Source: a methanogenic archaeon ISO4-H5 (GTDB lineage Archaea > Thermoplasmatota > Thermoplasmata > Methanomassiliicoccales > Methanomethylophilaceae). Taken from it: 64,000 nucleotides of DNA. The stretch spans positions 1,054,001-1,118,000 of the forward strand of contig CP014214.1 in assembly GCA_001560915.1 (NCBI GenBank), read 5' to 3'. The notes under the pieces were generated by a model, which was not told the origin of the DNA, did not search any database, and was given only the letters and a program-made list of their open reading frames with translations. This document shows positions 1-64,000 of this stretch, piece after piece (position 1 is the first letter of the stretch; each line of letters opens with the position of its first letter). A program made the position numbers and the translations under genes.

Positions 1-2
1 TC

Positions 3-3000
3 GAACTGATGGGAGACCTTACGGTCGATATCGAGGGACGTGTGGACTTCTCCTTCTACGTCCTTACGGCGAGGATCACCGATGCCACCACCGACGGAAG
101 TACCGTCGTAGATCACTGTTCCATCCCGGAGGGATGGCAGATCATCAACCGCGTACTGCTGGTCGATGAGCACGGCAACGAGGTCCTCAGGGTGTCCAAG
201 TACACAGGAGCCATCAAGGACTACATCGACAGGGAGATCGACCAGGGCGGCGCCATCATCAACAACCCGGAGGACATGATCCCGCCAGTGCGCTTCACCG
301 TGGCACCGGGATACTTCTTCAACATCTACGAAGGATTCCCCGACGAGGTGTCTGGAGTGGACCAGTTCGTCGTCAACGACATCAACCGCTATCCCTACGG
401 AACCACCCTCTACGGAGAGTCGTTCTCCGGAAGGTTCGACCTCAACTGGACCAGGTACTGGAAGCCAGCGGACGTCGTCGTCCACATAGCACCCATCGCA
501 CCGGAGGTCAAGTACGCCGTGGACAGCCCCGGTTCCGGAGAGGATTGGACGGCGACAGCGAACATCCCCTACGGCTCCGCATTCGGCCTCGACACCAGAA
601 CGACCGATCTGGAGAGCTACCTTACCCAGCATTCCATATCCAAGCACGTATCCTCCTGGAAGTACCCCGATGGCAGGATGGCGGTGTCCACCGACGTATT
701 CGGTCCCGAGACCGCTGTCAGGCTGGGCCTGGGCGGTACCCCTGTCATAGACGGCACGACGCTGTTCGACCAGTACGGCAACAAGTATAACAGCGCATCC
801 GAGTCGGACCTCGAATATTACATAGTATACAAGACAGTGAACAACGTGGAGTCGAAGTACAAGATCGACGGTTCTGATTACTATATCTGGGTCAATAACC
901 AATGGGAGTCCTGTGACCCCGTGAACCTGTGCTACTTCAAGGACGGAGACAACAAGTACGTCCTCCAGGGAGGGGAGTACAGATGCTTCTACATCGCAGA
1001 CTCCTACTGCGAGATAGATGCTGTCATCACCGCGGCCGTGGAGAAGCCCATTGCCGTGAAGGTAATGACGGAGAACCTCTCCGGAGGATACGACGTGACC
1101 TCGTCCGTCAACTCCTTCATGCTAACGGAGGACTCTTCCACTTACACCGGAACGTTCCCGGTCGAGGACATCTCCGGATACTCCTTCGGTACCGTGGTCC
1201 TCGAGGCCGCCGGCGGCATCACCGTGACATCGTCCGCCGTAATCGTTGACGGTCACATCACCGGTGTGCTTATGACCCTCGACGGTTGGACCGACAGCAT
1301 CGCCGCCGACATAAGGTTCGACCTCAATACCGCCGACCTCGTGTGGGACAAGGTGTGGGAAAGCGATCCCACTGCCGGCGAGACCCCCAAGGTCACCGCC
1401 AACGGCTGGACCTACGATTCAGTCACGCACAAGATGACGAAGTCGGGAGTGAAGTACGGCCAGGAGGTCCTCATGCCCTACATGAACTATCCTGAGACGG
1501 ACATCGTCGGCTGGACCGTCGGCGGCAATGCCGTCGGCGAATACGAGGACGATATGTACAAGCTGACCTACACGGGATCCGTCCCCCACTTCAAGATGTG
1601 GAACGGGAGCGAATGGGTCGATTGCGATGATATCGAAGGCTATCACTTCCACATCTACATTGACGGCGCCTATCTCCACGACTCCCAGTTCGTCCTGTCC
1701 AACGGTGTCTTCGTCCGCGTAGGCGAGGGCCCCGTCCCGCCCGAGACGTACACCCTGGTGGAGTCCGGCGAGTATGAGGGCAAGTACGTCGATACCTTCG
1801 GGAACTACTGGAACGACTCCCAGGGCAACAGCCTGTATGAGTACCACGTGTTCCGCAAGAACCCCCTCAGGTTCACCTACGCCATCGAGCCCTCGGATTC
1901 CGGCACTGTGTCCCTCGATGCCGTCTATCATGTGGATAATGTGGACATCACCTTCACCACCTTCAAGAGCAAGTTCATCAGCACCGGATACCAGAGCATG
2001 ACGTTCTCCATCCCCCAGGGAAGCGCCCTGACCGTCGAGCAGATCGCTCAGCTGGCACTGGAGCTGACAACTGACGGTAAGTACAACGGTTCGCAGTTCC
2101 TCGGATGGTGGAACGGGGACCATCAGTTCAACGTGAAGGAAGTCACTTCCATCCCCGTCACCGTGTCCTCCACTTCCACGGACAACGCCATCTCCGCGGA
2201 CGTGGGCCCCGTCTCCGAAAGTCAGAAGGTCGGTCTTGCATCCGGCAGCCCGTTCACCTTCACCGTCACCGTCCGGGGCATGTCCACCTCCTCCATCAAC
2301 GATGTCGTACTGGAGATCACCGGCCTGCCCGAGGGAGTAACCTACACTACCGCATGGGTGTCTGGTACTACCGACACCGTGCTGAGCGTCACTGTCACCG
2401 GTGAGGTGGAATTCGGAACCAAGCTGACGGTATACGTATCCACCTCCGAGCCTGGAGAGATCTTCAGCAGCGATACCACGTTCCTTGCCAAGTGGGAGAT
2501 CGTCTATCTCGACTTCCTCTTCGGCCAGGACATGGAGTATACAGAGATCAATGCCACCGTTACCGCAGACTCCGGAGATAACACGATTACTGTGGCACAG
2601 GGAACCGTGAACAACACAGACGACGTCGGAATAGCATACAGTTCCCCCTTCATCTTCGATCTGACGATTACCGGCATGGAATCCAGAGCGAAGGCGGACA
2701 TCTGCCTGTGCATCTCCGGACTGCCCGACAGTGTCACCTACGACTTCGAAGTCACATCCTCACTCGGAGCCGCCGACACCGTACTGAGAGTCACCGTCAC
2801 CGGTACCGTCGCCGCCGGAACCGAACTGAAGATCTGGGTGTCAGCCGTAACAGCCGGCGTGGACGTATCGGCCACGCAGGACTCCTCCGTCGACATCCTC
2901 AGTTACGGAGAGCCCAACCGTGTCCTGTACAACTCGGAGATCATCATGACCATCAGGCCGCCGTCCGGCAAGACCATCGACTACGAGGCCACCATCGCGG

Positions 3001-4250
3001 CGAGCACGCACGGATACAACTTCGGTCAGCCCAAGAAGCTGTCTGAGGACAGGGGATTCAGATGGTCCTTCCTGCTCACGCAGGACAACGTGGTGCTCAA
3101 CGTGAAGTACAAGGACATCTCCGTGAAGATCGACTTCTATGTCAACGGCGTATTCGTCGATCCGACCGGAGCCAACCACGTCAGAGTGTACTCCGAAGAT
3201 TTGAGTTACGATGCATTCGGCCAGGACATCCCCATGTACAAGCAGGTCAAGTTCGGCAACTACGGCGACAAGGGTGTCATTTGGTACATCGATCCGGAAT
3301 GCACCGTGCCCTTCGATAACAACTCCACGTCTGGCAATTATCTATATAACCAGCTGATGACAGAGAGCTTCTCCCTCTACACCTACGACAGGTACGTCAT
3401 AGTATTCCACGACAGCGACGGAACGGGAGCGTACAAGATCATCAGAGAGCCCGTAGACGGAAGTGTGGAACTGCCCCTGTTCGGGTACGACATGGACGTG
3501 AAGCACAAGGACCACCTGCTCGCGGGATGGGCCGTGCTCTCCGGAGACGAGCATGTCTACACCTACTTCCCCCAGGGAAGCGTCCCCACGACGGACTTCC
3601 CTGCCGACAAGTGGCTGGACCTCTACGCTTACTACCTGACGGACGGTACCTACGTCGGTACCTTCAACGGCGGCGACCACAACCCGAGGATATGCAACGA
3701 CGACACGGTCCAGACGGACATAGCCAACCTGACGGTGGTGTACAGCGATACCGTGGAATTCGATCCCGACCAGACCTACACCGCCGAATCCCCCGGATGC
3801 ACCGGCAACTACACCATCCGCCACCACACCGATGAAACACAGAGGGTTCACTACTGGTGCAGGATCACCGTCGGCGGCGAGTACTACACCATGGTCGGCA
3901 CTTTCAGCGTGGATATCAACACCCTGCAGATGTTCGTCATCGCCCCGTCCGCCTACAAGATGCACGACGGAACGGCCCTGGAGCTCGGTGACCCAGCATC
4001 CAGCATCCAGATGCGTTCCATCGACGGTACCGTCCTACCCGCAACGATCCTAGACTGTTTCAGCTCCGTCGCATACAACACAAGCGAAGGATACCGCAGC
4101 TCCCTAAAAGACATCGGAACCTTCAAGACCGGTGCGTCGCTGACCACCGCCGAGGGAGTGGACCTGACCGACTTCACCATCAAATACATCGACGGTACGA
4201 TCACCGTTTACTCGGAAGAGTCCGTCAGAAGCGAGACTAGGGGGTGGTGA
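3..4250 (+). CDS. Giant adhesin-like surface protein, N-terminus outside window
   Basis: Extracellular, probably cell-surface protein of unknown ligand. The frame stays open upstream of the ATG at 9, so the real start and signal peptide lie outside the window; about 1,415 residues are visible. Two homologous Ig-like modules of about 110 residues lie in tandem (about residues 715-827 and 845-957), each with the pattern sGLP..VTY and a terminal kl.v.VS strand. Around residues 1128-1212 there is an InlB-type (Listeria-Bacteroides) repeat, recognised by GW, then LYAYY. The protein is rich in Tyr, Thr, Ser and Asp and poor in Cys. No C-terminal membrane anchor is visible, so attachment may be N-terminal or by a partner. 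The next gene starts one base after the stop, so the two are probably co-expressed. The exact family is unknown. Confidence 0.8.
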   Translation, partial: ELMGDLTVDIEGRVDFSFYVLTARITDATTDGSTVVDHCSIPEGWQIINRVLLVDEHGNEVLRVSKYTGAIKDYIDREIDQGGAIINNPEDMIPPVRFTVAPGYFFNIYEGFPDEVSGVDQFVVNDINRYPYGTTLYGESFSGRFDLNWTRYWKPADVVVHIAPIAPEVKYAVDSPGSGEDWTATANIPYGSAFGLDTRTTDLESYLTQHSISKHVSSWKYPDGRMAVSTDVFGPETAVRLGLGGTPVIDGTTLFDQYGNKYNSASESDLEYYIVYKTVNNVESKYKIDGSDYYIWVNNQWESCDPVNLCYFKDGDNKYVLQGGEYRCFYIADSYCEIDAVITAAVEKPIAVKVMTENLSGGYDVTSSVNSFMLTEDSSTYTGTFPVEDISGYSFGTVVLEAAGGITVTSSAVIVDGHITGVLMTLDGWTDSIAADIRFDLNTADLVWDKVWESDPTAGETPKVTANGWTYDSVTHKMTKSGVKYGQEVLMPYMNYPETDIVGWTVGGNAVGEYEDDMYKLTYTGSVPHFKMWNGSEWVDCDDIEGYHFHIYIDGAYLHDSQFVLSNGVFVRVGEGPVPPETYTLVESGEYEGKYVDTFGNYWNDSQGNSLYEYHVFRKNPLRFTYAIEPSDSGTVSLDAVYHVDNVDITFTTFKSKFISTGYQSMTFSIPQGSALTVEQIAQLALELTTDGKYNGSQFLGWWNGDHQFNVKEVTSIPVTVSSTSTDNAISADVGPVSESQKVGLASGSPFTFTVTVRGMSTSSINDVVLEITGLPEGVTYTTAWVSGTTDTVLSVTVTGEVEFGTKLTVYVSTSEPGEIFSSDTTFLAKWEIVYLDFLFGQDMEYTEINATVTADSGDNTITVAQGTVNNTDDVGIAYSSPFIFDLTITGMESRAKADICLCISGLPDSVTYDFEVTSSLGAADTVLRVTVTGTVAAGTELKIWVSAVTAGVDVSATQDSSVDILSYGEPNRVLYNSEIIMTIRPPSGKTIDYEATIAASTHGYNFGQPKKLSEDRGFRWSFLLTQDNVVLNVKYKDISVKIDFYVNGVFVDPTGANHVRVYSEDLSYDAFGQDIPMYKQVKFGNYGDKGVIWYIDPECTVPFDNNSTSGNYLYNQLMTESFSLYTYDRYVIVFHDSDGTGAYKIIREPVDGSVELPLFGYDMDVKHKDHLLAGWAVLSGDEHVYTYFPQGSVPTTDFPADKWLDLYAYYLTDGTYVGTFNGGDHNPRICNDDTVQTDIANLTVVYSDTVEFDPDQTYTAESPGCTGNYTIRHHTDETQRVHYWCRITVGGEYYTMVGTFSVDINTLQMFVIAPSAYKMHDGTALELGDPASSIQMRSIDGTVLPATILDCFSSVAYNTSEGYRSSLKDIGTFKTGASLTTAEGVDLTDFTIKYIDGTITVYSEESVRSETRGW

Positions 4251-4251
4251 G

Positions 4252-4851
4252 GTGTCCGGTCAAAGCAGCAGGATCCTGATGGTTGCGGCCATCATCGCCA
4301 TCGTGGCATCCGCCTCAGTAGGGGCCGCGTTCGCATACTCCTCCGTCACCAACAGCGAGAACAACAGCCTGAGCAGCGATGCCTACCTGGTGGCCACGGA
4401 CAGCCATGGCGACACCTCCTTCCAAATCTCACCGGTCCGGTACATGAGGGCCGGAACGGGGGTCTACCTCCCAGAGTTCGAGGGTTCCACGATCGAAGGG
4501 CAGCTGGAAGCTAAGAGTCCATCTGGATCCTCTCAGATGAGAATGTGGGTCACGATGCTGGACCCCATGTCATGGACCGTCATCCAGAGGATCACCCTGA
4601 CGGTAGATTACGACGATGATACCAAGAAGGTCGAGAGGACCTGCTTCGACTGGAACAACGTGATCCCCCAAACGGGAGCGGCGACCGATGTCATCTCCCT
4701 CGGGGACGGTACCCACACCTTCAAGATCTCGGTCACCTACAGAAGTACCGTGTCATCCGACCCGAACACTTACTCCCAGGTCCTCAACTCCGGTATCGTG
4801 TTCGTACAGGGGACCGATGCCAACGATCCCCTGACTCCGCCGTCACCCTGA
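4252..4851 (+). CDS. Secreted or membrane-anchored protein of unknown function
   Basis: A 199-residue protein starting with GTG, one base after the stop of the giant surface protein; GGTGGTGAG just upstream serves as ribosome site. Residues 8-29 are a hydrophobic segment ending in AFA, a signal peptide or N-terminal anchor. The rest is a hydrophilic beta-rich domain with no recognised family and a short Pro-rich end. Translational coupling suggests that it is secreted with, or helps assemble, the adhesin-like protein upstream. Function is inferred only from position and topology. Confidence 0.7.
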   Translation: MSGQSSRILMVAAIIAIVASASVGAAFAYSSVTNSENNSLSSDAYLVATDSHGDTSFQISPVRYMRAGTGVYLPEFEGSTIEGQLEAKSPSGSSQMRMWVTMLDPMSWTVIQRITLTVDYDDDTKKVERTCFDWNNVIPQTGAATDVISLGDGTHTFKISVTYRSTVSSDPNTYSQVLNSGIVFVQGTDANDPLTPPSP

Positions 4852-4919
4852 ATGTCTGGCACATCGCAAAATGAGATGCCTGCAGAGATATATGGATAAG
4901 GGTAGGAACGAATGAAACC

Positions 4920-4956
4920 GAGGGGGTCATTCCTCCTCTACTTTCCTTATTTTTTA
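4920..4956 (+). terminator. Hairpin plus T-tract after the surface-protein operon
   Basis: Stem arms GAGGGGG (4920-4926) and CCTCCTC (4932-4938), with one G-T pair and a 5-base loop, followed by a pyrimidine/T-rich tail to 4956. Placed about 70 bases after the 4252-4851 stop, it fits a transcription terminator for the plus-strand operon. Confidence 0.55.
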
Positions 4957-5061
4957 CTCTGCGGATCCGTCCCTGAAGGCCTGGAAGACTTCCATGGCCC
5001 TGCCGTCGGCGATGAGCTTGTCCGCCAGTTCGACGCCGTCCTTGATGTCCCTCGCCTCTTG
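4954..5061 (-). pseudogene. 3' end of a second trpD copy (remnant)
   Basis: On the minus strand this stretch encodes about 35 codons that match the C-terminus of the intact trpD at 7253-8269, including its stop region. From ARDIKDG to the end about 27 of 33 residues are the same (for example ADKLIADG and AMEVF). The copy ends in TAA at 4954-4956. There is no upstream trpD body: the frame runs straight into an unrelated sfsA fragment on the other strand. It is diverged rather than identical, so it is not a recent duplication. With the intact gene it forms a direct repeat flanking the permease and acetyltransferase. Confidence 0.75.
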
Positions 5062-5238
5062 TTCGTTATTCAGATGATTGATGTCAAGTACTTCGAACCT
5101 GCAAGATCCATAGACCCAGCATTCTGCGAGGCACTGAAGGAAGCCAAAGAAGCGAGAGTCAACATTTTAGCATATATCTGCAACGTCACACCTGATTCCC
5201 TGTCGCTGAAGGATCCCGTCGAAGTGCGGTTTCCTTGA
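5062..5238 (+). pseudogene. C-terminal fragment of sfsA (sugar fermentation stimulation protein family)
   Basis: About 58 codons on the plus strand read like the C-terminus of SfsA: FVIQM then VKYFEP, FCEALKEA, VNILAY, CNVTPDSL and a final DPVEV. An intact SfsA is about 230 residues, so only the last quarter remains. Its 5' side is fused to antisense trpD sequence, giving a chimeric open frame from 4912 that should not be called a gene. It ends in TGA at 5236-5238, directly against the stop of the convergent permease. No start or ribosome site belongs to this fragment. Confidence 0.75.
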
Positions 5239-6609
5239 TCAGTACAGTAAGGCGTTGATGGCGAAATACAGCATGAAGATCACTGCCAGGACCCACATGG
5301 TCCTGCTGACCTCCCTGCCCCTTCCCACAACGGCCGAACCGATTGTATATGCTAGGAATCCAAGGGCGATACCTTCCGTGATGGAGCCGGCGAGCCCCAT
5401 CATGAATACAGTGATAAGAGATGCTATGCTGGTGACGGGGTCGGCCCATTCGATGTCTTTGATGTTCTTCATCATCAGCAGACCGACGAGGCACAGCGCT
5501 CCGGCGGTACAGGCCGAGGTGAGGGTGGAGAATATCCCCGAGAAAACCAGGGCGACTGCGAAGAGAAGTGCCACGAAGACCGCCATGAGTCCGGTCCTTG
5601 CTCCGGTTTCTATACCAGTGAACGATTCGATGTACGAAGTGGTAGTGCTGGTACCGCAGACCGCTCCGCACAGAGATGCACTTGCATCCGCAATCATGGG
5701 ACGGTGGAGGAACTCCGCATCGGACTTGCCTTCGGACAGGTTGGTTTCTCTGGTTACCGTCAGAAGGGTCCCGGTGGTATCGAACATGTCGACGATGAAC
5801 ATGGAGACCAGTGCACCGACGAAGGCGGCCATCATTCCCGAGGGAATCATATCGAACCCGGTGAACACCTTACCGAAAAGACCCAGATCTGGAATTGTGA
5901 TGGCGGAAATGCTGTCACCTCTGGGTATGGTCCCGACATCAGAGGTTACACCGGCATAGAACAGCGCTACACCGATAATCCAGGTGATTGCCATGCTCAG
6001 GGGGATGGCGTACCATTTCTTGTGATACCAGAAGTTGAGGGTGGTGATTATACAGAAAAGGGCGAGAAGGACACCGGGGTCGCTGAAATCGCCGATTTTC
6101 AGAGCGGTGCCGTCGCCGTGCACGAGAAGGCCTGTGTTGTACAGGTTCAGTAATGCGATGAAGAATCCGATACCTGCCGAGATGGCGATCTTCAGCGAGG
6201 AAGGGATGGATTCTAGCATGTTCTTCCTCAGCCCGGTCACCGTCACAAGGAAGAAGATGACACCTGACAGGAACACAATCATCAGACCCTGTTCGAAGGT
6301 GAATCCCATGCTCTGGCATATCGTGTACGATAGGAATGCGTTCAGTCCCATTCCCGGTGCGAGGGCTACCGGGAAACGGGCATAGAGGCCCATCAGCAGA
6401 CATGAGATGACCGCAGCGAGAGCGGTCGCGGTGAAGATCTCGTCGAAGGAATATCCGGAAGCCGACGGAGACAGGATGAGCGGATTGACCGCCAGGATAT
6501 AGGACATCGAAAGGAATGTAATGAGTCCTCCCTTGAGTTCTGTGGAGAAAGAGGAACCTCTCTCGCTTATCCCGAAGTATCTGTCTATACGCTCGGCAAA
6601 TCCTGCCAT
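5239..6609 (-). CDS. AzgA/PbuG-type purine (hypoxanthine/guanine/adenine) permease
   Basis: Integral membrane transporter of the NCS2 superfamily, AzgA-like branch, taking up purine bases by cation symport. It has 456 residues, the usual length, and 12 or more hydrophobic segments. The N-terminal signature ELKGGLITFLSMSYILAVNP and the GMGLNAF motif are typical of the branch. The downstream charged motif around FVGALVSMFIVDMFDTTGT is the conserved substrate/cation region. It lies next to the acetyltransferase on the same strand but with its own promoter-like AT-rich stretch at 6610-6640. The block with the acetyltransferase is bracketed by trpD 3' sequences, so it may have been inserted. The exact base transported cannot be told from sequence. 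Confidence 0.9.
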   Translation of the reverse strand: MAGFAERIDRYFGISERGSSFSTELKGGLITFLSMSYILAVNPLILSPSASGYSFDEIFTATALAAVISCLLMGLYARFPVALAPGMGLNAFLSYTICQSMGFTFEQGLMIVFLSGVIFFLVTVTGLRKNMLESIPSSLKIAISAGIGFFIALLNLYNTGLLVHGDGTALKIGDFSDPGVLLALFCIITTLNFWYHKKWYAIPLSMAITWIIGVALFYAGVTSDVGTIPRGDSISAITIPDLGLFGKVFTGFDMIPSGMMAAFVGALVSMFIVDMFDTTGTLLTVTRETNLSEGKSDAEFLHRPMIADASASLCGAVCGTSTTTSYIESFTGIETGARTGLMAVFVALLFAVALVFSGIFSTLTSACTAGALCLVGLLMMKNIKDIEWADPVTSIASLITVFMMGLAGSITEGIALGFLAYTIGSAVVGRGREVSRTMWVLAVIFMLYFAINALLY

Positions 6610-6672
6610 TAACGGGTAATGCTCAAGAAGGGTTTATTACCTTTGCGACTGCAAAAACGGGCAGTCCCAGCA

Positions 6673-7236
6673 TTAAACGGTACGGATGACTTTCGCAGGA
6701 ACGCCTGCGACGATTGCCCTAGGAGGGACATCCTTGGTGACCACCGCACCGGCGGCTATGATTGCTCCGTCGCCTACGGTCACACCAGGCAGGATGGTGG
6801 CATGGTCCCCGATCCACACATTCTTACCGATTATGACTGGGTGGAAGGTCATGGAACCTCTGTCCTCGGGTTCCATCGCATGATTGATGGTGGCAATGGA
6901 TACCTGGTGTCCGATCAATGCCCCGTCGCCGATGGTGATGCCGCCCTGGTCCTGGAAGGTGCATCCGCTGTTGATGAAGACGTTCTTCCCCACGGTTATG
7001 TTGAGTCCGAAATCTGTGTGGAACGGCGGGAACAGACCGAATCCTTCCAAATCAGGCTGACCGATGAGTTCGGAGAACAGCCTGCGGAGTTCTTCGGGTT
7101 CATGATAGGTTGAATTGATCACGGAAGTCAGACTCAGCGCACGCTGCGCACTCTCGTTCATGAAAAGATGCGCCTCGGAACCGGCATCCACGCGGCCGCA
7201 GTCTTCAAGATGCTTTCTGTATTCCCTGATATCCAT
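6673..7236 (-). CDS. Sugar O-acetyltransferase, left-handed beta-helix (Maa/LacA family)
   Basis: Cytoplasmic acetyl-CoA-dependent O-acetyltransferase of the maltose/galactoside/nodulation type; 187 residues, the family length. The N-terminal helical cap (residues 1-60) is followed by hexapeptide repeats forming the beta-helix. NH at residues 118-119 holds the catalytic His, and GVPAKVIR closes the protein as in the family. I chose the ATG at 7236; the longer open frame upstream is antisense to trpD. The start lies 16 bases after the trpD stop, so it can be co-transcribed with trpD. The acceptor sugar is unknown. Confidence 0.88.
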
Positions 7237-7252
7237 GATATCGCCCGACACA

Positions 7253-8269
7253 TCAGGCGGAAGAACCGTTCTTAAATGCCTCGAAGACCTCCATCGCCTT
7301 TCCGTCGGCGATGAGCTTGTCTGCCAGTTCAACTCCGTCCTTGATGTCCCTTGCCTTCTTACCGGCATAGATGCCTGCACCGGCATTGAGGACGGTCATA
7401 TTGTAACGAGGGGATTTCCTTCCTTTGAGGATGTCTAGGGTAATCCTCGCATTGTCCTGAGGAGAGCCTCCGGATACGTCTGATTTGTTGCATCTGGGTA
7501 TGCCGAAATCCTCGGGTGTGACGGTGTATACGTCGAAGTCATCTCCTTCGAAATCGCAGATGGTGGAAGGAGCGCTGCAGGATATCTCGTCGATGCGGTC
7601 CTGACCGTAGACGACCATTCCTTTCTGCACACCGAGACGTGATAATACATGAGCTACGGGCATCACGAGCAGCTCGTTGTAGACGCCGAACAGCTGATAG
7701 GCAGGCTTGGCCGGATTGGTCATGGGACCGAGGATGTTGAACACGGTCCTGATGCCCAGTTCCCCGCTGATATCTCCGAGATGGGAGAGGGACGGATGGT
7801 ACTTAGGAACATAAAGGAAACACATGCCTGGGTCATCGAGCAGAGCGGCAGCCGTATCAGGCGACTGTTCGATGTTCGCTCCCAGCGCCTCGAGCACATC
7901 CGCGGAACCGCAAGCTGAGGATACCAAACGGTTGCCGTGTTTGGCAACCTTGACTCCTGCCGCTGCGGTGACGAATGCCGAGGTAGTGGATACGTTGAAG
8001 GTACCGGAGCGGTCTCCGCCGGTACCTCCGATGTCCAGTACTTTGTAAGGGTGGTCGAACGGAACGGCGCGAGCCCTCATCGCCGCGGCACAGCCCTCGA
8101 TCTCCGCCTCGGTCTCGGATTTGGTACCTTTGGTGGAGAGGGCTGCAAGAAAAGCGGCATTCTGGGCGACGGTGGTCTTCCCGGAGAGGATTTCGTCGAT
8201 GACGCTGTACGCCTCATCATAGGTGAGGTCCTGCTTGTCCACGATCTTGCTGATGGCTTCCTTTATCAT
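7253..8269 (-). CDS. trpD: Anthranilate phosphoribosyltransferase
   Basis: Transfers phosphoribosyl from PRPP to anthranilate, the second step of tryptophan synthesis. It has 338 residues, normal for the family. The PRPP/Mg site GGTGGD (81-86) and KHGNR (110-114) are present, as are NILGPMTNP and the late VLNAG motif. The start at 8269 removes a 52-codon extension that is antisense noise over iorB. No other trp genes are beside it; it follows iorAB after 16 bases. This may link tryptophan supply to indolepyruvate/indoleacetate metabolism. A diverged extra copy of its 3' end lies at 4954-5061. Confidence 0.93.
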
Positions 8270-8285
8270 CGTCCGTCCTCCAGGT

Positions 8286-8879
8286 TCACTGCTTCGACAT
8301 CGCCTCGTAACCCATGTCGAAGGCCTTGGCATTAAGGTCCTTGGCCTTCGGAGGTACGGTCTCGAGAAGGACCTCCTTGAGGAGCTCCCTGTCAAGGGGG
8401 AATCCCTTGACGGCGGCCACGGCACCGATCATTACTGCGTTGGCAGCAACGGCCTTTCCTGCTTCAATCGCAATCTTGGTCGCCTCGATGGTGATGACGT
8501 GGTCGTTCTCCTTCCTAACCTCCTTCACGAGTTCATCGATATCCGGATAGGATTCGAATCCCGCTGCGACGTTTCCGGGCAGGACGGGATCCAGATTCAT
8601 AATGACAGCGGAATCCCTGCTTCCCAGGGACGTGGCCCTAACGGTCTCGACGGGCTCGAAGGACATGATGAGATCTGCTCCTCCGGTCTCTTCCAGAGGG
8701 CTGTAGACCTCGTCCCCGAACCTGAGGGTGGAGCGGACGCTGCCTCCCCTCTGGGCCATACCGTGGACCTCGCTCATCATGACGTTGTGTCCGGCCTTCA
8801 TGGCGGCGTTGCCGAGGACCATGGAGGCGAGGAGGACACCCTGTCCTCCGACTCCGACTATCTGGACGGAGTACTTCAC
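8286..8879 (-). CDS. iorB: Indolepyruvate ferredoxin oxidoreductase, beta subunit
   Basis: The gamma/beta-type subunit (198 residues) of the 2-keto acid:ferredoxin oxidoreductase acting on aryl pyruvates. It has the GVGGQG motif near residue 10 and the family's SEVHGMAQRGG signature around residues 38-48. The start is a GTG at 8879 that overlaps the iorA stop as GTGA, with GAGGTGAG just upstream as ribosome site; the longer open frame is antisense to iorA. Coupled translation with IorA fits a 1:1 complex. It works oxidatively (aromatic amino acid breakdown) or, in methanogens, reductively to make aryl pyruvates from aryl acetates. Confidence 0.92.
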   Translation of the reverse strand: MKYSVQIVGVGGQGVLLASMVLGNAAMKAGHNVMMSEVHGMAQRGGSVRSTLRFGDEVYSPLEETGGADLIMSFEPVETVRATSLGSRDSAVIMNLDPVLPGNVAAGFESYPDIDELVKEVRKENDHVITIEATKIAIEAGKAVAANAVMIGAVAAVKGFPLDRELLKEVLLETVPPKAKDLNAKAFDMGYEAMSKQ

Positions 8880-10693
8880 TGTCTCACCTCGATGCACTTC
8901 TTGGGACAAACATTCGCACACATACCGCACCCGATGCACTGGTTGGGGTCGACCTCGACACTCTTGTCCCTCTTGATGAGGGCGGGGCAGGCAATCATCC
9001 TGACACATGTGAAACAGGAAATGCAGTCGTCCTGGTTGACGACGCATACCTTCTTCTCCAGCCTCTTCTCCTTCTTCAGAAGCAGGGGGCAGGGGCATTT
9101 GGAGATGACCACGGCGACACCGTCGAAGTCGATGGCATCCTTCATGACCTTCACACAGGAGGTTACATCGTAAGGATCGACGGTCCTGACGAACTGCACC
9201 CCGATTCCTTTGACAAGAGTTTCGATGTCAAGGGCATCGGTGTTGATGCCTCCGAAGTGCCTTCCGGTTCCTGGGTTGGGCTGGTGGCCGGTCATAGCAG
9301 TGGTCCTGTTGTCGAGGATCACCATGACGATGCTGTGGTGGTTGAACAGTGCTGAGGTGAGGGGCTGCACACCTGCGTGGAAGAAGGTGGAATCCCCGAT
9401 GAATGCGATGGGCTTCTGGTCGGTAGCCTGGGCGAATCCTCCCGCGGCTCCGGCTCCTCCTCCCATACAGATGATGAAGTCTGCGGTCCTGAAGGGAGGC
9501 TGGACTCCGAGAGTATAACAGCCGATATCGGAACAGTATACGACAGGAGTCTGTCCGGCTGCCTTCTTGGTGGCCGCGTACATTCCCCTGTGGGGGCATC
9601 CCGCACAGAGTGACGGAGGCCTTCCGGGGAGCTTCATGTCGGATTTCGCCATGGGGACTGCCGCTTTCTTGACGGAGACGATGTCCTTCAGCCTCTGCAT
9701 GGTGTCGGGGGAGAACTCCCATTCGCGGGGCAGAGTTCCGTCCCTCTTTCCGTGGACGGGCACATCGAGCCTGTTCTGGGCGCAGATCCTCAGGACCTGG
9801 TCCTCCACGAAGGGCTCCAGCTCCTCCACGACGATGATTGCCTTCTTTCCCTTGATGAACTCGGCGATCTTCTTCTCGGGCAGGGGGTTGGTGAATCCGA
9901 GTTTGAGGATGGATACGCCGGAAACGAACTCCTTGACATAGCAGTAGGAGACTCCGGAGGTGATGATTCCGATCTCTCCCTCACCCTCGATCCTGTTGAG
10001 GGGGGATTCCTCGGAGAGCTGCTGGGCGAGCTTGTTCTTCTCGAGGAGCCTGACGCGGTTCTGCACTGCGTATGCAGGGATGTTGACGAATTTCGCATCA
10101 TCCTTGTCGAAGTGTCCCTTGAGGTGGGTGTCCTTGTTGATAGGGCCGAACTCCACCACGGAACGGGCGTGGTTCACGCGGGTGGTGGTCCTGTAGAGCA
10201 GGGGGAGCTCCAGCTTCTCAGAGATGGCATAGGCCTCCTTGATGAAATCCTTGGCCTCCTGGGGGTTGGAAGGCTCCACCATGGGGATCAGAGCGAGGGT
10301 TGAGTAATACCTGTTATCCTGCTCGTTCTGGGAACTGTGGGCGGAGGGGTCATCGGCGGACATGATGAGCATTCCGGCCCTGACACCCGAATATGCGAGG
10401 GTCATGAGCGGGTCGGCGGCAACATTTAGTCCGACGTGTTTCATGAAAACGAACGACCTGACACCGGAGGAAGCCGCCGCTGCGGAAACCTCCATCGCGA
10501 CCTTCTCGTTGGAAGAGAACTCGAAGTACATCCCTGCCCTCTCGGAAAGCTCTTCGAGGAGGTTTCCGACTTCGGAGGAGGGGGTACCGGGATAAGTGGA
10601 TGCGAACTTCACGCCTGCCTCGAACAGACCGCGGGTGACGGCCTCGTTTCCGAGGAGAAGTTCTTTCTTGGAATCAGATAAGAGATCGACCAT
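8876..10693 (-). CDS. iorA: Indolepyruvate ferredoxin oxidoreductase, alpha subunit
   Basis: Catalytic TPP- and Fe-S-containing subunit, 605 residues. The N-terminal pyrimidine-binding domain carries YPGTPSSE (34-41). The TPP-binding domain in the second half carries GDSTFFHAG. The C-terminal 60 residues form a two-cluster ferredoxin domain with CISCFTC and CIGCGMC motifs. The start at 10693 has AAGGA upstream; the extension to 10777 is not supported. It is first gene of an iorA-iorB-trpD run. Together with the two PaaK ligases in this window it forms an aryl-acetate/aryl-pyruvate interconversion set. Ferredoxin is the expected electron partner. Confidence 0.94.
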   Translation of the reverse strand: MVDLLSDSKKELLLGNEAVTRGLFEAGVKFASTYPGTPSSEVGNLLEELSERAGMYFEFSSNEKVAMEVSAAAASSGVRSFVFMKHVGLNVAADPLMTLAYSGVRAGMLIMSADDPSAHSSQNEQDNRYYSTLALIPMVEPSNPQEAKDFIKEAYAISEKLELPLLYRTTTRVNHARSVVEFGPINKDTHLKGHFDKDDAKFVNIPAYAVQNRVRLLEKNKLAQQLSEESPLNRIEGEGEIGIITSGVSYCYVKEFVSGVSILKLGFTNPLPEKKIAEFIKGKKAIIVVEELEPFVEDQVLRICAQNRLDVPVHGKRDGTLPREWEFSPDTMQRLKDIVSVKKAAVPMAKSDMKLPGRPPSLCAGCPHRGMYAATKKAAGQTPVVYCSDIGCYTLGVQPPFRTADFIICMGGGAGAAGGFAQATDQKPIAFIGDSTFFHAGVQPLTSALFNHHSIVMVILDNRTTAMTGHQPNPGTGRHFGGINTDALDIETLVKGIGVQFVRTVDPYDVTSCVKVMKDAIDFDGVAVVISKCPCPLLLKKEKRLEKKVCVVNQDDCISCFTCVRMIACPALIKRDKSVEVDPNQCIGCGMCANVCPKKCIEVRQ

Positions 10694-10825
10694 ACAATTC
10701 CTTCTGAGTGCCGTTATCCGTCCGTCACTAATAAGTCTGTGCGCGCGGGAGGGTCTGTCTGAGGGCCGGAAATACATCGAAACGCTGAAAAACGACTTAT
10801 ACGCCAGTGCAATAGCATCAGTCAG

Positions 10826-10908
10826 GCAGAGGTAGCCAAGCTAGGAAAAGGCGCAGGACTTAGGATCCTGTTCTTAGCGATTCTAGGGTTCGAATCCCTA
10901 CCTCTGCA
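10826..10908 (+). tRNA. tRNA-Leu (anticodon TAG)
   Basis: The acceptor stem pairs GCAGAGG (10826-10832) with CCTCTGC (10901-10907). The anticodon stem CAGGA/TCCTG encloses loop CTTAGGA, giving anticodon TAG. A long variable arm marks it as class II. The T-arm is TAGGG-TTCGAAT-CCCTA. Discriminator A at 10908 is followed by an encoded CCA (10909-10911). No intron is seen. The SDR gene starts 18 bases later. Confidence 0.95.
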
Positions 10909-10926
10909 CCATCCTGTGGTGTTGTC

Positions 10927-11703
10927 ATGAGCGGTTTGGCGGTTGTAACCGGCGCGTCCGGAGGAATCGGGAAGGAGATTGCTAGGATCCTCGCGTCCGA
11001 GGGTTACGACCTGGTCATCGCCGCCCGTTCGGCAGACAGACTCGGAGAGCTTTCGGAGGAACTCGTCTCCGCTCACGGAATCAACGTGACGCAGGTACCT
11101 GCGGACCTTTCTACAGAGGAGGGAAGGCAGACCTTATTCTCGATGACCCAGAACACCCCTGACATCCTTGTGAACAATGCAGGGTTCGGTGACTACGGGA
11201 TCTTCGCCGATAGTCCGTGGGAGAAGCAGGACGAGATGATAAGACTCAACATCCTGGCACTTTCCCATATAACCCGTCATTTCCTCCCGGGGATGATCTC
11301 GAACGGCCGCGGAAGGATCCTCAACGTGGCTTCCGTAGCTGCTTTCGAACCAGGTCCGCTGATGTCCGTGTACTATGCGAGCAAAGCCTATGTGCTCTCC
11401 CTGTCGGAAGCGCTCACGGTGGAACTGAAAGGTACCGGCATAACCGTCACCGCATTGTGTCCCGGGCCAGTCAACACGGGATTCTCCAAGGCGGCCAATG
11501 CGGAGGATGTGAGCATCTTCAAGAAATCCTCCGGCGCCGATGCGGGAAAGGTCGCGGAATTCGCGGTCAGGAAGATGCACAAAGGGAAACCCATCGCAGT
11601 CTACGGCATTCTCTTCAAAGTCTCGCTGGTGTTCGTGAAAATCCTGCCGAGGGCGGTCGTCCGCAGACTCATCTACCGCATCCAGAAGAGCCGTCAGAAC
11701 TGA
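10927..11703 (+). CDS. Short-chain dehydrogenase/reductase (classical SDR)
   Basis: NAD(P)-dependent oxidoreductase of 258 residues; substrate unknown. It has the dinucleotide motif TGASGGIG (8-15), NNAG (83-86) and the catalytic Ser136, Tyr149 and Lys153 (Y-YAS-K). The PGPVNT motif follows the active site. The C-terminal 35 residues are basic and hydrophobic (FKVSLVFVKILP region), suggesting membrane association as in DltE/YqjQ-like SDRs. It lies directly downstream of tRNA-Leu on the same strand, perhaps read from the tRNA promoter. Confidence 0.87.
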   Translation: MSGLAVVTGASGGIGKEIARILASEGYDLVIAARSADRLGELSEELVSAHGINVTQVPADLSTEEGRQTLFSMTQNTPDILVNNAGFGDYGIFADSPWEKQDEMIRLNILALSHITRHFLPGMISNGRGRILNVASVAAFEPGPLMSVYYASKAYVLSLSEALTVELKGTGITVTALCPGPVNTGFSKAANAEDVSIFKKSSGADAGKVAEFAVRKMHKGKPIAVYGILFKVSLVFVKILPRAVVRRLIYRIQKSRQN

Positions 11704-11804
11704 CAATCCATCCACACCAAGAATCAGTCTTTTCTTGATGACCTGTAGCTTGGATCGGGTAAACATCCGTTGACCTTTTATATGTAGAACGGGAGTCGGC
11801 GCAC

Positions 11805-13712
11805 ATGGAAATACTCTCGCCCGCGGGCAACCCGGAAGGATTGGTAGCCTCCATCATGGGAGGATGCGATGCCGTTTACCTCAGCGGTAAGTCCTTCGGG
11901 GCGAGAGCATTCGCAGGCAACTTCACCGATGCCCAGCTGGAAGGGGCTATCAACTATGCCCACGACCGCGGAGTGAAATGCTACGTGACAGTCAACACCC
12001 TGGTCAAGGACACCGAGATGGATGATGCCGTATCGTTCGTGAAGTTCCTCGCCGACATCAGTGCAGATGCTATCCTTATCCAGGATCTGGGTCTTCTCAA
12101 ATCGCTGCATGCGGTGGACATCAAGAAACACGCCTCCACCCAGATGGGAATCCACTCCGCAGAGGGTCTCGAATGGTGCAAGAGGAACGGACTTTCCAGA
12201 GCCGTCCTCAACCGCGAGCTGACCTTCGAGGAGATTGAGGAGATCACCCGCGACTCCCCCGTGGAGACCGAGGTCTTCGTGCAGGGTGCGCTCTGCTACT
12301 GCATCTCCGGAGGATGTCTCTTCTCCAGCCTTGTCGGCGGAAGGAGCGGCAACCGCGGCATGTGTGCCCAGCCCTGCAGGAAGAAGTACTCGCAGGACGG
12401 GGAGAAATCCTTCGTCATGAGCTGTGCCGACATCTACGGCGTGGATTGGCTCAAGAAACTGGAGAAAGCAGGCGTCTCATCCGCCAAGATCGAGGGAAGG
12501 ATGAGGAGTCAGGCCTATGCATACCTCTCCGCCAAGGTTTACTCCTCGGCCAACAAGGGCCTCGATCCTGAGGAATACGCCAACGAGGTGGAACTCCTTA
12601 AGACGGTATTCAACCGCGGTTACGGGGACGGATACCTCGGAGGTGTGGTCACCCCTGTGCAGAAGAAATATGCCGATAACCGCGGACAGTACCTCGGTAA
12701 GGCCACTTTCACCAAGAGGAAGTTCGATACGGGTCAACTTGATGAAAAGGTAGGTATCCGCGACGGCCTCACTCTCTACAAGGGGGACGAGAAGATCGGC
12801 GGGTTCAAACTCACCTCCGTGGGCAAGACCGCCTCTCCGTTCAGCCTTCCTGACGGTACCTATGAGGTATACAGGACCTACGACCCCCGCATTGACACCA
12901 TCAAGAACATGATCGGGGAGCCTCCGAAGTTCACCGGGACCACCGAAAGGGTCCCCACCCACGTTCCCACCAAACTCTCCGAGCGCACCCCGGTGGATTT
13001 GCCGGAGATGTCGTTCTACATAAGTTCGATCAAGAACCTGGAGACTGTCCTGCCCCACGCAGACCGCGTGTATTTCGAGATGAACGATTCCCTGAAGGAG
13101 GCGCAGGAGATCTGCGACAATGCGGGAGTGGAGATCGTCACCCACATTCCCAGACTCACACCCACCGAGAAGATCGAGACGGGCGGCAGGCCCATAATGA
13201 TCAACACCCCGGGACAGTACATCCCGAAGGAGGGTGACAGGGTCTATGCGAGTCAGTTCATGAATATGTTCAACTCGTACATGCGCACTCCCTATTATCA
13301 GACGACCCTGTCACCTGAACTCTCCAACGAAGAAATCAGGAGTCTGGCACAGCACTATTCCGGAAGATTGGAGGTCATGGTCTTCGGCAGGCAGGAGCTC
13401 ATGTGCACCAGGGATCCCGCCATGCACAACGGCATCCTGGTGGACGAGAAATCGTTCAGGTTCCCCGTTTACAAGGACGTCCACGGACTCTCCCACATCC
13501 TCAACTCATCGGATACCATCCTCCTCCCATATCTCGGAGAACTCGGAAGGATGGGTATCGATTCCGTCGGAATCGACCTGAGAAGGAGGCCGGAGAACAT
13601 CGCGAGGAGGGTTGCCGAGGCCTATGCCAACAACGACGTGAAGGCCAAGTTCGACCTTCAGGAGATGTGCGGCGGACTCAACTACGGAGCTTATCTCCGC
13701 GGTACCGAGTGA
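11805..13712 (+). CDS. Peptidase U32 family protein
   Basis: A 635-residue member of the U32 family (YhbU/UbiU/RlhA relatives), today seen mostly as Fe-S enzymes for RNA or quinone hydroxylation rather than true proteases. The N-terminal half has SPAGN near the start and a TIM-barrel-like repeat. The Cys set C164, C166, C171, C187 and C191 is the probable [4Fe-4S] site. The C-terminal half (from about residue 400) matches the second U32-like domain seen in long archaeal members. A TATA-like TTTATATG lies at 11778-11785, about 25 bases before the start. Its substrate here is not known. Confidence 0.85.
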   Translation: MEILSPAGNPEGLVASIMGGCDAVYLSGKSFGARAFAGNFTDAQLEGAINYAHDRGVKCYVTVNTLVKDTEMDDAVSFVKFLADISADAILIQDLGLLKSLHAVDIKKHASTQMGIHSAEGLEWCKRNGLSRAVLNRELTFEEIEEITRDSPVETEVFVQGALCYCISGGCLFSSLVGGRSGNRGMCAQPCRKKYSQDGEKSFVMSCADIYGVDWLKKLEKAGVSSAKIEGRMRSQAYAYLSAKVYSSANKGLDPEEYANEVELLKTVFNRGYGDGYLGGVVTPVQKKYADNRGQYLGKATFTKRKFDTGQLDEKVGIRDGLTLYKGDEKIGGFKLTSVGKTASPFSLPDGTYEVYRTYDPRIDTIKNMIGEPPKFTGTTERVPTHVPTKLSERTPVDLPEMSFYISSIKNLETVLPHADRVYFEMNDSLKEAQEICDNAGVEIVTHIPRLTPTEKIETGGRPIMINTPGQYIPKEGDRVYASQFMNMFNSYMRTPYYQTTLSPELSNEEIRSLAQHYSGRLEVMVFGRQELMCTRDPAMHNGILVDEKSFRFPVYKDVHGLSHILNSSDTILLPYLGELGRMGIDSVGIDLRRRPENIARRVAEAYANNDVKAKFDLQEMCGGLNYGAYLRGTE

Positions 13713-13769
13713 CTACCTCGCTAACTGCAGTATCCCCGTTTTATATCGCTGCGTAACGAAAACACCTCC

Positions 13770-14159
13770 ATGAGATCGGACCGCAAAGGTGATGTCGGAT
13801 TCATGGAAGCCATGGCCGGTGCCATGACAGTATGCATCGTGATGCTGTGCTTCACGGCTTTCGTCGCAGCCGATGCAGCCCTCGAGCACGAGAAGGGAAA
13901 GGGATTCGATTGGACCTATATCGGAGGAATCGGGCAGGATTATGAGATTGAACTCACGTCGGATCCGAGCGTGTTCATGGAATCCGAGGGCTACAGGGGA
14001 TTATCGTTCACGGTAATCGACACCTTCCGCGATTCATCTGTATGTGAACTCACCTACGGTGTTTCCGAAGGAAACCATATCTCTGAAAGGAAGATGTATC
14101 AGGTCACCGACGGCGATGTGATTACACCGGTCATCGTGGAGGTGAGACTGTTCCGCTGA
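13770..14159 (+). CDS. Minor pilin-like or secreted membrane protein
   Basis: A 129-residue protein of unrecognised family. A short basic N-terminus (RSDRKGD) precedes one hydrophobic helix (about residues 10-33), followed by a soluble beta-rich domain. The layout RKG + hydrophobic helix resembles archaeal class III (type IV pilin-like) signal peptides. It is coupled to the next gene, which has the same architecture. A TATA-like TTTTATATC lies about 25 bases before the start. Likely an envelope component, inferred from topology only. Confidence 0.65.
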   Translation: MRSDRKGDVGFMEAMAGAMTVCIVMLCFTAFVAADAALEHEKGKGFDWTYIGGIGQDYEIELTSDPSVFMESEGYRGLSFTVIDTFRDSSVCELTYGVSEGNHISERKMYQVTDGDVITPVIVEVRLFR

Positions 14160-14593
14160 ACAGGAAAGGCTTCACTGCAGTGGTGGATGCCGTATTCGTC
14201 ATCATACTCCTGAGCCTGGCTTCAGCGCTTATTGTGCAGGCCGATTTCGATACCAAGAATGAGAGCAGCAGAACGGCCGACACCTGCGACCTGATCTTCG
14301 AATCGAAGATGTCCCAGAAGGAATTCGGATACGGCCCCGATGACCGTGTAATGGCAATATCCGACCTTGCCGCCGCCTCGATCTCCATGGACGACGGAAA
14401 GATGTCGGAATACCTCCGGAAGATGTTGGATGCAGTCTACCCATGGGAGAACGGCTACAGCCTCACGATGGAATACGGGAATGATACATTGCAGCTGAAC
14501 GAATACGGTCTGAATTACTCTGAAAAAGCAGTCCGTACATATCCGGTCGAGTTCGGCGGAGAACTCCGCGTGACCCTTGCGGTATACCGCTGA
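14156..14593 (+). CDS. Minor pilin-like protein, probable CTG start
   Basis: Pilin-like protein of 145 residues if started at CTG 14156, which overlaps the previous stop as CTGA. A perfect GGAGGTGA ribosome site sits at 14138-14145, ten bases upstream. The alternative GTG codons at 14177 and 14180 have no ribosome site at a workable distance. They would also remove the basic N-terminus NRKGF that precedes the hydrophobic helix (about residues 9-26). With the CTG start the protein has the same RKG + helix layout as its partner. The start is inferred; mass spectrometry or ribosome data would settle it. Confidence 0.65.
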   Translation: MNRKGFTAVVDAVFVIILLSLASALIVQADFDTKNESSRTADTCDLIFESKMSQKEFGYGPDDRVMAISDLAAASISMDDGKMSEYLRKMLDAVYPWENGYSLTMEYGNDTLQLNEYGLNYSEKAVRTYPVEFGGELRVTLAVYR

Positions 14594-15007
14594 TCAGGCA
14601 CGCAGGAGCTCGAGGGTCTTGGTATCAGGTTCGCCCCTGAAGAACTTCTCGAGAATCTCGTTGAAGACACCAGTCTGCGGAGATACTTCCCTGAACAGAG
14701 TTGCACATGCCTGAATCTTGAGTTCGTCGGGGTAGCCGAATATCTCCTCGGGAGTGTGTCCTGAATCGAGGATTGCCTGGGTGGCACCAGTCAGATAATC
14801 CATGAGTTCCGGGTTGGTGGCAAATGCTTCAGCCTCCGCACGGTCCTCGATACCGTATGCCTTGGCCTCGGCACTGTATCCGAGTTCCTTCATCTGCGGG
14901 AACACCATGAAGATCCAATGACCTTTCTGCTCACCTGAGCGGATTTCGCTCACAGCTTGGTCGAAATAGCACATATATCCTTTGACAAAACGCCTCAGGT
15001 CAGCCAT
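14594..15007 (-). CDS. DUF1810 family protein
   Basis: Cytoplasmic protein of 137 residues from the DUF1810 family, function unknown. It starts with the family pattern DLRRFVKGY; later GHWIFMVFPQ and YGIEDRAEA match the conserved core. I prefer the ATG at 15007 because GAGG lies just ahead; ATG 15019 is the alternative. It ends directly against the stop of the plus-strand pilin-like gene, with no room for separate terminators. Confidence 0.85.
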   Translation of the reverse strand: MADLRRFVKGYMCYFDQAVSEIRSGEQKGHWIFMVFPQMKELGYSAEAKAYGIEDRAEAEAFATNPELMDYLTGATQAILDSGHTPEEIFGYPDELKIQACATLFREVSPQTGVFNEILEKFFRGEPDTKTLELLRA

Positions 15008-15089
15008 CTGATGCCTCATTAACAGAGTTCAGATACTACCAAGCCCTATAATAATGCTAGCAGGTTATTGACAGATTTTTACAAATGGC

Positions 15090-15623
15090 TTAGTTTTCTG
15101 CAAAATTACGCCTTTTTCTGCCTTCCTCAACCAGCCCTACAATGCGTTCCTTGATGTCGCGGGTACAGGGCCATGTGTCGTCCATGTACTCGATGAGCTT
15201 CATTATGTCCACTTCGGGATTGGTAATAGCGAGGTATACTCTGCTCATGAGCATCGATACCATGTACGGGAAGTCGTCGCAGATCTGCGGCCTGTCCTTC
15301 CATATCGTGCAGCGGTTATCCTTGCCGAGGAAACGGCAGGCACCGTCCTTGGGTTTGTTGAAAAGGATGCGTCCGTCACCGGTCTGGTAGACGTACTGGG
15401 TCATGAAGGTATAGAGGTCGACACCGGCGGCGGTGGCCACACGGTCCACCTCCTCCGGACGTACGATTATGTTAGGCTGGTGGCAGCATCTGCCGCACAT
15501 CACGCAGGGGAGTTCGTCCCTGAGGGACTGGCAGATATCGTACGCCAGATCGAGGTCCTTCTCCATCTCGGGGGAGATGGCCGCCAGGCCATCCAGTTCA
15601 TATTTCCCCCGATATAGGACCAT
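15090..15623 (-). CDS. YkgJ-type cysteine cluster protein
   Basis: A 177-residue protein of the YkgJ/UPF0153 zinc- or iron-chelating family. The signature CVMCGRCC at residues 40-47 is followed by a second Cys group (DGACRF, RCTIW, QICDDFP). Members are thought to bind an Fe-S cluster or metal, with no fixed biochemical role. It starts four bases after the end of the upstream membrane-protein gene, so the two form an operon. Confidence 0.85.
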   Translation of the reverse strand: MVLYRGKYELDGLAAISPEMEKDLDLAYDICQSLRDELPCVMCGRCCHQPNIIVRPEEVDRVATAAGVDLYTFMTQYVYQTGDGRILFNKPKDGACRFLGKDNRCTIWKDRPQICDDFPYMVSMLMSRVYLAITNPEVDIMKLIEYMDDTWPCTRDIKERIVGLVEEGRKRRNFAEN

Positions 15624-15627
15624 GATA

Positions 15628-15924
15628 TCACAGCGAGTTGGCCAGGTCTACGAAGCCCAGCATGAATGCGATAACGGAGATGAAAAGGACAACACCGGAG
15701 AGTGCGAGGAGTTTCCTGTCTCCGCCGGCATGCTTGTGGACGTAACCCATGCAGTATCCGCCGAGAACGAGTCCCGCTGCACCGAATACCGCCGCACCGA
15801 CGGGGACCTTGAGGACAAGGCACACCAGTCCGACGACTGCGATTACGATGGCGATGAGGATGAGATTGAATGCCCCGATGGGGGGTACTGCACGTTTTTC
15901 GGTTCCGGGGTCGAAATCGATCAT
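15628..15924 (-). CDS. Small membrane protein, three to four helices
   Basis: A 98-residue hydrophobic protein with no recognised family. A basic and acidic N-terminus (about 15 residues) precedes helices at about residues 18-38, 41-61 and 70-94. The gene precedes the YkgJ-like gene with a four-base gap on the same strand. A TATA-like element GCGGTATATAAGG lies at 15949-15961 on the opposite reading, consistent with a short leader. Confidence 0.7.
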   Translation of the reverse strand: MIDFDPGTEKRAVPPIGAFNLILIAIVIAVVGLVCLVLKVPVGAAVFGAAGLVLGGYCMGYVHKHAGGDRKLLALSGVVLFISVIAFMLGFVDLANSL

Positions 15925-15982
15925 GATCTTACCGAATCTTCCATCTCAGCGCGGTATATAAGGAGTGGGTCTGAGGATTACC

Positions 15983-17032
15983 TTATGATTGGTATTTCCG
16001 TCTGTATCTGGCGTTGCGGTTGCCGCCGATCTTCTCGATGAGACCGCTCTCGACCATCCTGTGGAGACACGCTTCCACAGTGGTCTGACTGACATCCGGA
16101 AGCATGGACAGGATATCTTTTTTGGAAATCGGGAACAGACTGCTCATGACGACAGCTTCCACCCTGTTGTTTTTGGTCGCCTTCTTTCCGGATATCGTTG
16201 CAAAACACCGGTCCAGAGAACGATAGCAGGACAGAATCACATCCAAATAGTAGCTTGTGAACGGCATGTAGTCGTTCTTTCCTTCGGCCCAGCCGCGGGA
16301 TGATTCCGAAAGGCTTGCGTAATATCTGCTTTTGGTCCTGTCGATACGCTCTTCGACCGAGATGTAGCGACCTATATCCAAGCCGTGCCTGTACAGGAGA
16401 AGTAAGGTGAGTAGACGTGACATCCTCCCGTTTCCGTCCGTGAAAGGATGGATCGACAGGAAATCAAGGATGAAGCAGGGGATGAGCAGCAGGGGCTCCA
16501 CGCCGTTCTGTTCAGCATCGATATACGCAAGAACGATCTGTTCCATAGCTTCGGGGGTCTCTTTTGCAGATAGCGGTCTGAAATGTACGTACCTGCGGCC
16601 GCTGCCATCCACCGCAACGATCACGTTATCTGTTTTCTTGTACGCACCGCCTCCTTCTGCAGTGTGTGACATAAGTATCCTATGAAGTTCCAGAATGGTC
16701 TCTTCGGTAAACTTCATGGAAGAGTGGTTCTCATGGATCAGTTCGAGAGCATCGCGATATCCGGCGATTTCCGCCTCATCGTGTCCGACAGGTTCCACGC
16801 TCCGATCCATCAGACTGCTGAGCCTCTCATCCGATGTACGAATGCCCTCTATTGCGTTCGAACCCTTCACCGATAGAAATCTCGCATCACGTTCCAATTC
16901 GGTAAAAACCCTCGGATGCTCGTCCATCAGGCTCTTGCTACGTTCGACTATCATACCTATCCCGCGAGCAGTCCCGATAAGAGACGCGGGAACCGAAATA
17001 TCTTTAAGGAAGTCATAGTCGAAAATGCGCAT
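15983..17032 (-). CDS. Fic family protein (AMP-transferase fold) with C-terminal winged helix
   Basis: A 349-residue Fic protein. The catalytic motif HPFTDGNGRMSR (about 195-206) is complete, so it can be expected to transfer AMP or a related nucleotide group to a protein Tyr/Ser/Thr. An inhibitory helix motif SNAIEG (about 58-63) lies N-terminal, the class II arrangement, so activity is probably self-restrained. The last 70 residues form a winged-helix DNA-binding domain, suggesting self-regulation. I chose ATG 17032 over the TTG at 17041. Two near-identical inverted pairs of an 11-bp sequence lie directly upstream and are the likely operator. Target is unknown. Confidence 0.9.
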   Translation of the reverse strand: MRIFDYDFLKDISVPASLIGTARGIGMIVERSKSLMDEHPRVFTELERDARFLSVKGSNAIEGIRTSDERLSSLMDRSVEPVGHDEAEIAGYRDALELIHENHSSMKFTEETILELHRILMSHTAEGGGAYKKTDNVIVAVDGSGRRYVHFRPLSAKETPEAMEQIVLAYIDAEQNGVEPLLLIPCFILDFLSIHPFTDGNGRMSRLLTLLLLYRHGLDIGRYISVEERIDRTKSRYYASLSESSRGWAEGKNDYMPFTSYYLDVILSCYRSLDRCFATISGKKATKNNRVEAVVMSSLFPISKKDILSMLPDVSQTTVEACLHRMVESGLIEKIGGNRNARYRRKYQS

Positions 17033-17045
17033 GATAAGCAATAGT

Positions 17046-17132
17046 ATTGCATATATTTAAGATTTCTATATGCAATAACATCCTATAATATGCATATATT
17101 ATTGCATATACAATCAATGTTAGTATGCAATG
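17046..17132. promoter_or_regulatory. Operator array upstream of fic
   Basis: TATTGCATATA occurs at 17046-17056 and 17100-17110. Its exact reverse complement is at 17067-17077, and an 8-of-11 match at 17122-17132. Each forward copy is followed by an inverted copy with a gap of about 10 bases, making two tandem palindromic sites of about 32 bp. A further ATATGCATAT lies between them. The array covers the only promoter region of fic, whose product has a winged helix, so autoregulation is likely. Confidence 0.7.
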
Positions 17133-17169
17133 AAATTCACATTTTGCCCAGCGATACAGTTCAGTAAAA

Positions 17170-17769
17170 TCACATCTGGGTCTTTTCGAATATGCACTCA
17201 AAACGACGCCTGACAGTACCGAAACGGGTAGGATCCTCGCACAGTCTGAGAGATATCCTCTCGGCACCGGAGAATGCTCTGAGGATGTCCTCTTCGGAGA
17301 GGTAACGGTAACGGATCCCGTTTCTCACATCCTCCTTCTTCCCATCGGATCTCATATCTCCCTCGGCGAAACACCTGAAATAGAATCTTCCTCCGGGACG
17401 CAGTACCCTCAATGCCTCGCTCACCGCTCCGGGGAATTCCTCTTCGGTGAGATGCTCGAGGACGTGGACTGCCACCACCGCATCGAACGATGAATCCGGG
17501 AAAGGAAGACTGCGGACATCGCCCTGAACGAATGATGCCTTCGCACCGTAGCGGGAGATGCAGGAATCCACCGCGGCCTGCGAGAAATCGAGACCCGTGA
17601 CTACAGCGCCCTTTTCCAAGAGCGCCTCGGCGGTCTTCCCGTTCCCGCAGCCGAGCTCCAGCACATGATCACCGTTACGGATGTCCATCCACGAGATGTC
17701 CGCGACACCTCTCCACGGACGGTCCTGACCGCGGTACAGTGAATCCCAGGCCTCCTGCTGGCTTTCCAT
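17170..17769 (-). CDS. SAM-dependent methyltransferase, class I
   Basis: Cytoplasmic methyltransferase of 199 residues with unknown substrate. Motif I is LELGCGNGKT, the acidic loop after beta-2 is GLDFS, and motif post-II is GDVRSLPFPDSSFDAV, as in the UbiE/Methyltransf_11 group. The start at 17769 removes a 48-codon antisense extension over paaK. It shares its upstream region with the divergent paaK operon, where TTAATAATAAAAAA is the AT-rich promoter zone. Confidence 0.85.
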   Translation of the reverse strand: MESQQEAWDSLYRGQDRPWRGVADISWMDIRNGDHVLELGCGNGKTAEALLEKGAVVTGLDFSQAAVDSCISRYGAKASFVQGDVRSLPFPDSSFDAVVAVHVLEHLTEEEFPGAVSEALRVLRPGGRFYFRCFAEGDMRSDGKKEDVRNGIRYRYLSEEDILRAFSGAERISLRLCEDPTRFGTVRRRFECIFEKTQM

Positions 17770-17827
17770 ATCCTCGCATATCCTTAATAATAAAAAAGTG
17801 ATGGCACCGCCAGTAAAAGTGGTCCCA

Positions 17828-19126
17828 ATGATGTGGAATCCCCGTATCGAAACAATGCCGCTGGATAAAATCAAGGAAATGCAGCGCGTCCAACTGAAGA
17901 AGCTCGTAAACAACCTCTACAGCTTCAACAGGTTCTACCATGACAGGATGAAGGAGGCCAACGTCTCCCCCCTGGACATCAACACCCTGGAAGACATCCA
18001 GAAACTGCCATTCATGTACAAGCAGGACCTGAGGGACAACTACCCCGACAAGATGTTCACCGTCGACAAGAGCGAGATCGTCAGGTACCACATGTCCTCC
18101 GGAACCTCCGGAAAGCCCACCTGCGTGGCCTACACCCGCAACGACCTAGACTACTGGACCGAGGCCCTCGCCAGGTCCCTCACCGCCGCCGGACTGACCT
18201 CCGATGATACCATTCAGATCGCATACGGATACGGACTCTTCACCGGAGGTCTCGGACTCCACTACGGAGCCGAGAGGATCGGTGCCACCGTCCTCCCCGC
18301 CAGCACCGGAAACACCCAGAGGCAGCTGGAGATGATGCAGGACCTGCAGTGCACCGCCATCGCCTGTACTCCCTCCTACCTCACCCACCTCATCAGCAGT
18401 GCGAGGCAGATGGGAATCGACTGGAAGAGGGACATGAAACTCAGGAGATGCATCCTGGGAGCCGAGCCCTGGTCCGAGTCCATGAGGGCCAAGTTCGAAG
18501 CCGAGACCGGTGCCAAGTGCATCGACATCTACGGAACCTCCGAACAGGCGGGACCCATGTTCTGCGAGTGCGAGTACCAGCACGGACCCCACGTCGCCCC
18601 CGACATAATGTACATGGAGATCCTCGACCCCGACACCGGCGAGGTCCTAGAACCCGGAAACAAGGGTGAGCTGGTCTGCACAATGCTCAAGAAGGAGGCC
18701 ATGCCCATGATCCGTTACAAGATGAGGGACATCACCTCCATCAACGAGGAGCCCTGCGAGTGCGGAAGGACCGCCCCCAGGATATCCAGGATCACCGGCA
18801 GGAGCGACGACATGCTCATCATCCGCGGTATCAACGTGTTCCCCTCGCAGATCGAGTACACGCTGATGAGGATCCCCCAGGTCGGAGACCAGTACATGAT
18901 CTACGTCTCCAGGGAAGGAGACCTCGACAGGATGGTCATCCAGGTCGAGATCAAACCCGAGGCCTTCAGCGACAAGCTGGAGGACATGCAGCAGCTCAGG
19001 GCCCACATCGAGTCCGAGCTCAAGAAATACCTTAACATCGCCGTGCCCGTAGAACTGAAGGCTCCCGGAGAGCTTCCCAGGTTCGAAGGCAAGGCCAAGA
19101 GAGTAATCGATACAAGGGTGTTCTGA
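17828..19126 (+). CDS. paaK: Phenylacetate-CoA ligase family, copy 1
   Basis: AMP-forming aryl-acetate:CoA ligase of 433 residues. The P-loop-like SSGTSGKPT (about residue 94) and the adenylate-binding YGTSEQ motif are present. TGRSDDMLIIRGINVFPSQ marks the hinge and C-terminal domain, which ends in FEGKAKRV. I chose the ATG pair at 17828/17831; an upstream ATG at 17798 lies inside the AT-rich promoter zone. It is followed after one base by an ACT-domain gene, the common archaeal PaaK-ACT pairing. With IorAB it would activate phenylacetate, hydroxyphenylacetate or indoleacetate for conversion to aryl pyruvates. Specificity cannot be read from sequence. Confidence 0.92.
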   Translation: MMWNPRIETMPLDKIKEMQRVQLKKLVNNLYSFNRFYHDRMKEANVSPLDINTLEDIQKLPFMYKQDLRDNYPDKMFTVDKSEIVRYHMSSGTSGKPTCVAYTRNDLDYWTEALARSLTAAGLTSDDTIQIAYGYGLFTGGLGLHYGAERIGATVLPASTGNTQRQLEMMQDLQCTAIACTPSYLTHLISSARQMGIDWKRDMKLRRCILGAEPWSESMRAKFEAETGAKCIDIYGTSEQAGPMFCECEYQHGPHVAPDIMYMEILDPDTGEVLEPGNKGELVCTMLKKEAMPMIRYKMRDITSINEEPCECGRTAPRISRITGRSDDMLIIRGINVFPSQIEYTLMRIPQVGDQYMIYVSREGDLDRMVIQVEIKPEAFSDKLEDMQQLRAHIESELKKYLNIAVPVELKAPGELPRFEGKAKRVIDTRVF

Positions 19127-19127
19127 A

Positions 19128-19553
19128 ATGAATGCGAACATAATCACACAGCTTTCTATCTTCGTGAACAATGCTCCCGGATCCCTGGCAAACGTGGCCA
19201 AGACCCTCAGGGAGTGCGAGATCAACATGAAGGCCTGCAACCTTGCAGAGTCCACCGAGTTCGGTATCCTCAGGGCAATCGTCGACGACCCTGCCGGGGC
19301 CATCGAGAAGCTCCAGAAGAAGAACATCATCGTCAAGAAGACCGAGATCATCGGCGTGAAGATCGCCGACGTCCCCGGATCCCTCTACGAGGCTTCCAAC
19401 GTCCTCGGAAGTGCAGGCATCAACATCGAGTACGGCTATGCGTTCACCGGAAAGAACGTGGAAGGCCTCTTCATCAGGGTGGACAACCCCGAGAAGGCAA
19501 TCGAAGCCCTCTCCCAGGCCGGTCTCGAACTGGTCAAAGCCTCGGAGATCTGA
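19128..19553 (+). CDS. Tandem ACT-domain protein
   Basis: A 141-residue protein made of two ACT domains (about residues 5-70 and 72-138), each with the APGSLANVA / VPGSLYEAS ligand loop. Such stand-alone double-ACT proteins sit beside PaaK in many archaea and probably sense aromatic amino acids. The gene begins one base after the paaK stop and ends two bases before the next start, so it belongs to one operon. No enzymatic domain is present. Confidence 0.88.
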   Translation: MNANIITQLSIFVNNAPGSLANVAKTLRECEINMKACNLAESTEFGILRAIVDDPAGAIEKLQKKNIIVKKTEIIGVKIADVPGSLYEASNVLGSAGINIEYGYAFTGKNVEGLFIRVDNPEKAIEALSQAGLELVKASEI

Positions 19554-19555
19554 AC

Positions 19556-20509
19556 ATGGGAAACCTGAACGTCGCCGTGGTCGGCGCTACCGGCCTGGCA
19601 GACAAGATTGGTAAGAAGGGTACCGTCACCGACATGACCTTCTACGAGGTCAAGGAGGGAAGCGATTCCATCACCCTCATCGAGCCCAGCAAGTATCCCG
19701 ACAAGCTGCAGTCCCTGTTCTACGCCACCGAGATGGCGGAGTTCTGCATCCTGGTGGTCGACAAGATCGACTCCTTCCTCGGAGAGACCATCGTCATGGT
19801 CGACTCCCAGAAGATGGACAAGGGATGGATCGTCCTCAGGAACTACATCCAGCCCGAACAGCTCACCCCGCTTATTGCTGGTACATCACTCGAGCACTAC
19901 GAGTTCGTGGAGGAGAACCACGTCGACATGCGTCTGGCACTTATCGCCATGGCCAAGGCCGAGAACAGGAAGGCCGGCGACGGAACCTGCGGTTCCTGTC
20001 CCGTGGACAGCCACTTCAACGTCAAGGGTGTGGGTACCGTCGTCCTCGGTTCGGTGGCCGACGGCTGGTTCAGGAAGCACGACAAGATGACCGTGTGGCC
20101 CCTCGGCAAGCAGGTCACCCTGAAATCCATCCAGAAGCACGATATTGACTGCGACGACGGTGTCAAGGGAGACCATGTGGGACTCGCCCTCAGGGACATC
20201 GAGAGCGACGAGCTCGACAGGGGATTCGTGTGCTCCACCGACCCCGGCATCAAGATGAGCGACTCCTACCACGGCAAGGTCCAGTACAACAAATACTGGA
20301 AGAACGCCGTCAAAGAGGGCATGATGCTCCACGTCGGTCACTGGATGCAGATCCTGCCCGTCCGCGTGGTCCTCGCAGGAGCCGACAAGGACTCCGAGGT
20401 CACCTTCGAACTCGACGGCAAGATGATCCACAAGTCCGGCGACAAAGGCGTGCTGATGTACTACGACGGCGGCAAGCTCAGGGTCATCGGCACCATCACC
20501 TTCCCCTGA
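19556..20509 (+). CDS. SelB-like elongation-factor paralogue (aSelBL type)
   Basis: A 317-residue protein with the order degenerate G domain (1-about 175), then EF-Tu domain II/III-like barrels (VKGVGTVVLGSV, then the VGHWMQILPVRV region). The P-loop is altered (GATGLADKIGKKGT) and the DxxG and NKxD motifs are not intact. GTP hydrolysis may therefore be lost. This matches the archaeal SelB-like (aSelBL) family described in methanogens lacking selenocysteine, whose role is unsolved. The start ATG at 19556 is two bases after the ACT stop; the long frame from 19214 is out of frame with the real gene. The operon with paaK and ACT is unexpected for a translation factor. Confidence 0.8.
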   Translation: MGNLNVAVVGATGLADKIGKKGTVTDMTFYEVKEGSDSITLIEPSKYPDKLQSLFYATEMAEFCILVVDKIDSFLGETIVMVDSQKMDKGWIVLRNYIQPEQLTPLIAGTSLEHYEFVEENHVDMRLALIAMAKAENRKAGDGTCGSCPVDSHFNVKGVGTVVLGSVADGWFRKHDKMTVWPLGKQVTLKSIQKHDIDCDDGVKGDHVGLALRDIESDELDRGFVCSTDPGIKMSDSYHGKVQYNKYWKNAVKEGMMLHVGHWMQILPVRVVLAGADKDSEVTFELDGKMIHKSGDKGVLMYYDGGKLRVIGTITFP

Positions 20510-20511
20510 AT

Positions 20512-20527
20512 CCGGAGGGCCCTCCGG
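20512..20527. terminator. GC-rich palindrome ending the paaK operon
   Basis: Perfect 16-bp palindrome: CCGGAGGG followed directly by CCCTCCGG, with TTCTGGGTCTTATTC after it. It lies between the convergent aSelBL and XRE genes and can stop transcription in either direction. Confidence 0.55.
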
Positions 20528-20540
20528 GGCCTTCTGGGTC

Positions 20541-20759
20541 TTATTCTTCTTTCGATTCGGGGACGAATTCCATTATGTCCCCGGGCTGGCAGTCCAAGGC
20601 TTCGCAAATCAGTTCCAAAGTGGAGAACCTGATACCTGAAACCTTGCCGGTCTTGAGCTTGGAAAGATTGACGTTGGTGATGCCTACCTTCTCAGCGAGT
20701 TCGTTGAGGGATATCTTCCGGTCCGCCATGACCCTGTCTAGTCTCACGATGATCGGCAT
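20541..20759 (-). CDS. XRE-family transcriptional regulator (Cro/CI type)
   Basis: A 72-residue single HTH protein. The helix-turn-helix is ISLNELAEKVGITNVNLSKL (about 16-35), typical of small YozG-like XRE repressors. It lies four bases after the DUF2975 membrane protein, the usual pairing, so the two are co-expressed. The likely operator is the TTATCGT palindrome upstream of the DUF2975 gene. It may also control the divergent ABC exporter. Confidence 0.9.
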   Translation of the reverse strand: MPIIVRLDRVMADRKISLNELAEKVGITNVNLSKLKTGKVSGIRFSTLELICEALDCQPGDIMEFVPESKEE

Positions 20760-20763
20760 GGTA

Positions 20764-21258
20764 TCACACGAATCCGTCGGATTCCTCCTGCAGACGCACG
20801 CCGTACTCGAAGACCAGGGAAATCACATAGATTATTCCCGCCATGAGAAGTGCGTCCCCGTTGATTCCCGTGAGAGGTATCGACCATACCGCGGAGAGTG
20901 CGAAGCCGGCACAGGTACCAACAATCCACCCGATGAGAAGGAGGATCGCCATCTTCTTCAGCAGCCATACGTTGGCTGAGACGAAAGGCGAATTGCCGTC
21001 ACCGATGGATTTGCTCAGCTGATAGAGGAAATAGAACAGTATACTGCTGACAATCTGATTGAGAATTGAAATCAACAGCAGGAAGTACATCTCTTCGCGG
21101 CTCAGACCCTCGGTCACGAACGCAGAGTCGACGGAGGCCATCACCAGCAGACAGACGGATCCCAGCAGGATCAGTAAACACAGGACGATACCTGCCAGTA
21201 CGATGTATTTCGCGATGCTGCATATCCTCTGAAGACGTGTCTTCCCGGACTCTCCCAT
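20764..21258 (-). CDS. DUF2975 membrane protein
   Basis: A 164-residue membrane protein with four hydrophobic helices (about 17-40, 57-79, 99-121 and 132-152). The sequence around GDGNSPFVSANVWLLKKM matches DUF2975, whose genes are regularly followed by a small XRE regulator as here. The partner regulator suggests a membrane sensor or stress unit, but the family has no established biochemistry. The gene is divergent from an ABC exporter across a 180-base region with inverted repeats. Confidence 0.85.
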   Translation of the reverse strand: MGESGKTRLQRICSIAKYIVLAGIVLCLLILLGSVCLLVMASVDSAFVTEGLSREEMYFLLLISILNQIVSSILFYFLYQLSKSIGDGNSPFVSANVWLLKKMAILLLIGWIVGTCAGFALSAVWSIPLTGINGDALLMAGIIYVISLVFEYGVRLQEESDGFV

Positions 21259-21302
21259 ACTTTTGTATCATCTAAGTAATATTAATAATGTACGACTATT
21301 TT

Positions 21303-21397
21303 TTATCGTATCACGATAAATTATTATCGTAACAGATGTAAAGTTTATATAGTAATCATATGATGGGACTTGCAGAAAGCGCAATCGCTGATTGTGC
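21303..21397. promoter_or_regulatory. TTATCGT operator and second inverted repeat between DUF2975 and ABC exporter
   Basis: TTATCGT (21303-21309) and ACGATAA (21313-21319) form a perfect 17-bp palindrome with centre ATC; a third TTATCGT lies at 21324-21330. The promoter-like TTTATATAG follows at 21344-21352. Further down, GCGCAATC (21379-21386) and GATTGTGC (21390-21397) make an 8-bp pair with one mismatch, in the exporter leader. The first is a good candidate site for the XRE protein encoded alongside. Confidence 0.6.
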
Positions 21398-21439
21398 AAT
21401 CGGAAGTGATTGAATGACAGAGAAACACGGGGTGACCGG

Positions 21440-22384
21440 ATGACCTTCGAGTACCCTATAGAATTCGAGACCCTGCGCAAGGAGTACGGTGACTTCGTGG
21501 CCGTGAACGACCTCTCGCTGCAGATTAAGAAGAACAGCTTCACCGGTCTCCTGGGGCCGAACGGAGCTGGAAAGAGCACCTCGCTCAAGATACTGACCAA
21601 CCTCATCCACGCCACCTCAGGCAAGGTTTACATCAACGGAAACGACGTCTTCGACGACCCCAAGGCCGCACTCGAGGGGGTCGGAACCGTGGTGGAGACA
21701 CCGGAATTCTACGGCTATCTCTCACCCGTTGAGACATTCAGATATGTAGGCGAGATATTCGGAATGAGCAAGGACAGCATACAGACCCAGACCGAGGAAA
21801 TCCTTGCCAAAGTGAAGATGCAGGACTGGGCCGACAAGAAGATCGGAACCTTCTCCAAGGGTATGAGGCAAAGGATCAGCATCGGTCTCGCACTCCTCAA
21901 CGATCCCAGCGTCATCATCCTCGACGAGCCTACTTCCGGACTCGACCCAAGGGGAATGGCAGAGATGAGGGAGATCCTCAAAAACATCAGGAACGACAAC
22001 AACAATCTGACCGTCCTTATGAGCTCCCACATGATGCATGAGGTCTCCGACCTCTGCGACAGGATCGCCATCATCAACCACGGTACACTCGTGGCTGACG
22101 ACGATTACGAGCACATCATCGCCGATTCCGACACCAGGATCGTCGTTGTCAAGCCTCTGCAGGCCCCCAACGACGAGATGATCGCTCAGATCAGCAGGCT
22201 CGACAATGTCGTGTCCGCCGAACGCATGGGAGGAGACATCAACGTCAGGCTCAGAGGAAACACTGCAGACATGGCTGTCCTCTTCAGGCAGATGGCAGAG
22301 CTCGACTTCCCCATATACGGAATGTCCGAGAGTTCCAACGCACTGGAAGACAGATATCTGGCACTTATCAAGGAGTCGAGGTAA
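21440..22384 (+). CDS. ABC transporter ATP-binding protein (exporter type)
   Basis: Cytoplasmic ATPase of 314 residues driving an ABC-2 type exporter. Walker A GPNGAGKST is at 39-47, the signature is FSKGMRQRIS (variant of LSGGQ), and Walker B is VIILDEPTSGLD. The C-terminal 90 residues form the regulatory domain seen in DrrA/CcmA-like exporters. The ATG at 21440 has GGGGTGA upstream; the TTG at 21410 is not needed. The permease begins one base after the stop. Substrate is unknown. Confidence 0.92.
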   Translation: MTFEYPIEFETLRKEYGDFVAVNDLSLQIKKNSFTGLLGPNGAGKSTSLKILTNLIHATSGKVYINGNDVFDDPKAALEGVGTVVETPEFYGYLSPVETFRYVGEIFGMSKDSIQTQTEEILAKVKMQDWADKKIGTFSKGMRQRISIGLALLNDPSVIILDEPTSGLDPRGMAEMREILKNIRNDNNNLTVLMSSHMMHEVSDLCDRIAIINHGTLVADDDYEHIIADSDTRIVVVKPLQAPNDEMIAQISRLDNVVSAERMGGDINVRLRGNTADMAVLFRQMAELDFPIYGMSESSNALEDRYLALIKESR

Positions 22385-22385
22385 G

Positions 22386-23195
22386 ATGCACGTAGATTTC
22401 AAAGATGATATGAGGCAGGCGTATGTAATCGCCAAGAACGAAATCAAGAAATTCTTCAGGGGGAAGAAGATCCTCCTGTTCGGAGCGCTTGTTCTTGCCG
22501 TGGTACTGCTCCAAACCATCATTCCCATTGTATTCAACAGCCCCTACGATTCGAAGGGAGATGTGCTGAGCAGCTTTGTTTCCTTCGCAGTGATACTTGT
22601 CGAACTTGCAGGAGTACTGTTCACGGCAACATCCATCGTTTCCGAATTCGAAGACCGCACTGCACTGGTCCTCTTCACCAAACCGATTAGAAAATGGTCT
22701 ATATTCATGGGTAAACTGATGGCTTCGATGATTGCTGTCGGTGCATTCATCCTGATCTACTACCTGTATGCAGCCATACTGTCACTGACCGCCCCCGGTG
22801 CATTCGACTCCGTGGCATTCGGACAGTCTCTGGTACTGGCCTTCTGCGCAGTATTCGGTGTCTGCGGCGTATCGATGCTCTTCAGTGCTTTCTCGAAGAA
22901 GGGAAGTACCGCATCCATCCTCACGCTGGTGTTCTTCATACTGTTGATTGGACTCATTTCCGGATTACTGAACAGCTTTGCCCACATTGAAACCTGGTGG
23001 AGCATCGATGATGCGTCCGGATACATCTCCTACGTCTTCAAAGGAACAAGGCCGATTGTGCTGGATGCCGCACCTTACGTCGACTACATCGCCCTGACGG
23101 GGGCCGATGTGATTAGGGCCGGAGCGGTCATGATAATCTGGGGAATCCTGACCAACATAGGTGCATTCTACCTCTTCAACAAGAGGGACTTCTGA
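22386..23195 (+). CDS. ABC-2 type transporter permease
   Basis: A 269-residue membrane subunit with six hydrophobic segments, starting with a 35-residue cytoplasmic tail. The pattern SEFEDRTALVLFTKPIRKW is the typical loop of ABC-2 permeases (SE.E.gT...l..P.sR). It is coupled to the ATPase gene one base upstream and ends before a G/C hairpin. With the ATPase it makes a minimal exporter; cargo unknown. Confidence 0.9.
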   Translation: MHVDFKDDMRQAYVIAKNEIKKFFRGKKILLFGALVLAVVLLQTIIPIVFNSPYDSKGDVLSSFVSFAVILVELAGVLFTATSIVSEFEDRTALVLFTKPIRKWSIFMGKLMASMIAVGAFILIYYLYAAILSLTAPGAFDSVAFGQSLVLAFCAVFGVCGVSMLFSAFSKKGSTASILTLVFFILLIGLISGLLNSFAHIETWWSIDDASGYISYVFKGTRPIVLDAAPYVDYIALTGADVIRAGAVMIIWGILTNIGAFYLFNKRDF

Positions 23196-23204
23196 AACAA
23201 CTTA

Positions 23205-23227
23205 GGGGGTTCACCCCCCCCCCTTTC
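23205..23227 (+). terminator. Hairpin with C/T tail after the ABC exporter
   Basis: GGGGG (23205-23209) and CCCCC (23214-23218) around TTCA, followed by C and TTTCTTCT. It lies in the 35-base gap between the convergent permease and esterase genes. Confidence 0.55.
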
Positions 23228-23230
23228 TTC

Positions 23231-23914
23231 TCAGTAAACGGAGAGTTCCTCGGCCAGCCATTTGATTCCTTTGGCAAGCCTTCCGGCGGGATCCGAGAAG
23301 TGGCCTCCGGAGTTCATGATCATGGTGAAAGCTCTCAGATTCGAATCCTTCTCGAGGCGCTTCTTCTGCTTCTGATACTGAGTTCCGATCGATGCCGTGA
23401 GCAGATTTCCGGAACCGGGTTCCTTGCCTCCGAGGCTCAGATAGACAACTCCGTTCTCCGGCACCTTGTGTGTATCGGCGTACTTATCCCAGTTACCAAA
23501 CCACAATGACCCAGAACAACAGGCTGCACCCCTGAAGAGGCCTGATTCGTAGAGCGACCAGAGTGCGAATAATCCCGACAGGGAATATCCCGCGATGGCC
23601 AATTCGGAACAGGAAGGGAATTCCGAACGCACGTAAGGGATGGCATGCTCCTTCAGCCATGCAAGGGTCTCCTTTCCTCCGGAACCGAAGACCTGTCCGT
23701 TGCCTCCGTCAAAACTCCACGGAGAAAAATCGTCATTCCATTCCCCGCATTCGAAACCGAAGACCGTGAAGCATTCCTCGTCATCCGCGAGGAGTTCCTC
23801 GATCTTGGAGAACTCTTCCCCGCCGGGCATGATACCCACGAAGATCGCCGGTCCTCCCTCCCCTGCGGAGAAGGTACGGCATTTCTTACCTGCGAGTTCG
23901 AATACTTCACTCAT
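23231..23914 (-). CDS. Alpha/beta hydrolase, esterase-like
   Basis: A 227-residue alpha/beta hydrolase. The nucleophile elbow is GYSLSG (Ser about residue 115) and the late GGHFSD supplies the His. The overall pattern resembles the IroE/esterase D (putative esterase) group. No signal peptide, so cytoplasmic. I chose ATG 23914; the TTG six bases earlier is weaker. It stands alone and is divergent from paaK copy 2. Substrate unknown. Confidence 0.8.
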   Translation of the reverse strand: MSEVFELAGKKCRTFSAGEGGPAIFVGIMPGGEEFSKIEELLADDEECFTVFGFECGEWNDDFSPWSFDGGNGQVFGSGGKETLAWLKEHAIPYVRSEFPSCSELAIAGYSLSGLFALWSLYESGLFRGAACCSGSLWFGNWDKYADTHKVPENGVVYLSLGGKEPGSGNLLTASIGTQYQKQKKRLEKDSNLRAFTMIMNSGGHFSDPAGRLAKGIKWLAEELSVY

Positions 23915-24006
23915 ACCCAAGGGAACGGAAAAGCTGGATATAAACGGAACTTATCAGAATGTCCGCACATCCTATATATGCGCGCGCGATAACACCCGTA
24001 TAGAAC

Positions 24007-24032
24007 CGTGTCAAATGATGACACTTGACACG
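24007..24032. promoter_or_regulatory. Inverted repeat in the leader of paaK copy 2
   Basis: CGTGTCA (24007-24013) and TGACACG (24026-24032) are perfect 7-bp arms with a 12-base centre. The centre holds another TGACAC, so TGTCA-AATGA-TGACA is a second nested palindrome. A TATATATG box at 23969-23976 puts the transcript start just before the repeat, so a bound repressor would block initiation or early elongation. Confidence 0.55.
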
Positions 24033-24044
24033 TCCGGTGAAACA

Positions 24045-25346
24045 ATGACTTTCAGGAACGAAGAACTCGAGACCATGCCTGCAGAGGACCTCAAGAAAAT
24101 GCAGTTCGAACTGCTCAGGAAGGAGATCCGTACCATGTACGACTCCTCCGAGTTCTTCAGGAAGAGGATGGAATCCGTCGGACTCGCCCCCGACGACATC
24201 ACCGACATGGACCAGTTCAGGAAGATCCCCTTCATGAGGAAATCGGACCTCAGGGACAACTACCCCGACCACCTCTTCGTAAGGCCCTACGAGGAGCTTG
24301 TCAGGATCCATGTGTCCTCGGGAACAACCGGCAGGCCCACCGTCGTCGGATATACCCAGAGGGATATCGACAACTGGAGCGAGTCGCTCGCCAGGGGAAT
24401 GGTGTCATTCGGAGTGGGACCTTCCACCGTCTTCCAGAACATGCACGGCTACGGACTCTTCACCGGAGGTCTCGGAGCCCACTACGCCGCCGAGAAAGCG
24501 GGAGCCACCGTCGTTCCCACCGGAGTCGGAAACACCGACAGGCAGATCCAGCTCATGCAGGACCTTCCAGTCACCTGTCTCGCAGGCACTCCCTCGTATA
24601 TGTTCCACATCGCCGATGTCTGCGACCAGAAGGGAATCGACATCAGGAAGGACACCAAGGTCAGGATCGCCCTCGCAGGAGGAGAGCCCTGGTCGGAGAG
24701 CATGAGGAAGAAGCTGTATGACAGGACCGGTATCCGTGCCCACAACTGCTACGGAGCCAGCGAGTTCTACGGCCCCATGTTCGTGGAGTGCGAGAAGCAG
24801 TGCGGAGCCCACGTATGGGCAGACCTCGCTCTGATCGAGATCCTCGACAAGGACGGCAACCCCGTTCCCGACGGACAGCCGGGAGAGGTCGTTGTAACCA
24901 TGCTTCAGAAGGAGGCTTTCCCCCTCATCAGGTACAAGATCGGCGACATCTCCACCCTCACCTGGGAGAAATGCGCCTGCGGCAGGACCCATCCCCGTCT
25001 CGGAAGGATCACCGGCAGGAGCGATGACATGATCGTGGTCAGGGGAATCAACGTCTTCCCCTCGCAGATCGAAGCCGTCATCGGAGAGATGCCCTTCCTC
25101 GCACCGTTCTACCACATCACCCTCACCAACGAGAACTACATGGACAAGATGGTCATCGACGTCGAGTTCACGCAGGAAGCCCTTACCGACGACATGAACA
25201 AGATCAACGAGATGACCCAGACCGTTCAGGCAAGGCTCAAGGAGATCCTCAATCTCAAGGCCGTCGTCAAGATCAACCTGCCCGGCAGCGTGGAGCGTTT
25301 CGAAGGAAAGGCTAAGCACGTCACCGACAACAGGTCCTGGGAGTAA
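24045..25346 (+). CDS. paaK: Phenylacetate-CoA ligase family, copy 2
   Basis: Second AMP-forming aryl-acetate:CoA ligase, 433 residues, similar along its length to copy 1 at 17828-19126. It has SSGTTGRPT, YGASEFYG, and TGRSDDMIVVRGINVFPSQ before the C-terminal domain ending in FEGKAKHV. The ATG at 24045 has GGTGA at the right distance; ATGs at 24015/24018 lie inside the inverted repeat and are less likely. Unlike copy 1 it has no ACT partner. Two paralogues suggest different aryl acids or regulation; which does what is not visible. Confidence 0.92.
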   Translation: MTFRNEELETMPAEDLKKMQFELLRKEIRTMYDSSEFFRKRMESVGLAPDDITDMDQFRKIPFMRKSDLRDNYPDHLFVRPYEELVRIHVSSGTTGRPTVVGYTQRDIDNWSESLARGMVSFGVGPSTVFQNMHGYGLFTGGLGAHYAAEKAGATVVPTGVGNTDRQIQLMQDLPVTCLAGTPSYMFHIADVCDQKGIDIRKDTKVRIALAGGEPWSESMRKKLYDRTGIRAHNCYGASEFYGPMFVECEKQCGAHVWADLALIEILDKDGNPVPDGQPGEVVVTMLQKEAFPLIRYKIGDISTLTWEKCACGRTHPRLGRITGRSDDMIVVRGINVFPSQIEAVIGEMPFLAPFYHITLTNENYMDKMVIDVEFTQEALTDDMNKINEMTQTVQARLKEILNLKAVVKINLPGSVERFEGKAKHVTDNRSWE

Positions 25347-25366
25347 GCACTACGTTAGCAAGTCTG

Positions 25367-25651
25367 TTGGAAACATGCATGCTGCTGTGCTTCGCAGCTT
25401 CGTGGCCGTTCAACATCCACAAGTCATGGGTGAGCCGTACCGCCGTCGGCAAGAGCATCGCGTTCGAAGGGATAATCGAGATAGGCTATTGCTTCGGTAT
25501 CGCGGCCCATGCGGTGAACGGCGATTTCAACTACGTCCTGGCGTTCTATTTCCTGGATATCTGCCTCGTGGCGACCGACATGCTGCTCTATTTCCGCAAC
25601 AGGAAACTCGACCGCGAGAGGGAATCTCTGCTCAAGTCTATTAAGGACTGA
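25367..25651 (+). CDS. Small SemiSWEET/PQ-loop-like membrane protein
   Basis: A 94-residue protein with three hydrophobic helices and a charged tail. The pattern CFAASWPFNIHKSWVSRT, then GKSIAFE and NYVLAFYFLDI, resembles small PQ-loop (SemiSWEET-like) proteins common in gut microbes. A sugar-transport role would require dimerisation and is not proven for this branch. The start is TTG at 25367 or ATG at 25379; neither has a clear ribosome site. It follows paaK copy 2 by 20 bases. Confidence 0.7.
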   Translation: METCMLLCFAASWPFNIHKSWVSRTAVGKSIAFEGIIEIGYCFGIAAHAVNGDFNYVLAFYFLDICLVATDMLLYFRNRKLDRERESLLKSIKD

Positions 25652-25667
25652 CGCCATCTCTTATAAC

Positions 25668-26168
25668 ATGGAAATAAGCTGCAGCGGAATCACCGACGGC
25701 ATCATCGAAGACCGGTTCGGCGCCAAAGGCACCGAGTTCACCCACGGACACATGCCTTCGCGCTCCCTTCCTTTGAAGATTACCGACGCACCCGCCGGCA
25801 CGGCATCTTTTGCGGTCATCTTCGATGACCCCGACTCCGTCCCGCCCTGCGGCTTCAAATGGGTTCATTGGCTCGTCTCCGGTCTCAGGAAGACCGAGCT
25901 TCCCGAGAACGCCTCCCAGGAGGACGGCGATCTCGTGCAGGGAGCCAACAGCTGGTACCAGCACGGCATAGACGATCCCAAGAAGGCATCGTTCTACGGC
26001 GGTCCCGCCCCTCCCGACAAGGAGCACACATACATCCTCACGGTGCTCGCACTGGACTTCGTGCCCGTCCTCAGGACCGGATTCAGCGTAGACGACCTCA
26101 TGAAAGTGAGCAAGGACCATGTCCTGGCGAAGGCCTCCGTCAAGGGAAGGTACTCGCCGAAGGCCTGA
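25668..26168 (+). CDS. PEBP-family protein (YbhB/YbcL, Raf kinase inhibitor-like)
   Basis: A 166-residue PEBP-fold protein. The conserved DDPDSVP, then GFKWVHWLVSG, and the GPAPPDKEHTY segment line the anion-binding pocket. The family is widespread and cytoplasmic in prokaryotes, with no firm role. It begins 16 bases after the SemiSWEET-like gene on the same strand. Confidence 0.9.
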   Translation: MEISCSGITDGIIEDRFGAKGTEFTHGHMPSRSLPLKITDAPAGTASFAVIFDDPDSVPPCGFKWVHWLVSGLRKTELPENASQEDGDLVQGANSWYQHGIDDPKKASFYGGPAPPDKEHTYILTVLALDFVPVLRTGFSVDDLMKVSKDHVLAKASVKGRYSPKA

Positions 26169-26235
26169 GATCCTGACAGAACAACCCCGGACACCATCCG
26201 GCCCTTCATCTTTACCTATTCAGGAGATATATCCT

Positions 26236-28047
26236 ATGTCCAAACCCGAAGATGCATTTCTTCAGAACGCAGGATGCTGCGGAAAAGAGACTTTCGACAG
26301 AGCGCAGGCACTCGCCATCGACGGCGGCAAGGATGCTTTCGGTCTTTACATGGAATCGGCTCTGCAGGGGAATCCCGCCGGAGCGTTCATGGTATCGCAG
26401 TACTACAGCCGCGGACTCGAATCCGGAGACAGACTGTCTGCGACGTTCTGGGCAGTCTACGCCTACATGTGCGGATACCTGCCTGCGAACGATTGGCTTA
26501 AGAAGCACTTCAGGAAGAATCCCGTTCCCGAGGACAGGGAATTCTTCGGATACTGCGAGAAGCTCGCGGAGAACAACGGAGCGGCGGCTTTCATGGCGGG
26601 CATGGGTAGCTATCTCGGGCTCGGGACTCCATTCGATCCGGTGAAGGCATATTCGTTCTTCGATAAATCGGCGGAACTCGGCAACCCTGACGGGATGTGC
26701 GAGAAGGCACTCTGCCTCATGCGCGGAGCGGGTACCGAACGCAGTAAGGAAGAAGGGCTCTCCCTGCTCCTCAAGGCCGCTGAAACAGGTAACATCAGGG
26801 CCATCCTGAAATACGCCTGGTGCCTCGAGCACGGATACTGCGTACAGAGGGACCGCGCCCATGCACTCTCCATCTATCTGGCACTAGCGGACAAGAAGGA
26901 TCCGCAGGCCATCTACGAAGCGGGCAGATGCTACCTCGACGGAGTCGGTACCGACAAGGATCCCGACATGGCCTACGGATGGTTCCTAGTAGGTCAGACC
27001 CTCGGCGGAGTGAAGGCCACTTTCGGTATGGCCCGCTGCATGCTCGGAGGCATAGTGGAGGAGAAAAGGGATGAGGGACTGCATCTTCTGAAAGAGACCG
27101 CGGAGCAAGGATTCCCCGATGCATTGGTGATGCTGGGACAGCTGTATGCCAAAGGCGGGAAGATCCTCAGGAAGGATGAATCGAAGGCCATCGAATGCTT
27201 CAGGAACGCTGCCGATCTCGGCAGGGCTTCCGCATGCATCCACATGTACGAATGCTATTCATCGGGCAGCGGAGTGAAGAAGGATGCGAAACTCGCCACA
27301 TACTACGCCCTGAGGGCGGCCGCATACGGTAACACCGAGGGATGCTTCCTCGCAGGCAGTGCACTCATGTCGGGAACCGGTATCGCGAAGAACACCGAAC
27401 TCGGCCTGAAGCTGTGCACTTATGCTTCAGACGACGGATACATGAAGGCAACATTCACCCTGGCGAACTGCTACTCCCGCGGAAAGGGCGTCCCCAAGGA
27501 TGCCAAGAAAGGAATCGAGATGCACAAGGAACTTGCCGACAAGGGTTTCATCAAGTCGGCTTTCCATGTGGCGGAAGCATATTACATCGGAGATGCGGTC
27601 CCCCAGGACTACAAGAAAGCGTTCTCTCTGTTCAAGGTGGGTGCCGAGAAGGACAACGTGTTCTGCCAATACTATCTCGGCGAATGCTACGACAAGGGTC
27701 ACGGTACTTCCGTGGACAAGGCAGAGGCACTGAAATGGTATCGCAAGGCCGCCCAGCAGGGACACATCGTCTCGCAGAAAATCGTGGAGGAACGCAAGAG
27801 CGAGGCGATTCTCAAAGACGAATCGCCATTCGACACCTTCCTCAAGAGCGCCCGTGCGGGAGATGCACAGTCCATGTACATCCTCGGAAGGTACTACGAG
27901 GACGGTATCGGCATCGAGAAAGACCCCCGCAAGGCCAGGGAATGGTATCAGAAGGCCAAGAAGAGGGGCAACCCAGCCGCCAGAAGGGCACTTGAAGCTC
28001 TCGAGAAGAAGATGCAGGCCGGCGCATCGGAACAGGATGCTGCCTGA
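26236..28047 (+). CDS. Long Sel1-like repeat protein
   Basis: A 603-residue protein composed of about fourteen Sel1-like (TPR-related) repeats of about 36 residues, recognised by A...Y..G.GV.kD..kA..w. No signal peptide or membrane helix, so cytoplasmic scaffold. The N-terminal 60 residues include a CC pair and are not repeat-like. The ATG at 26236 has CAGGAGAT upstream; the frame to 26119 overlaps the PEBP gene out of frame. A small relative lies at 53993-54442. Partner proteins are unknown. Confidence 0.85.
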   Translation: MSKPEDAFLQNAGCCGKETFDRAQALAIDGGKDAFGLYMESALQGNPAGAFMVSQYYSRGLESGDRLSATFWAVYAYMCGYLPANDWLKKHFRKNPVPEDREFFGYCEKLAENNGAAAFMAGMGSYLGLGTPFDPVKAYSFFDKSAELGNPDGMCEKALCLMRGAGTERSKEEGLSLLLKAAETGNIRAILKYAWCLEHGYCVQRDRAHALSIYLALADKKDPQAIYEAGRCYLDGVGTDKDPDMAYGWFLVGQTLGGVKATFGMARCMLGGIVEEKRDEGLHLLKETAEQGFPDALVMLGQLYAKGGKILRKDESKAIECFRNAADLGRASACIHMYECYSSGSGVKKDAKLATYYALRAAAYGNTEGCFLAGSALMSGTGIAKNTELGLKLCTYASDDGYMKATFTLANCYSRGKGVPKDAKKGIEMHKELADKGFIKSAFHVAEAYYIGDAVPQDYKKAFSLFKVGAEKDNVFCQYYLGECYDKGHGTSVDKAEALKWYRKAAQQGHIVSQKIVEERKSEAILKDESPFDTFLKSARAGDAQSMYILGRYYEDGIGIEKDPRKAREWYQKAKKRGNPAARRALEALEKKMQAGASEQDAA

Positions 28048-28073
28048 CCCCATTTCGGATACGGCGATTCAGT

Positions 28074-28619
28074 ATGGCGAAGATCAGGGTTTTCGTTTCC
28101 ATCCCGATGCCCAACACGGCCGGGCTCAGACCGATGATGGACGATCTTTCGAAAGTCCGCGGGGTCAGGACCTCCCCGATGGGGCAGATGCACATTACAC
28201 TCCGTTTCATCGGAGACATAGAAGAGGACAGGGTCGATGATATCGAGGCCGCTGTCAACGAGGCCATCGCCGGAGTCAAGGCATCGCGCATAACCCTGAA
28301 GGGTCTGGGAGCGTTCCCCAACCAGAGGAATCCGAGGGTCCTGTGGGCGGGAATCAGTACCGAGATGCCTCTTTTGGAGATATCGGAGAGACTCTCGGCC
28401 CGGTTCAAAACCATGAACATTCCCTTCGACGAGAAACCCTTCAGACCGCATATCACCGTAGGGCGCATAGAAGGAAGAGCCAATCTGGTCCACGAGTTCA
28501 GCAGATATCAGACGACAGAATTCGCCACCTATATCCCCAACTCGGTGATGGTGATGAAGAGCGAACTCACCCCGAAGGGTGCGGTGCACAGCATCCTCCG
28601 TGTGTGCTATTTCGACTAA
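28074..28619 (+). CDS. thpR: RNA 2',3'-cyclic phosphodiesterase
   Basis: A 181-residue 2H-phosphoesterase of the ThpR (former LigT) family, which opens 2',3'-cyclic phosphates to 2'-phosphates. Both HxTx motifs are visible: HITL near residue 41 and HITV near residue 125. The length is normal. It follows the Sel1 gene by 26 bases. In archaea its physiological RNA target is not settled. Confidence 0.92.
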   Translation: MAKIRVFVSIPMPNTAGLRPMMDDLSKVRGVRTSPMGQMHITLRFIGDIEEDRVDDIEAAVNEAIAGVKASRITLKGLGAFPNQRNPRVLWAGISTEMPLLEISERLSARFKTMNIPFDEKPFRPHITVGRIEGRANLVHEFSRYQTTEFATYIPNSVMVMKSELTPKGAVHSILRVCYFD

Positions 28620-28668
28620 AGAGCCGTCTCTGCAAAGGCTTAAACCCGCTTCTTCCGCATGAATTCGC

Positions 28669-29118
28669 TCAAAATGCTGTGGGGATCGGCACCGGAACCA
28701 CACCGTGGGCTGCATTCACCTCATCAACCCAGAAGTCAATCTCCTCATCCGGAAGCCCAAGATACTGGGCGACACTGAGAAGATACAAGGTGAACTAGTA
28801 AGGCACGCTGTCCTGATCCACGATCGTGTATATCGAACGGGACCTGCACTTGGAATGCACCATGGACTGAAGCTTGGGCACGTCCGCGTCCTTGGAGATC
28901 TTCTTGGTCCAACCGGTGAATCCCTGACGGCACACCTCATTGCGGAGGCCCTCTCTCTGGGCGGAACCCATGATCATGGCGACCCTGCGTCTCTCTCCGC
29001 GATGGGTTTCGATAACCAACAAATCAGTAGTGAAGTCTGCATCTAACTCGAAGGTAGCTCCGTCACAACCGACCGTCATGCGGAAGTGATACCTTTCGAG
29101 GTCTCCCGCTTTTATCAT
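28669..29118 (-). CDS. Unknown protein with in-frame TAG at codon 108 (pyrrolysine or nonsense)
   Basis: A gene of unrecognised family. ATG at 29118 is followed by 107 sense codons, then TAG (28795-28797), then 41 more sense codons to TGA at 28669-28671. If TAG is read, the product has 149 residues; the second part starts FTLYLLSVAQ and contains DEEIDFWVDEV, with normal protein-like composition. The TATA-like ATTAATATATA lies about 25 bases upstream, so the transcript probably begins near the ATG. No other gene assigned here ends with TAG. Alternatives are an ordinary TAG stop at 107 residues, or a recent nonsense mutation. Confidence 0.55.
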
Positions 29119-29154
29119 GTGTTAATGATTGAGTCAGTATATATTAATGGACAA

Positions 29155-29181
29155 TTACGAACATGTTACGTTATTCGTAAC
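29155..29181. promoter_or_regulatory. Nested inverted repeat upstream of the TAG-containing gene
   Basis: TTACGAA (29155-29161) and TTCGTAA (29174-29180) are perfect 7-bp arms with a 12-base centre. GTTACG (29165-29170) and CGTAAC (29176-29181) make an inner pair. The site lies just behind the TATA-like element of the minus-strand gene, where an operator would be expected. Confidence 0.45.
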
Positions 29182-29478
29182 TGTGTCAAAACCAGGGTTT
29201 CTTTTTAAGCAAAATGCGGATTAAACTAGGCGAAAGGTGGATTCCGAACGCTTGAACATGGTTCGGATCACGAAAGGGGTTATTCATCATGGACTCGAGA
29301 AGCCCATACTCCCTGCACATCGCTGCCTCACAATCATCAACCATCCTCTCTCAAGAAGAACTAACGATAACGATGTTCAGTACCCTTTGCCATCGACGTT
29401 GGGGTAGATTGCATTCTGATCTATCCGATTGAAGTATGTGTCTGGTATCCAGCAGTACTGATATCAATCGTAGTATTC
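29182..29478. other. Intergenic region without a convincing gene
   Basis: I see no recognisable gene here. One short plus-strand frame (29289-29432, 47 codons, ATG preceded by AAAGGGG) has no recognised family and may be chance or a remnant. The composition is more AT-rich than the flanking genes. Confidence 0.4.
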
Positions 29479-29562
29479 AAAAGTCGCTGGAAAAACGTGC
29501 AGAATTCGTAAAAAGTCGCTGGAAAAACGTGCAGAATTCCTAAAAAGTCGCTTGAAAAATGT
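29479..29562. repeat. Tandem direct repeat, period 32 bp, about 2.6 copies
   Basis: Copies start at 29479, 29511 and 29543. The first two share 29 identical bases (beginning AAAAGTCGCTGG and ending CAGAATTC) plus a three-base variable end. The third stops after about 20 bases with two changes. The period is not a multiple of three and no spacers are present. It ends 28 bases before the AAA ATPase start. Confidence 0.85.
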
Positions 29563-29590
29563 TTTAGTATCGGAAAGCAGATGTCTGAAT

Positions 29591-30949
29591 GTGTTCAGAA
29601 GAAAGATTATCGATGCCCTTTCGGAATGGAAGAATTCCGGACTTTGTAAGAAGAAAGCAGCAATAGTCAAGGGACTCAGGCAGATCGGCAAGACCGTTGC
29701 GGTGAAAGAATTCGCCAGAAGCAACTATGATAATGTGGTCTACGTAGACTTTAAAAAGACCACATCTGCCAAAGCCGCTTTCGAAGGAGACATCGATATC
29801 GATAGGATAACGATGAGGATTACTGCAGTATTGCCCGATGCTAAATTCGTTCCGGGGCATACCGTGATTATACTTGACGAAATCCAGGAATGCGCAAGAG
29901 CACGTTTCAGTATCAAAGCATTCATCGAAGACGGGCGTTATGACCTGATAGCGACGGGTTCCCTCCTGGGAATCAGGGGCTATAACCGCAAAGACCGTGA
30001 CATACCTGTCGGCTTCGAACACACGATACGCATGTATCCGATGGACTTCGAGGAATTCCTCTGGGCCAAAGGCGTATCACAGCAGATCATAGATTACATC
30101 AAAGACTGTTTTTCAGGCAAAAGAACTGTGGACGACCCAATCCACTCAGTCATGAAAAGACACTTTCAGGAATACGTATGCGTCGGAGGAATGCCCTCCG
30201 TTGTCAGCACGTTCATCGAGAAGAACGATATGAATACCGTCAGAGCCGAACAGCAGGACCTGATCGAGCAATATCGCGATGATTTCGGAAGATATCTCGA
30301 TGAGAACGAGAACGAAGTCACAGACACAGAAATGATGGGGTATATCAACCAGGTGTTTGACTCAATACCTGCTCAGCTGAGTAAGGAGAACAAAAAATTC
30401 CAATACAGCGTTTTGTCTAAAAACGCCAGGGGCAGAACGTATGCGGGCGCCATACAATGGCTAGCGGATTACGGTCTGATCAACAAATCATATAACCTGT
30501 CCTCACTGGAGCTCCCTTTGAACGGAAACAAGGACGATTCCGTATTCAAGATCTACATGGCAGATACTGGACTGTTCGTTTCGATGCTGGATCGCGGAAC
30601 CTATGCCGATATACTGTCAGGAAACCTGGAGACATACAAAGGGGCTATTTTCGAGAATGTCATCTCAGATATCCTCAGCAAGAATGGGGTAAAACTGTTC
30701 TATTACCATAAAGACAGCGGACTCGAGATTGATTTCATCGCAAAACATGACAGGAAAGCCTGCCTGATAGAGGTCAAATCCAACACGGGGAACACAAAAT
30801 CGGCAAAGACCGTTCTCGGTGACAAAAAGAACTACGACGTCGAACTCTGCTACAAGCTGGGGAACTACAATGTCGGTTTCATGAACGGCATACTCACGCT
30901 ACCGGATTATATGGCGCCTTTGGTAGCCAAAGAACTTTCTGATGAGTGA
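29591..30949 (+). CDS. AAA ATPase with DUF4143 C-terminal domain
   Basis: A 452-residue predicted P-loop ATPase of the AAA_14/DUF4143 group. An altered Walker A GLRQIGKT (near residue 36), Walker B TVIILDEIQEC and the sensor ATGSLLG are present. The C-terminal half has the restriction-nuclease-like fold signature EIDFIAKHD...CLIEVKSN. I chose GTG 29591 because its product begins FRRKIID, the usual N-terminus; the TTG at 29552 lies inside the tandem repeat. Such genes are widespread in archaea, often in many copies, with unclear function (possibly mobile or defence related). Codon use looks more AT-rich than in neighbours. Confidence 0.85.
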   Translation: MFRRKIIDALSEWKNSGLCKKKAAIVKGLRQIGKTVAVKEFARSNYDNVVYVDFKKTTSAKAAFEGDIDIDRITMRITAVLPDAKFVPGHTVIILDEIQECARARFSIKAFIEDGRYDLIATGSLLGIRGYNRKDRDIPVGFEHTIRMYPMDFEEFLWAKGVSQQIIDYIKDCFSGKRTVDDPIHSVMKRHFQEYVCVGGMPSVVSTFIEKNDMNTVRAEQQDLIEQYRDDFGRYLDENENEVTDTEMMGYINQVFDSIPAQLSKENKKFQYSVLSKNARGRTYAGAIQWLADYGLINKSYNLSSLELPLNGNKDDSVFKIYMADTGLFVSMLDRGTYADILSGNLETYKGAIFENVISDILSKNGVKLFYYHKDSGLEIDFIAKHDRKACLIEVKSNTGNTKSAKTVLGDKKNYDVELCYKLGNYNVGFMNGILTLPDYMAPLVAKELSDE

Positions 30950-31116
30950 AAACGAGATTTGCTGTACGTTGTTTCTGTCAAAGACTGGTTAAATTGTGCA
31001 GTTCACGTTCCATGACATCCTCCGCATCCGAAAAACCTGAATACAAGACCAAATTCTGAAGCAGGCCTAACTGTACTCTCCAGGTTATATACTCCCCCAA
31101 ACGGCTGAAGAGTAAC

Positions 31117-31593
31117 GTGAGCAAAATGATGGCTTACGCAAAGAAGAAACTCAGAAAGCTGAACAGGAAGGGAGGCATCGAAGGCCTCCCGATGGAACTG
31201 ATGATAATCGTCGTGATTGCCGCTCTGGGAACCGCGGTCCTCGTCGGGTGGATGGGAAACATCGAGACTCCCGAGACCATCGGACAAGTGGACAGTTCCG
31301 TGGACCAGATCGTCATGACGACCGACAAGAACACCAACGTCTCCTTCACCATCACCGTGACCGACACCTCCGGAGACGCCATCCCCAACGCCACCGTCGT
31401 ACTGACCGGATGCAACGTGAGCAAGGGAACTTCCGGTGCAACCGTATATGGAACCACCAACAGTGCCGGACAGGCATCGTTCACAGGCCTCAGCATACAG
31501 AAGACCACCTCCGGTGTGGGTTACATCAACGTCAGCGTCTCCGCAGGTGACTACGGAGAAGACTCCTCCCTGAGGATTCCGGTGGTGAGGTGA
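31117..31593 (+). CDS. Type IV pilin-like protein with Ig-like domain
   Basis: A 158-residue exported protein. The basic stretch KKKLRKLNRKG is followed by GIEGLPMEL and a hydrophobic helix (about 28-45), the form of an archaeal class III signal peptide cut after KG. Residues 68-130 form an Ig-like/carboxypeptidase-regulatory-like domain (DTSGDAIPNATVVL and the TNSAGQASFTGLS pattern). TTATATAC at 31085-31092 puts the transcript start at the GTG 31117, so the mRNA is probably leaderless. It is first of three overlapping genes and likely the main pilin or adhesive subunit. Confidence 0.75.
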   Translation: MSKMMAYAKKKLRKLNRKGGIEGLPMELMIIVVIAALGTAVLVGWMGNIETPETIGQVDSSVDQIVMTTDKNTNVSFTITVTDTSGDAIPNATVVLTGCNVSKGTSGATVYGTTNSAGQASFTGLSIQKTTSGVGYINVSVSAGDYGEDSSLRIPVVR

Positions 31594-32015
31594 TGGACAG
31601 GAAGGGCGTGACGGGATTCCCATGGAGGATATCCCTTGCGTTCCTCCTGGTCGCTCTCTGCGTCCCGCCCCTGGCGGGACTGGCGGAGGGATTCCAAGAC
31701 ACTGCCGACAACAGGGAGATAGATTCCGAAGTCGAACGCATAATCAACAGTGCCAGCACCGTTTATTTCGGCGGTGCGGGCACTTCCCTTTCTTTGGATC
31801 TCTCCATCCTCCCCGGTTACGAGATCACCCTCGGCGGGGAGGGTGCGGAGGCTTATTGCATCAAGATCACCGATCCCAACGGAACGGAGACCAGGACCTT
31901 CATGGAACATCCTGCCGCCAGGTTCCTGAACTCAGTGACCCTTTCGGGACCCTGCACCTTGGAACTCGTCTGTCATGATGAACCGGCATACGGGATAACG
32001 GCGGTGTGCCCATGA
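31593..32015 (+). CDS. Minor pilin-like protein
   Basis: A 140-residue protein starting DRKGVTGF followed by a hydrophobic helix (about 12-30), again a pilin-like N-terminus. The rest is a small beta-rich domain with a C-terminal Cys group (GPCTLELVC, then AVCP at the very end). ATG 31593 is preceded by GGTGGTGA; GTG 31590 is the alternative. It overlaps both neighbours by a few bases, so the three are translated together. Confidence 0.7.
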   Translation: MDRKGVTGFPWRISLAFLLVALCVPPLAGLAEGFQDTADNREIDSEVERIINSASTVYFGGAGTSLSLDLSILPGYEITLGGEGAEAYCIKITDPNGTETRTFMEHPAARFLNSVTLSGPCTLELVCHDEPAYGITAVCP

Positions 32016-32530
32016 TGGGCTTCACCCTTTCCAGGATCGCCCTTTTCGCCTGCGGTGCGATACTGATGGCGGCGGTGGCAGTCCCGATATCAGAGATGTA
32101 CCAAGACCGCGGGAACGACAGTATTGAGAAGGTTGCGGAGGCGGATGCGATGTTCGTCGATGCCCTCTGGGATATCGATATGGACGAGACCGCTTTGAGG
32201 GGCGATATCCTGCTCCCCTCACCCGCTTACGGACTTATCATCGATGGTTATTTCCTGACCATCAGCGACGACGACGGCAACAGTTACGTGTCATCGCTCA
32301 AACACCGTACCGACAGGATAGAATTGGGTTACGGGGATTCTGTGAATGTCTGCAGATACGGCGATAAACTGATGCTCTGCAGCAATGTGCCAGACGATGA
32401 ACCTGTGACAGAAACGGATCCCTTGGAAGATTGGGATACCGCACCTCCTGAAGAACCTTCGGCAGGGAATTCGTATACAGTCACGAACGAAAGCGGAAAC
32501 TCGATAACGATCAGCTGCGGACCCGCCTGA
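32012..32530 (+). CDS. Minor pilin-like or anchored protein
   Basis: A 172-residue protein with a hydrophobic helix at about residues 5-25 and a soluble acidic domain. It starts at ATG 32012, overlapping the previous stop as ATGA. Its C-terminus is a Glu/Asp/Pro-rich linker followed by a Ser/Thr-rich strand ending SITISCGPA. The last residues resemble the end of the unrelated secreted protein at 55518-56666 (SIRVTCGPASS). Role inferred from operon and topology. Confidence 0.68.
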   Translation: MMGFTLSRIALFACGAILMAAVAVPISEMYQDRGNDSIEKVAEADAMFVDALWDIDMDETALRGDILLPSPAYGLIIDGYFLTISDDDGNSYVSSLKHRTDRIELGYGDSVNVCRYGDKLMLCSNVPDDEPVTETDPLEDWDTAPPEEPSAGNSYTVTNESGNSITISCGPA

Positions 32531-33736
32531 TCATTCGCCGAAGGTCTCGGAGATCTTGGTAAGTGCAGCTGCGAGACGGTCGATGTCGCTGCGGTTGTTG
32601 TAGAGGTAAACGGAAGCCCTGACGCTGCCCTCTACGCCCCTGGCGACAAAGAATGGATGGGCGCAATGCATTCCGGAGCGGACCATGATGCCATCCATGC
32701 TGTCAAGCATCATCGCGACGTCGTGGGCACCGAGTCCGTCGATGTTGAATGACATCAGGGAGCACCTCTGCGAAGGGTCCTCGGGACCCACGATGTGGAG
32801 TCCTTTGATGTCCTTGGTGACATCGTACATGTATCTCACGAGCTCTGCATCGTGCTTCATGACCTCTTCCATTCCGATGCGGGAGAGGTAATCGATTGCG
32901 GCCTTGGTTCCGAAAATACCCGCGTAATCCTGGAGACCTGCCTCGAGACGGTCAGGGACAGGAGCGTAATCGACGTCGGAATAGGTGACAAGACCTACCA
33001 TGCCTCCGCCGTAACGGCTGGGCCTCAATGCCTCCAGAGACTCCTCGGTACCGTACAGGAATCCCATTCCGGAAGGACCGAGCATCTTGTGGATGGAAGT
33101 TGCATAAAAATCGACCCCGCAATCCTTGAGGTCAACCTTGATATGGGGCGCACCCTGGGCTCCGTCGACCATGATCTTCGCTCCGTAATCGTGGGCGATC
33201 TCGGCCACATCCTTGATGGGGACGGTACACCCGGTGACATTGCTGCAATGGGTGACGGATACCAGTTTCACGTCCTTGCCCATGGCATTCTTGAAAGCTT
33301 CGATGTCGAAGACACCGTCCTGCCCGGACTCGGAACGCCTGAGGTTTATCCCCACTGAGTCCTTAAAGGTCAGCCACGGGACGTAGTTGGAATTGTGCTC
33401 CGAATCGGTGGTGACCACGGCATCCCCTTTCTTCAATCCGAAACCGAATGCAACGGTGTTGAGGGCCTCGGTGCTGTTCTTGGTGAACACGAAGGAGTTG
33501 GGAGACTCGGCGTTGAAGAATGAAGCTAGTGCTTCCCTGGTCTCGTCCACCCTGATCGACACCTCGTTGGCGAGATGGTGGACGCTCCTTCCTCCGCACA
33601 CCGGGTACTTCTCGTAGTATTCGGTGACAGCTTCGATGACCGAATCCGGGCGCAGGGACTGACAGGAGCTGTCGAGGTAGACACCCTTGTCTGTCCTCAT
33701 CGTAGGGAAATCATTGCGCACGGACTCGAAATCCAT
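32531..33736 (-). CDS. sufS: Cysteine desulfurase, SufS-type
   Basis: PLP enzyme of 401 residues that takes sulfur from cysteine for Fe-S cluster assembly. The PLP Lys217 lies in ATSIHK, Asp191 in VDGAQ, and the persulfide Cys358 in RSGMHCAHPF, the group II (SufS/CsdA) arrangement. No sufBCD is beside it in this window. A TATA box sits 20 bases upstream (33757-33764) between the arms of an inverted repeat, suggesting regulated, leaderless expression. A second, group I desulfurase (nifS) lies at 62019-63200. Confidence 0.92.
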   Translation of the reverse strand: MDFESVRNDFPTMRTDKGVYLDSSCQSLRPDSVIEAVTEYYEKYPVCGGRSVHHLANEVSIRVDETREALASFFNAESPNSFVFTKNSTEALNTVAFGFGLKKGDAVVTTDSEHNSNYVPWLTFKDSVGINLRRSESGQDGVFDIEAFKNAMGKDVKLVSVTHCSNVTGCTVPIKDVAEIAHDYGAKIMVDGAQGAPHIKVDLKDCGVDFYATSIHKMLGPSGMGFLYGTEESLEALRPSRYGGGMVGLVTYSDVDYAPVPDRLEAGLQDYAGIFGTKAAIDYLSRIGMEEVMKHDAELVRYMYDVTKDIKGLHIVGPEDPSQRCSLMSFNIDGLGAHDVAMMLDSMDGIMVRSGMHCAHPFFVARGVEGSVRASVYLYNNRSDIDRLAAALTKISETFGE

Positions 33737-33741
33737 GCCCG

Positions 33742-33776
33742 TGTATCGCGCCCTGCTTATAAATGTCTGCGATACA
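33742..33776. promoter_or_regulatory. Inverted repeat bracketing the sufS TATA box
   Basis: TGTATCGC (33742-33749) and GCGATACA (33769-33776) are perfect 8-bp arms around 19 bases that contain TTATAAAT (33757-33764), the probable sufS promoter. Position and symmetry suggest a repressor or Fe-S-responsive regulator site shared by sufS and the divergent parvulin gene. Confidence 0.55.
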
Positions 33777-33805
33777 GATTTTTATGAAAATCGCCATGGC
33801 AAAGC

Positions 33806-34084
33806 ATGGCAGATGAAGTACACTGCGCACACATACTCGTGAAGACCCAGAAAGACGCCAATCACCTCAAGGAGAGGGTCCTCGCGGGAGAGGATTTCGG
33901 TGCTCTTGCCGGAGAATTCTCGTCATGCCCCTCCAGGGAGCACGGCGGGGACCTCGGATGGTTCGGACGCGGTCAGATGGTCAAACCCTTCGAGAACGCA
34001 GCTTTCAAAGCGGAACCCGGCGAGGTCTGCGTCTGCCGCACCCAGTTCGGCTGGCATGTGATCAAGGTCCTCGAGAAGAGGTGA
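33806..34084 (+). CDS. Parvulin-type peptidyl-prolyl cis-trans isomerase
   Basis: A 92-residue single-domain parvulin (PpiC-type) that speeds cis-trans change at X-Pro bonds. The start CAHILVKT, the middle GGDLGWFGRGQMV and the end FGWHVIKVLEKR match the family core. No signal peptide, so cytoplasmic. It is divergent from sufS and followed after 62 bases by pyrD. Confidence 0.93.
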   Translation: MADEVHCAHILVKTQKDANHLKERVLAGEDFGALAGEFSSCPSREHGGDLGWFGRGQMVKPFENAAFKAEPGEVCVCRTQFGWHVIKVLEKR

Positions 34085-34146
34085 ACCCTCTGGCGCGGGT
34101 ACGCCCGCGCACATCCTTTTATTATGGTCGGACTTACCGAACATTA

Positions 34147-35052
34147 ATGTCAATACTCTCAACCGCAGTCGGAAAGGTGGACCTGCAGACCCCCGGAATG
34201 GTCGCCTCCGGCATCATGGACGAAACCGGCGCATCCATGGTCAGGATGCTGAAGGCCGGAGCCGGGGCAGTGGTGTCCAAATCCATCGGTTCCGAACCCA
34301 AGGCCGGGCATGCGAACCCCTGTTTCACCGAGGTGAAGGGAGGTCTTGTCAACGCCATGGGGCTCCCGGGACCCGGAATCGAGCTCTTCGCCGAGGAGAT
34401 GGCCGAGGCCGTCCCCCACGGCAACATCGTCGGATCCGTCGCCGGAGGAAATGCCGACGAGTTCGCCATGCTCGCAGGAAAGATGGAGGATTACAAAGCC
34501 TGCGCAGTGGAACTCAACCTCTCCTGTCCCCACGCCAAGGGTTACGGTATGGAGATCGGAACCGACCCCGCACTCGTGAAAAGCATTGTGGAAGCAGTGA
34601 AGTCGGCTGTGAACATCCCCGTTTGGGTAAAACTCACCCCCAACACCCACATCCTGCAGCAGATCGCACTCGCCGCCCAGGACGGAGGCGCCGATGCCAT
34701 TGTGGCCATCAACACCCTGAAGGCCATGGTCATCTCCCCCGAGTTCGCCAAACCCTTCCTGAGCAACAAGTTCGGCGGACTATCCGGTCCTGCCGTGAAA
34801 CCTGTCGGAGTAAGGGCGATCTACGACCTGAAGAGTGTTGTTTCCATCCCTCTCGTGGGAGTTGGAGGAATCACCGACTGGAGGGATGCAGCGGAATACA
34901 TCATGGCCGGTGCCGATGCTTTCCAAATCGGAAGTGCGGTCCTGACCGACGGACCCGAGGTATTCGGGAAGGTCAACGACGGACTCGAGAAGTTCATGAA
35001 GGAATACGGATACGGTTCCATCAAATCCATGGTAGGTGCGGCACATGAGTGA
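34147..35052 (+). CDS. pyrD: Dihydroorotate dehydrogenase, class 1B catalytic subunit
   Basis: FMN enzyme of 301 residues oxidising dihydroorotate to orotate in pyrimidine synthesis. The conserved NLSCPHAKGYG (about residues 129-139) includes the active-site Cys of class 1B, and VGVGGITDWRDA with GADAFQIGSA forms the FMN phosphate site. The start at 34147 is preceded by a TATA-like zone; the frame further upstream overlaps the parvulin gene. It overlaps pyrK by eight bases, so the two subunits are made together. Confidence 0.94.
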   Translation: MSILSTAVGKVDLQTPGMVASGIMDETGASMVRMLKAGAGAVVSKSIGSEPKAGHANPCFTEVKGGLVNAMGLPGPGIELFAEEMAEAVPHGNIVGSVAGGNADEFAMLAGKMEDYKACAVELNLSCPHAKGYGMEIGTDPALVKSIVEAVKSAVNIPVWVKLTPNTHILQQIALAAQDGGADAIVAINTLKAMVISPEFAKPFLSNKFGGLSGPAVKPVGVRAIYDLKSVVSIPLVGVGGITDWRDAAEYIMAGADAFQIGSAVLTDGPEVFGKVNDGLEKFMKEYGYGSIKSMVGAAHE

Positions 35053-35812
35053 TTACGTCAAAATCCTGAAGACCACCGAGAACAACTACGACACCAAGAC
35101 CTTCGAGTTCGAACTTGATGCCGAAGCGAAACCCGGACAGTTCGTCATGGTCTGGTGCCCCGGCATGGAGGAGATCCCCATGTCACTGTCTTCCACTGGG
35201 AAAATTAAATCGATCAGCGTCAAGAGGATCGGTCCCGACACCGAGAGGCTCCACCAGCTGAAGGAAGGCGATGTCATCGGAGTGCGCGGACCCTACGGTA
35301 ACGGATACGACCTCACTCCCGGCAGGGAATACCTCATCATCGGAGGAGGTATCGGTACAGCATCCATCATGCCCGCTGTAGAGGCAACCGGTGCGGACAC
35401 CATCATCGGAGCCCGTTCCGAGAGGGACATCGTCCTGAGGGACAGGGCCGAGAAGGCCGCCAAGAACGTCTGGTACTCCACCGACGACGGTTCCTTCGGC
35501 TTCCACGGCAACGCCGTGCAGCTGATGAAGGAGAAATACGCCGAGAAGAAGTACGACTGCATCGTAGCCTGCGGACCCGAGGTGATGCTCTACTTCCTCT
35601 ACAAGGCATGCCAGGAGCTGGGCGTAGAATGCCAGCTGTCCCTGGAGAGGCACATGAAGTGCGGTGCCGGAGTCTGCGGATGCTGCGTCATGGACGGACA
35701 GAGGGTCTGCAAGGACGGTCCCGTGTTCACCTCCGCTCAGATCGCCGAGATGAAGGATTTCGGCGTCCAGAAGAGGGACGAGTGCGGACGCGTCGTGAAA
35801 TTCAGGAAGTGA
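35045..35812 (+). CDS. pyrK: Dihydroorotate dehydrogenase electron transfer subunit
   Basis: FAD and [2Fe-2S] subunit of 255 residues that passes electrons from PyrD to NAD or another acceptor. The ferredoxin-reductase-like N-terminal domain has RGPYGNGYDL, then the nucleotide-binding GGGIGTAS. The cluster ligands are C206, C211, C214 and C222. ATG 35045 lies inside the end of pyrD. The protein is complete and of normal length. Confidence 0.93.
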   Translation: MSDYVKILKTTENNYDTKTFEFELDAEAKPGQFVMVWCPGMEEIPMSLSSTGKIKSISVKRIGPDTERLHQLKEGDVIGVRGPYGNGYDLTPGREYLIIGGGIGTASIMPAVEATGADTIIGARSERDIVLRDRAEKAAKNVWYSTDDGSFGFHGNAVQLMKEKYAEKKYDCIVACGPEVMLYFLYKACQELGVECQLSLERHMKCGAGVCGCCVMDGQRVCKDGPVFTSAQIAEMKDFGVQKRDECGRVVKFRK

Positions 35813-35843
35813 TTGACTGGCGGCTCCCGAAGGATACATACAG

Positions 35844-36230
35844 GTGGCTCACGGGAGCCTCACGGTCAACGTTCCCCGCAATCTTTTCAAGGGGAACGAG
35901 TGTACGTACGACAGTGCCAGGCAGGCCGAATTCAGCAGGCTGCTAAGGTCGAGGTACCCATGGCTTACCGAGGGTTCCCTGGAAGTATTCTACCGCACCG
36001 CACAGCGCAAGATGCTCTCGGTGAAGGACGAGGAGACCTGCGGCCGCAACGGCAGCATGATCCTCGAGAAGAAAGGGGATTTGGAAGGCGCGATCAGGCA
36101 CCTGAAGGAATTCCTCGAATATGACCCAGACGATGCAGATTCGTGGCTTGCTCTTGGTAATCTTCTCTGTAAAGCGGGCCGCACCGAAGAGGGTTACAAG
36201 GCCATCAACAAGGCCCGTTCACTTTTCTGA
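35844..36230 (+). CDS. Small TPR-repeat protein
   Basis: A 128-residue protein whose last 60 residues form tetratricopeptide units (GDLEGAIRHLKEFLEYDPDDAD, then SWLALGNLLCKAGRTEEG). The N-terminal half is basic and Tyr-rich, without known domain. The start is GTG at 35844 with GAAGGAT upstream. It follows pyrK by 31 bases. A partner-binding role is likely, but the partner is unknown. Confidence 0.7.
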   Translation: MAHGSLTVNVPRNLFKGNECTYDSARQAEFSRLLRSRYPWLTEGSLEVFYRTAQRKMLSVKDEETCGRNGSMILEKKGDLEGAIRHLKEFLEYDPDDADSWLALGNLLCKAGRTEEGYKAINKARSLF

Positions 36231-36295
36231 ACAAGATATGATACTGGCCTCTGCGAAAGGGTTTAATAAGGCGTACCTTTAATCCCGTATGCTAG

Positions 36296-36366
36296 GTCGG
36301 GGTATCACAGCGGCTATGAGCGGGACTGCAGATCCTGATATGGGGGTTCGACTCCCTCCCCCGACT
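36296..36366 (+). tRNA. tRNA-Cys (anticodon GCA)
   Basis: The acceptor stem pairs GTCGGGG (36296-36302) with CCCCGAC (36359-36365). The anticodon stem CGGGA/TCCTG holds loop CTGCAGA with anticodon GCA. The T-arm is GGGGG-TTCGACT-CCCTC. Discriminator T at 36366, as expected for tRNA-Cys, is followed by an encoded CCA (36367-36369). Accessory surface genes begin 77 bases downstream. Confidence 0.95.
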
Positions 36367-36445
36367 CCAGCGTTCTTCTGAATTGGTTGGATTGTCTGCA
36401 TTTTGTCGTGATTGTTGACTTATACCAGAGGGGCGATGATAAGCT

Positions 36446-37783
36446 ATGTTCTGTCCCGAGTGCGGCAGGGAGGTTTCTGCAGAGGATTCGTTCTGCGTAA
36501 ACTGCGGATGCTATATCCGTCCCTCCCTCCTGCAGACCGGGACTTCGGTCACATACACCCCTGACGAACAGCAGACCGGCACCTACACCGATCCGTACGT
36601 CTATCAGGAACCGTACGTCGAACCCAAGCGTTCCAAAGGACCGGCCGTTGCGATGGTGCTGGTGGTTGCGATAATCATTATCTCCGCCGCGTTGGTCCTG
36701 CCGATGGTTCAGACCAGCATCCACGGTTCCTTGTATGGTAAGAGTTTCAATTCGGGTGTTTCATTAGGAGGCATGGCCAATGCCGACCAGGAGTTCTGTT
36801 TGACTGCTGTGAGCGGTTTCGATGCCTCTACAGCCACCCTCACCGCCAGCGGGGAGGATGCTGTGATCACACTTGCAGAATCAATCTCACAAACATACAC
36901 AACTATCGATTGGAATGTCAAAAGGGACGGGGATTCCGTCACACCTATCACCCAAAACGGGGGGACCATGACGTTCTGCCCCCAGTATTACGACACCTAC
37001 ACAGTTACCGCCACTTGTTCCGACGGAGGTACCCCTGTGGTTTACAACTTCGAATTCAGGGTTGATGTGTATCACACCTACGGATGGAAGTTCGACGGGG
37101 GCAAATTCTCATTCAGCATCAGCTACGATGCAGACGAATACCTCACGCAGAAGAACGATACCACGTATCATCATAGAACGGTCGCCACTACCTACGGATG
37201 CATTCCCAACTGGACGTCCACAACAAAATTCGTGGTCATAACCCCCACTATCGTTGCCATAGAATCCTACCTGAAGGATCTCTACACCAAGGCGTACGGA
37301 AGCTGTACGACCGATCAGCGCTACGCTGACTTCATACTCTCGTTCATACAGCTCAATTTCACATACGAGCTCGATGAGGATCAATACTCCGAGAATACGC
37401 ACTACAAGGACCAGGACTACTATGCATACCCGATGGAGACCGTGTACAGCGGAAAGGGCGATTGCGAGGATACCACATTCCTGGCTGATGCAATCTACAA
37501 GCAGGCCGGCTACAAAACCGCTGTCGTGATTATTCCCGGTCATGCGATGGCTGCTGTTGCACTCGATAACTATACCGCTCCCGAACTGTCCTCCGGAGAG
37601 ATTCTGAAGGCCGTTGTAGATGGGGTCACATACTACGCCTGCGAAACGACCGTTAACGAATACCAGCCTGTGGGAGCGTCTGCAGGCACTTATTCAGGAG
37701 AATACTATTCCCACTATATCGGCCGTTACAGCGGAACAATCGGTTACTACGGATTCTATCAGGTGGAGGAGGCAGCAACATGA
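36446..37783 (+). CDS. Membrane-anchored transglutaminase-like protein with zinc ribbon
   Basis: A 445-residue protein with three parts. The N-terminal zinc ribbon has C3-C6 and C17-C20 (CPECG, CVNCG). After an acidic, Tyr/Pro-rich linker, a transmembrane helix lies at about residues 65-87. The outer region ends with a transglutaminase-like core: GKGDCEDTTFLADA (Cys near residue 340), then PGHAMAAV with the His. The topology puts the zinc ribbon inside and the papain-like fold outside. GAGGGGCGATG precedes the start. It is coupled by ATGA to a paralogue. Possible roles are crosslinking or cleaving cell-surface protein; substrate unknown. Confidence 0.8.
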   Translation: MFCPECGREVSAEDSFCVNCGCYIRPSLLQTGTSVTYTPDEQQTGTYTDPYVYQEPYVEPKRSKGPAVAMVLVVAIIIISAALVLPMVQTSIHGSLYGKSFNSGVSLGGMANADQEFCLTAVSGFDASTATLTASGEDAVITLAESISQTYTTIDWNVKRDGDSVTPITQNGGTMTFCPQYYDTYTVTATCSDGGTPVVYNFEFRVDVYHTYGWKFDGGKFSFSISYDADEYLTQKNDTTYHHRTVATTYGCIPNWTSTTKFVVITPTIVAIESYLKDLYTKAYGSCTTDQRYADFILSFIQLNFTYELDEDQYSENTHYKDQDYYAYPMETVYSGKGDCEDTTFLADAIYKQAGYKTAVVIIPGHAMAAVALDNYTAPELSSGEILKAVVDGVTYYACETTVNEYQPVGASAGTYSGEYYSHYIGRYSGTIGYYGFYQVEEAAT

Positions 37784-39348
37784 GGGACGGAAGTATCATT
37801 GTTATCGCGGCAATCTGCGTCGGGGTTCTCGCCGGTTTCGCCTCAGTCCTATTCCTCTTCGGAAATGAGGCATACGACGACTCCGTCCCGGACTATTTCG
37901 GCCTCTCCAGCACCAAATTGACTCTCTCTACCAACGATGCCGACCCTTACCAACTGGGTACCTGGTCCCTCCCTTCCGGCAAATCATATTCGGACATCGA
38001 GTGGTCCTCTTCTGATTCATCGGTTGCTACAGTGGACGGAGGAAAGATCAAAGGAGTCAGTACAGGACAGGCAACTATTACCGCCAGAATTGGCTCTTAC
38101 TCCGATACTTGTTTGGTAACCGTGGATAATACTACCGGAACCAGGCCGACCTATTACTACAACGCTTACAGTGAGAAGTTTGATTATGCCGAACTCTCCG
38201 GAGACGGATTTGAAAATGGACTGCTCTCACTGACATTCAATGCCAACGGTGCGATGGTAATCACGCTTGCGGGATATGACAAAACTTGGCTTGATTATGG
38301 CACTTATTTCACAGGTAATGCCACTGCAGATTTCAAATCCATACTGATGACCTTCACACAGGGAGATACACAAATCGACCGTGAATACACTAATCAGTAC
38401 AAGAACCACAAATCGTTCTGGGACTTGGGAAAAAGCACTTCCGTTGCAGATAGCACTGATACACCCATGATGGTGATCGATGCATCTAATTTCACATATG
38501 GGGAGTGCACAGTCAAATTCACTCTGACTACAGAAGGAAGTCTGTTTACAAGCAAGACAGAGACGATTTCAGGCACCATATCTTACATTGAGGGTGATGG
38601 CTTATTCGATACATCTGGCACATATACTCGCTCGTATGCCTGGCAGTTCGGTTTCAGCAGCAGCGATTATAGCAAATACGGTTTCACGGTAAGCTATCCT
38701 TACAGCGACTATTGGAACGGATATTACAAGAATACAAAACTGCTTGACACCGAGTCTCTGAGAAACTACAAGAATTACTCTTGGGTAACTGAATTTGCCA
38801 CATCCTCGGAATCAGTCAAACTGCTATCTGATGCTATCAAAAAAGAATATACCGCATACTCTTCAAACGATGAAAAGTTCGCCGAGTTCATTCTTGCCTT
38901 CGGTCAAATAAGCTATGAATATGGTTACGACCACTCCCAATACATAACGGGAACTGGAACGAACAAGGAATCAACCGATTACTGGGCCTACTGCGATCAG
39001 ACAATATTCTCGGGAATAGGTGACTGCGAAGACACATCCATTCTGATAGCATCGATAATGAAGGCCCTCGGTTACAATACTGCATGTGTTGTTCTGCCGT
39101 CTCACATGACCTTCGCTGTGGAACTTTCCGAATATGGACTGATGTCTCAAGCATATAACTTCAAGATTGAGGAAAAACCATACTACTTGTGCGAGACTAC
39201 CGTGCACGCCCCCACAGTTGTTCGCGAATCCGCTGCACGTTACACATGGGTTCCGTTTATCTTAGATGCTTCGAGTGCCAGCACATATCCTGTGGGAGTC
39301 ATCAGTTCCGATTACGAAGGCGAGGAATTCAGCTACTACTTGCTGTGA
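37780..39348 (+). CDS. Exported transglutaminase-like protein with BIG2 domain
   Basis: A 522-residue paralogue of the upstream protein. It lacks the zinc ribbon; instead a signal/anchor helix (about 5-28) precedes a bacterial Ig-like domain 2 (about 45-115, with IEWSSSDSSVATVDGG). The C-terminal catalytic-like core keeps GIGDCEDTSILIAS (Cys near residue 414) and LPSHMTFAVEL with the His. The coding region between about 38150 and 39200 looks more AT-rich than its neighbours. It starts inside the previous stop (ATGA) and overlaps the convergent MATE gene by 20 bases. Likely acts on the cell surface. Confidence 0.8.
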   Translation: MRDGSIIVIAAICVGVLAGFASVLFLFGNEAYDDSVPDYFGLSSTKLTLSTNDADPYQLGTWSLPSGKSYSDIEWSSSDSSVATVDGGKIKGVSTGQATITARIGSYSDTCLVTVDNTTGTRPTYYYNAYSEKFDYAELSGDGFENGLLSLTFNANGAMVITLAGYDKTWLDYGTYFTGNATADFKSILMTFTQGDTQIDREYTNQYKNHKSFWDLGKSTSVADSTDTPMMVIDASNFTYGECTVKFTLTTEGSLFTSKTETISGTISYIEGDGLFDTSGTYTRSYAWQFGFSSSDYSKYGFTVSYPYSDYWNGYYKNTKLLDTESLRNYKNYSWVTEFATSSESVKLLSDAIKKEYTAYSSNDEKFAEFILAFGQISYEYGYDHSQYITGTGTNKESTDYWAYCDQTIFSGIGDCEDTSILIASIMKALGYNTACVVLPSHMTFAVELSEYGLMSQAYNFKIEEKPYYLCETTVHAPTVVRESAARYTWVPFILDASSASTYPVGVISSDYEGEEFSYYLL

Positions 39349-40669
39349 CCGGACCGACCCTCTTCTTCTTGGAGAGGATGTACATCCTTGCCTGGAGGAC
39401 CGCCAGGATACCGATGACCATACGCTCTGCGAGGATGAGGTACATCGCCATGGCGAAATCGTACTCGAGAGCGTAGACCAGTATGATGGTCCTGACGATA
39501 ACGATCAGAAGAATATCCAAGTAGTCCCTCTTCAGGCCCACCCTGTCCGAATAGACGGCTCCGCAGGCGATCTTGAGTCCGAGGAACGGTCCCGAGAAAC
39601 AGAGGACGTCCAAGGTCCAAACCCCGACGTACGATGACTCTTCCAGTGACGAGTGGTTGACGAAGAACCAGATGAGCTCCTCGTCGAACACATACATGAA
39701 GGTGCTGATGATCATCATCAGGATGAAAGCTTCGAGCATGGCCGTTTTGAACACGGAATATGCGCCGTCGATGTCGTTCTCCTCGTAGAGTCTCTTGTAT
39801 TCCTTTCCGGTGGACGCCGCGGTTCCGCTGCCGATGATCGCCACGAAGGAGGAATACAGCATGGGGATTCCGTAGGTCAGGGAATAAGTGAGATACAGTT
39901 TGAGACGGACGACCAGCTCACCGATGTGCTGCGATGCGATCGGAACGGCGTAGACGAACACTCCCTTGGCAGCCCTCCGAAGGTCTTCCGGTTTCAGACT
40001 CACGAGTCTCCATGATATCCTCAGAGTCGTCTTTCCCCTCAGCAGCCAATAAAGTGCCAGCAATCCGGAAATTGATAAGCTGGTCACGGTACCGAGACCG
40101 TTTCCGTAGACGCCCATGTCGAAGATGAAGATGAAGATGGGATCCACGGCGAGTTCTGCGAAGAGGGTAAGGCCAAGACAGAACAGATACTTCTTCCTCT
40201 CGCCGATGGTCAGCAGAATGGCCATCAGGACCATGTTGACTGTAATGGCGAAGTTGAAGACGAGTAGGGGGTTGATGAAATCGAATGCGGTATCCGCCAC
40301 CGCATCCTCAGTGAAACTGTACAGAATGGGCAAAAGGATCAGATACACGATTAACGAAATGATAAGCGAGAAGATGATCGTGTAAACAATAGCATTCGAC
40401 GCCGACCTGTTCATGGCGTCGGTGTCTCCCGCATCGATGTGCTGCTTCAGGAGGATGGCCATGATGGCGGAAATACCGGTTCCGATGGAGACCAGCACCC
40501 AGTAGACGGGCATGCTGAGGGTGTAGGATTTGGTGGCTACTCCGCCCTGGAGGGTGATGAAGTACTGATCGGTGAAGTTGCACAGAATAAGTATCAGGAA
40601 CGGCAGGTAGATTGCCCACCCTTTGAAGAACATCAAGTGTTCTGACAATGCCTTCCTGATATCAGACAT
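39329..40669 (-). CDS. MATE family efflux transporter
   Basis: A 446-residue membrane protein with about twelve hydrophobic helices and the two-fold MATE arrangement. The start region PFLILILCNFTDQYFI and the internal GIGTGISAIMAILLKQH pattern match the family. It exports organic cations or drugs by Na+ or H+ antiport; substrate unknown. The end overlaps the convergent transglutaminase-like gene. Confidence 0.88.
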   Translation of the reverse strand: MSDIRKALSEHLMFFKGWAIYLPFLILILCNFTDQYFITLQGGVATKSYTLSMPVYWVLVSIGTGISAIMAILLKQHIDAGDTDAMNRSASNAIVYTIIFSLIISLIVYLILLPILYSFTEDAVADTAFDFINPLLVFNFAITVNMVLMAILLTIGERKKYLFCLGLTLFAELAVDPIFIFIFDMGVYGNGLGTVTSLSISGLLALYWLLRGKTTLRISWRLVSLKPEDLRRAAKGVFVYAVPIASQHIGELVVRLKLYLTYSLTYGIPMLYSSFVAIIGSGTAASTGKEYKRLYEENDIDGAYSVFKTAMLEAFILMMIISTFMYVFDEELIWFFVNHSSLEESSYVGVWTLDVLCFSGPFLGLKIACGAVYSDRVGLKRDYLDILLIVIVRTIILVYALEYDFAMAMYLILAERMVIGILAVLQARMYILSKKKRVGPVTASSS

Positions 40670-40719
40670 GTATCGGTGGATACATACCCCGTTAATAAGG
40701 TAACGGTGCGTTGGATTGG

Positions 40720-41733
40720 TTACCTCAGGCGCTCGCGGTAATGGGACAGCATCATCAGGTTTTCATCAGATGTAAGCGGGGATACTCCGCATTCGGGTCC
40801 GATGAGGTCGAATCCTGCTTCGACGGAATGGGCGGCGGCCTCCAGGACATCCAACGGGGTTCCCTGCATCAGGACCCGGATAGGGTTGACGGAACCCAAC
40901 ACCTTGCACTTGCGGTGGATCCTCTCGGTGTATGCCCTGGGGGATTCGGATGCTTCGCAGGAGATAAGGTCCTCTCCTAGATTGGAAAGCTCATCGACCA
41001 CAGCGATGGTGTCTCCGCAGCTGTGCAGCGAACAGAAAGATGACTTCATGGCCTTCAGGATCACTCCGGGAAGCTTGGAACCTATAACTTGGTCAAAATA
41101 CTCCGGAGGCAGGATGCTTGTATCGGCTTCCTCGATTACCATCACGTTGTCGCAGAGCTCGGTCACGCGGGATGCATACGCTTCCTGGTAAGGCACCATG
41201 GCAGAGATCCACTTATCGACCAGAGCCGGTTCCATCAGGAGTCCCATGATCATGTTCTCGGCACCTGCCAGGAACTCGGCGACCGAGAAGGGACCGTCGA
41301 TAGAGACCGTCTTGAAGACCTCCTCATGCTTGTTCATCAGTTCGGCGGCCTGCAGCACTGATGCTACCCAGCCGCTGGAAAGGAATTCGTCGACAGGCAT
41401 CAGGTCAGGGACGTCGGAAAGAGCGCCCTTGCCTGCGTAGGGGGAACTGAGGACCATAGGCGGAGTGTCCTTCTTGCCTTCGGCAACCTCACAGCCGTGT
41501 ACCTTGGCCTCCACAGAGATGGAGAAGGGGAGCCTGACGGAACCGAATCCGAACCTGCGGTTCATCTCCAGGGACAGCCCCACCAACTTCTGCGGATCGA
41601 AATTGGCCTCGGGCCAACTGCATCCCGAAGAGTCCATCTGACTCACGGTGGCAGTCGAAGTGAATACGGCGGGCGGAGGCAATTCGGCCCTGCGCCCTTC
41701 CATTGCGTCGACGATCTCGTCCCTGGCATTCAT
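40720..41733 (-). CDS. MtaA/MtbA-type methylcobamide:coenzyme M methyltransferase-like (URO-D fold)
   Basis: A 337-residue protein of the uroporphyrinogen decarboxylase fold. The zinc ligands of the methyl-corrinoid:CoM methyltransferases are present as H237-x-C239 (SLHSCGD) and C315 (GPECG). Decarboxylase active-site residues are not evident. It would move a methyl group from a corrinoid protein to coenzyme M in methylotrophic methanogenesis. Which methyltransferase system it serves is unclear because no corrinoid protein or substrate methyltransferase is nearby. The TATA-like AATAATATATC puts the transcript start at or near the ATG. A palindrome with TCGCCGAAA lies just behind it. Confidence 0.82.
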   Translation of the reverse strand: MNARDEIVDAMEGRRAELPPPAVFTSTATVSQMDSSGCSWPEANFDPQKLVGLSLEMNRRFGFGSVRLPFSISVEAKVHGCEVAEGKKDTPPMVLSSPYAGKGALSDVPDLMPVDEFLSSGWVASVLQAAELMNKHEEVFKTVSIDGPFSVAEFLAGAENMIMGLLMEPALVDKWISAMVPYQEAYASRVTELCDNVMVIEEADTSILPPEYFDQVIGSKLPGVILKAMKSSFCSLHSCGDTIAVVDELSNLGEDLISCEASESPRAYTERIHRKCKVLGSVNPIRVLMQGTPLDVLEAAAHSVEAGFDLIGPECGVSPLTSDENLMMLSHYRERLR

Positions 41734-41764
41734 AGGGTAAAATTCACATTCGTTAAGATATATT

Positions 41765-41779
41765 ATTTTCGCCGAAAAT
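41765..41779. promoter_or_regulatory. Palindrome behind the MtaA/MtbA-like promoter
   Basis: ATTTTCG (41765-41771) and CGAAAAT (41773-41779) are perfect arms around one C. It contains TCGCCGAAA (41769-41777), which also occurs in the operator-like palindrome of the DUF1638 gene at 44150. It lies directly upstream of the minus-strand TATA box, in the activator or BRE position. Confidence 0.55.
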
Positions 41780-41890
41780 CATCGGATGCTAACATACCTT
41801 AGTGAGATACGTTTCACTATCTGGCACTATCGATTCCCGTGTTACGGAACTCAAACGAATCCAATCTGCGGGAGACGGATCGTTTTCACA

Positions 41891-42679
41891 TCATTCATCG
41901 GGAGATTCTTCCGGTTTGTCCCTCAGTTCGTCTCGAAGGCAGGTATCGAAATTGATCTTGAATTTGCCTTTGGTAAGGAACGATTCCTCCACATCCGCAT
42001 CCATACGCTGATAGAGCTTGAACGGAACTGCGAAAGATAGTTGGTCCTTCCCGATGAAACGCCTTGCGTACATGTCGGTCATCCCCACCACTGCGTGAGG
42101 ATCATCGGATTCGCCTTCGGCACGAGGGATTGCATAGATCTGCTGACAGGCATGGCCGTAAGGCATGATCACGGCAGGCCCGGGAGTCGTCTTGGAATAT
42201 GCTGCGAGCTGCATCAGAGCGGTGAGACGTGTAGGATCCACCAGGAACACCACCACCTCGATGGGTCTCCCGGCGGCCAGAGCGGAATCCAGGTCTTCGA
42301 ATACGATGACATCGGAACCGTCGCCGTAATCCTTGATGGGTTCCATCTGCTTCAGAGCGATATCCGGATTCTTGAAGTAGGACTGTCCCGCACCCTTGTG
42401 CTTGTATTTGTCCCTCAATTCAAGAGGGACAACCGATGCCGAGCAGGCTGATGTGTATCTATCGGAGATTCCCCCGAACCCGAAACCGCTCTTGGACCCG
42501 TGGCATTTGGAATGCTCATTGTCGGTAGCGGAGATGCCTCCCAAACGGGAGACCCTGACCAACAGACGGGGGATTCCGCAATGACTCCCCGGCACGGCGG
42601 CACCTTCGGGTATGCTGTCGGAACGGTAGATTGCCACGGGATGGTTCTTCATCCAAATGGCTTCCGAAATTCTGCTCAT
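41891..42679 (-). CDS. DUF169 family protein
   Basis: A 262-residue cytoplasmic protein of DUF169, frequent in methanogens and of unknown function. The signature is around PVAIYRSD, then HCGIPRLLVRVSRLG, and GPAVIMPYGHACQQIYAIP. Several conserved Cys (residues near 34, 59 and 79) could bind a metal or Fe-S cluster. It stands between the MtaA/MtbA-like gene and dinB, both on the same strand, with its own gap. Confidence 0.8.
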   Translation of the reverse strand: MSRISEAIWMKNHPVAIYRSDSIPEGAAVPGSHCGIPRLLVRVSRLGGISATDNEHSKCHGSKSGFGFGGISDRYTSACSASVVPLELRDKYKHKGAGQSYFKNPDIALKQMEPIKDYGDGSDVIVFEDLDSALAAGRPIEVVVFLVDPTRLTALMQLAAYSKTTPGPAVIMPYGHACQQIYAIPRAEGESDDPHAVVGMTDMYARRFIGKDQLSFAVPFKLYQRMDADVEESFLTKGKFKINFDTCLRDELRDKPEESPDE

Positions 42680-42773
42680 GCATTACAGATGGCATATATC
42701 GCTAATAAACCCGTCTGCTGAAAATCCGTAATTGATATCCACGGATGTTCCAGATATCGATAATTGGATTGGA

Positions 42774-44024
42774 TTACTGTGAATGACCGTTTTTGGAAAG
42801 TGTCTTATTCCGCTGTATACGCATGTGTTCCGCCACACCGTGCATACGGTCCACGCGAAGCATCCATTCACGGTTCTTCGCGAAATCGAAACGGTAGCGT
42901 TTATGCATCCTCTCCAGGAAATAGGCGAGTTCCTCCTCGGCGGGAATCTCCTCCTCTTCCGGATCCAAAGTCATCTGACGGACCTTCTTGGCGGCGAAGT
43001 TGAACACCCCCACTCCGATGAGCCTCACAGGCCTCTTACCGAGATTCTCCAGCATCTTCCATGCCTCCTTGGCGATGGTGATGGCGCTGTCGTCGGAAGC
43101 ACCGGTGCGGGTCCTGGTGATGGTCTTCATGTCGGAATAGGTGATCTTCACAGAAATTCCATTTCCGTGCAGCCCGTATCTCGAGGCACGTTCCTCCACA
43201 CTCAATGCTAAAAGAAGAATCACATCGCGGATGAGCACATAATCGGACACATCCTCCTGGAAGGTCAGTTCCCTGCTGACCGATTTGGCATCCTCTGGAC
43301 GATACGGGGTGACCTCGCGGTCGTCGATGCCGTCAGCTAAACCGACCAAGAAGGAACCGTGCTTGCCGAAGGCTCTCACCACATCCTTTGCGTGGTCTCT
43401 GATATCGGAGACAGTGGTTATTCCCAAGTCGTTGAGCCTCTCTGCCGTTCTCGGTCCGACCGAGAACAGCTCCCTGACCTCCCTGCCGGACATCAGTTCG
43501 ACGAACTCCTCGCGGGTACGGATCTCGAAGAAACCGTCGGGCTTCATCTCCTCGCTGGCGATCTTGGCTGCAGACATACAGTAGGCAACTCCGACCGAGC
43601 AGGTGAGTCCCACCTCCTCCCTGGTCCTGCGCTTGATCTCCCTTGCCATCTCGGCAGCCCTGTCAAAATTCCCTGCGGTCGCAGTCACATCAAGAAAAGA
43701 CTCGTCGAATGCTATGGGCTCGGACACGGTGGCATAAGAGTCCCAGATACCGTGAAGCTGTTCCGAAACAGCCTTGTACTTCTCGAAATCCGGGTGGATG
43801 TAAACCCCTTGCGGACAGAGGCGGTATGCCTCCTTGATATTCATACCGGAACGCACCCCGAAGCTCCTCGCTTCGTAGCTGCAAGTGGACACCACGCCCC
43901 TCTGGTCGGGAAGCGCCCCAATGATGACGGGCTTCCCTTTCAGCACAGGATTGTCGCGGATCTCGACTGACGCATAGAAGGCATCCATGTCCACATGGAT
44001 GATGATGCGATCCCTTCCTGTCAT
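42774..44024 (-). CDS. dinB: DNA polymerase IV, Y family
   Basis: Translesion polymerase of 416 residues. Catalytic acids: Asp12 in HVDMDAFYASVE, Asp107-Glu108 in AFDESFLDVT. The thumb HhH region (SVGPRTAERLNDLGI) and little-finger domain follow. I chose ATG 44024, which has GGGGAT upstream; the longer frame to 44204 is not supported. The C-terminus lacks a clear PIP-box beyond basic residues. It acts in damage bypass. Confidence 0.95.
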   Translation of the reverse strand: MTGRDRIIIHVDMDAFYASVEIRDNPVLKGKPVIIGALPDQRGVVSTCSYEARSFGVRSGMNIKEAYRLCPQGVYIHPDFEKYKAVSEQLHGIWDSYATVSEPIAFDESFLDVTATAGNFDRAAEMAREIKRRTREEVGLTCSVGVAYCMSAAKIASEEMKPDGFFEIRTREEFVELMSGREVRELFSVGPRTAERLNDLGITTVSDIRDHAKDVVRAFGKHGSFLVGLADGIDDREVTPYRPEDAKSVSRELTFQEDVSDYVLIRDVILLLALSVEERASRYGLHGNGISVKITYSDMKTITRTRTGASDDSAITIAKEAWKMLENLGKRPVRLIGVGVFNFAAKKVRQMTLDPEEEEIPAEEELAYFLERMHKRYRFDFAKNREWMLRVDRMHGVAEHMRIQRNKTLSKNGHSQ

Positions 44025-44149
44025 GCGTATCCCCCGATGACAGGTATCACGTCTTTTCGTATGAGGAGAATCCCACAGGGTCCGTCGATTCCGCACTTCG
44101 GCATCGTTTCGCATACGCATTTTGTGGGTATATAAACGTTTGAGGGGGG

Positions 44150-44174
44150 TCGCCGAAAGTGAGACTTTCGGCGA
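44150..44174. promoter_or_regulatory. Perfect 25-bp palindrome at the DUF1638 promoter
   Basis: TCGCCGAAAGT (44150-44160) and ACTTTCGGCGA (44164-44174) are perfect 11-bp arms around GAG. A TATATAAA box at 44129-44136 places the transcript start inside or next to it, the position of a repressor operator. It shares TCGCCGAAA with the palindrome at 41765-41779. As RNA it could also form a hairpin in the leader. Confidence 0.65.
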
Positions 44175-44221
44175 TAGTATTATCGACCGAAGACGATTAC
44201 ACACTATCTGGAGAATCAGCT

Positions 44222-45061
44222 ATGGCCAAAGGTGTCCTTGGTATCATCATCTGCCCTATGAACGATGATTATCTCATCCATTCGATCTGCACCGACAAGG
44301 AGGTGGGACGTATCGTTCTGCTCGCCAACCAGTACAGCGACAGAATAAAGACCAAGCTGGAGGCGAAGGGTGCCAAGTTCGATGTGTTCCCCGAGTATTA
44401 TTTCGACATGGGGAACGTGAAATTCGACCGCGATATCCTCAACGTTGTAATCAAGGCCAACGACCTCGCCCTCCACGCGGAACCCAAGGACCTGAAGGAG
44501 CACGTCGAGAAACAGATCACCACCATACAGCCCCTGGTAGATGCCGTCGGACTCTATTACGGACTCTGCGGAAACTTCGGCTGGGACATCACCGAATGGT
44601 GCAAAGAGAAGGGCTTCAAGAACACCGCCGTGTTCAGGGCCCTCGACGGAAGGGTGTGCGACGATTGTGTGGCGATAGCCATCGGCGGCACCGAGAAGTA
44701 CAAGAAACTCGAGAGGGAGTACATGGGCATGTTCTACGTCACTCCCGCCATCTCCGACAACTGGGAGGTCTTCGTCGGTGCGGGCGACCTCGGAAAACAG
44801 CTGAAGTCCATCTCCAAGGAGACCCTCGAGGGCCTCGGTATCCACAGCGAACAGGATTACATGAGATGGCTGTTCGAGCTCGGCCACTACGAGAACATCC
44901 TGATGATCGATTCCGGCCTCGGAAACAAAGAGGTTTTCGAGAACCATGTAGCGGAGATGGGTCGGACCCTCAACCTGAAACCCATCAGGTGTGCAGAGGG
45001 ATGGGCGACCCTGGAGTGCGCCGAATCCCTCTACAACGAATGCAAAGGTTATCTTTCCTGA
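44222..45061 (+). CDS. DUF1638 domain protein
   Basis: A 279-residue cytoplasmic protein of DUF1638, often found near corrinoid methyltransferase genes in methylotrophic methanogens and acetogens. YGLCGNFGWD (near residue 115), then FRALDGRVCDDCVAIAIGG and GLGN later, are the conserved parts. Cys residues in CGNFG and VCDDC may bind a metal. The ATG at 44222 is far downstream of the promoter, leaving a leader of about 60 bases that holds half of the palindrome. Function unknown; the shared promoter motif links it to the MtaA/MtbA-like gene. Confidence 0.8.
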   Translation: MAKGVLGIIICPMNDDYLIHSICTDKEVGRIVLLANQYSDRIKTKLEAKGAKFDVFPEYYFDMGNVKFDRDILNVVIKANDLALHAEPKDLKEHVEKQITTIQPLVDAVGLYYGLCGNFGWDITEWCKEKGFKNTAVFRALDGRVCDDCVAIAIGGTEKYKKLEREYMGMFYVTPAISDNWEVFVGAGDLGKQLKSISKETLEGLGIHSEQDYMRWLFELGHYENILMIDSGLGNKEVFENHVAEMGRTLNLKPIRCAEGWATLECAESLYNECKGYLS

Positions 45062-45064
45062 TGC

Positions 45065-45688
45065 TCAGACTAGGGATTTTCCGAGGGCGAAGGCCTTCTC
45101 GAGTTCCTTGGGGAACACGGTCTCGCGCCTCTTCACCCTCTCTTCCCCGTTGAAGAAGGTCCAGTTGAATTTGCTGTAGTCCTTCACCTGCATGGTCTCT
45201 CCGCTCACCATGACCTGAGTGGGACCGATGAAGTTGTTCAGGGTGTTCCTGTAGCCATCGAGCATCTTCATGTACATGTTCTCGGGTGCGTTGCTGGTCA
45301 TGATGAGCAGGACAGGTATCTTCCTGGTGTTGCAGCAGGGGTTCTCTGCATTGTAGGTGAGATACGGGAACACGAGCCTCTCGTAGAACAGCTTGAACTC
45401 CGCACAGAGGTCACCGAAGTAATTGGGGGCACCCATGATGACCGCATCGGCTTCTTTGATGGCATCGAGAACGGGTTTGAGACCGTCCTTGATGACGCAC
45501 TCGCCCTCGTGAGCCTTCCTCTTGCATCCGAAGCATGATACGCAGCCGGTGAAGTTCTCCAGCTTGTACAGGTCGAAATACTGCACCTCGGCTCCGGCGG
45601 ATTCGGCCCCTTTGGCCGCTTCTGCAATGAGGAGATCGGTATTCCAGCCTTTGCGGGGGCTTCCGTTGACAGCTACGATTTTGGTCAT
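45065..45688 (-). CDS. Flavodoxin-like NAD(P)H-dependent FMN reductase
   Basis: A 207-residue iron-sulfur flavoprotein/FMN reductase-like protein. NGSPRKGWNTD (8-18) is the FMN phosphate loop. CVSCFGCK in residues 49-56 and the later C in GECVIKD are reminiscent of archaeal Isf-type Cys groups. GAPNYFGDLCAEFK is the second flavin motif. ATG 45688 has GGGGAGAT and CAGGT upstream. It converges with DUF1638. Probably moves electrons in redox stress or cofactor reduction; partner unknown. Confidence 0.83.
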   Translation of the reverse strand: MTKIVAVNGSPRKGWNTDLLIAEAAKGAESAGAEVQYFDLYKLENFTGCVSCFGCKRKAHEGECVIKDGLKPVLDAIKEADAVIMGAPNYFGDLCAEFKLFYERLVFPYLTYNAENPCCNTRKIPVLLIMTSNAPENMYMKMLDGYRNTLNNFIGPTQVMVSGETMQVKDYSKFNWTFFNGEERVKRRETVFPKELEKAFALGKSLV

Positions 45689-45734
45689 GTACCTGTATCT
45701 CCCCATGCCAAAATAATACTTTCATCCGACGGCG

Positions 45735-45818
45735 TCAGTTCCCGGAAGGCTCCTCTTCCGTGAGCAGATTCATTCCGATTACTCCCACGATGAGCAGAGC
45801 AAGGAAATAGTGGAACAC
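45735..45818 (-). CDS. Possible 27-residue single-helix membrane peptide
   Basis: Directly downstream of hemD a GTG-initiated frame encodes 27 residues: a hydrophobic helix (FLALLIVGVIG) then an acidic end (LTEEEPSGN). AGGAGG overlaps the GTG, so it cannot serve this start in the usual way, and no ATG follows at the right distance. It could instead be the remains of a longer gene. Listed because the hydrophobic-then-acidic pattern is protein-like. Confidence 0.3.
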   Translation of the reverse strand: MFHYFLALLIVGVIGMNLLTEEEPSGN

Positions 45819-45840
45819 CTCCTATCGATTGAGAAACTGA

Positions 45841-46608
45841 TCACTGACGAATCTGATTCCTGATCTCTTCAAGCATGTCCCTGAAAGTGCTTTTCGAAGG
45901 GACCAGATCGACAGGGCGTCCAAGTCTTGCCAATGCCTCGGCGGTGGGCCTTCCGATGGCAGCTACTTTTACATTCTGGCACATATAACGGAAACCGTCT
46001 TCTCCAAAGCGTTCCGACATGTGGCCGAAGAACACTTCAGATGACATGGGGGAGGTGAATGCGATCCAATCCATGCGCTTCTCCGCAATGGCATCCATCA
46101 TGGCTTCGGTGTCCTTCGTGACACCAGCATCATTGAGATGGTAGACTGCTATATCGACGAGTTCCGCACCGGCTTCCGTGATTCCTTCCGAAAGGATATC
46201 GGTACCGCTGTCGGAGCGGACCATTACAACCCTTTTGCCGCCGATATCCTCCTTGAGAAGATCTACCAGACCGTAAGAAGAATACTCCTTGGGAAGTTCT
46301 GAAACCTCGATCCCCAATTCGGTGAGACGGTCGGCGGTACGGGACCCGATGGCATACACCCGGTGTCCTTCGAAGAGCTCGGGAAGATGCTCTCCGAAGT
46401 ACTTCTGGCACATATCCGCTGCGGTGGTGGAACCGAACACCGCGAGCGAATCCGCAATGAGACTCTCACGGAGCCTGACGAACTCGGACTCGGGTGCCAT
46501 CTCGACTTCCAGGGAAGGTGCGGCGAGTACGGTGAATCCCAAAGATTCCGCCTCCTTCACCGACGCCTCCAATTTGGAAGCGGGCCTGGTGAATCCTAGT
46601 ACGGTCAC
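45841..46608 (-). CDS. hemD: Uroporphyrinogen-III synthase
   Basis: Closes hydroxymethylbilane to uroporphyrinogen III with ring-D inversion. It has 255 residues, two alpha/beta domains; the sequence is poorly conserved as usual, but VYAIGSRTADRL, then WIAFTSPMSSEVFF and VAAIGRPTAEAL are the characteristic pieces. It starts with GTG overlapping the cobA stop (GTGA). Last gene of the tetrapyrrole operon. Confidence 0.9.
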   Translation of the reverse strand: MTVLGFTRPASKLEASVKEAESLGFTVLAAPSLEVEMAPESEFVRLRESLIADSLAVFGSTTAADMCQKYFGEHLPELFEGHRVYAIGSRTADRLTELGIEVSELPKEYSSYGLVDLLKEDIGGKRVVMVRSDSGTDILSEGITEAGAELVDIAVYHLNDAGVTKDTEAMMDAIAEKRMDWIAFTSPMSSEVFFGHMSERFGEDGFRYMCQNVKVAAIGRPTAEALARLGRPVDLVPSKSTFRDMLEEIRNQIRQ

Positions 46609-47348
46609 CTTAGGTCACCGAGCACGTCGTGGAGTTTGGAGACCTCTCCGATGACCATGATTCCGGGAGCCTCCAGTGCCTTATCCCTGATGGTCTCCTC
46701 GAGACGGGAGACGGTGGTGGTCTCCACCCTTTGCTGGGGAGTGGAACCCTTGGAGATGACAGCGGCGGGCATGTCGGGGGACATACCTCCCTCGATGAGT
46801 TCCCTGGAGATTTTGCCGGAGTTGCCGAGACCCATGAGGATCACGAGGGTACCGTGTCCTGCGACCAGAGATTTCCAGTCAATCCTGTCCTCCTTGCGGT
46901 CATCCTTCTCGTGTCCGGTGATGAAGGTCACCAGCGAGGCATAATCCCTGTGGGTGACGGGGATTCCTGCCAGCTCGGGGACGGAGATGGAAGACGATAC
47001 TCCGGGTACGACATGTACCTCGGCACCTGCCTTCCTGAGCTCCTCTGCCTCCACTGCGCCGCGTCCGAAGAGGAAGGGGTCGCCGCCCTTCAGCCTCACA
47101 ACGATCTTTCCTTCCTCGGCCTTCTTGACCAGGAGTGCGTTGGTCTCCCACTGCCTGAGATGGTGGTCTCCTCCGCGCTTTCCGGCATCGATGAGCTCGG
47201 CACCCTCCTTGCACTCCTTCAGGAGCTCGGGGTTCGCCAATGCGTCATACATGACGACATCCGCGCTCCTGAGGAGGTCCATTCCTTTGATGGTCATAAG
47301 ACCCAGATCGCCGGGTCCGGCCCCGACGAGATATACCTTTCCTTTCAT
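46605..47348 (-). CDS. cobA: Uroporphyrinogen-III C-methyltransferase (SUMT)
   Basis: SAM-dependent enzyme of 247 residues making precorrin-2, entry to siroheme, cobamide and F430. The start KVYLVGAGPGD, then RLKGGDPFLFGRG and the VVPGVSSS and GIPVTHR motifs are all present. Start and stop overlap hemC and hemD (ATGA and GTGA), so translation is coupled. There is no fused dehydrogenase; that function is the separate gene at the front of the operon. Confidence 0.94.
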   Translation of the reverse strand: MKGKVYLVGAGPGDLGLMTIKGMDLLRSADVVMYDALANPELLKECKEGAELIDAGKRGGDHHLRQWETNALLVKKAEEGKIVVRLKGGDPFLFGRGAVEAEELRKAGAEVHVVPGVSSSISVPELAGIPVTHRDYASLVTFITGHEKDDRKEDRIDWKSLVAGHGTLVILMGLGNSGKISRELIEGGMSPDMPAAVISKGSTPQQRVETTTVSRLEETIRDKALEAPGIMVIGEVSKLHDVLGDLR

Positions 47349-48226
47349 AGCAGATCATCTCTCTTCCCGACGAGATAGTCGGCGATAACGGCGGCCTCTT
47401 CCTGCGTGTAATCCGCATCCACCTTGGTTTCGACCCTGCGAGGCTCCGGGGTGTACCCGTAACTCACAGCGTTCAGTGACAGTTTGCTTCCCTCCAGGAC
47501 CGCATTTATACCGACGGGTGCGGAGCATCCGGCACCCATCAGCCTCATAAGGTCCCTCTCGAGGGTGACCGCGGCCCTGGTGGGGGCGTGGTCGAGTTTC
47601 TTCAGTATCTCGATGGTATCGGTATCATCAGCCCTGCATTCCACAGCGATGGTGCCCTGGGCGGGAGCGGGGATGAAGACCTTCCTGTCGAGTTTGTACA
47701 TGGGACGGTCGATACCCATCCTGTCGAGACCAGCCTTGGCGAGGAGGATGGCATCGTATTTCCCGGAATCCAGCTTGTCCATCCTGGTGTGGATGTTTCC
47801 CCTCAGGGGCTGGATGTCGAGGTCGGGGCGCAGGTTCTTCAGCTGCATACCCCTCCTGATGGACGAAGTTCCCACCTTCGCGCCCTTGGGGAGTTCCTCC
47901 AGCCTGCAGGGGAGGATGACATCCTCTACAGCATCCCTCTCGAAGATGGCAGGGAGGGTAAGGGCGGGACTCATCTTGGTGGGCACATCTTTCAACGAGT
48001 TTACCGAGGCGTCGATGGCCCCTTTCATGATGGCTTCGTCCAATTCACGGACGAAAGCACCTACATTGGACATCTGGTCGAGGGGCGAGGTGAGGTCGAT
48101 ATCCCCGAGCGCCTTCATACCGATGACCTCGATGCTGACATCAGGATTCAGAACGGCCATCTTCTCCCTGAAGATGTCGGTCTGCCTCATGGCAAGGGCG
48201 CTCTCGCGGGTACCTACCTTCAACAC
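47345..48226 (-). CDS. hemC: Hydroxymethylbilane synthase (porphobilinogen deaminase)
   Basis: Polymerises four porphobilinogens. It has 293 residues with the dipyrromethane cofactor Cys234 in GAGCSAPVG and the SSIRR motif near 121-125. The substrate loop reads SVNSLKDVPT, with Asn where many homologues have His. The start is GTG at 48226, overlapping hemL by seven bases; the stop overlaps the cobA start. Confidence 0.94.
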   Translation of the reverse strand: MLKVGTRESALAMRQTDIFREKMAVLNPDVSIEVIGMKALGDIDLTSPLDQMSNVGAFVRELDEAIMKGAIDASVNSLKDVPTKMSPALTLPAIFERDAVEDVILPCRLEELPKGAKVGTSSIRRGMQLKNLRPDLDIQPLRGNIHTRMDKLDSGKYDAILLAKAGLDRMGIDRPMYKLDRKVFIPAPAQGTIAVECRADDTDTIEILKKLDHAPTRAAVTLERDLMRLMGAGCSAPVGINAVLEGSKLSLNAVSYGYTPEPRRVETKVDADYTQEEAAVIADYLVGKRDDLL

Positions 48227-49485
48227 TTCACGCTCCCGAAGAACTCCTTGAACTTCTCCGCCAGGATCTTTGCGTCCTCATCGCTGTGGGCAAGGGACAT
48301 GAAGTCGACCTCGAAGGCGGAGGGTGGCAGATATACTCCGTTCTTGAGCATGAACCTGAACAGCTTATCGAACATCTGACGGTCGGCCTTCATGGCCTCG
48401 GTGCCGTTGGTGACCTTGTCGACTCCGAAGAACACGGAGAACATGGATGCCACACTGTTGACGCATCCGGTGACCTTGGCATCCTCCATGCTCTCCCTGA
48501 TGGACTTGACGAGGGAGTCGGTCCTCTTCTCGAGCTTTGCGTAATTGTCCCCGGAGCACATCAGATCTATCTGTGCCAGACCTGCGGCTGCCGATACGGG
48601 ATTACCTGCGAAGGTACCTGCTACGTAGACGCCTCCCTGAGGAGCTACGTTCTCCATTATCTCCTTCTTTCCCATGAAGGCACCGGCTGCGAATCCTCCG
48701 CCGATGATCTTTCCCATGGTGGTCATATCGGGGGTGACGCCGTAGCGTTTCTGAGCTCCTCCGGAGGATGCTCTGAAGCCGGTGATGACCTCGTCGAAGA
48801 TGAGTATGGTGTCATGTTCCAGCGTGACCTTTCTGAGGTCCTCGAGGAATCCCTTCTCGGGAGGTACGACTCCCACGTTGCCCATGATAGGCTCCATGAT
48901 TACGCAGGCGATGTCCTGCTTATCCATGATGTCCGAGAAAGACTGAATGTCATTGTACTCGGCGGTGAAGGTGTGCTTCGCCACGTCGGAGAGCACTCCT
49001 TTCGATGAGGGAGTTCCTCCGGCACTGCCGGAACCGGCATTCACAAGTGCCGCGTCGTGGGCTCCGTGGAATCCTCCGCGGATCTTGATGATGTCGTCCC
49101 TACCGGTGACTCCCCTGGCGACGCGAATGGCGTGCATGGTAGCCTCGGTACCCGAGCATCCGAGCCTCACCATTTCCGCAGAGGGGATCTCCTCGTGAAT
49201 CCTCTTGATGAGATTGAGTTCGGGTTCGGAAGGTGCACCGTAGACGGTTCCCTTCCTGATCTGCTGAGCGGCCGCATCCATGACACGGGGGCAGGCATGT
49301 CCGGTGAGGAGAGGCCCGTAGGCCATGCAGAGGTCGATATACTCGTTACCATCGACATCGGTGATCCTGCTGCCGTGTCCCTCGGAGATGAAGAGGGGGT
49401 TGGGGGAGAATGCCCTGACGGGGCTGGAGACTCCTCCGGGAGTGAGTTTCTTGGATTCCTCATAGAACTGTGCGGACCTGTCCAT
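48220..49485 (-). CDS. hemL: Glutamate-1-semialdehyde 2,1-aminomutase
   Basis: PLP enzyme of 421 residues making 5-aminolevulinate from glutamate-1-semialdehyde. PGGVSSPVRAF near the start, VRLGCSGTEATMHAIRVAR, ILIFDEVITGFR and the Lys loop TTMGKIIGGGFAAGAF identify it. It begins four bases after hemB. With hemA it shows that the C5 route is used. Confidence 0.95.
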   Translation of the reverse strand: MDRSAQFYEESKKLTPGGVSSPVRAFSPNPLFISEGHGSRITDVDGNEYIDLCMAYGPLLTGHACPRVMDAAAQQIRKGTVYGAPSEPELNLIKRIHEEIPSAEMVRLGCSGTEATMHAIRVARGVTGRDDIIKIRGGFHGAHDAALVNAGSGSAGGTPSSKGVLSDVAKHTFTAEYNDIQSFSDIMDKQDIACVIMEPIMGNVGVVPPEKGFLEDLRKVTLEHDTILIFDEVITGFRASSGGAQKRYGVTPDMTTMGKIIGGGFAAGAFMGKKEIMENVAPQGGVYVAGTFAGNPVSAAAGLAQIDLMCSGDNYAKLEKRTDSLVKSIRESMEDAKVTGCVNSVASMFSVFFGVDKVTNGTEAMKADRQMFDKLFRFMLKNGVYLPPSAFEVDFMSLAHSDEDAKILAEKFKEFFGSVKC

Positions 49486-49489
49486 GGAA

Positions 49490-50458
49490 TCACAGCATCC
49501 TGGCGGCTTCTTCTGCGAAGTAGGTGATTATCATGTCGGCGCCGGCCCTCTTGATTCCGAGGAGGGATTCCATCATGATCCTCTCTTCGTCGATCCATCC
49601 GTTGGCGGCCGCAGCCTTGATCATGGCATATTCTCCGGAGACCTGGTAGGCAGCGAGAGGCAGGTCGAAACGGTCCCTTGCTTCCCTGATGATGTCGAGG
49701 TAGGGGCCGGCGGGCTTGACCATAATCATGTCTGCGCCCTCCTCGATATCCAATTCGATCTCCCTCATGGCCTCCCTGCGGTTTCCGCACTGCATCTGGT
49801 AGCCTGCACGGTTACCCTTGCCGGGTGCCGAGTTCGCCACGTCCCTGAAGGGTCCGTAGTAGGCACTGTAGAACTTGGCGCTGTATGCCATGATGGGGAC
49901 GTTCTTGTGTCCCGCATCGTCGAGAGCTGCCCTGATGGCGGCAATCTGACCGTCCATCATTCCGCTGGGGGCGATGATGTCCGCTCCGGCATCTGCCTGG
50001 GAGACGGCGGTCTTGGCGTAGAGTTCGATGGTCTCGTCATTGATTACGCATCCGTCATGATCGAGAACACCGCAGTGTCCGTGGTCTGTGTACTCACAGA
50101 GACAGAGGTCGGCGATGACCAGCATGTCGGAGTTCTTCTTCAGTCCCTCGATGGCCTTCTGGACGACTCCGTCCTTGGCGTATGCTCCGGAACCGACCGC
50201 GTCCTTGTGGGCGGGGACACCGAACACCAATACGGAATTCACTCCGCTCTCCTGGATGTCGGATGCGATCTTGTCGTAACCGGACAGGGGGAAGGTCTTG
50301 ACTCCGGGCATGGAATCGGTGGTCTTCACCTTGTCGATATTCTCGTCGAAGAAGATGGGTAGGATGAACTGGTCGGGGTGGAGTCTCGTCTCCGCCACCA
50401 GGTTCCTGATCTTCTCGCTCTGTCTGAGTCTCCTCATGCGTACTTCTGGGTAATACAT
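49490..50458 (-). CDS. hemB: Delta-aminolevulinic acid dehydratase (porphobilinogen synthase)
   Basis: Condenses two 5-aminolevulinates. It has 322 residues, with Schiff-base Lys195 and Lys248 (SAKFYSAYYGPFRD and VKPAGPYLD). The metal loop carries C119, C121 and C129, so this is the zinc type. The ATG is one base after the hemA stop. Confidence 0.95.
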   Translation of the reverse strand: MYYPEVRMRRLRQSEKIRNLVAETRLHPDQFILPIFFDENIDKVKTTDSMPGVKTFPLSGYDKIASDIQESGVNSVLVFGVPAHKDAVGSGAYAKDGVVQKAIEGLKKNSDMLVIADLCLCEYTDHGHCGVLDHDGCVINDETIELYAKTAVSQADAGADIIAPSGMMDGQIAAIRAALDDAGHKNVPIMAYSAKFYSAYYGPFRDVANSAPGKGNRAGYQMQCGNRREAMREIELDIEEGADMIMVKPAGPYLDIIREARDRFDLPLAAYQVSGEYAMIKAAAANGWIDEERIMMESLLGIKRAGADMIITYFAEEAARML

Positions 50459-50459
50459 C

Positions 50460-51695
50460 TCACTCCCTCACTCCGAAAACGTTTGCCACCGTCTCGCAAT
50501 AGGTCAGGTCCCCCTCGCGGGAGGCCTTCCTGAGGTTGCTGTAGACGTCGGCGGTGATCTTGTTTATGATTGCCTTGGAAAGGCTCTCCATCAGTTCCTC
50601 CGGTGTGGCGGAACCGTTGCGGGCAAGCGCGAACTCCAGTTCGTGCTCCCTTATATCGGCCAGTTTGAGGCCGATGAGGCGTATGATCTCGTTGGCCGCC
50701 TCTTCCTTGCGCTCCTTCTCGAGCTTGGCTATCTCCTGTGTTACGATCTTCTCCGCGGAGGATATCTCCTTGGTACGGAGTTCCACATTGTGCTGAGCGA
50801 TGGATTCCAGGGAATCCATGTTCTCGAGGGCCACATTGGGCACCTCGGTGATATCTACGTCGGCATTGTGCGGGATGGAAACGTCAATGACCAGGAGCGT
50901 CCTCTCGGGACGGCGGGACATGGCCTCTGCGATGACCGGCTTGTGGAGCACCGTGTGCGGAGCACCGGTTGCTACTAGCACCACATCGCTCGCTCCGATG
51001 GCGTCCACCAGACGGTCCATGCTCACCGCGGTACCTCCGAGCTCATTTGAAAGTTCCAAAGCGCGGCTGTAGGTACGGTTGGAGACGATGACGGTACCGA
51101 GGTTCTTGCCGATCAGGTTCTTGGCGATGACGGATGCCATGTCTCCGGCACCGAGGATGGTGATTCCCTTGCCTGAGAGGTCACCGATCTTGGATTCGGC
51201 GAGTTCCACGGCGGCGGAACCTACGGATACCGCACCCTTGTTGAGCGCGGTCTCGGTCCTGACCCTCTTGCCGACGATCATCGCCTTGTCGAAGAGTTTG
51301 GAAAGGATGCCGTCCACATGGCCGTCGGCCTTGGCCTTCATGTAGCATTCCCTCACCTGGTGCTGAATCTGGTCCTCCCCCACTATGAGGGAATCCAGAC
51401 CGCAGACCACCCTGAACAGGTGCTTGATACTGTCCTTGTCCTCGAGGATGTATGTGATATCGGAAGAGGGGACCAGCTTCTGGAAGAACTCCCTCAGGGT
51501 GTGCCTCACCTTGTCGTTGTCGTAGCAGGCGACATAGAGCTCAAACCTGTTGCAGGTCCGAACAATCACATGTTCCAGGATGCTGTCCATGGACTCCACC
51601 TGCTTGGGTACGTTCTTCTCCAGGATGGTGACCACATTGTTGAGTCCGGCGGTTCCTCCCGCCGATACATAGGTTACGTGTACGCTGACGATCAC
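50460..51695 (-). CDS. hemA: Glutamyl-tRNA reductase
   Basis: Reduces glutamyl-tRNA(Glu) to glutamate-1-semialdehyde with NADPH, first step of the C5 pathway. It has 411 residues; the catalytic Cys48 lies in IVRTCNRFELY, GEDQIQHQVR follows, and ILGAGDMA starts the NADPH domain. The start is GTG 51695 overlapping the previous stop as GTGA. The extension upstream is out of frame with the sirC-like gene. Confidence 0.94.
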   Translation of the reverse strand: MIVSVHVTYVSAGGTAGLNNVVTILEKNVPKQVESMDSILEHVIVRTCNRFELYVACYDNDKVRHTLREFFQKLVPSSDITYILEDKDSIKHLFRVVCGLDSLIVGEDQIQHQVRECYMKAKADGHVDGILSKLFDKAMIVGKRVRTETALNKGAVSVGSAAVELAESKIGDLSGKGITILGAGDMASVIAKNLIGKNLGTVIVSNRTYSRALELSNELGGTAVSMDRLVDAIGASDVVLVATGAPHTVLHKPVIAEAMSRRPERTLLVIDVSIPHNADVDITEVPNVALENMDSLESIAQHNVELRTKEISSAEKIVTQEIAKLEKERKEEAANEIIRLIGLKLADIREHELEFALARNGSATPEELMESLSKAIINKITADVYSNLRKASREGDLTYCETVANVFGVRE

Positions 51696-52324
51696 TGCAG
51701 ACCACCTTTGCTCATTGCCATGCCGAAAGCCTCTTCCTCTTTGCCTGAACGGAGCAGATCCCATATCTCCTCATCGGCGAGGATGTCTGCCAGGAACCGG
51801 GCGCGGTCAGGCTGTTCGGCGATACGTTCTTTGATGACAGGCCTCACCCTCATCAGAAGTGCCAGCATCCTATCGTAGGATTCGTCGAGGAATCCGTCGA
51901 TCATACGGATGACGTAAGGCGGGAAGGCCGGGACACGTCCCTCGGAGGATACGGTGACTGTATATCCGTCCCTGTGAAGGACAGAAGGTATGAGGAGGTC
52001 TCCGCCCCCGTGGGCAGAATTTGTCATGATGCCCTTGCCCATCGAGATGTCGCGGATGGAATCGTTGAGAGAATGATCCGAAGTCGCGGCGACGACGATG
52101 TCCGCTCCGTCCATATGCCTGCCGGCAGTCTCGGGATCCACTTTCTCCAGAATCACATCGTCCGCCAGATCCCTGAGTTCGGGAAGAACGTCTTCGGCAA
52201 CGACCTTGATATGAAAACCCTCGAAATGCTGACATTTGCGAAGCGCGACTCTTCCGCCCCCGAACACGGTTACTTTCCTATTCCCGGGAGACAGGAGCAG
52301 GGGAGACATCAGTATCTTGTCCAT
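51692..52324 (-). CDS. Precorrin-2 dehydrogenase / siroheme synthase N-terminal type
   Basis: NAD-dependent oxidation of precorrin-2 to sirohydrochlorin. A 210-residue stand-alone protein with VTVFGGGRVALRK, DIVVAATSDHSLN and a C-terminal helical part. It corresponds to the Met8p/SirC domain without the CobA fusion. I chose ATG 52324 because GGTG lies five bases upstream; ATG 52336 is possible. It is first gene of the tetrapyrrole operon; CTATATACC around 52405-52413 is the likely TATA box. Whether it also chelates iron cannot be seen. Confidence 0.85.
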   Translation of the reverse strand: MDKILMSPLLLSPGNRKVTVFGGGRVALRKCQHFEGFHIKVVAEDVLPELRDLADDVILEKVDPETAGRHMDGADIVVAATSDHSLNDSIRDISMGKGIMTNSAHGGGDLLIPSVLHRDGYTVTVSSEGRVPAFPPYVIRMIDGFLDESYDRMLALLMRVRPVIKERIAEQPDRARFLADILADEEIWDLLRSGKEEEAFGMAMSKGGLQ

Positions 52325-52529
52325 CTCTACACCCATTGATGCGGAGGGTGGACGATTATGCGCCCGCCATTCGTATCGTGTTAACCGGTATAGGGGGGTA
52401 GGGTATATAGGACTATCCATCCATTTCACATGTTCACTAACCATATCGCAATGGACAGACTGTCAGAAATGGGTGAAATTGTCCATGTGTGTACACCTGA
52501 TTTTATAGGCCTATCTCGTACCAAGACAC

Positions 52530-53957
52530 ATGGCAAAATATCAGTGCTCGATATGCGGCGAGATTTACGACGAGGATATCGAGAAAGTGAAATTCGATGA
52601 CCTCCCCGATGATTGGGTATGTCCCCTGTGCAGATCCCCCAAGAGCGCCTTCGTCCTCATAGGCGGAGAACAGAAACAGGCTCCAAAAACTGAAGCACCG
52701 GCCGAGCCTGCGAAGGAGAAACCGGCTCCCGTGGAAGACTCCATCGCCGTCGACCCCGCTCTCGTCAGACATGACAACGGTATCATCGACGAGATCCGTA
52801 CCATCTCCGAGACCGGACACAGCATCGGTTCCGCCATGGAAACCCAGATGAAGGTTCCCGCATTCGATGACATACTGGTCTTGGGGGCACAGCTGGCACG
52901 TTTCCCTCTGGCGGACGATGCCGAGGTCAGCATACGCACCGTTATCGGTAAGGATGCGGAGAAACCCATGGTCCTCGAGACCCCCGTTTTCGTTTCCCAC
53001 ATGAGCTTCGGAGCACTGTCGGGGAACGCCAAGATCGCACTCTCCAAAGGCAGCGCTATGGCCAAGACCGCCATGTGCAGCGGAGAGGGCGGAGCACTCT
53101 ACGACGAGATGGTCGCGGCCTACAGATACATCTACGAGTACGTCCCCAACAAGTACAGTTTCACCGACGAGGTCCTGGAGAACTCGGCGGCCATCGAGAT
53201 CAAGATCGGGCAGGGCACCAAACCCGGAATGGGCGGACACCTCCCCGGAAAGAAGGTCACCCCCATCATCGCGCTGATGAGGGGCAAACCCGCGGGACAG
53301 GACATCCACAGCCCCTCCCGCTTCCCCGGCATCGACAGCCCCGAGGACCTCAAGGGAATCGTCGACATGCTGAGGAAGAGGAGTCACGGACTCCCCATCG
53401 GAGTGAAGATCGCGGCGGGACACATAGAGGACGACCTGGAATTCATCTCGAAATCGGGATGTGACTTCATCACAATCGACGGAAGGGGCGGAGCGACCGG
53501 TTCCTCGCCCAAGTTCCTGAGGGATGCCTCCTCGGTACCGACCGTCTATGCCCTGGCCAGGGCCAGGAGATACATGGACGAGCACGGTATGAAACAGCAG
53601 CTCATCATCACCGGCGGCCTCAGGACCAGCCGCGATGTGATCAAGGCCATAGCTATGGGTGCCGATGCGGTCGCTCTCGCATCCGCTCCCCTGATGGCAC
53701 TCGGCTGTCAGAGGTATAGGGCATGCGACAGCGGAAAATGCCCGCTCGGAATCGCCACCCAGGATCCCGAACTCGAGAAGAGACTCGATGTGAAGAAGGC
53801 CTCCCAGAGGGTGGCCAACTACCTGAACGTCACCTCTGAGGAACTGAAATCGTTCTGCCGTGTCACCGGACACAAGAACATCCACGAGCTGTCACAGGAT
53901 GATCTGTGCACCATCGATTCGGAGATCGCACAGGCCACCGGCATCAGGCACGCCTGA
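52530..53957 (+). CDS. Rubredoxin fused to glutamate synthase FMN domain
   Basis: A 475-residue protein. Residues 1-45 are a rubredoxin with C6-x2-C9 and C31-x2-C34. After an Ala/Pro/Glu linker (50-72), residues 85-475 are the GltB2-type FMN/Fe-S domain of glutamate synthase (TPVFVSHMSFGALS, GQGTKPGMGGHLP, ITGGLRTSRDVIKA and a Cys group CQRYRACDSGKC). No glutaminase domain is present, as in archaeal GltB. The rubredoxin could pass electrons to the FMN site. A TATA box TTTATAGG about 25 bases ahead suggests a leaderless message. The true reaction (glutamate synthase or another oxidoreductase) is not certain. Confidence 0.87.
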   Translation: MAKYQCSICGEIYDEDIEKVKFDDLPDDWVCPLCRSPKSAFVLIGGEQKQAPKTEAPAEPAKEKPAPVEDSIAVDPALVRHDNGIIDEIRTISETGHSIGSAMETQMKVPAFDDILVLGAQLARFPLADDAEVSIRTVIGKDAEKPMVLETPVFVSHMSFGALSGNAKIALSKGSAMAKTAMCSGEGGALYDEMVAAYRYIYEYVPNKYSFTDEVLENSAAIEIKIGQGTKPGMGGHLPGKKVTPIIALMRGKPAGQDIHSPSRFPGIDSPEDLKGIVDMLRKRSHGLPIGVKIAAGHIEDDLEFISKSGCDFITIDGRGGATGSSPKFLRDASSVPTVYALARARRYMDEHGMKQQLIITGGLRTSRDVIKAIAMGADAVALASAPLMALGCQRYRACDSGKCPLGIATQDPELEKRLDVKKASQRVANYLNVTSEELKSFCRVTGHKNIHELSQDDLCTIDSEIAQATGIRHA

Positions 53958-53992
53958 CTACCATTAATATCGGAAAAGGAGATTCGGAACAC

Positions 53993-54442
53993 ATGGCAAT
54001 GGATGACTACCACGAATACAGCGGACTCAAAGTAAGGAAACTCGTCAAGATCGCCAACGACGAACTCGATGCCGATGCGATGTACGAGCTCGGTTACAGG
54101 TACTGCTTCGGTTACAAGATGAGACCCAACAAGAGGAAGGCCCTCTACTGGATGCTCGGAGCCGCCTATCTCGACGACCCTGTCGCACAGTACCTCGTCG
54201 GTACCATGTACGTCTTCGGAGAGGGTACCGCGGTCGACTTCACTGAAGCGATATACTGGTTCGGCGTCGCCGCAGACCAGGGACACGCACCCTCCCTCAA
54301 CGAACTCGGAATCATGTATGCCGAGGGAATGGGAGTCGAGCCCGACCTCGAGAAGGCCAAGGAATTCTGGAAGAAATCAGCGGAACTCGGCTGCGAGGAA
54401 GCGGGCGAGAACCTCAAGCAGCTCGAGGAAATGAAAGAGTGA
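53993..54442 (+). CDS. Short Sel1-repeat protein
   Basis: A 149-residue cytoplasmic protein with about three Sel1-like repeats (residues 27-135), for example YELGYRYCFGYKMRPNKRKA and GTMYVFGEGTAVDFTEA. It is much smaller than the 603-residue relative at 26236. It starts at ATG 53993 with AAAAGGAG ahead and ends before a very strong hairpin. It may be expressed with the rubredoxin-GltB gene 35 bases upstream. Confidence 0.85.
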   Translation: MAMDDYHEYSGLKVRKLVKIANDELDADAMYELGYRYCFGYKMRPNKRKALYWMLGAAYLDDPVAQYLVGTMYVFGEGTAVDFTEAIYWFGVAADQGHAPSLNELGIMYAEGMGVEPDLEKAKEFWKKSAELGCEEAGENLKQLEEMKE

Positions 54443-54444
54443 AA

Positions 54445-54490
54445 CAAGAAGGGAGGCACTTCCGAGGTTACTCGGAAGTGTGCCCTCTTG
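54445..54490 (+). terminator. Long near-perfect hairpin after the Sel1 gene
   Basis: The core stem CACTTCCGAG (54457-54466) pairs perfectly with CTCGGAAGTG (54471-54480) around GTTA. It is extended by GGG/CCC and by CAAGA (54445-54449) with TCTTG (54486-54490). It lies three bases after the Sel1 stop. A terminator or an mRNA-end stabiliser fits. Confidence 0.75.
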
Positions 54491-54612
54491 TAAACCTAGT
54501 TTTCAGTTAACGGCACTGGAAGAGGGCGACCAGCGTCTGATAACCATATTAGCCTTCGGCAGATAAATAATAATCCTTTGATGAAGCCCGTTAATCCCGA
54601 TTTTTGATGAGT

Positions 54613-55521
54613 TTATTTGGGCTGACCGTACCTGTGCTGTTCGGTCCCCTTCCTTATCCTTCCGCGGCGGAACCGGAATCCGAACATGACCGCACACAGG
54701 ACCACCAACGGAATCAGCAGAGCGAAATTGAACGGATCCTTGGTTTCTTCTCCGGAGGGAACGTCCACCCATTTCGCATAAAGGACCATGTTCCCGTTGA
54801 CGGTACCGGACGAATCATACTCCTGCAGACAGGCTTCATCAGTATACCATCCGGCGAACAGTTTTTCATGCGTGCTCTCCAGAGGAGGTAAGGAAACCGG
54901 ATTCCCGTCGACGACCCTCGACGTCTCGACCACATCTTTTCCCGATTTGAATATCACCGAATAGATGTCCTTCCACTTGGCGAAGACATCGTAATCTCTG
55001 TCGATCACCGTAGCCACCGAGAATTCCGCCCCGCCATCGGTGTACCAGCCGTCGAAGGAATGGTCCGCACGGGTCGGGGTGGCAGGCAGTACCGAGTATA
55101 CTCCTCCCCTGCAAACACGGCTGGAATCGAACACATCCTGATCGAGGAGTTCTCCTCCTGGCACATCGTAGAATGATACCTTGAACTGCCCGCTGTTGAG
55201 ATGCATCAGATTCAGATGAATCATCTCGTCGGAACTCCCCTGATCGGTGGTGACGGTCTGTGTCACATAGGCGGTGGGGAGTTCCGGATGCAGGTCCGCA
55301 TGGAAAACAAGGTATGCACCGTCCGTTTCGGCCAGGACGGTACCGCCCTCGTCGGTCACCTTCCAATGGATATCCGTCGCCTCTCCGTCGTACTGGAGCA
55401 TGATCTCGTCTCCGTAGCAGGTGTACACCTCCTTGACCGGGACTCCGGAGGAGGTGTCTGCCAGGAGTAATGCCATGCAGAGTATGGCGGCTGTGGCTAT
55501 GAGAGGTCTGTAGTCCTTCAT
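54613..55521 (-). CDS. Surface protein with two InlB-type repeats and C-terminal anchor
   Basis: A 302-residue exported protein: signal peptide (about 1-26), a beta domain (30-115), two InlB/Listeria-Bacteroides repeats (about 118-190 and 191-258, each ending FDGWYTD... or FAGWYTD... then AKW), a membrane helix (about 270-288) and a basic cytoplasmic tail. This is the pattern of archaeal adhesin-like proteins. Its start overlaps the stop of the next secreted gene by four bases. Confidence 0.83.
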   Translation of the reverse strand: MKDYRPLIATAAILCMALLLADTSSGVPVKEVYTCYGDEIMLQYDGEATDIHWKVTDEGGTVLAETDGAYLVFHADLHPELPTAYVTQTVTTDQGSSDEMIHLNLMHLNSGQFKVSFYDVPGGELLDQDVFDSSRVCRGGVYSVLPATPTRADHSFDGWYTDGGAEFSVATVIDRDYDVFAKWKDIYSVIFKSGKDVVETSRVVDGNPVSLPPLESTHEKLFAGWYTDEACLQEYDSSGTVNGNMVLYAKWVDVPSGEETKDPFNFALLIPLVVLCAVMFGFRFRRGRIRKGTEQHRYGQPK

Positions 55522-56666
55522 GAACTGGCCGGTCCGCAGGTCACACGAATGCTGTTGATAGGCTTGAGAGAACCGATCAGGGTGATGCTGACAGTCTTGG
55601 TCTGCTCACAGCCGTAGCGGCTGAAATGAACCAGATACGTTCCGTTTCCGGAGGTGTTGAGGATCTGTTCCGCCGACTCTTCCTCGGAGGAATAAATCTT
55701 CTTCTGGGTCATCCCCGCGGATGAGGTGTAGACCACACTCGCCTCGGTACCTTCCTCAACGTGAACGGTCAGCGGGGTACCTGACATGAGGATGAGTTCA
55801 TTGTCCGATATTTCGGGTGCTACGAGAGTATCGTTTCCGCTGGTGATGCTGTAGCTGATATTCAGAACGGACCGGCTTATCGTGTAGCTGATGGATGCTG
55901 TGGTTATCTGAGTCGTCTGGTCAGTAGTGTCAGAAACAGCTATCGTCAGATTCATCGGAGTCTGGTCGCTCCAAGGCTTCTTGGAAGTATCAGCACGCCC
56001 GGTCACGGTGAGATCGTTATGGATTGTGACTCCGTCATAGAGACCTACTGCGTAGAACCTGTACTTTGAAAGATCCTCGATCTCGTTCCCGTCTGCGGTA
56101 AGGGTTCCATGAGCTGCAAAGAGCCCTCCCTCATCGAGCTGTGGCGTATCGAAAGTAATCGAGTAGGTATGAGGAGGAGTTATGTGGATGTTGAAAAGAT
56201 AATTGATCTCTTGAGAATAACCATAACTTTTCACCTTAACTCTCACATTGAAATGCTCGGATAACTCATCCCCATTGTAAGTTACGGCAATTGAGAACAT
56301 TCCCTTATCGTCATATTTTCCCAAAACTAAGGTCATTCCGTCAATAGTTACCGTTGTCTTAGTGGAGTCTGTTGGCCAAGGAGTTAACGTGTAATCCACA
56401 AAATCTTCTGGAATAATACAGGAAATTGCTGTTAGGTTCGCATCTTTTCCAAACCCGATATAATAACCATCGCCTGGGGTTCTGAATTCAAAAGCGGTAA
56501 GATTGAATGAGAAATATGCAACCCTGGTTTCTCCCTTCAACATGTAAATATCCTTAGTGACAGGAGAATCGTTGACTGCATCTGTAGTATTCGTAAAACT
56601 CAGTGCGGATGCACCGATCATTACTGCAATAACTAAAATCGAACAGGTTACTTTCTTAAGTGACAT
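55518..56666 (-). CDS. Secreted beta-rich protein of unknown family
   Basis: A 382-residue exported protein with signal peptide (about 1-28, ending near TDA). The rest is beta-rich and Thr/Ser-rich, with many N-x-S/T sites, and no recognised domain. The N-terminal half of the gene is clearly more AT-rich than the C-terminal half, which suggests a mosaic. It ends in SIRVTCGPASS, similar to the end of the pilin-cluster protein at 32012. It overlaps both operon neighbours. Confidence 0.7.
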   Translation of the reverse strand: MSLKKVTCSILVIAVMIGASALSFTNTTDAVNDSPVTKDIYMLKGETRVAYFSFNLTAFEFRTPGDGYYIGFGKDANLTAISCIIPEDFVDYTLTPWPTDSTKTTVTIDGMTLVLGKYDDKGMFSIAVTYNGDELSEHFNVRVKVKSYGYSQEINYLFNIHITPPHTYSITFDTPQLDEGGLFAAHGTLTADGNEIEDLSKYRFYAVGLYDGVTIHNDLTVTGRADTSKKPWSDQTPMNLTIAVSDTTDQTTQITTASISYTISRSVLNISYSITSGNDTLVAPEISDNELILMSGTPLTVHVEEGTEASVVYTSSAGMTQKKIYSSEEESAEQILNTSGNGTYLVHFSRYGCEQTKTVSITLIGSLKPINSIRVTCGPASS

Positions 56667-57312
56667 GTAACGCGCCCTCGGAGTTGATCAATGTATCTAT
56701 GAAATGAACGTCGATTAGCCAGAGGGCCTGCATAGTGGCCCCGGTAGGCTGTGTGGTCGGATACATAACAGGGACACTGAGCAGCGTATTCCCCTTAACC
56801 GGGAGATACTCGTCCGAAGAGAACGTACAAACGCTTCCCTCAAGAGCTGTTTCAAATGTCCCTACTTTCTCAGGAACATTGAGCGGCTCTGCGTCATAAC
56901 TCACACTCAGCCACCGATTCCGAATATCCCTGTGCGGAGACAGGTCTACATCAAATGATTCCGAATCCAGGACCGTCACGCTCGTGTAAATCACGTAAGG
57001 GTTGGAGTAAATCAGTTGCGGAACGGTGGGCGCCCAGGAAGACATTAGATATTCGCAGCCTGACGCTTCCGGAGAAGAGGCGGCCGAATACATGTCCCCC
57101 GGGGTGGATAAGCCATCTGATCCGGATTGATATTGAGTTGAGGTATTATCCGAATGGAATGCAACAACGGCTACGATCAGCGAGGAGATCGCCAGCACCA
57201 GTACAAAGAATGGCATAACCACAGACCTACCGAGATCTCCGTTAACACGTCCCGGCAGAGAGTCTTTCTTTGAATTCTTGCTCTCGCCCAGTGTCTTCTT
57301 TATTTCCGACAC
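56656..57312 (-). CDS. N-terminally anchored extracellular protein
   Basis: A 218-residue protein: a basic cytoplasmic head (1-28), one transmembrane helix (about 30-52), then an extracellular Ser/Thr-rich domain. No family recognised. First gene of the three-gene surface operon; the stop overlaps the next start by 11 bases. The upstream 57313-57480 region is very AT-rich (for example CTAATATTTAATTG) and probably holds the promoter; I see nothing else in it. Confidence 0.7.
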   Translation of the reverse strand: MSEIKKTLGESKNSKKDSLPGRVNGDLGRSVVMPFFVLVLAISSLIVAVVAFHSDNTSTQYQSGSDGLSTPGDMYSAASSPEASGCEYLMSSWAPTVPQLIYSNPYVIYTSVTVLDSESFDVDLSPHRDIRNRWLSVSYDAEPLNVPEKVGTFETALEGSVCTFSSDEYLPVKGNTLLSVPVMYPTTQPTGATMQALWLIDVHFIDTLINSEGALHVT

Positions 57313-57501
57313 GAATTCATAAAAATTAATGCTAATATTTAATTGTCTACATTTTGTCTACTGATGAAAAAATATAAACTCCGCATTTTTGGCAACAAAG
57401 TCTCAAAATATTACATAAAATGCACAATAATTAACTTCAGTTTTGGTAAAAGCACATTAGCTTTTTATACGCGTGTTGGGATTTGAAAAGTAAGTATCGA
57501 T

Positions 57502-57520
57502 GGAAGGTTCTCCCCCTTCC
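57502..57520 (-). terminator. Hairpin after the MFS gene
   Basis: GGAAGG (57502-57507) pairs with CCTTCC (57515-57520). It lies directly after the MFS stop on the minus strand, followed in that direction by a T-rich stretch (ACTTACTTTTC). Confidence 0.5.
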
Positions 57521-57521
57521 A

Positions 57522-58700
57522 TCATACCCCCTGTTTTCCGTCGCTTTCTGCACTGCGGTGTTTCATTCCGTGTAACACCAGATACATCACCAAGGATACA
57601 ATCGCCAGGACCAACATGATCTGGTAATTCGTCCTGTATCCGAAATCTCCTATGAGCTGTCCGTTCGCCACCGGACCTACCGCATATGCGAGATCCAGGA
57701 ACACACTGAACATGGAGATGGCGGCGGCAATTCTCTTCTTGGGTGCTTCCCGGACCAGCACCGCCTGCCCGACGGAATTCAGCTGTGCCACGTTGAATCC
57801 CATCAGGAAAGCAGCGGCCAGCAGCATCCATCCGTTACCTGTGGTGCTGAATATCGCCATACCGACGATGAACATGACGAACATCGGAATCAATGCGACA
57901 TTCTCTCCTTTGGAGTCATATATCCTAGACAGGAACAGCCTGCATATCAGGGTGGCCGCCGACAGGACCACGAAGAAATACACCGCATAAGTGTGCAGGC
58001 CTATGGCCTCTCCGTATGGAGAAATGAACGACAGCACACCCGAATAGGATAAGTAGAACACGAATGCGATCAGGGACATAGGCAGAGCCGACGGTTCGAA
58101 GAAACTGCCTTTGGATCTTGTCTCCGCAGGCTCCCTCCCGTCATCCTCCAGGAACAATGCGAACACAAGTGCCAGCAGACTGGAAGCTACACCGATGTTG
58201 AATATGTCTGCATAAGTACCGCTGTCCTGCAGGTACATACATAGGAAGGGTCCGATGGCCGATCCGAGAGAGAAACTGAGGGTGAAATATCCCATACCCT
58301 CGCCGCGCCTATGTAACGGCAGTGCCTCGGCCACAATGGCACTGACCGCCGAGGCCATTGCTCCGTAGGTCAATCCGTGGGCGAACCTAAGGATGATTAC
58401 TTCCGTCACCGAGTCCGCGAAGTTGTACTGGAACGACAGCAGCGTTCCTGCGAAAAGGAAACCGACGGCAATCCTCTTCTTCCCGATGGTATCCAGCCTT
58501 CCCCCGAATATGAGGCGGGAGATCAGATCACCGGCGATGAAGATGCTGGCGGTGAGACCTGCCAGGGTTGAATCGGCACCGAGGACGTCCATGGAGAACG
58601 AGCTCATGCCGGTGAAGAACATGAAGAAGAACATGGTGAAGAAGAAATTGATGACTGTACACAGTACGAAATTCCTTGTGAACAGCCTCTGCTCCGCCAT
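57522..58700 (-). CDS. Major facilitator superfamily transporter
   Basis: A 392-residue MFS protein with twelve hydrophobic helices, drug/sugar exporter type. The loop after helix 2 reads GRLDTIGKKR, a form of motif A (G.l.Dr.GRr). I chose ATG 58700 because a TTTATAGG box lies about 15-22 bases upstream; ATG 58745 would add 15 residues and the long frame to 59072 is antisense to the coiled-coil gene. Substrate unknown. Confidence 0.88.
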   Translation of the reverse strand: MAEQRLFTRNFVLCTVINFFFTMFFFMFFTGMSSFSMDVLGADSTLAGLTASIFIAGDLISRLIFGGRLDTIGKKRIAVGFLFAGTLLSFQYNFADSVTEVIILRFAHGLTYGAMASAVSAIVAEALPLHRRGEGMGYFTLSFSLGSAIGPFLCMYLQDSGTYADIFNIGVASSLLALVFALFLEDDGREPAETRSKGSFFEPSALPMSLIAFVFYLSYSGVLSFISPYGEAIGLHTYAVYFFVVLSAATLICRLFLSRIYDSKGENVALIPMFVMFIVGMAIFSTTGNGWMLLAAAFLMGFNVAQLNSVGQAVLVREAPKKRIAAAISMFSVFLDLAYAVGPVANGQLIGDFGYRTNYQIMLVLAIVSLVMYLVLHGMKHRSAESDGKQGV

Positions 58701-58793
58701 ATAACCGTATCTTGGCACTCCTATAAACGGACTTGGTAGTTTCATGGTAAACCAAATATACCCAGAATGCTGTTTCGGTCTCGAGGTATTATC

Positions 58794-59162
58794 ATGGGAT
58801 TCCTTGACAAAGTAAACGCAGGAATTAGCAACGCAGGAAGCCGTCTCAGCCAGGAAGCTGACGAGGCAAGCTACAACAGCAAGATCCACGACCAGCAGAG
58901 GGCCAAGTCCAAGGCACTCGAGGAAGCAGGAAACCTCATGTTCGAGGCTTACAAATCCGGCAAATGCGAGATTACCTCCGAGGTAAAGGACCTCTTCGAG
59001 AAAGCAAAGACCTGCGACGCAGAGATTGAGAAGCTCGAGAAAGAGAAGGAAGAGATGAAAGAGAAGGCCCACCAGGAGCGCGAGGACAGGAGGGCCGAGG
59101 TCAAAGCCAAGGACGAAGAAGAGAAGGCTAAAAAAGAGGCCGAGAAGGCCAAGAAGGAGTGA
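58794..59162 (+). CDS. Coiled-coil protein
   Basis: A 122-residue soluble protein, strongly charged. The N-terminal GFLDKVNAGISNAGSRLS could form an amphipathic helix. Residues 70-122 are an extended coiled coil of Lys/Glu/Ala. There is a CEI..CDAEIEKL region with two Cys. No family recognised with confidence. It ends before a hairpin shared with the convergent 33-residue membrane peptide. Confidence 0.75.
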   Translation: MGFLDKVNAGISNAGSRLSQEADEASYNSKIHDQQRAKSKALEEAGNLMFEAYKSGKCEITSEVKDLFEKAKTCDAEIEKLEKEKEEMKEKAHQEREDRRAEVKAKDEEEKAKKEAEKAKKE

Positions 59163-59185
59163 ATCTCCTAAATTTTACATCCTTA

Positions 59186-59203
59186 CCGGGGAGAAATCCC
59201 CGG
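59186..59203. terminator. Hairpin between coiled-coil gene and small membrane peptide
   Basis: CCGGGG (59186-59191) and CCCCGG (59198-59203) around AGAAAT form a perfect stem; TTTTACATCC lies before and TTCGG after. Suitable as a two-way terminator. Confidence 0.55.
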
Positions 59204-59209
59204 TTCGGA

Positions 59210-59311
59210 TTACAGGCTAGCAATGAACGCCGCCGCTACAACGAAAACGACCACGATCATGATCGAGACCATGAATATTGCCTGAAGCTTAAGCCTCGTA
59301 GCTTTTCTCAT
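59210..59311 (-). CDS. 33-residue single-helix membrane protein
   Basis: ATG at 59311 to TAA at 59210: a basic head (RKATRLKLQ, residues 2-10) and one hydrophobic helix to the C-terminus (AIFMVSIMIVVVFVV, then AAAFIASL). GATATACG at 59332-59339 is a TATA-like element about 25 bases upstream, which puts the transcript start at the ATG, so it would be leaderless. It follows the recombinase stop by 28 bases on the same strand. Function unknown. Confidence 0.6.
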   Translation of the reverse strand: MRKATRLKLQAIFMVSIMIVVVFVVAAAFIASL

Positions 59312-59339
59312 GGTTTCGCGATAATACAGTCGTCGTATA

Positions 59340-60251
59340 TCAGTTTTTTACTTCTGCAAAATCATCCACGTCCAAGACGGCATATGACGAAGTCTCCTCA
59401 GGGACCAGTTCGGCATTCTTCCTCTCGGGATTCCTGGCCCTGGACGATGCGAGTTCCTGGACACGGTTATAATCAACGGGATTCACCGCAGGAGTTGCGA
59501 AATGCCTGACGAGGATCTTCTCCCATCTCATGTATCCCGCGTAAACGGGGTTATGGAGAATTGTGCTCAGATTGTCCTTGGTCCACTTGCTGCCTCTCCT
59601 CGTACGGATGCCGTCGCGGTTGAGACTTTCCGATATCTGGGACAGGGAACTCCCGTCCTCGAATTCGCGGTAGATGCGGCGGACGATCTCCAGCTCGGCA
59701 GGTACTGCGTGAAGTATCCCGTCCTCCAAACCGTATCCGAATGGAGGGTTGAATCCCATGGTCCGGCTCCTTCCGGGAACGTTCATCAGGGTCTCGGCCT
59801 TCTCGGTCATTCCGACCTTGGTCCTCTCGCCGATCTGCTCCGACTCGAGCTGGGCGATGTTCTGGATCATGGTTACAACGAACCTACCCATGGCGGTGGT
59901 GGTATCCAGCTCCTCGGTGGCGGAACGGAACTCCTTCTTGCGCTTGGCAAGGTCATCCATCATGATCATGAAGTTGCGGGTGTTCCTGTGGATACGGTCC
60001 ATCTTCAGTACGAGGATGAGGTCCCACTCGTCGATCTCCCGCATCATCTCCTCATAACCGGGACGGCGGGTGGTCCTTCCGGAATATCCGTCGTCACGGT
60101 AGATCTTGTAAACGGTAAGGTCCTCTGCGACATCCTCGCAGTAGCTGAGGAGCTTCTCCTCCTGGGCATCGAGCGAATAACCCTCCAATGCCTGCTCCTC
60201 CGTGGAGACACGGATGTAAAGCGCTGCCCTGAGCTTCTCCATGAGGCTCAC
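59340..60251 (-). CDS. Serine recombinase, second of a tandem pair
   Basis: A 303-residue site-specific recombinase. The resolvase domain has catalytic Ser16 in YIRVSTEEQ, then LKMDRIHRN and the GRF...QLESEQIGERT helix. A recombinase (PF07508-like) DNA-binding domain follows, with PPFGYGL and NPVYAGYMRW. The zinc-ribbon and coiled-coil parts of large serine integrases are short or missing. It starts with GTG overlapping the upstream recombinase stop (GTGA); ATG 60242 is an alternative. The two proteins are clearly homologous but not identical, so they may work as a heteromer. Confidence 0.9.
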   Translation of the reverse strand: MSLMEKLRAALYIRVSTEEQALEGYSLDAQEEKLLSYCEDVAEDLTVYKIYRDDGYSGRTTRRPGYEEMMREIDEWDLILVLKMDRIHRNTRNFMIMMDDLAKRKKEFRSATEELDTTTAMGRFVVTMIQNIAQLESEQIGERTKVGMTEKAETLMNVPGRSRTMGFNPPFGYGLEDGILHAVPAELEIVRRIYREFEDGSSLSQISESLNRDGIRTRRGSKWTKDNLSTILHNPVYAGYMRWEKILVRHFATPAVNPVDYNRVQELASSRARNPERKNAELVPEETSSYAVLDVDDFAEVKN

Positions 60252-61021
60252 AACCTGTTACCGCTGACGGAGTTGTACACTTCCTCGGAGACGATGGCGG
60301 GTGTACGGCTCTTGTACTCGCCCTTGTCCCAGCGGAGATATCCTTTGTAAAGCGGATTGTGCAGGATGCGGCAGATGGCCTGTTTGCTCCACTGGCCGCC
60401 GGTCTTCGAGGGAATGTTGGAATTGGTAAGAGAAACAGCGATATCCTCCATGCTGTTCCCCGCGAGATAGAGGTCGAATATCTTCCTGACAACTTCTGCC
60501 TCGGATTCGATAACAACGAGTGTTCCGCGTGCGTACCTGTATCCGTACGGTTCTCCGGAGCCCATCGGGCCGTCGCCTTCCTGGGCCTTCTTGGTCATGG
60601 CTACCTTGACCCTCTCTCCGATCTGCTCGGACTCCAGCTGAGCCATACGCTGCATGATATCCATCACGAAACGTCCCATGGCGGTGTTCGTGTCGAACTT
60701 GTCGGTCATCGAGGTGAAGTTCTTCCCGTTCTTCCTGAGGGTGTCCATCATCTCGGTGAAATGGACACTGTTCCTGTGGATACGGTCCATCTTCAGGACC
60801 AGAATGGTATCCCAGCGGTCCATCTCCTCGAACATACGTTGGTATTCCGGACGTCCCGTATTGGTACCGGAATAACCTTCATCGCGGTAAACATCGACGA
60901 CCTCCCAACCGTCATGCAAACTGCAGTAACTTTTGAGCCTCTTCTCCTGAGCGTCGAGAGAGTATCCTTCCCTTGCCTGATCCTCAGTAGAGACCCTCAC
61001 GTAAATCGCTACGCGAGTCAT
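60248..61021 (-). CDS. Serine recombinase, first of a tandem pair
   Basis: A 257-residue recombinase with catalytic Ser11 in YVRVSTEDQ, the LKMDRIHRN motif, QLESEQIGERVK, and a recombinase domain ending NPLYKGYLRWDKG. It ends after SEEVYNSVSG, earlier than most large serine recombinases. ATG 61021 is preceded by GGTGGATGGGATG. A 14-bp palindrome (TTAGTT and AACTAA around AA, 61055-61068) lies upstream and could be an operator or a binding site. No att-like duplication is visible nearby. Confidence 0.9.
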   Translation of the reverse strand: MTRVAIYVRVSTEDQAREGYSLDAQEKRLKSYCSLHDGWEVVDVYRDEGYSGTNTGRPEYQRMFEEMDRWDTILVLKMDRIHRNSVHFTEMMDTLRKNGKNFTSMTDKFDTNTAMGRFVMDIMQRMAQLESEQIGERVKVAMTKKAQEGDGPMGSGEPYGYRYARGTLVVIESEAEVVRKIFDLYLAGNSMEDIAVSLTNSNIPSKTGGQWSKQAICRILHNPLYKGYLRWDKGEYKSRTPAIVSEEVYNSVSGNRL

Positions 61022-61077
61022 CACATCCCATCCACCATACATATCCGCTAGGGATTAGTTAAAACTAACGGCAGACG

Positions 61078-61574
61078 TCACGGAAGCCGGAAGCCCATGT
61101 CCGTGTATTCTTCCTTGGAGAAACGGTGGAATGTTATTGTTCCGAGCTCCTCGCTAAGACAGTAGATGTCCTTATCGATATCTTCGGGAAAAACGAGAAT
61201 CCAATCGAAATCGATGTACGGCGAAGGGACGATTCTGGAACCTGGATATTATGACCCAGATGTTCACGGTAGGCATCGATATTCCTGCGTGCCATGGTCA
61301 GGTCCACGAGATCCTTCATCGTCGGTTTGGCAGGTATGGCCGAGATACGGACGCAGTCCTCCTCGGGAATCAGCACGCGGAGACGGTTGCTCATCATCTC
61401 CACGGTTATGCCCGGATATCTGCCGGAAATCTCGGAATAGAACTCACTCTCCAGATTGGGGTAGTCCCCTTCGAAGGGATAATAGAGGGAGACCGCTCCC
61501 TCGGGGTCCCCCAGTTTGAGATACATCTCCTGGATTGTCGAAACAACTCTCTCCAGGAGCTCTTTTCCGTCCAT
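61078..61574 (-). pseudogene. Frameshifted gene, DUF3877-like
   Basis: ATG 61574 opens a frame reading IQEMYLKLGDPEGAVSLYYPF, which resembles DUF3877. It stays protein-like to YREHLGHN, then degenerates and stops at 61134. In another frame, starting at about 61245, the sequence continues sensibly (SPYIDFDWILVFPEDID, then FHRFSKEEYTDMGF) to TGA at 61078. A one-base deletion or two-base insertion at about 61245-61252 joins both parts to about 165 residues. It may be a true mutation, a programmed shift or a sequencing error. It lies seven bases after iscU on the same strand. Confidence 0.65.
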
Positions 61575-61581
61575 TTCGGCC

Positions 61582-62016
61582 TCAGCAGGCGTCGTTGATG
61601 TCCTTCTTCGGAGGCTTGAGGCCCTCGATGACGGTTCCGGACTTCTGACAGTAATCCCAGAGGGCGGCATGGATGGCTTCCTCAGCAAGGAGGGAGCAGT
61701 GGATCTTTACAACGGGGAGACCGTCGAGAGCTTCCATCACGGCCTTGTTGGTGATGGCCATGGCCTCCTGCACGCTCTTTCCCTTGACCATCTCGGTCGC
61801 CATACTGCTGCTGGCGACGGCCGCACCGCATCCGAAAGTCTTGAACTTGCAGTCCCTGATGACTCCGTTCTCGTCGATGTCGAGAAAAATCCTCATGATA
61901 TCGCCGCACTTGGCGTTACCCACGGTTCCGACACCGGAGGCGTTCTCGATCTCCCCCACGTTCCTGGGGTTGGTGAAATGGTCGATGACCTTGTCGCTGT
62001 ATTCTCCGTCGTACAT
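61582..62016 (-). CDS. iscU: Iron-sulfur cluster scaffold protein
   Basis: A 144-residue NifU/IscU scaffold. The three cluster Cys are C37 (NAKCGD), C63 (FGCGAA) and C107 (KIHCSLLAEEA), and Asp39 is also conserved. I chose ATG 62016; the TTG six bases earlier is weaker. It starts two bases after the nifS stop, the usual desulfurase-scaffold operon. Confidence 0.95.
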   Translation of the reverse strand: MYDGEYSDKVIDHFTNPRNVGEIENASGVGTVGNAKCGDIMRIFLDIDENGVIRDCKFKTFGCGAAVASSSMATEMVKGKSVQEAMAITNKAVMEALDGLPVVKIHCSLLAEEAIHAALWDYCQKSGTVIEGLKPPKKDINDAC

Positions 62017-62018
62017 AC

Positions 62019-63200
62019 TCAAGCCTTCCTGTTCTTGATGAAATCGTCATAAATCGGTGAGAGTGACCTCATCTTCTCCACCGTGTCCTTCAGAGCATCC
62101 GCCGCGTAATCGATCTGCTCCATGGTGGTCTCCTCGGGGATCGTCAGCCTGATGGATCCGTGGGCGGTCTCGTGCGGGAGACCGATTCCCAAAAGGACAT
62201 GGGAGGGGTCGAGGGAACCGGAGGCACAGGCGGAACCGGTTGAAACATACACCCCGTTCATCCCGAGTCTCATGAGCATGGATTCTCCCTCGATGAATTC
62301 GAAGCTGAAATCCACGTTGTTCGGCAGCCTGTTGGTGCGGTGGCCGTTCAGCCTGGAGTAGGGGATCTCCTTCAGGACGCGGTCGATGAGATGGTCGCGG
62401 AGCTTGGTTACCTTCTCCGTGTAAGCGGGGAGCTCGGCGTTGGCAAGACTTGCCGCCTCGCCCATACCGACGATACCCGGAACATTGGAGGTTCCTGCCC
62501 TACGGCCTTCCTCCTGCTCTCCGCCGTGCATGAATGAAGGGAGTTTGATTCCCTTGCGGATATAGAGGAAACCTACACCCTTGGGTCCTCCGAACTTGTG
62601 ACTGCTGGCACTTAGCATGTCGATGTTCATTTCCTTCACATCGATGGGGATGTGGCAGAATGCCTGCACGGCATCCGTGTGGAAGAGGATCCCGTGCTCG
62701 TGAGCGATGGCACCGATCTCCTTCACAGGCTGAATCGAACCGATCTCGTTGTTCGCAGTCATAACAGAGATGAGTACTGTGTCGGGCCTGATGGATTCTT
62801 TCAGCTCTTCGAGATTCAGGATACCGTCGGAATCCACACCGACCTTGGTAACAGTGAATCCCCTCTTTTCGAGGTATTGCGCTGTCTCGAGGATGGCATG
62901 GTGTTCGATGGCGGAGACGATAAGGTGTTTGCCTTTGTTCTGCAGCATCTCCATGGTGCCGATGAGAGCCCAGTTATCAGATTCGGTACCTCCGGAAGTG
63001 AAATAGATCTCATGAGGGTCGGCGTTGAGACAATCGGCAATCTTCCCCCTTGCCTTTTGGATGGCTGCTCTCGGCGCCCTCGACATCCCGTGGATGCTGG
63101 AGGGATTTGCGTATTCTTCAAGGAAGTAGGGCATCATGGCGTCCAGTGCCTCCTTCCTCATACATGAAGTCGCTGCGTTGTCCAGATATATCTTTTCCAT
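62019..63200 (-). CDS. nifS: Cysteine desulfurase, NifS/IscS type
   Basis: PLP enzyme of 393 residues giving sulfur to IscU. The PLP Lys202 is in SSHKFGGPKG; the persulfide Cys325 is in the mobile loop STGSACASGS. The start YLDNAATS is canonical, so ATG 63200 is the start rather than GTG 63212. The promoter region carries nested inverted repeats. With sufS at 32531 the organism has two desulfurase types. Confidence 0.95.
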   Translation of the reverse strand: MEKIYLDNAATSCMRKEALDAMMPYFLEEYANPSSIHGMSRAPRAAIQKARGKIADCLNADPHEIYFTSGGTESDNWALIGTMEMLQNKGKHLIVSAIEHHAILETAQYLEKRGFTVTKVGVDSDGILNLEELKESIRPDTVLISVMTANNEIGSIQPVKEIGAIAHEHGILFHTDAVQAFCHIPIDVKEMNIDMLSASSHKFGGPKGVGFLYIRKGIKLPSFMHGGEQEEGRRAGTSNVPGIVGMGEAASLANAELPAYTEKVTKLRDHLIDRVLKEIPYSRLNGHRTNRLPNNVDFSFEFIEGESMLMRLGMNGVYVSTGSACASGSLDPSHVLLGIGLPHETAHGSIRLTIPEETTMEQIDYAADALKDTVEKMRSLSPIYDDFIKNRKA

Positions 63201-63230
63201 TTGTCGGTTCACTGTCCTGGTGGTCTTATG

Positions 63231-63296
63231 TTACCTCATGCCAGGCTGGTATTTAGGTATTCCTACCAAGTTAATAGGTAGGTTTAACTGAGGTAA
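63231..63296. promoter_or_regulatory. Nested inverted repeats in the nifS-iscU promoter
   Basis: Outer arms TTACCTCA (63231-63238) and TGAGGTAA (63289-63296); inner arms CCTACC (63262-63267) and GGTAGG (63277-63282) around 9 bases holding an AT-rich TTAATA core. Further GGTAT/ATACC-like elements lie between. The site is the only control region of the isc genes, so a cluster- or iron-sensing repressor is a reasonable guess. Confidence 0.55.
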
Positions 63297-63329
63297 AAAA
63301 AATAAACTGCTCTGACCAAGCAGAATGAA

Positions 63330-63548
63330 TCACTCGTCGCGCAGAACAAGGTCGTCGGCGGCCTCTTCGGGATCGTCGGCCCAGTCGGGCTTCTCCTCTT
63401 CCTCTTGAGCGGCCTGCGCCTTGTACATCTCACGGATGCTGTACATGATGGCGCCTTTGAAAGCCTCCTCCACGGAGATTCCGAGTGTCTCGGCATAATA
63501 GTTGACCAGAGTCTCCTCTTCCTCATCGAGAGTAATCTTGACTTCCAT
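63330..63548 (-). CDS. Ribbon-helix-helix-like protein (DUF6290-type)
   Basis: A 72-residue protein: N-terminal ribbon EVKITLDEEEE, then helices LVNYYAETLGISVEEAFKGA and IMYSIREMYKAQ, as in CopG/RHH antitoxin-like proteins, and an acidic tail rich in Glu and Asp. GGTG lies upstream of ATG 63548. No toxin gene is next to it, so it may be a stand-alone regulator. Confidence 0.75.
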   Translation of the reverse strand: MEVKITLDEEEETLVNYYAETLGISVEEAFKGAIMYSIREMYKAQAAQEEEEKPDWADDPEEAADDLVLRDE

Positions 63549-63573
63549 ATCGGCACCTTCACGGAAAAGTTGT

Positions 63574-63590
63574 GGGGGGTTGATCCCCCC
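63574..63590 (-). terminator. Hairpin after the thermosome gene
   Basis: GGGGGG (63574-63579) pairs with CCCCCC (63585-63590) around TTGAT; reading on the minus strand it is followed by CAACTTTTCC. It lies 17 bases after the thermosome stop and before the RHH gene. Confidence 0.65.
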
Positions 63591-63607
63591 GGTTAATGTT
63601 TACCCGA

Positions 63608-64000
63608 TCACATCGGGGGCATGCCTGCTGCTCCGCCCTGGGGAGGAACAGGGTTGGAACGCCTGGCGGCGATGACGTCGTCGATCCTGAGGATCATGTT
63701 GGCGACCTCGGTAGCGGAGTTGACTGCCTGGGTCTTGACCCTGAGAGGCTCAAGGACGTTGGCGGTCTTCATGTTCTCAGCCTCTCCGGAGTCGAGGTTG
63801 ATACCCATGTACTGTCCGTTCTTGCCGGTGTGGGCGTGCTTAAGTTTGATGATGACGTCGATGGGGTCGAGACCAGCGTTCTCGGCAAGGGTCCAGGGGA
63901 TGATCTCCATGGCCTTGGCGAACTTCTCGATGGCGAGCTGCTCCCTTCCGCCGACGGTTGCTGCGTATTTGGCAAGCCTGAGTCCGAGTTCGATCTCGGG
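63608..64000 (-). CDS. Thermosome subunit (group II chaperonin), C-terminal part
   Basis: The C-terminal 130 residues of an archaeal chaperonin; the rest lies beyond the right edge. The stretch includes KYAATVGGREQLAIEKFAKA, then IPWTLAENAGLDPID, and ILRIDDVIAA near the end, all typical of the ATP-binding equatorial domain. The tail is short, GGAAGMPPM, instead of long GGM repeats. It folds cytosolic proteins as a two-ring complex. Confidence 0.95.
   Translation of the reverse strand, partial: PEIELGLRLAKYAATVGGREQLAIEKFAKAMEIIPWTLAENAGLDPIDVIIKLKHAHTGKNGQYMGINLDSGEAENMKTANVLEPLRVKTQAVNSATEVANMILRIDDVIAARRSNPVPPQGGAAGMPPM

Follow-up and report, generated by a model that had tools for sequence, protein, structure and literature searches.

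The question raised by this locus is whether a TAG codon lying inside a small reading frame terminates the gene or is translated. The frame, hereafter gene X (28669–29118, minus strand), was found in the window, that is, the whole 64,000-nucleotide stretch of DNA analysed here. It opens with the ATG at 29118, meets TAG at codon 108 (28795–28797), and continues over 41 sense codons (28672–28794, codons 109–149) to a TGA at 28669–28671, exactly as described in the initial annotation. With TAG read as pyrrolysine (Pyl), the 22nd amino acid, the product would have 149 residues and the predicted junction is SIYTIVDQDSVPY-O-FTLYLL, whereas a 107-residue form would end at DSVPY. The tail had a weakly positive coding score (+3.6 with our own codon-model gene caller). 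At the local stop density, 41 codons would remain open past a stop with a chance of approximately 0.31, so that the run alone proves nothing; the proof comes from a homologue.

The sister species RUG13270, which belongs to the same genus, carries a full-length homologue of 149 residues, 79% identical and without a stop, in which codon 108 is GAG (Glu), one base away from TAG. In the head of the protein 86 of 107 residues were identical (dN 0.143). The tail showed 32 identical residues out of 41, and 24 of its 35 base differences were at third codon positions; the dN of 0.145 and the saturated dS indicate purifying selection downstream of the TAG, in a pairwise comparison with a GAG-bearing sequence only. 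No frameshift and no second stop interrupted the tail, which by these comparisons reads as real protein sequence, as conserved as the head. As the comparison involves only two sequences, one of them with a sense codon at position 108, the conservation may date largely from before the TAG arose. The search for homologues that the initial annotation had proposed thus returned one that reads on, and none ending at the TAG was found. The first 60 codons (28939–29118, minus strand) displayed few differences from RUG13270 even at synonymous positions, with a dS of 0.36, compared to saturation in the tail; constraint on the nucleic acid or recombination are possible causes.

Beyond RUG13270, no homologue was accepted in scans of the order, the phylum, GTDB, and viral sequences, and weak distant matches (E 9.5e-4 over 55 residues; 0.005 with 23% identity; 0.0096) were treated as chance. 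A further 12 genomes of the genus gave no match to X. The neighbouring LigT gene was present in 13 of 13 genus mates and X lay beside it in RUG13270 only, which leaves the change between GAG and TAG without polarity. The protein had been described as of no known family and not a methylamine methyltransferase, in agreement with searches of Pfam and NCBIfam, which gave no family match, and none to MtmB, MtbB, or MttB in particular. Comparison with solved structures returned nothing below E 0.26, a single unnamed PHROGs family appeared at E 0.029 for one member only, and an AlphaFold2 model built from the two sequences had a mean pLDDT of 40, too low to be usable. X is a small orphan gene, real, lineage-restricted, and protein-coding. 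The TTAATATA box at 29140–29147 (minus strand), 22–29 nucleotides upstream of the ATG and identical in RUG13270, is a candidate archaeal TATA box, which would act as the promoter element of a leaderless transcript. The adjoining gene for an AAA_14/DUF4143 ATPase (29552–30949, plus strand) was missing at the corresponding place in RUG13270 and looks like an insertion on the 5' side of X.

The methanogenic archaeon ISO4-H5, the sheep-rumen methanogen of the order Methanomassiliicoccales from which the window derives, possesses the full pyl set (pylT, pylS, pylB, pylC, and pylD), for which a check had been suggested at the outset. PylS scored above the family cut-off in a profile search. The ORFs following pylS match pylB, pylC, and pylD in size and order, and we take them to be these genes from their order and sequence content. 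The pylT gene, a tRNA-Pyl with a CUA anticodon, is not reported by ARAGORN or Rfam; it was located at genome position 1416676–1416746 via its anticodon arm and a near-identical copy in RUG13270. The sister also possesses pylS, and the core of its pylT is identical to that of ISO4-H5. Two mtmB genes, each with a TAG, were present upstream of the pyl genes.

Among the 67 genes called in the window with our codon-model gene caller, 54 ended with TGA, 11 with TAA, and 2 with TAG, one of the latter being X. The other (3342–3965, minus strand) matched no family, its translation is rich in V, G, and D, and it is probably an antisense artefact. The avoidance of TAG as a stop, which the initial annotation had expected of a member of the Methanomassiliicoccales, was therefore confirmed: if TAG were used at its 19% share of stop triplets, finding none in 65 genes would have a p value of about 1e-6. 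A sample of 424 kb, made of the window plus 18 stretches of 20 kb and treated with a simple gene caller of our own, yielded 382 called ORFs, 14 of them ending with TAG. In eight cases the coding sequence goes on past the TAG, as a long extension or a conserved tail (two mtmB genes, mtbB, a phosphoglucose/phosphomannose isomerase (PGI/PMI), a geranylgeranyl reductase, a glycosyltransferase, an LRR protein, and X), and Pfam domains span the TAG in six of the eight. Two others, one encoding a transposase and one resembling adenylate kinase, had genuine-looking ends, and the remaining four were short or non-homologous ORFs. The ISO4-H5 genome paper (PMC5011839) counts an adenylate kinase as amber-containing. 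TAG is thus rare as a terminator, with about 2 credible ends for roughly 375 genes in 424 kb.

Comparison between species gave the strongest evidence. In the geranylgeranyl reductase gene, a TAG at codon 249 was common to three species, ISO4-H5, RUG13270, and G044 (orthologues at L058 1501–2721, L059 71–1291, and L060 1501–2721), and the codon specifies Lys, Gln, or Arg in other members of the genus. Over the 158 codons that follow, dN/dS was 0.05–0.08 in pairs where both sequences carry the TAG. A TAG shared by three species, followed by a segment under such constraint, implies that this lineage translates through UAG, and its presence in the three species shows that UAG codons can be kept once gained. 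To prove a stable use of Pyl outside methyltransferases, this gene would serve better than X. In a GT4 glycosyltransferase, TAG71 was common to ISO4-H5 and RUG13270, with a dN/dS of 0.04 in the tail, both sequences carrying TAG. The GT4 orthologue of another member of the genus, G043 (L081), has an independent in-frame TAG elsewhere, at query residue 179.

We propose, with a probability of roughly 0.83, that X is a lineage-restricted coding gene whose UAG108 is read as sense by tRNA-Pyl(CUA) and PylS, leading to a 149-residue Pyl protein together with some 107-residue product. In this model, tRNA-Pyl charged by PylS would decode UAG108, and Pyl would stand where RUG13270 has Glu. The release factor aRF1 of ISO4-H5 retains the NIKS, YxCxxxF, and GGQ motifs, so that some termination at UAG is possible and a termination product is expected; tRNA-Pyl would compete at UAG108 with this apparently normal factor. 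Reviews describe Pyl insertion as such a competition, for which a cis signal is not required (PMC8211752, PMC9499178), and decoding in X would likewise involve no obligatory cis element. Since the site tolerates both GAG and TAG, one base apart, Pyl probably has no catalytic role in X and would most likely be a substitution tolerated by a small protein that is otherwise ordinary. We infer Pyl insertion in X, how efficient it may be, and the neutrality of the GAG/TAG change.

It is improbable that UAG108 is instead a plain stop created by a fresh nonsense mutation, in which case ISO4-H5 would be losing X and making nothing but the 107-residue form. The sole homologue has no TAG, the gene may be dispensable as it was not found in the 12 other genomes, and the ATPase neighbour seems to have been inserted on its 5' side; a very recent inactivation may stay compatible with the two sequences of X itself. 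Against this, the genome has a full pyl set, the UAG codons of other genes under purifying selection are decoded as sense, TAG almost never terminates genes in ISO4-H5, and X retains both an uninterrupted tail and its upstream TATA-like box. The nonsense mutation envisaged by the initial annotation was the wrong frame for a genome in which UAG is read as sense, and the age of the TAG is not fixable from two sequences.

Still less probable is a functional dual product, in which UAG108 would be a regulated switch with the ratio of the 107- and 149-residue forms set by the supply of Pyl, and hence by methylamines. The canonical appearance of aRF1 is in line with such a switch, as is the substrate-dependent competition of Pyl insertion with the release factor in Acetohalobium (PMC8211752), but the sister with GAG makes only the long form and no TAG-specific downstream element was present in X. 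A stem follows the TAG (z −2.2); its outer arms are also present in the GAG-bearing RUG13270, whose fold is unexceptional, so that the stem is explained by the coding sequence, and a PYLIS-type element was rejected. The broader reading, in which X needs Pyl for a function or UAG108 acts as such a methylamine-responsive switch, is equally doubtful. Errors in 454 sequencing are mostly homopolymer indels. A sequencing or assembly error hiding a true GAG is very improbable, as codon 108 is indeed one base off that of the sister but the reading frame is undisturbed before and after the TAG and the genome is closed, with 43.8x 454 coverage (PMC5011839).

The reading of UAG108 as Pyl makes X one more case of the amber habit reported for dozens of ISO4-H5 genes, and not a new system. 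The genome publication of 2016 counts 46 genes with an in-frame amber codon, 17 of them hypothetical, and X is possibly already among these 17; its list has mtmB, mtbB, the PGI/PMI, and geranylgeranyl reductase in common with our sample, and the accessible text gives neither a homologue nor a selection test (PMC5011839). In “Ca. Methanomethylophilus alvus”, 16 non-methyltransferase genes with an in-frame TAG were described in 2014, half of them with homologues lacking it, and the share of TAG among stops was 1.6% (PMC4153887); these are other genes in another species, whereas ISO4-H5 and RUG13270 are the only genomes in which X was detected. The suggestion of a new type of Pyl protein consequently holds for the Pyl candidate and falls for the novelty. 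As in MtmB, MtbB, and MttB, UAG is predicted to be decoded in X by PylS and tRNA-Pyl, but in those enzymes Pyl is a catalytic, active-site residue, whereas the site in X is Glu in the sister and gives no indication of a catalytic role.

X supports the view that UAG in this lineage behaves as an ordinary sense codon, which can arise at permissive sites through a single base change and can then be kept. Some archaea reportedly read all TAG codons as Pyl, as argued in a 2025 paper. Standard annotation cuts genes such as X short. With one short protein and a Glu/Pyl difference between close sisters, X offers a clean test case. A comparable change was visible in the two PGI/PMI genes of ISO4-H5 (L045 1501–2514 and L053 1501–2514), which are 97% identical. 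Codon 162 is TAG in one of these paralogues only and CAG in the other and in RUG13270, and this TAG is a recent one-base gain. The TAG/GAG pair of X fits this picture of single-base exchanges where the site is permissive. The two PGI/PMI paralogues form a natural Gln/Pyl pair within one cell.
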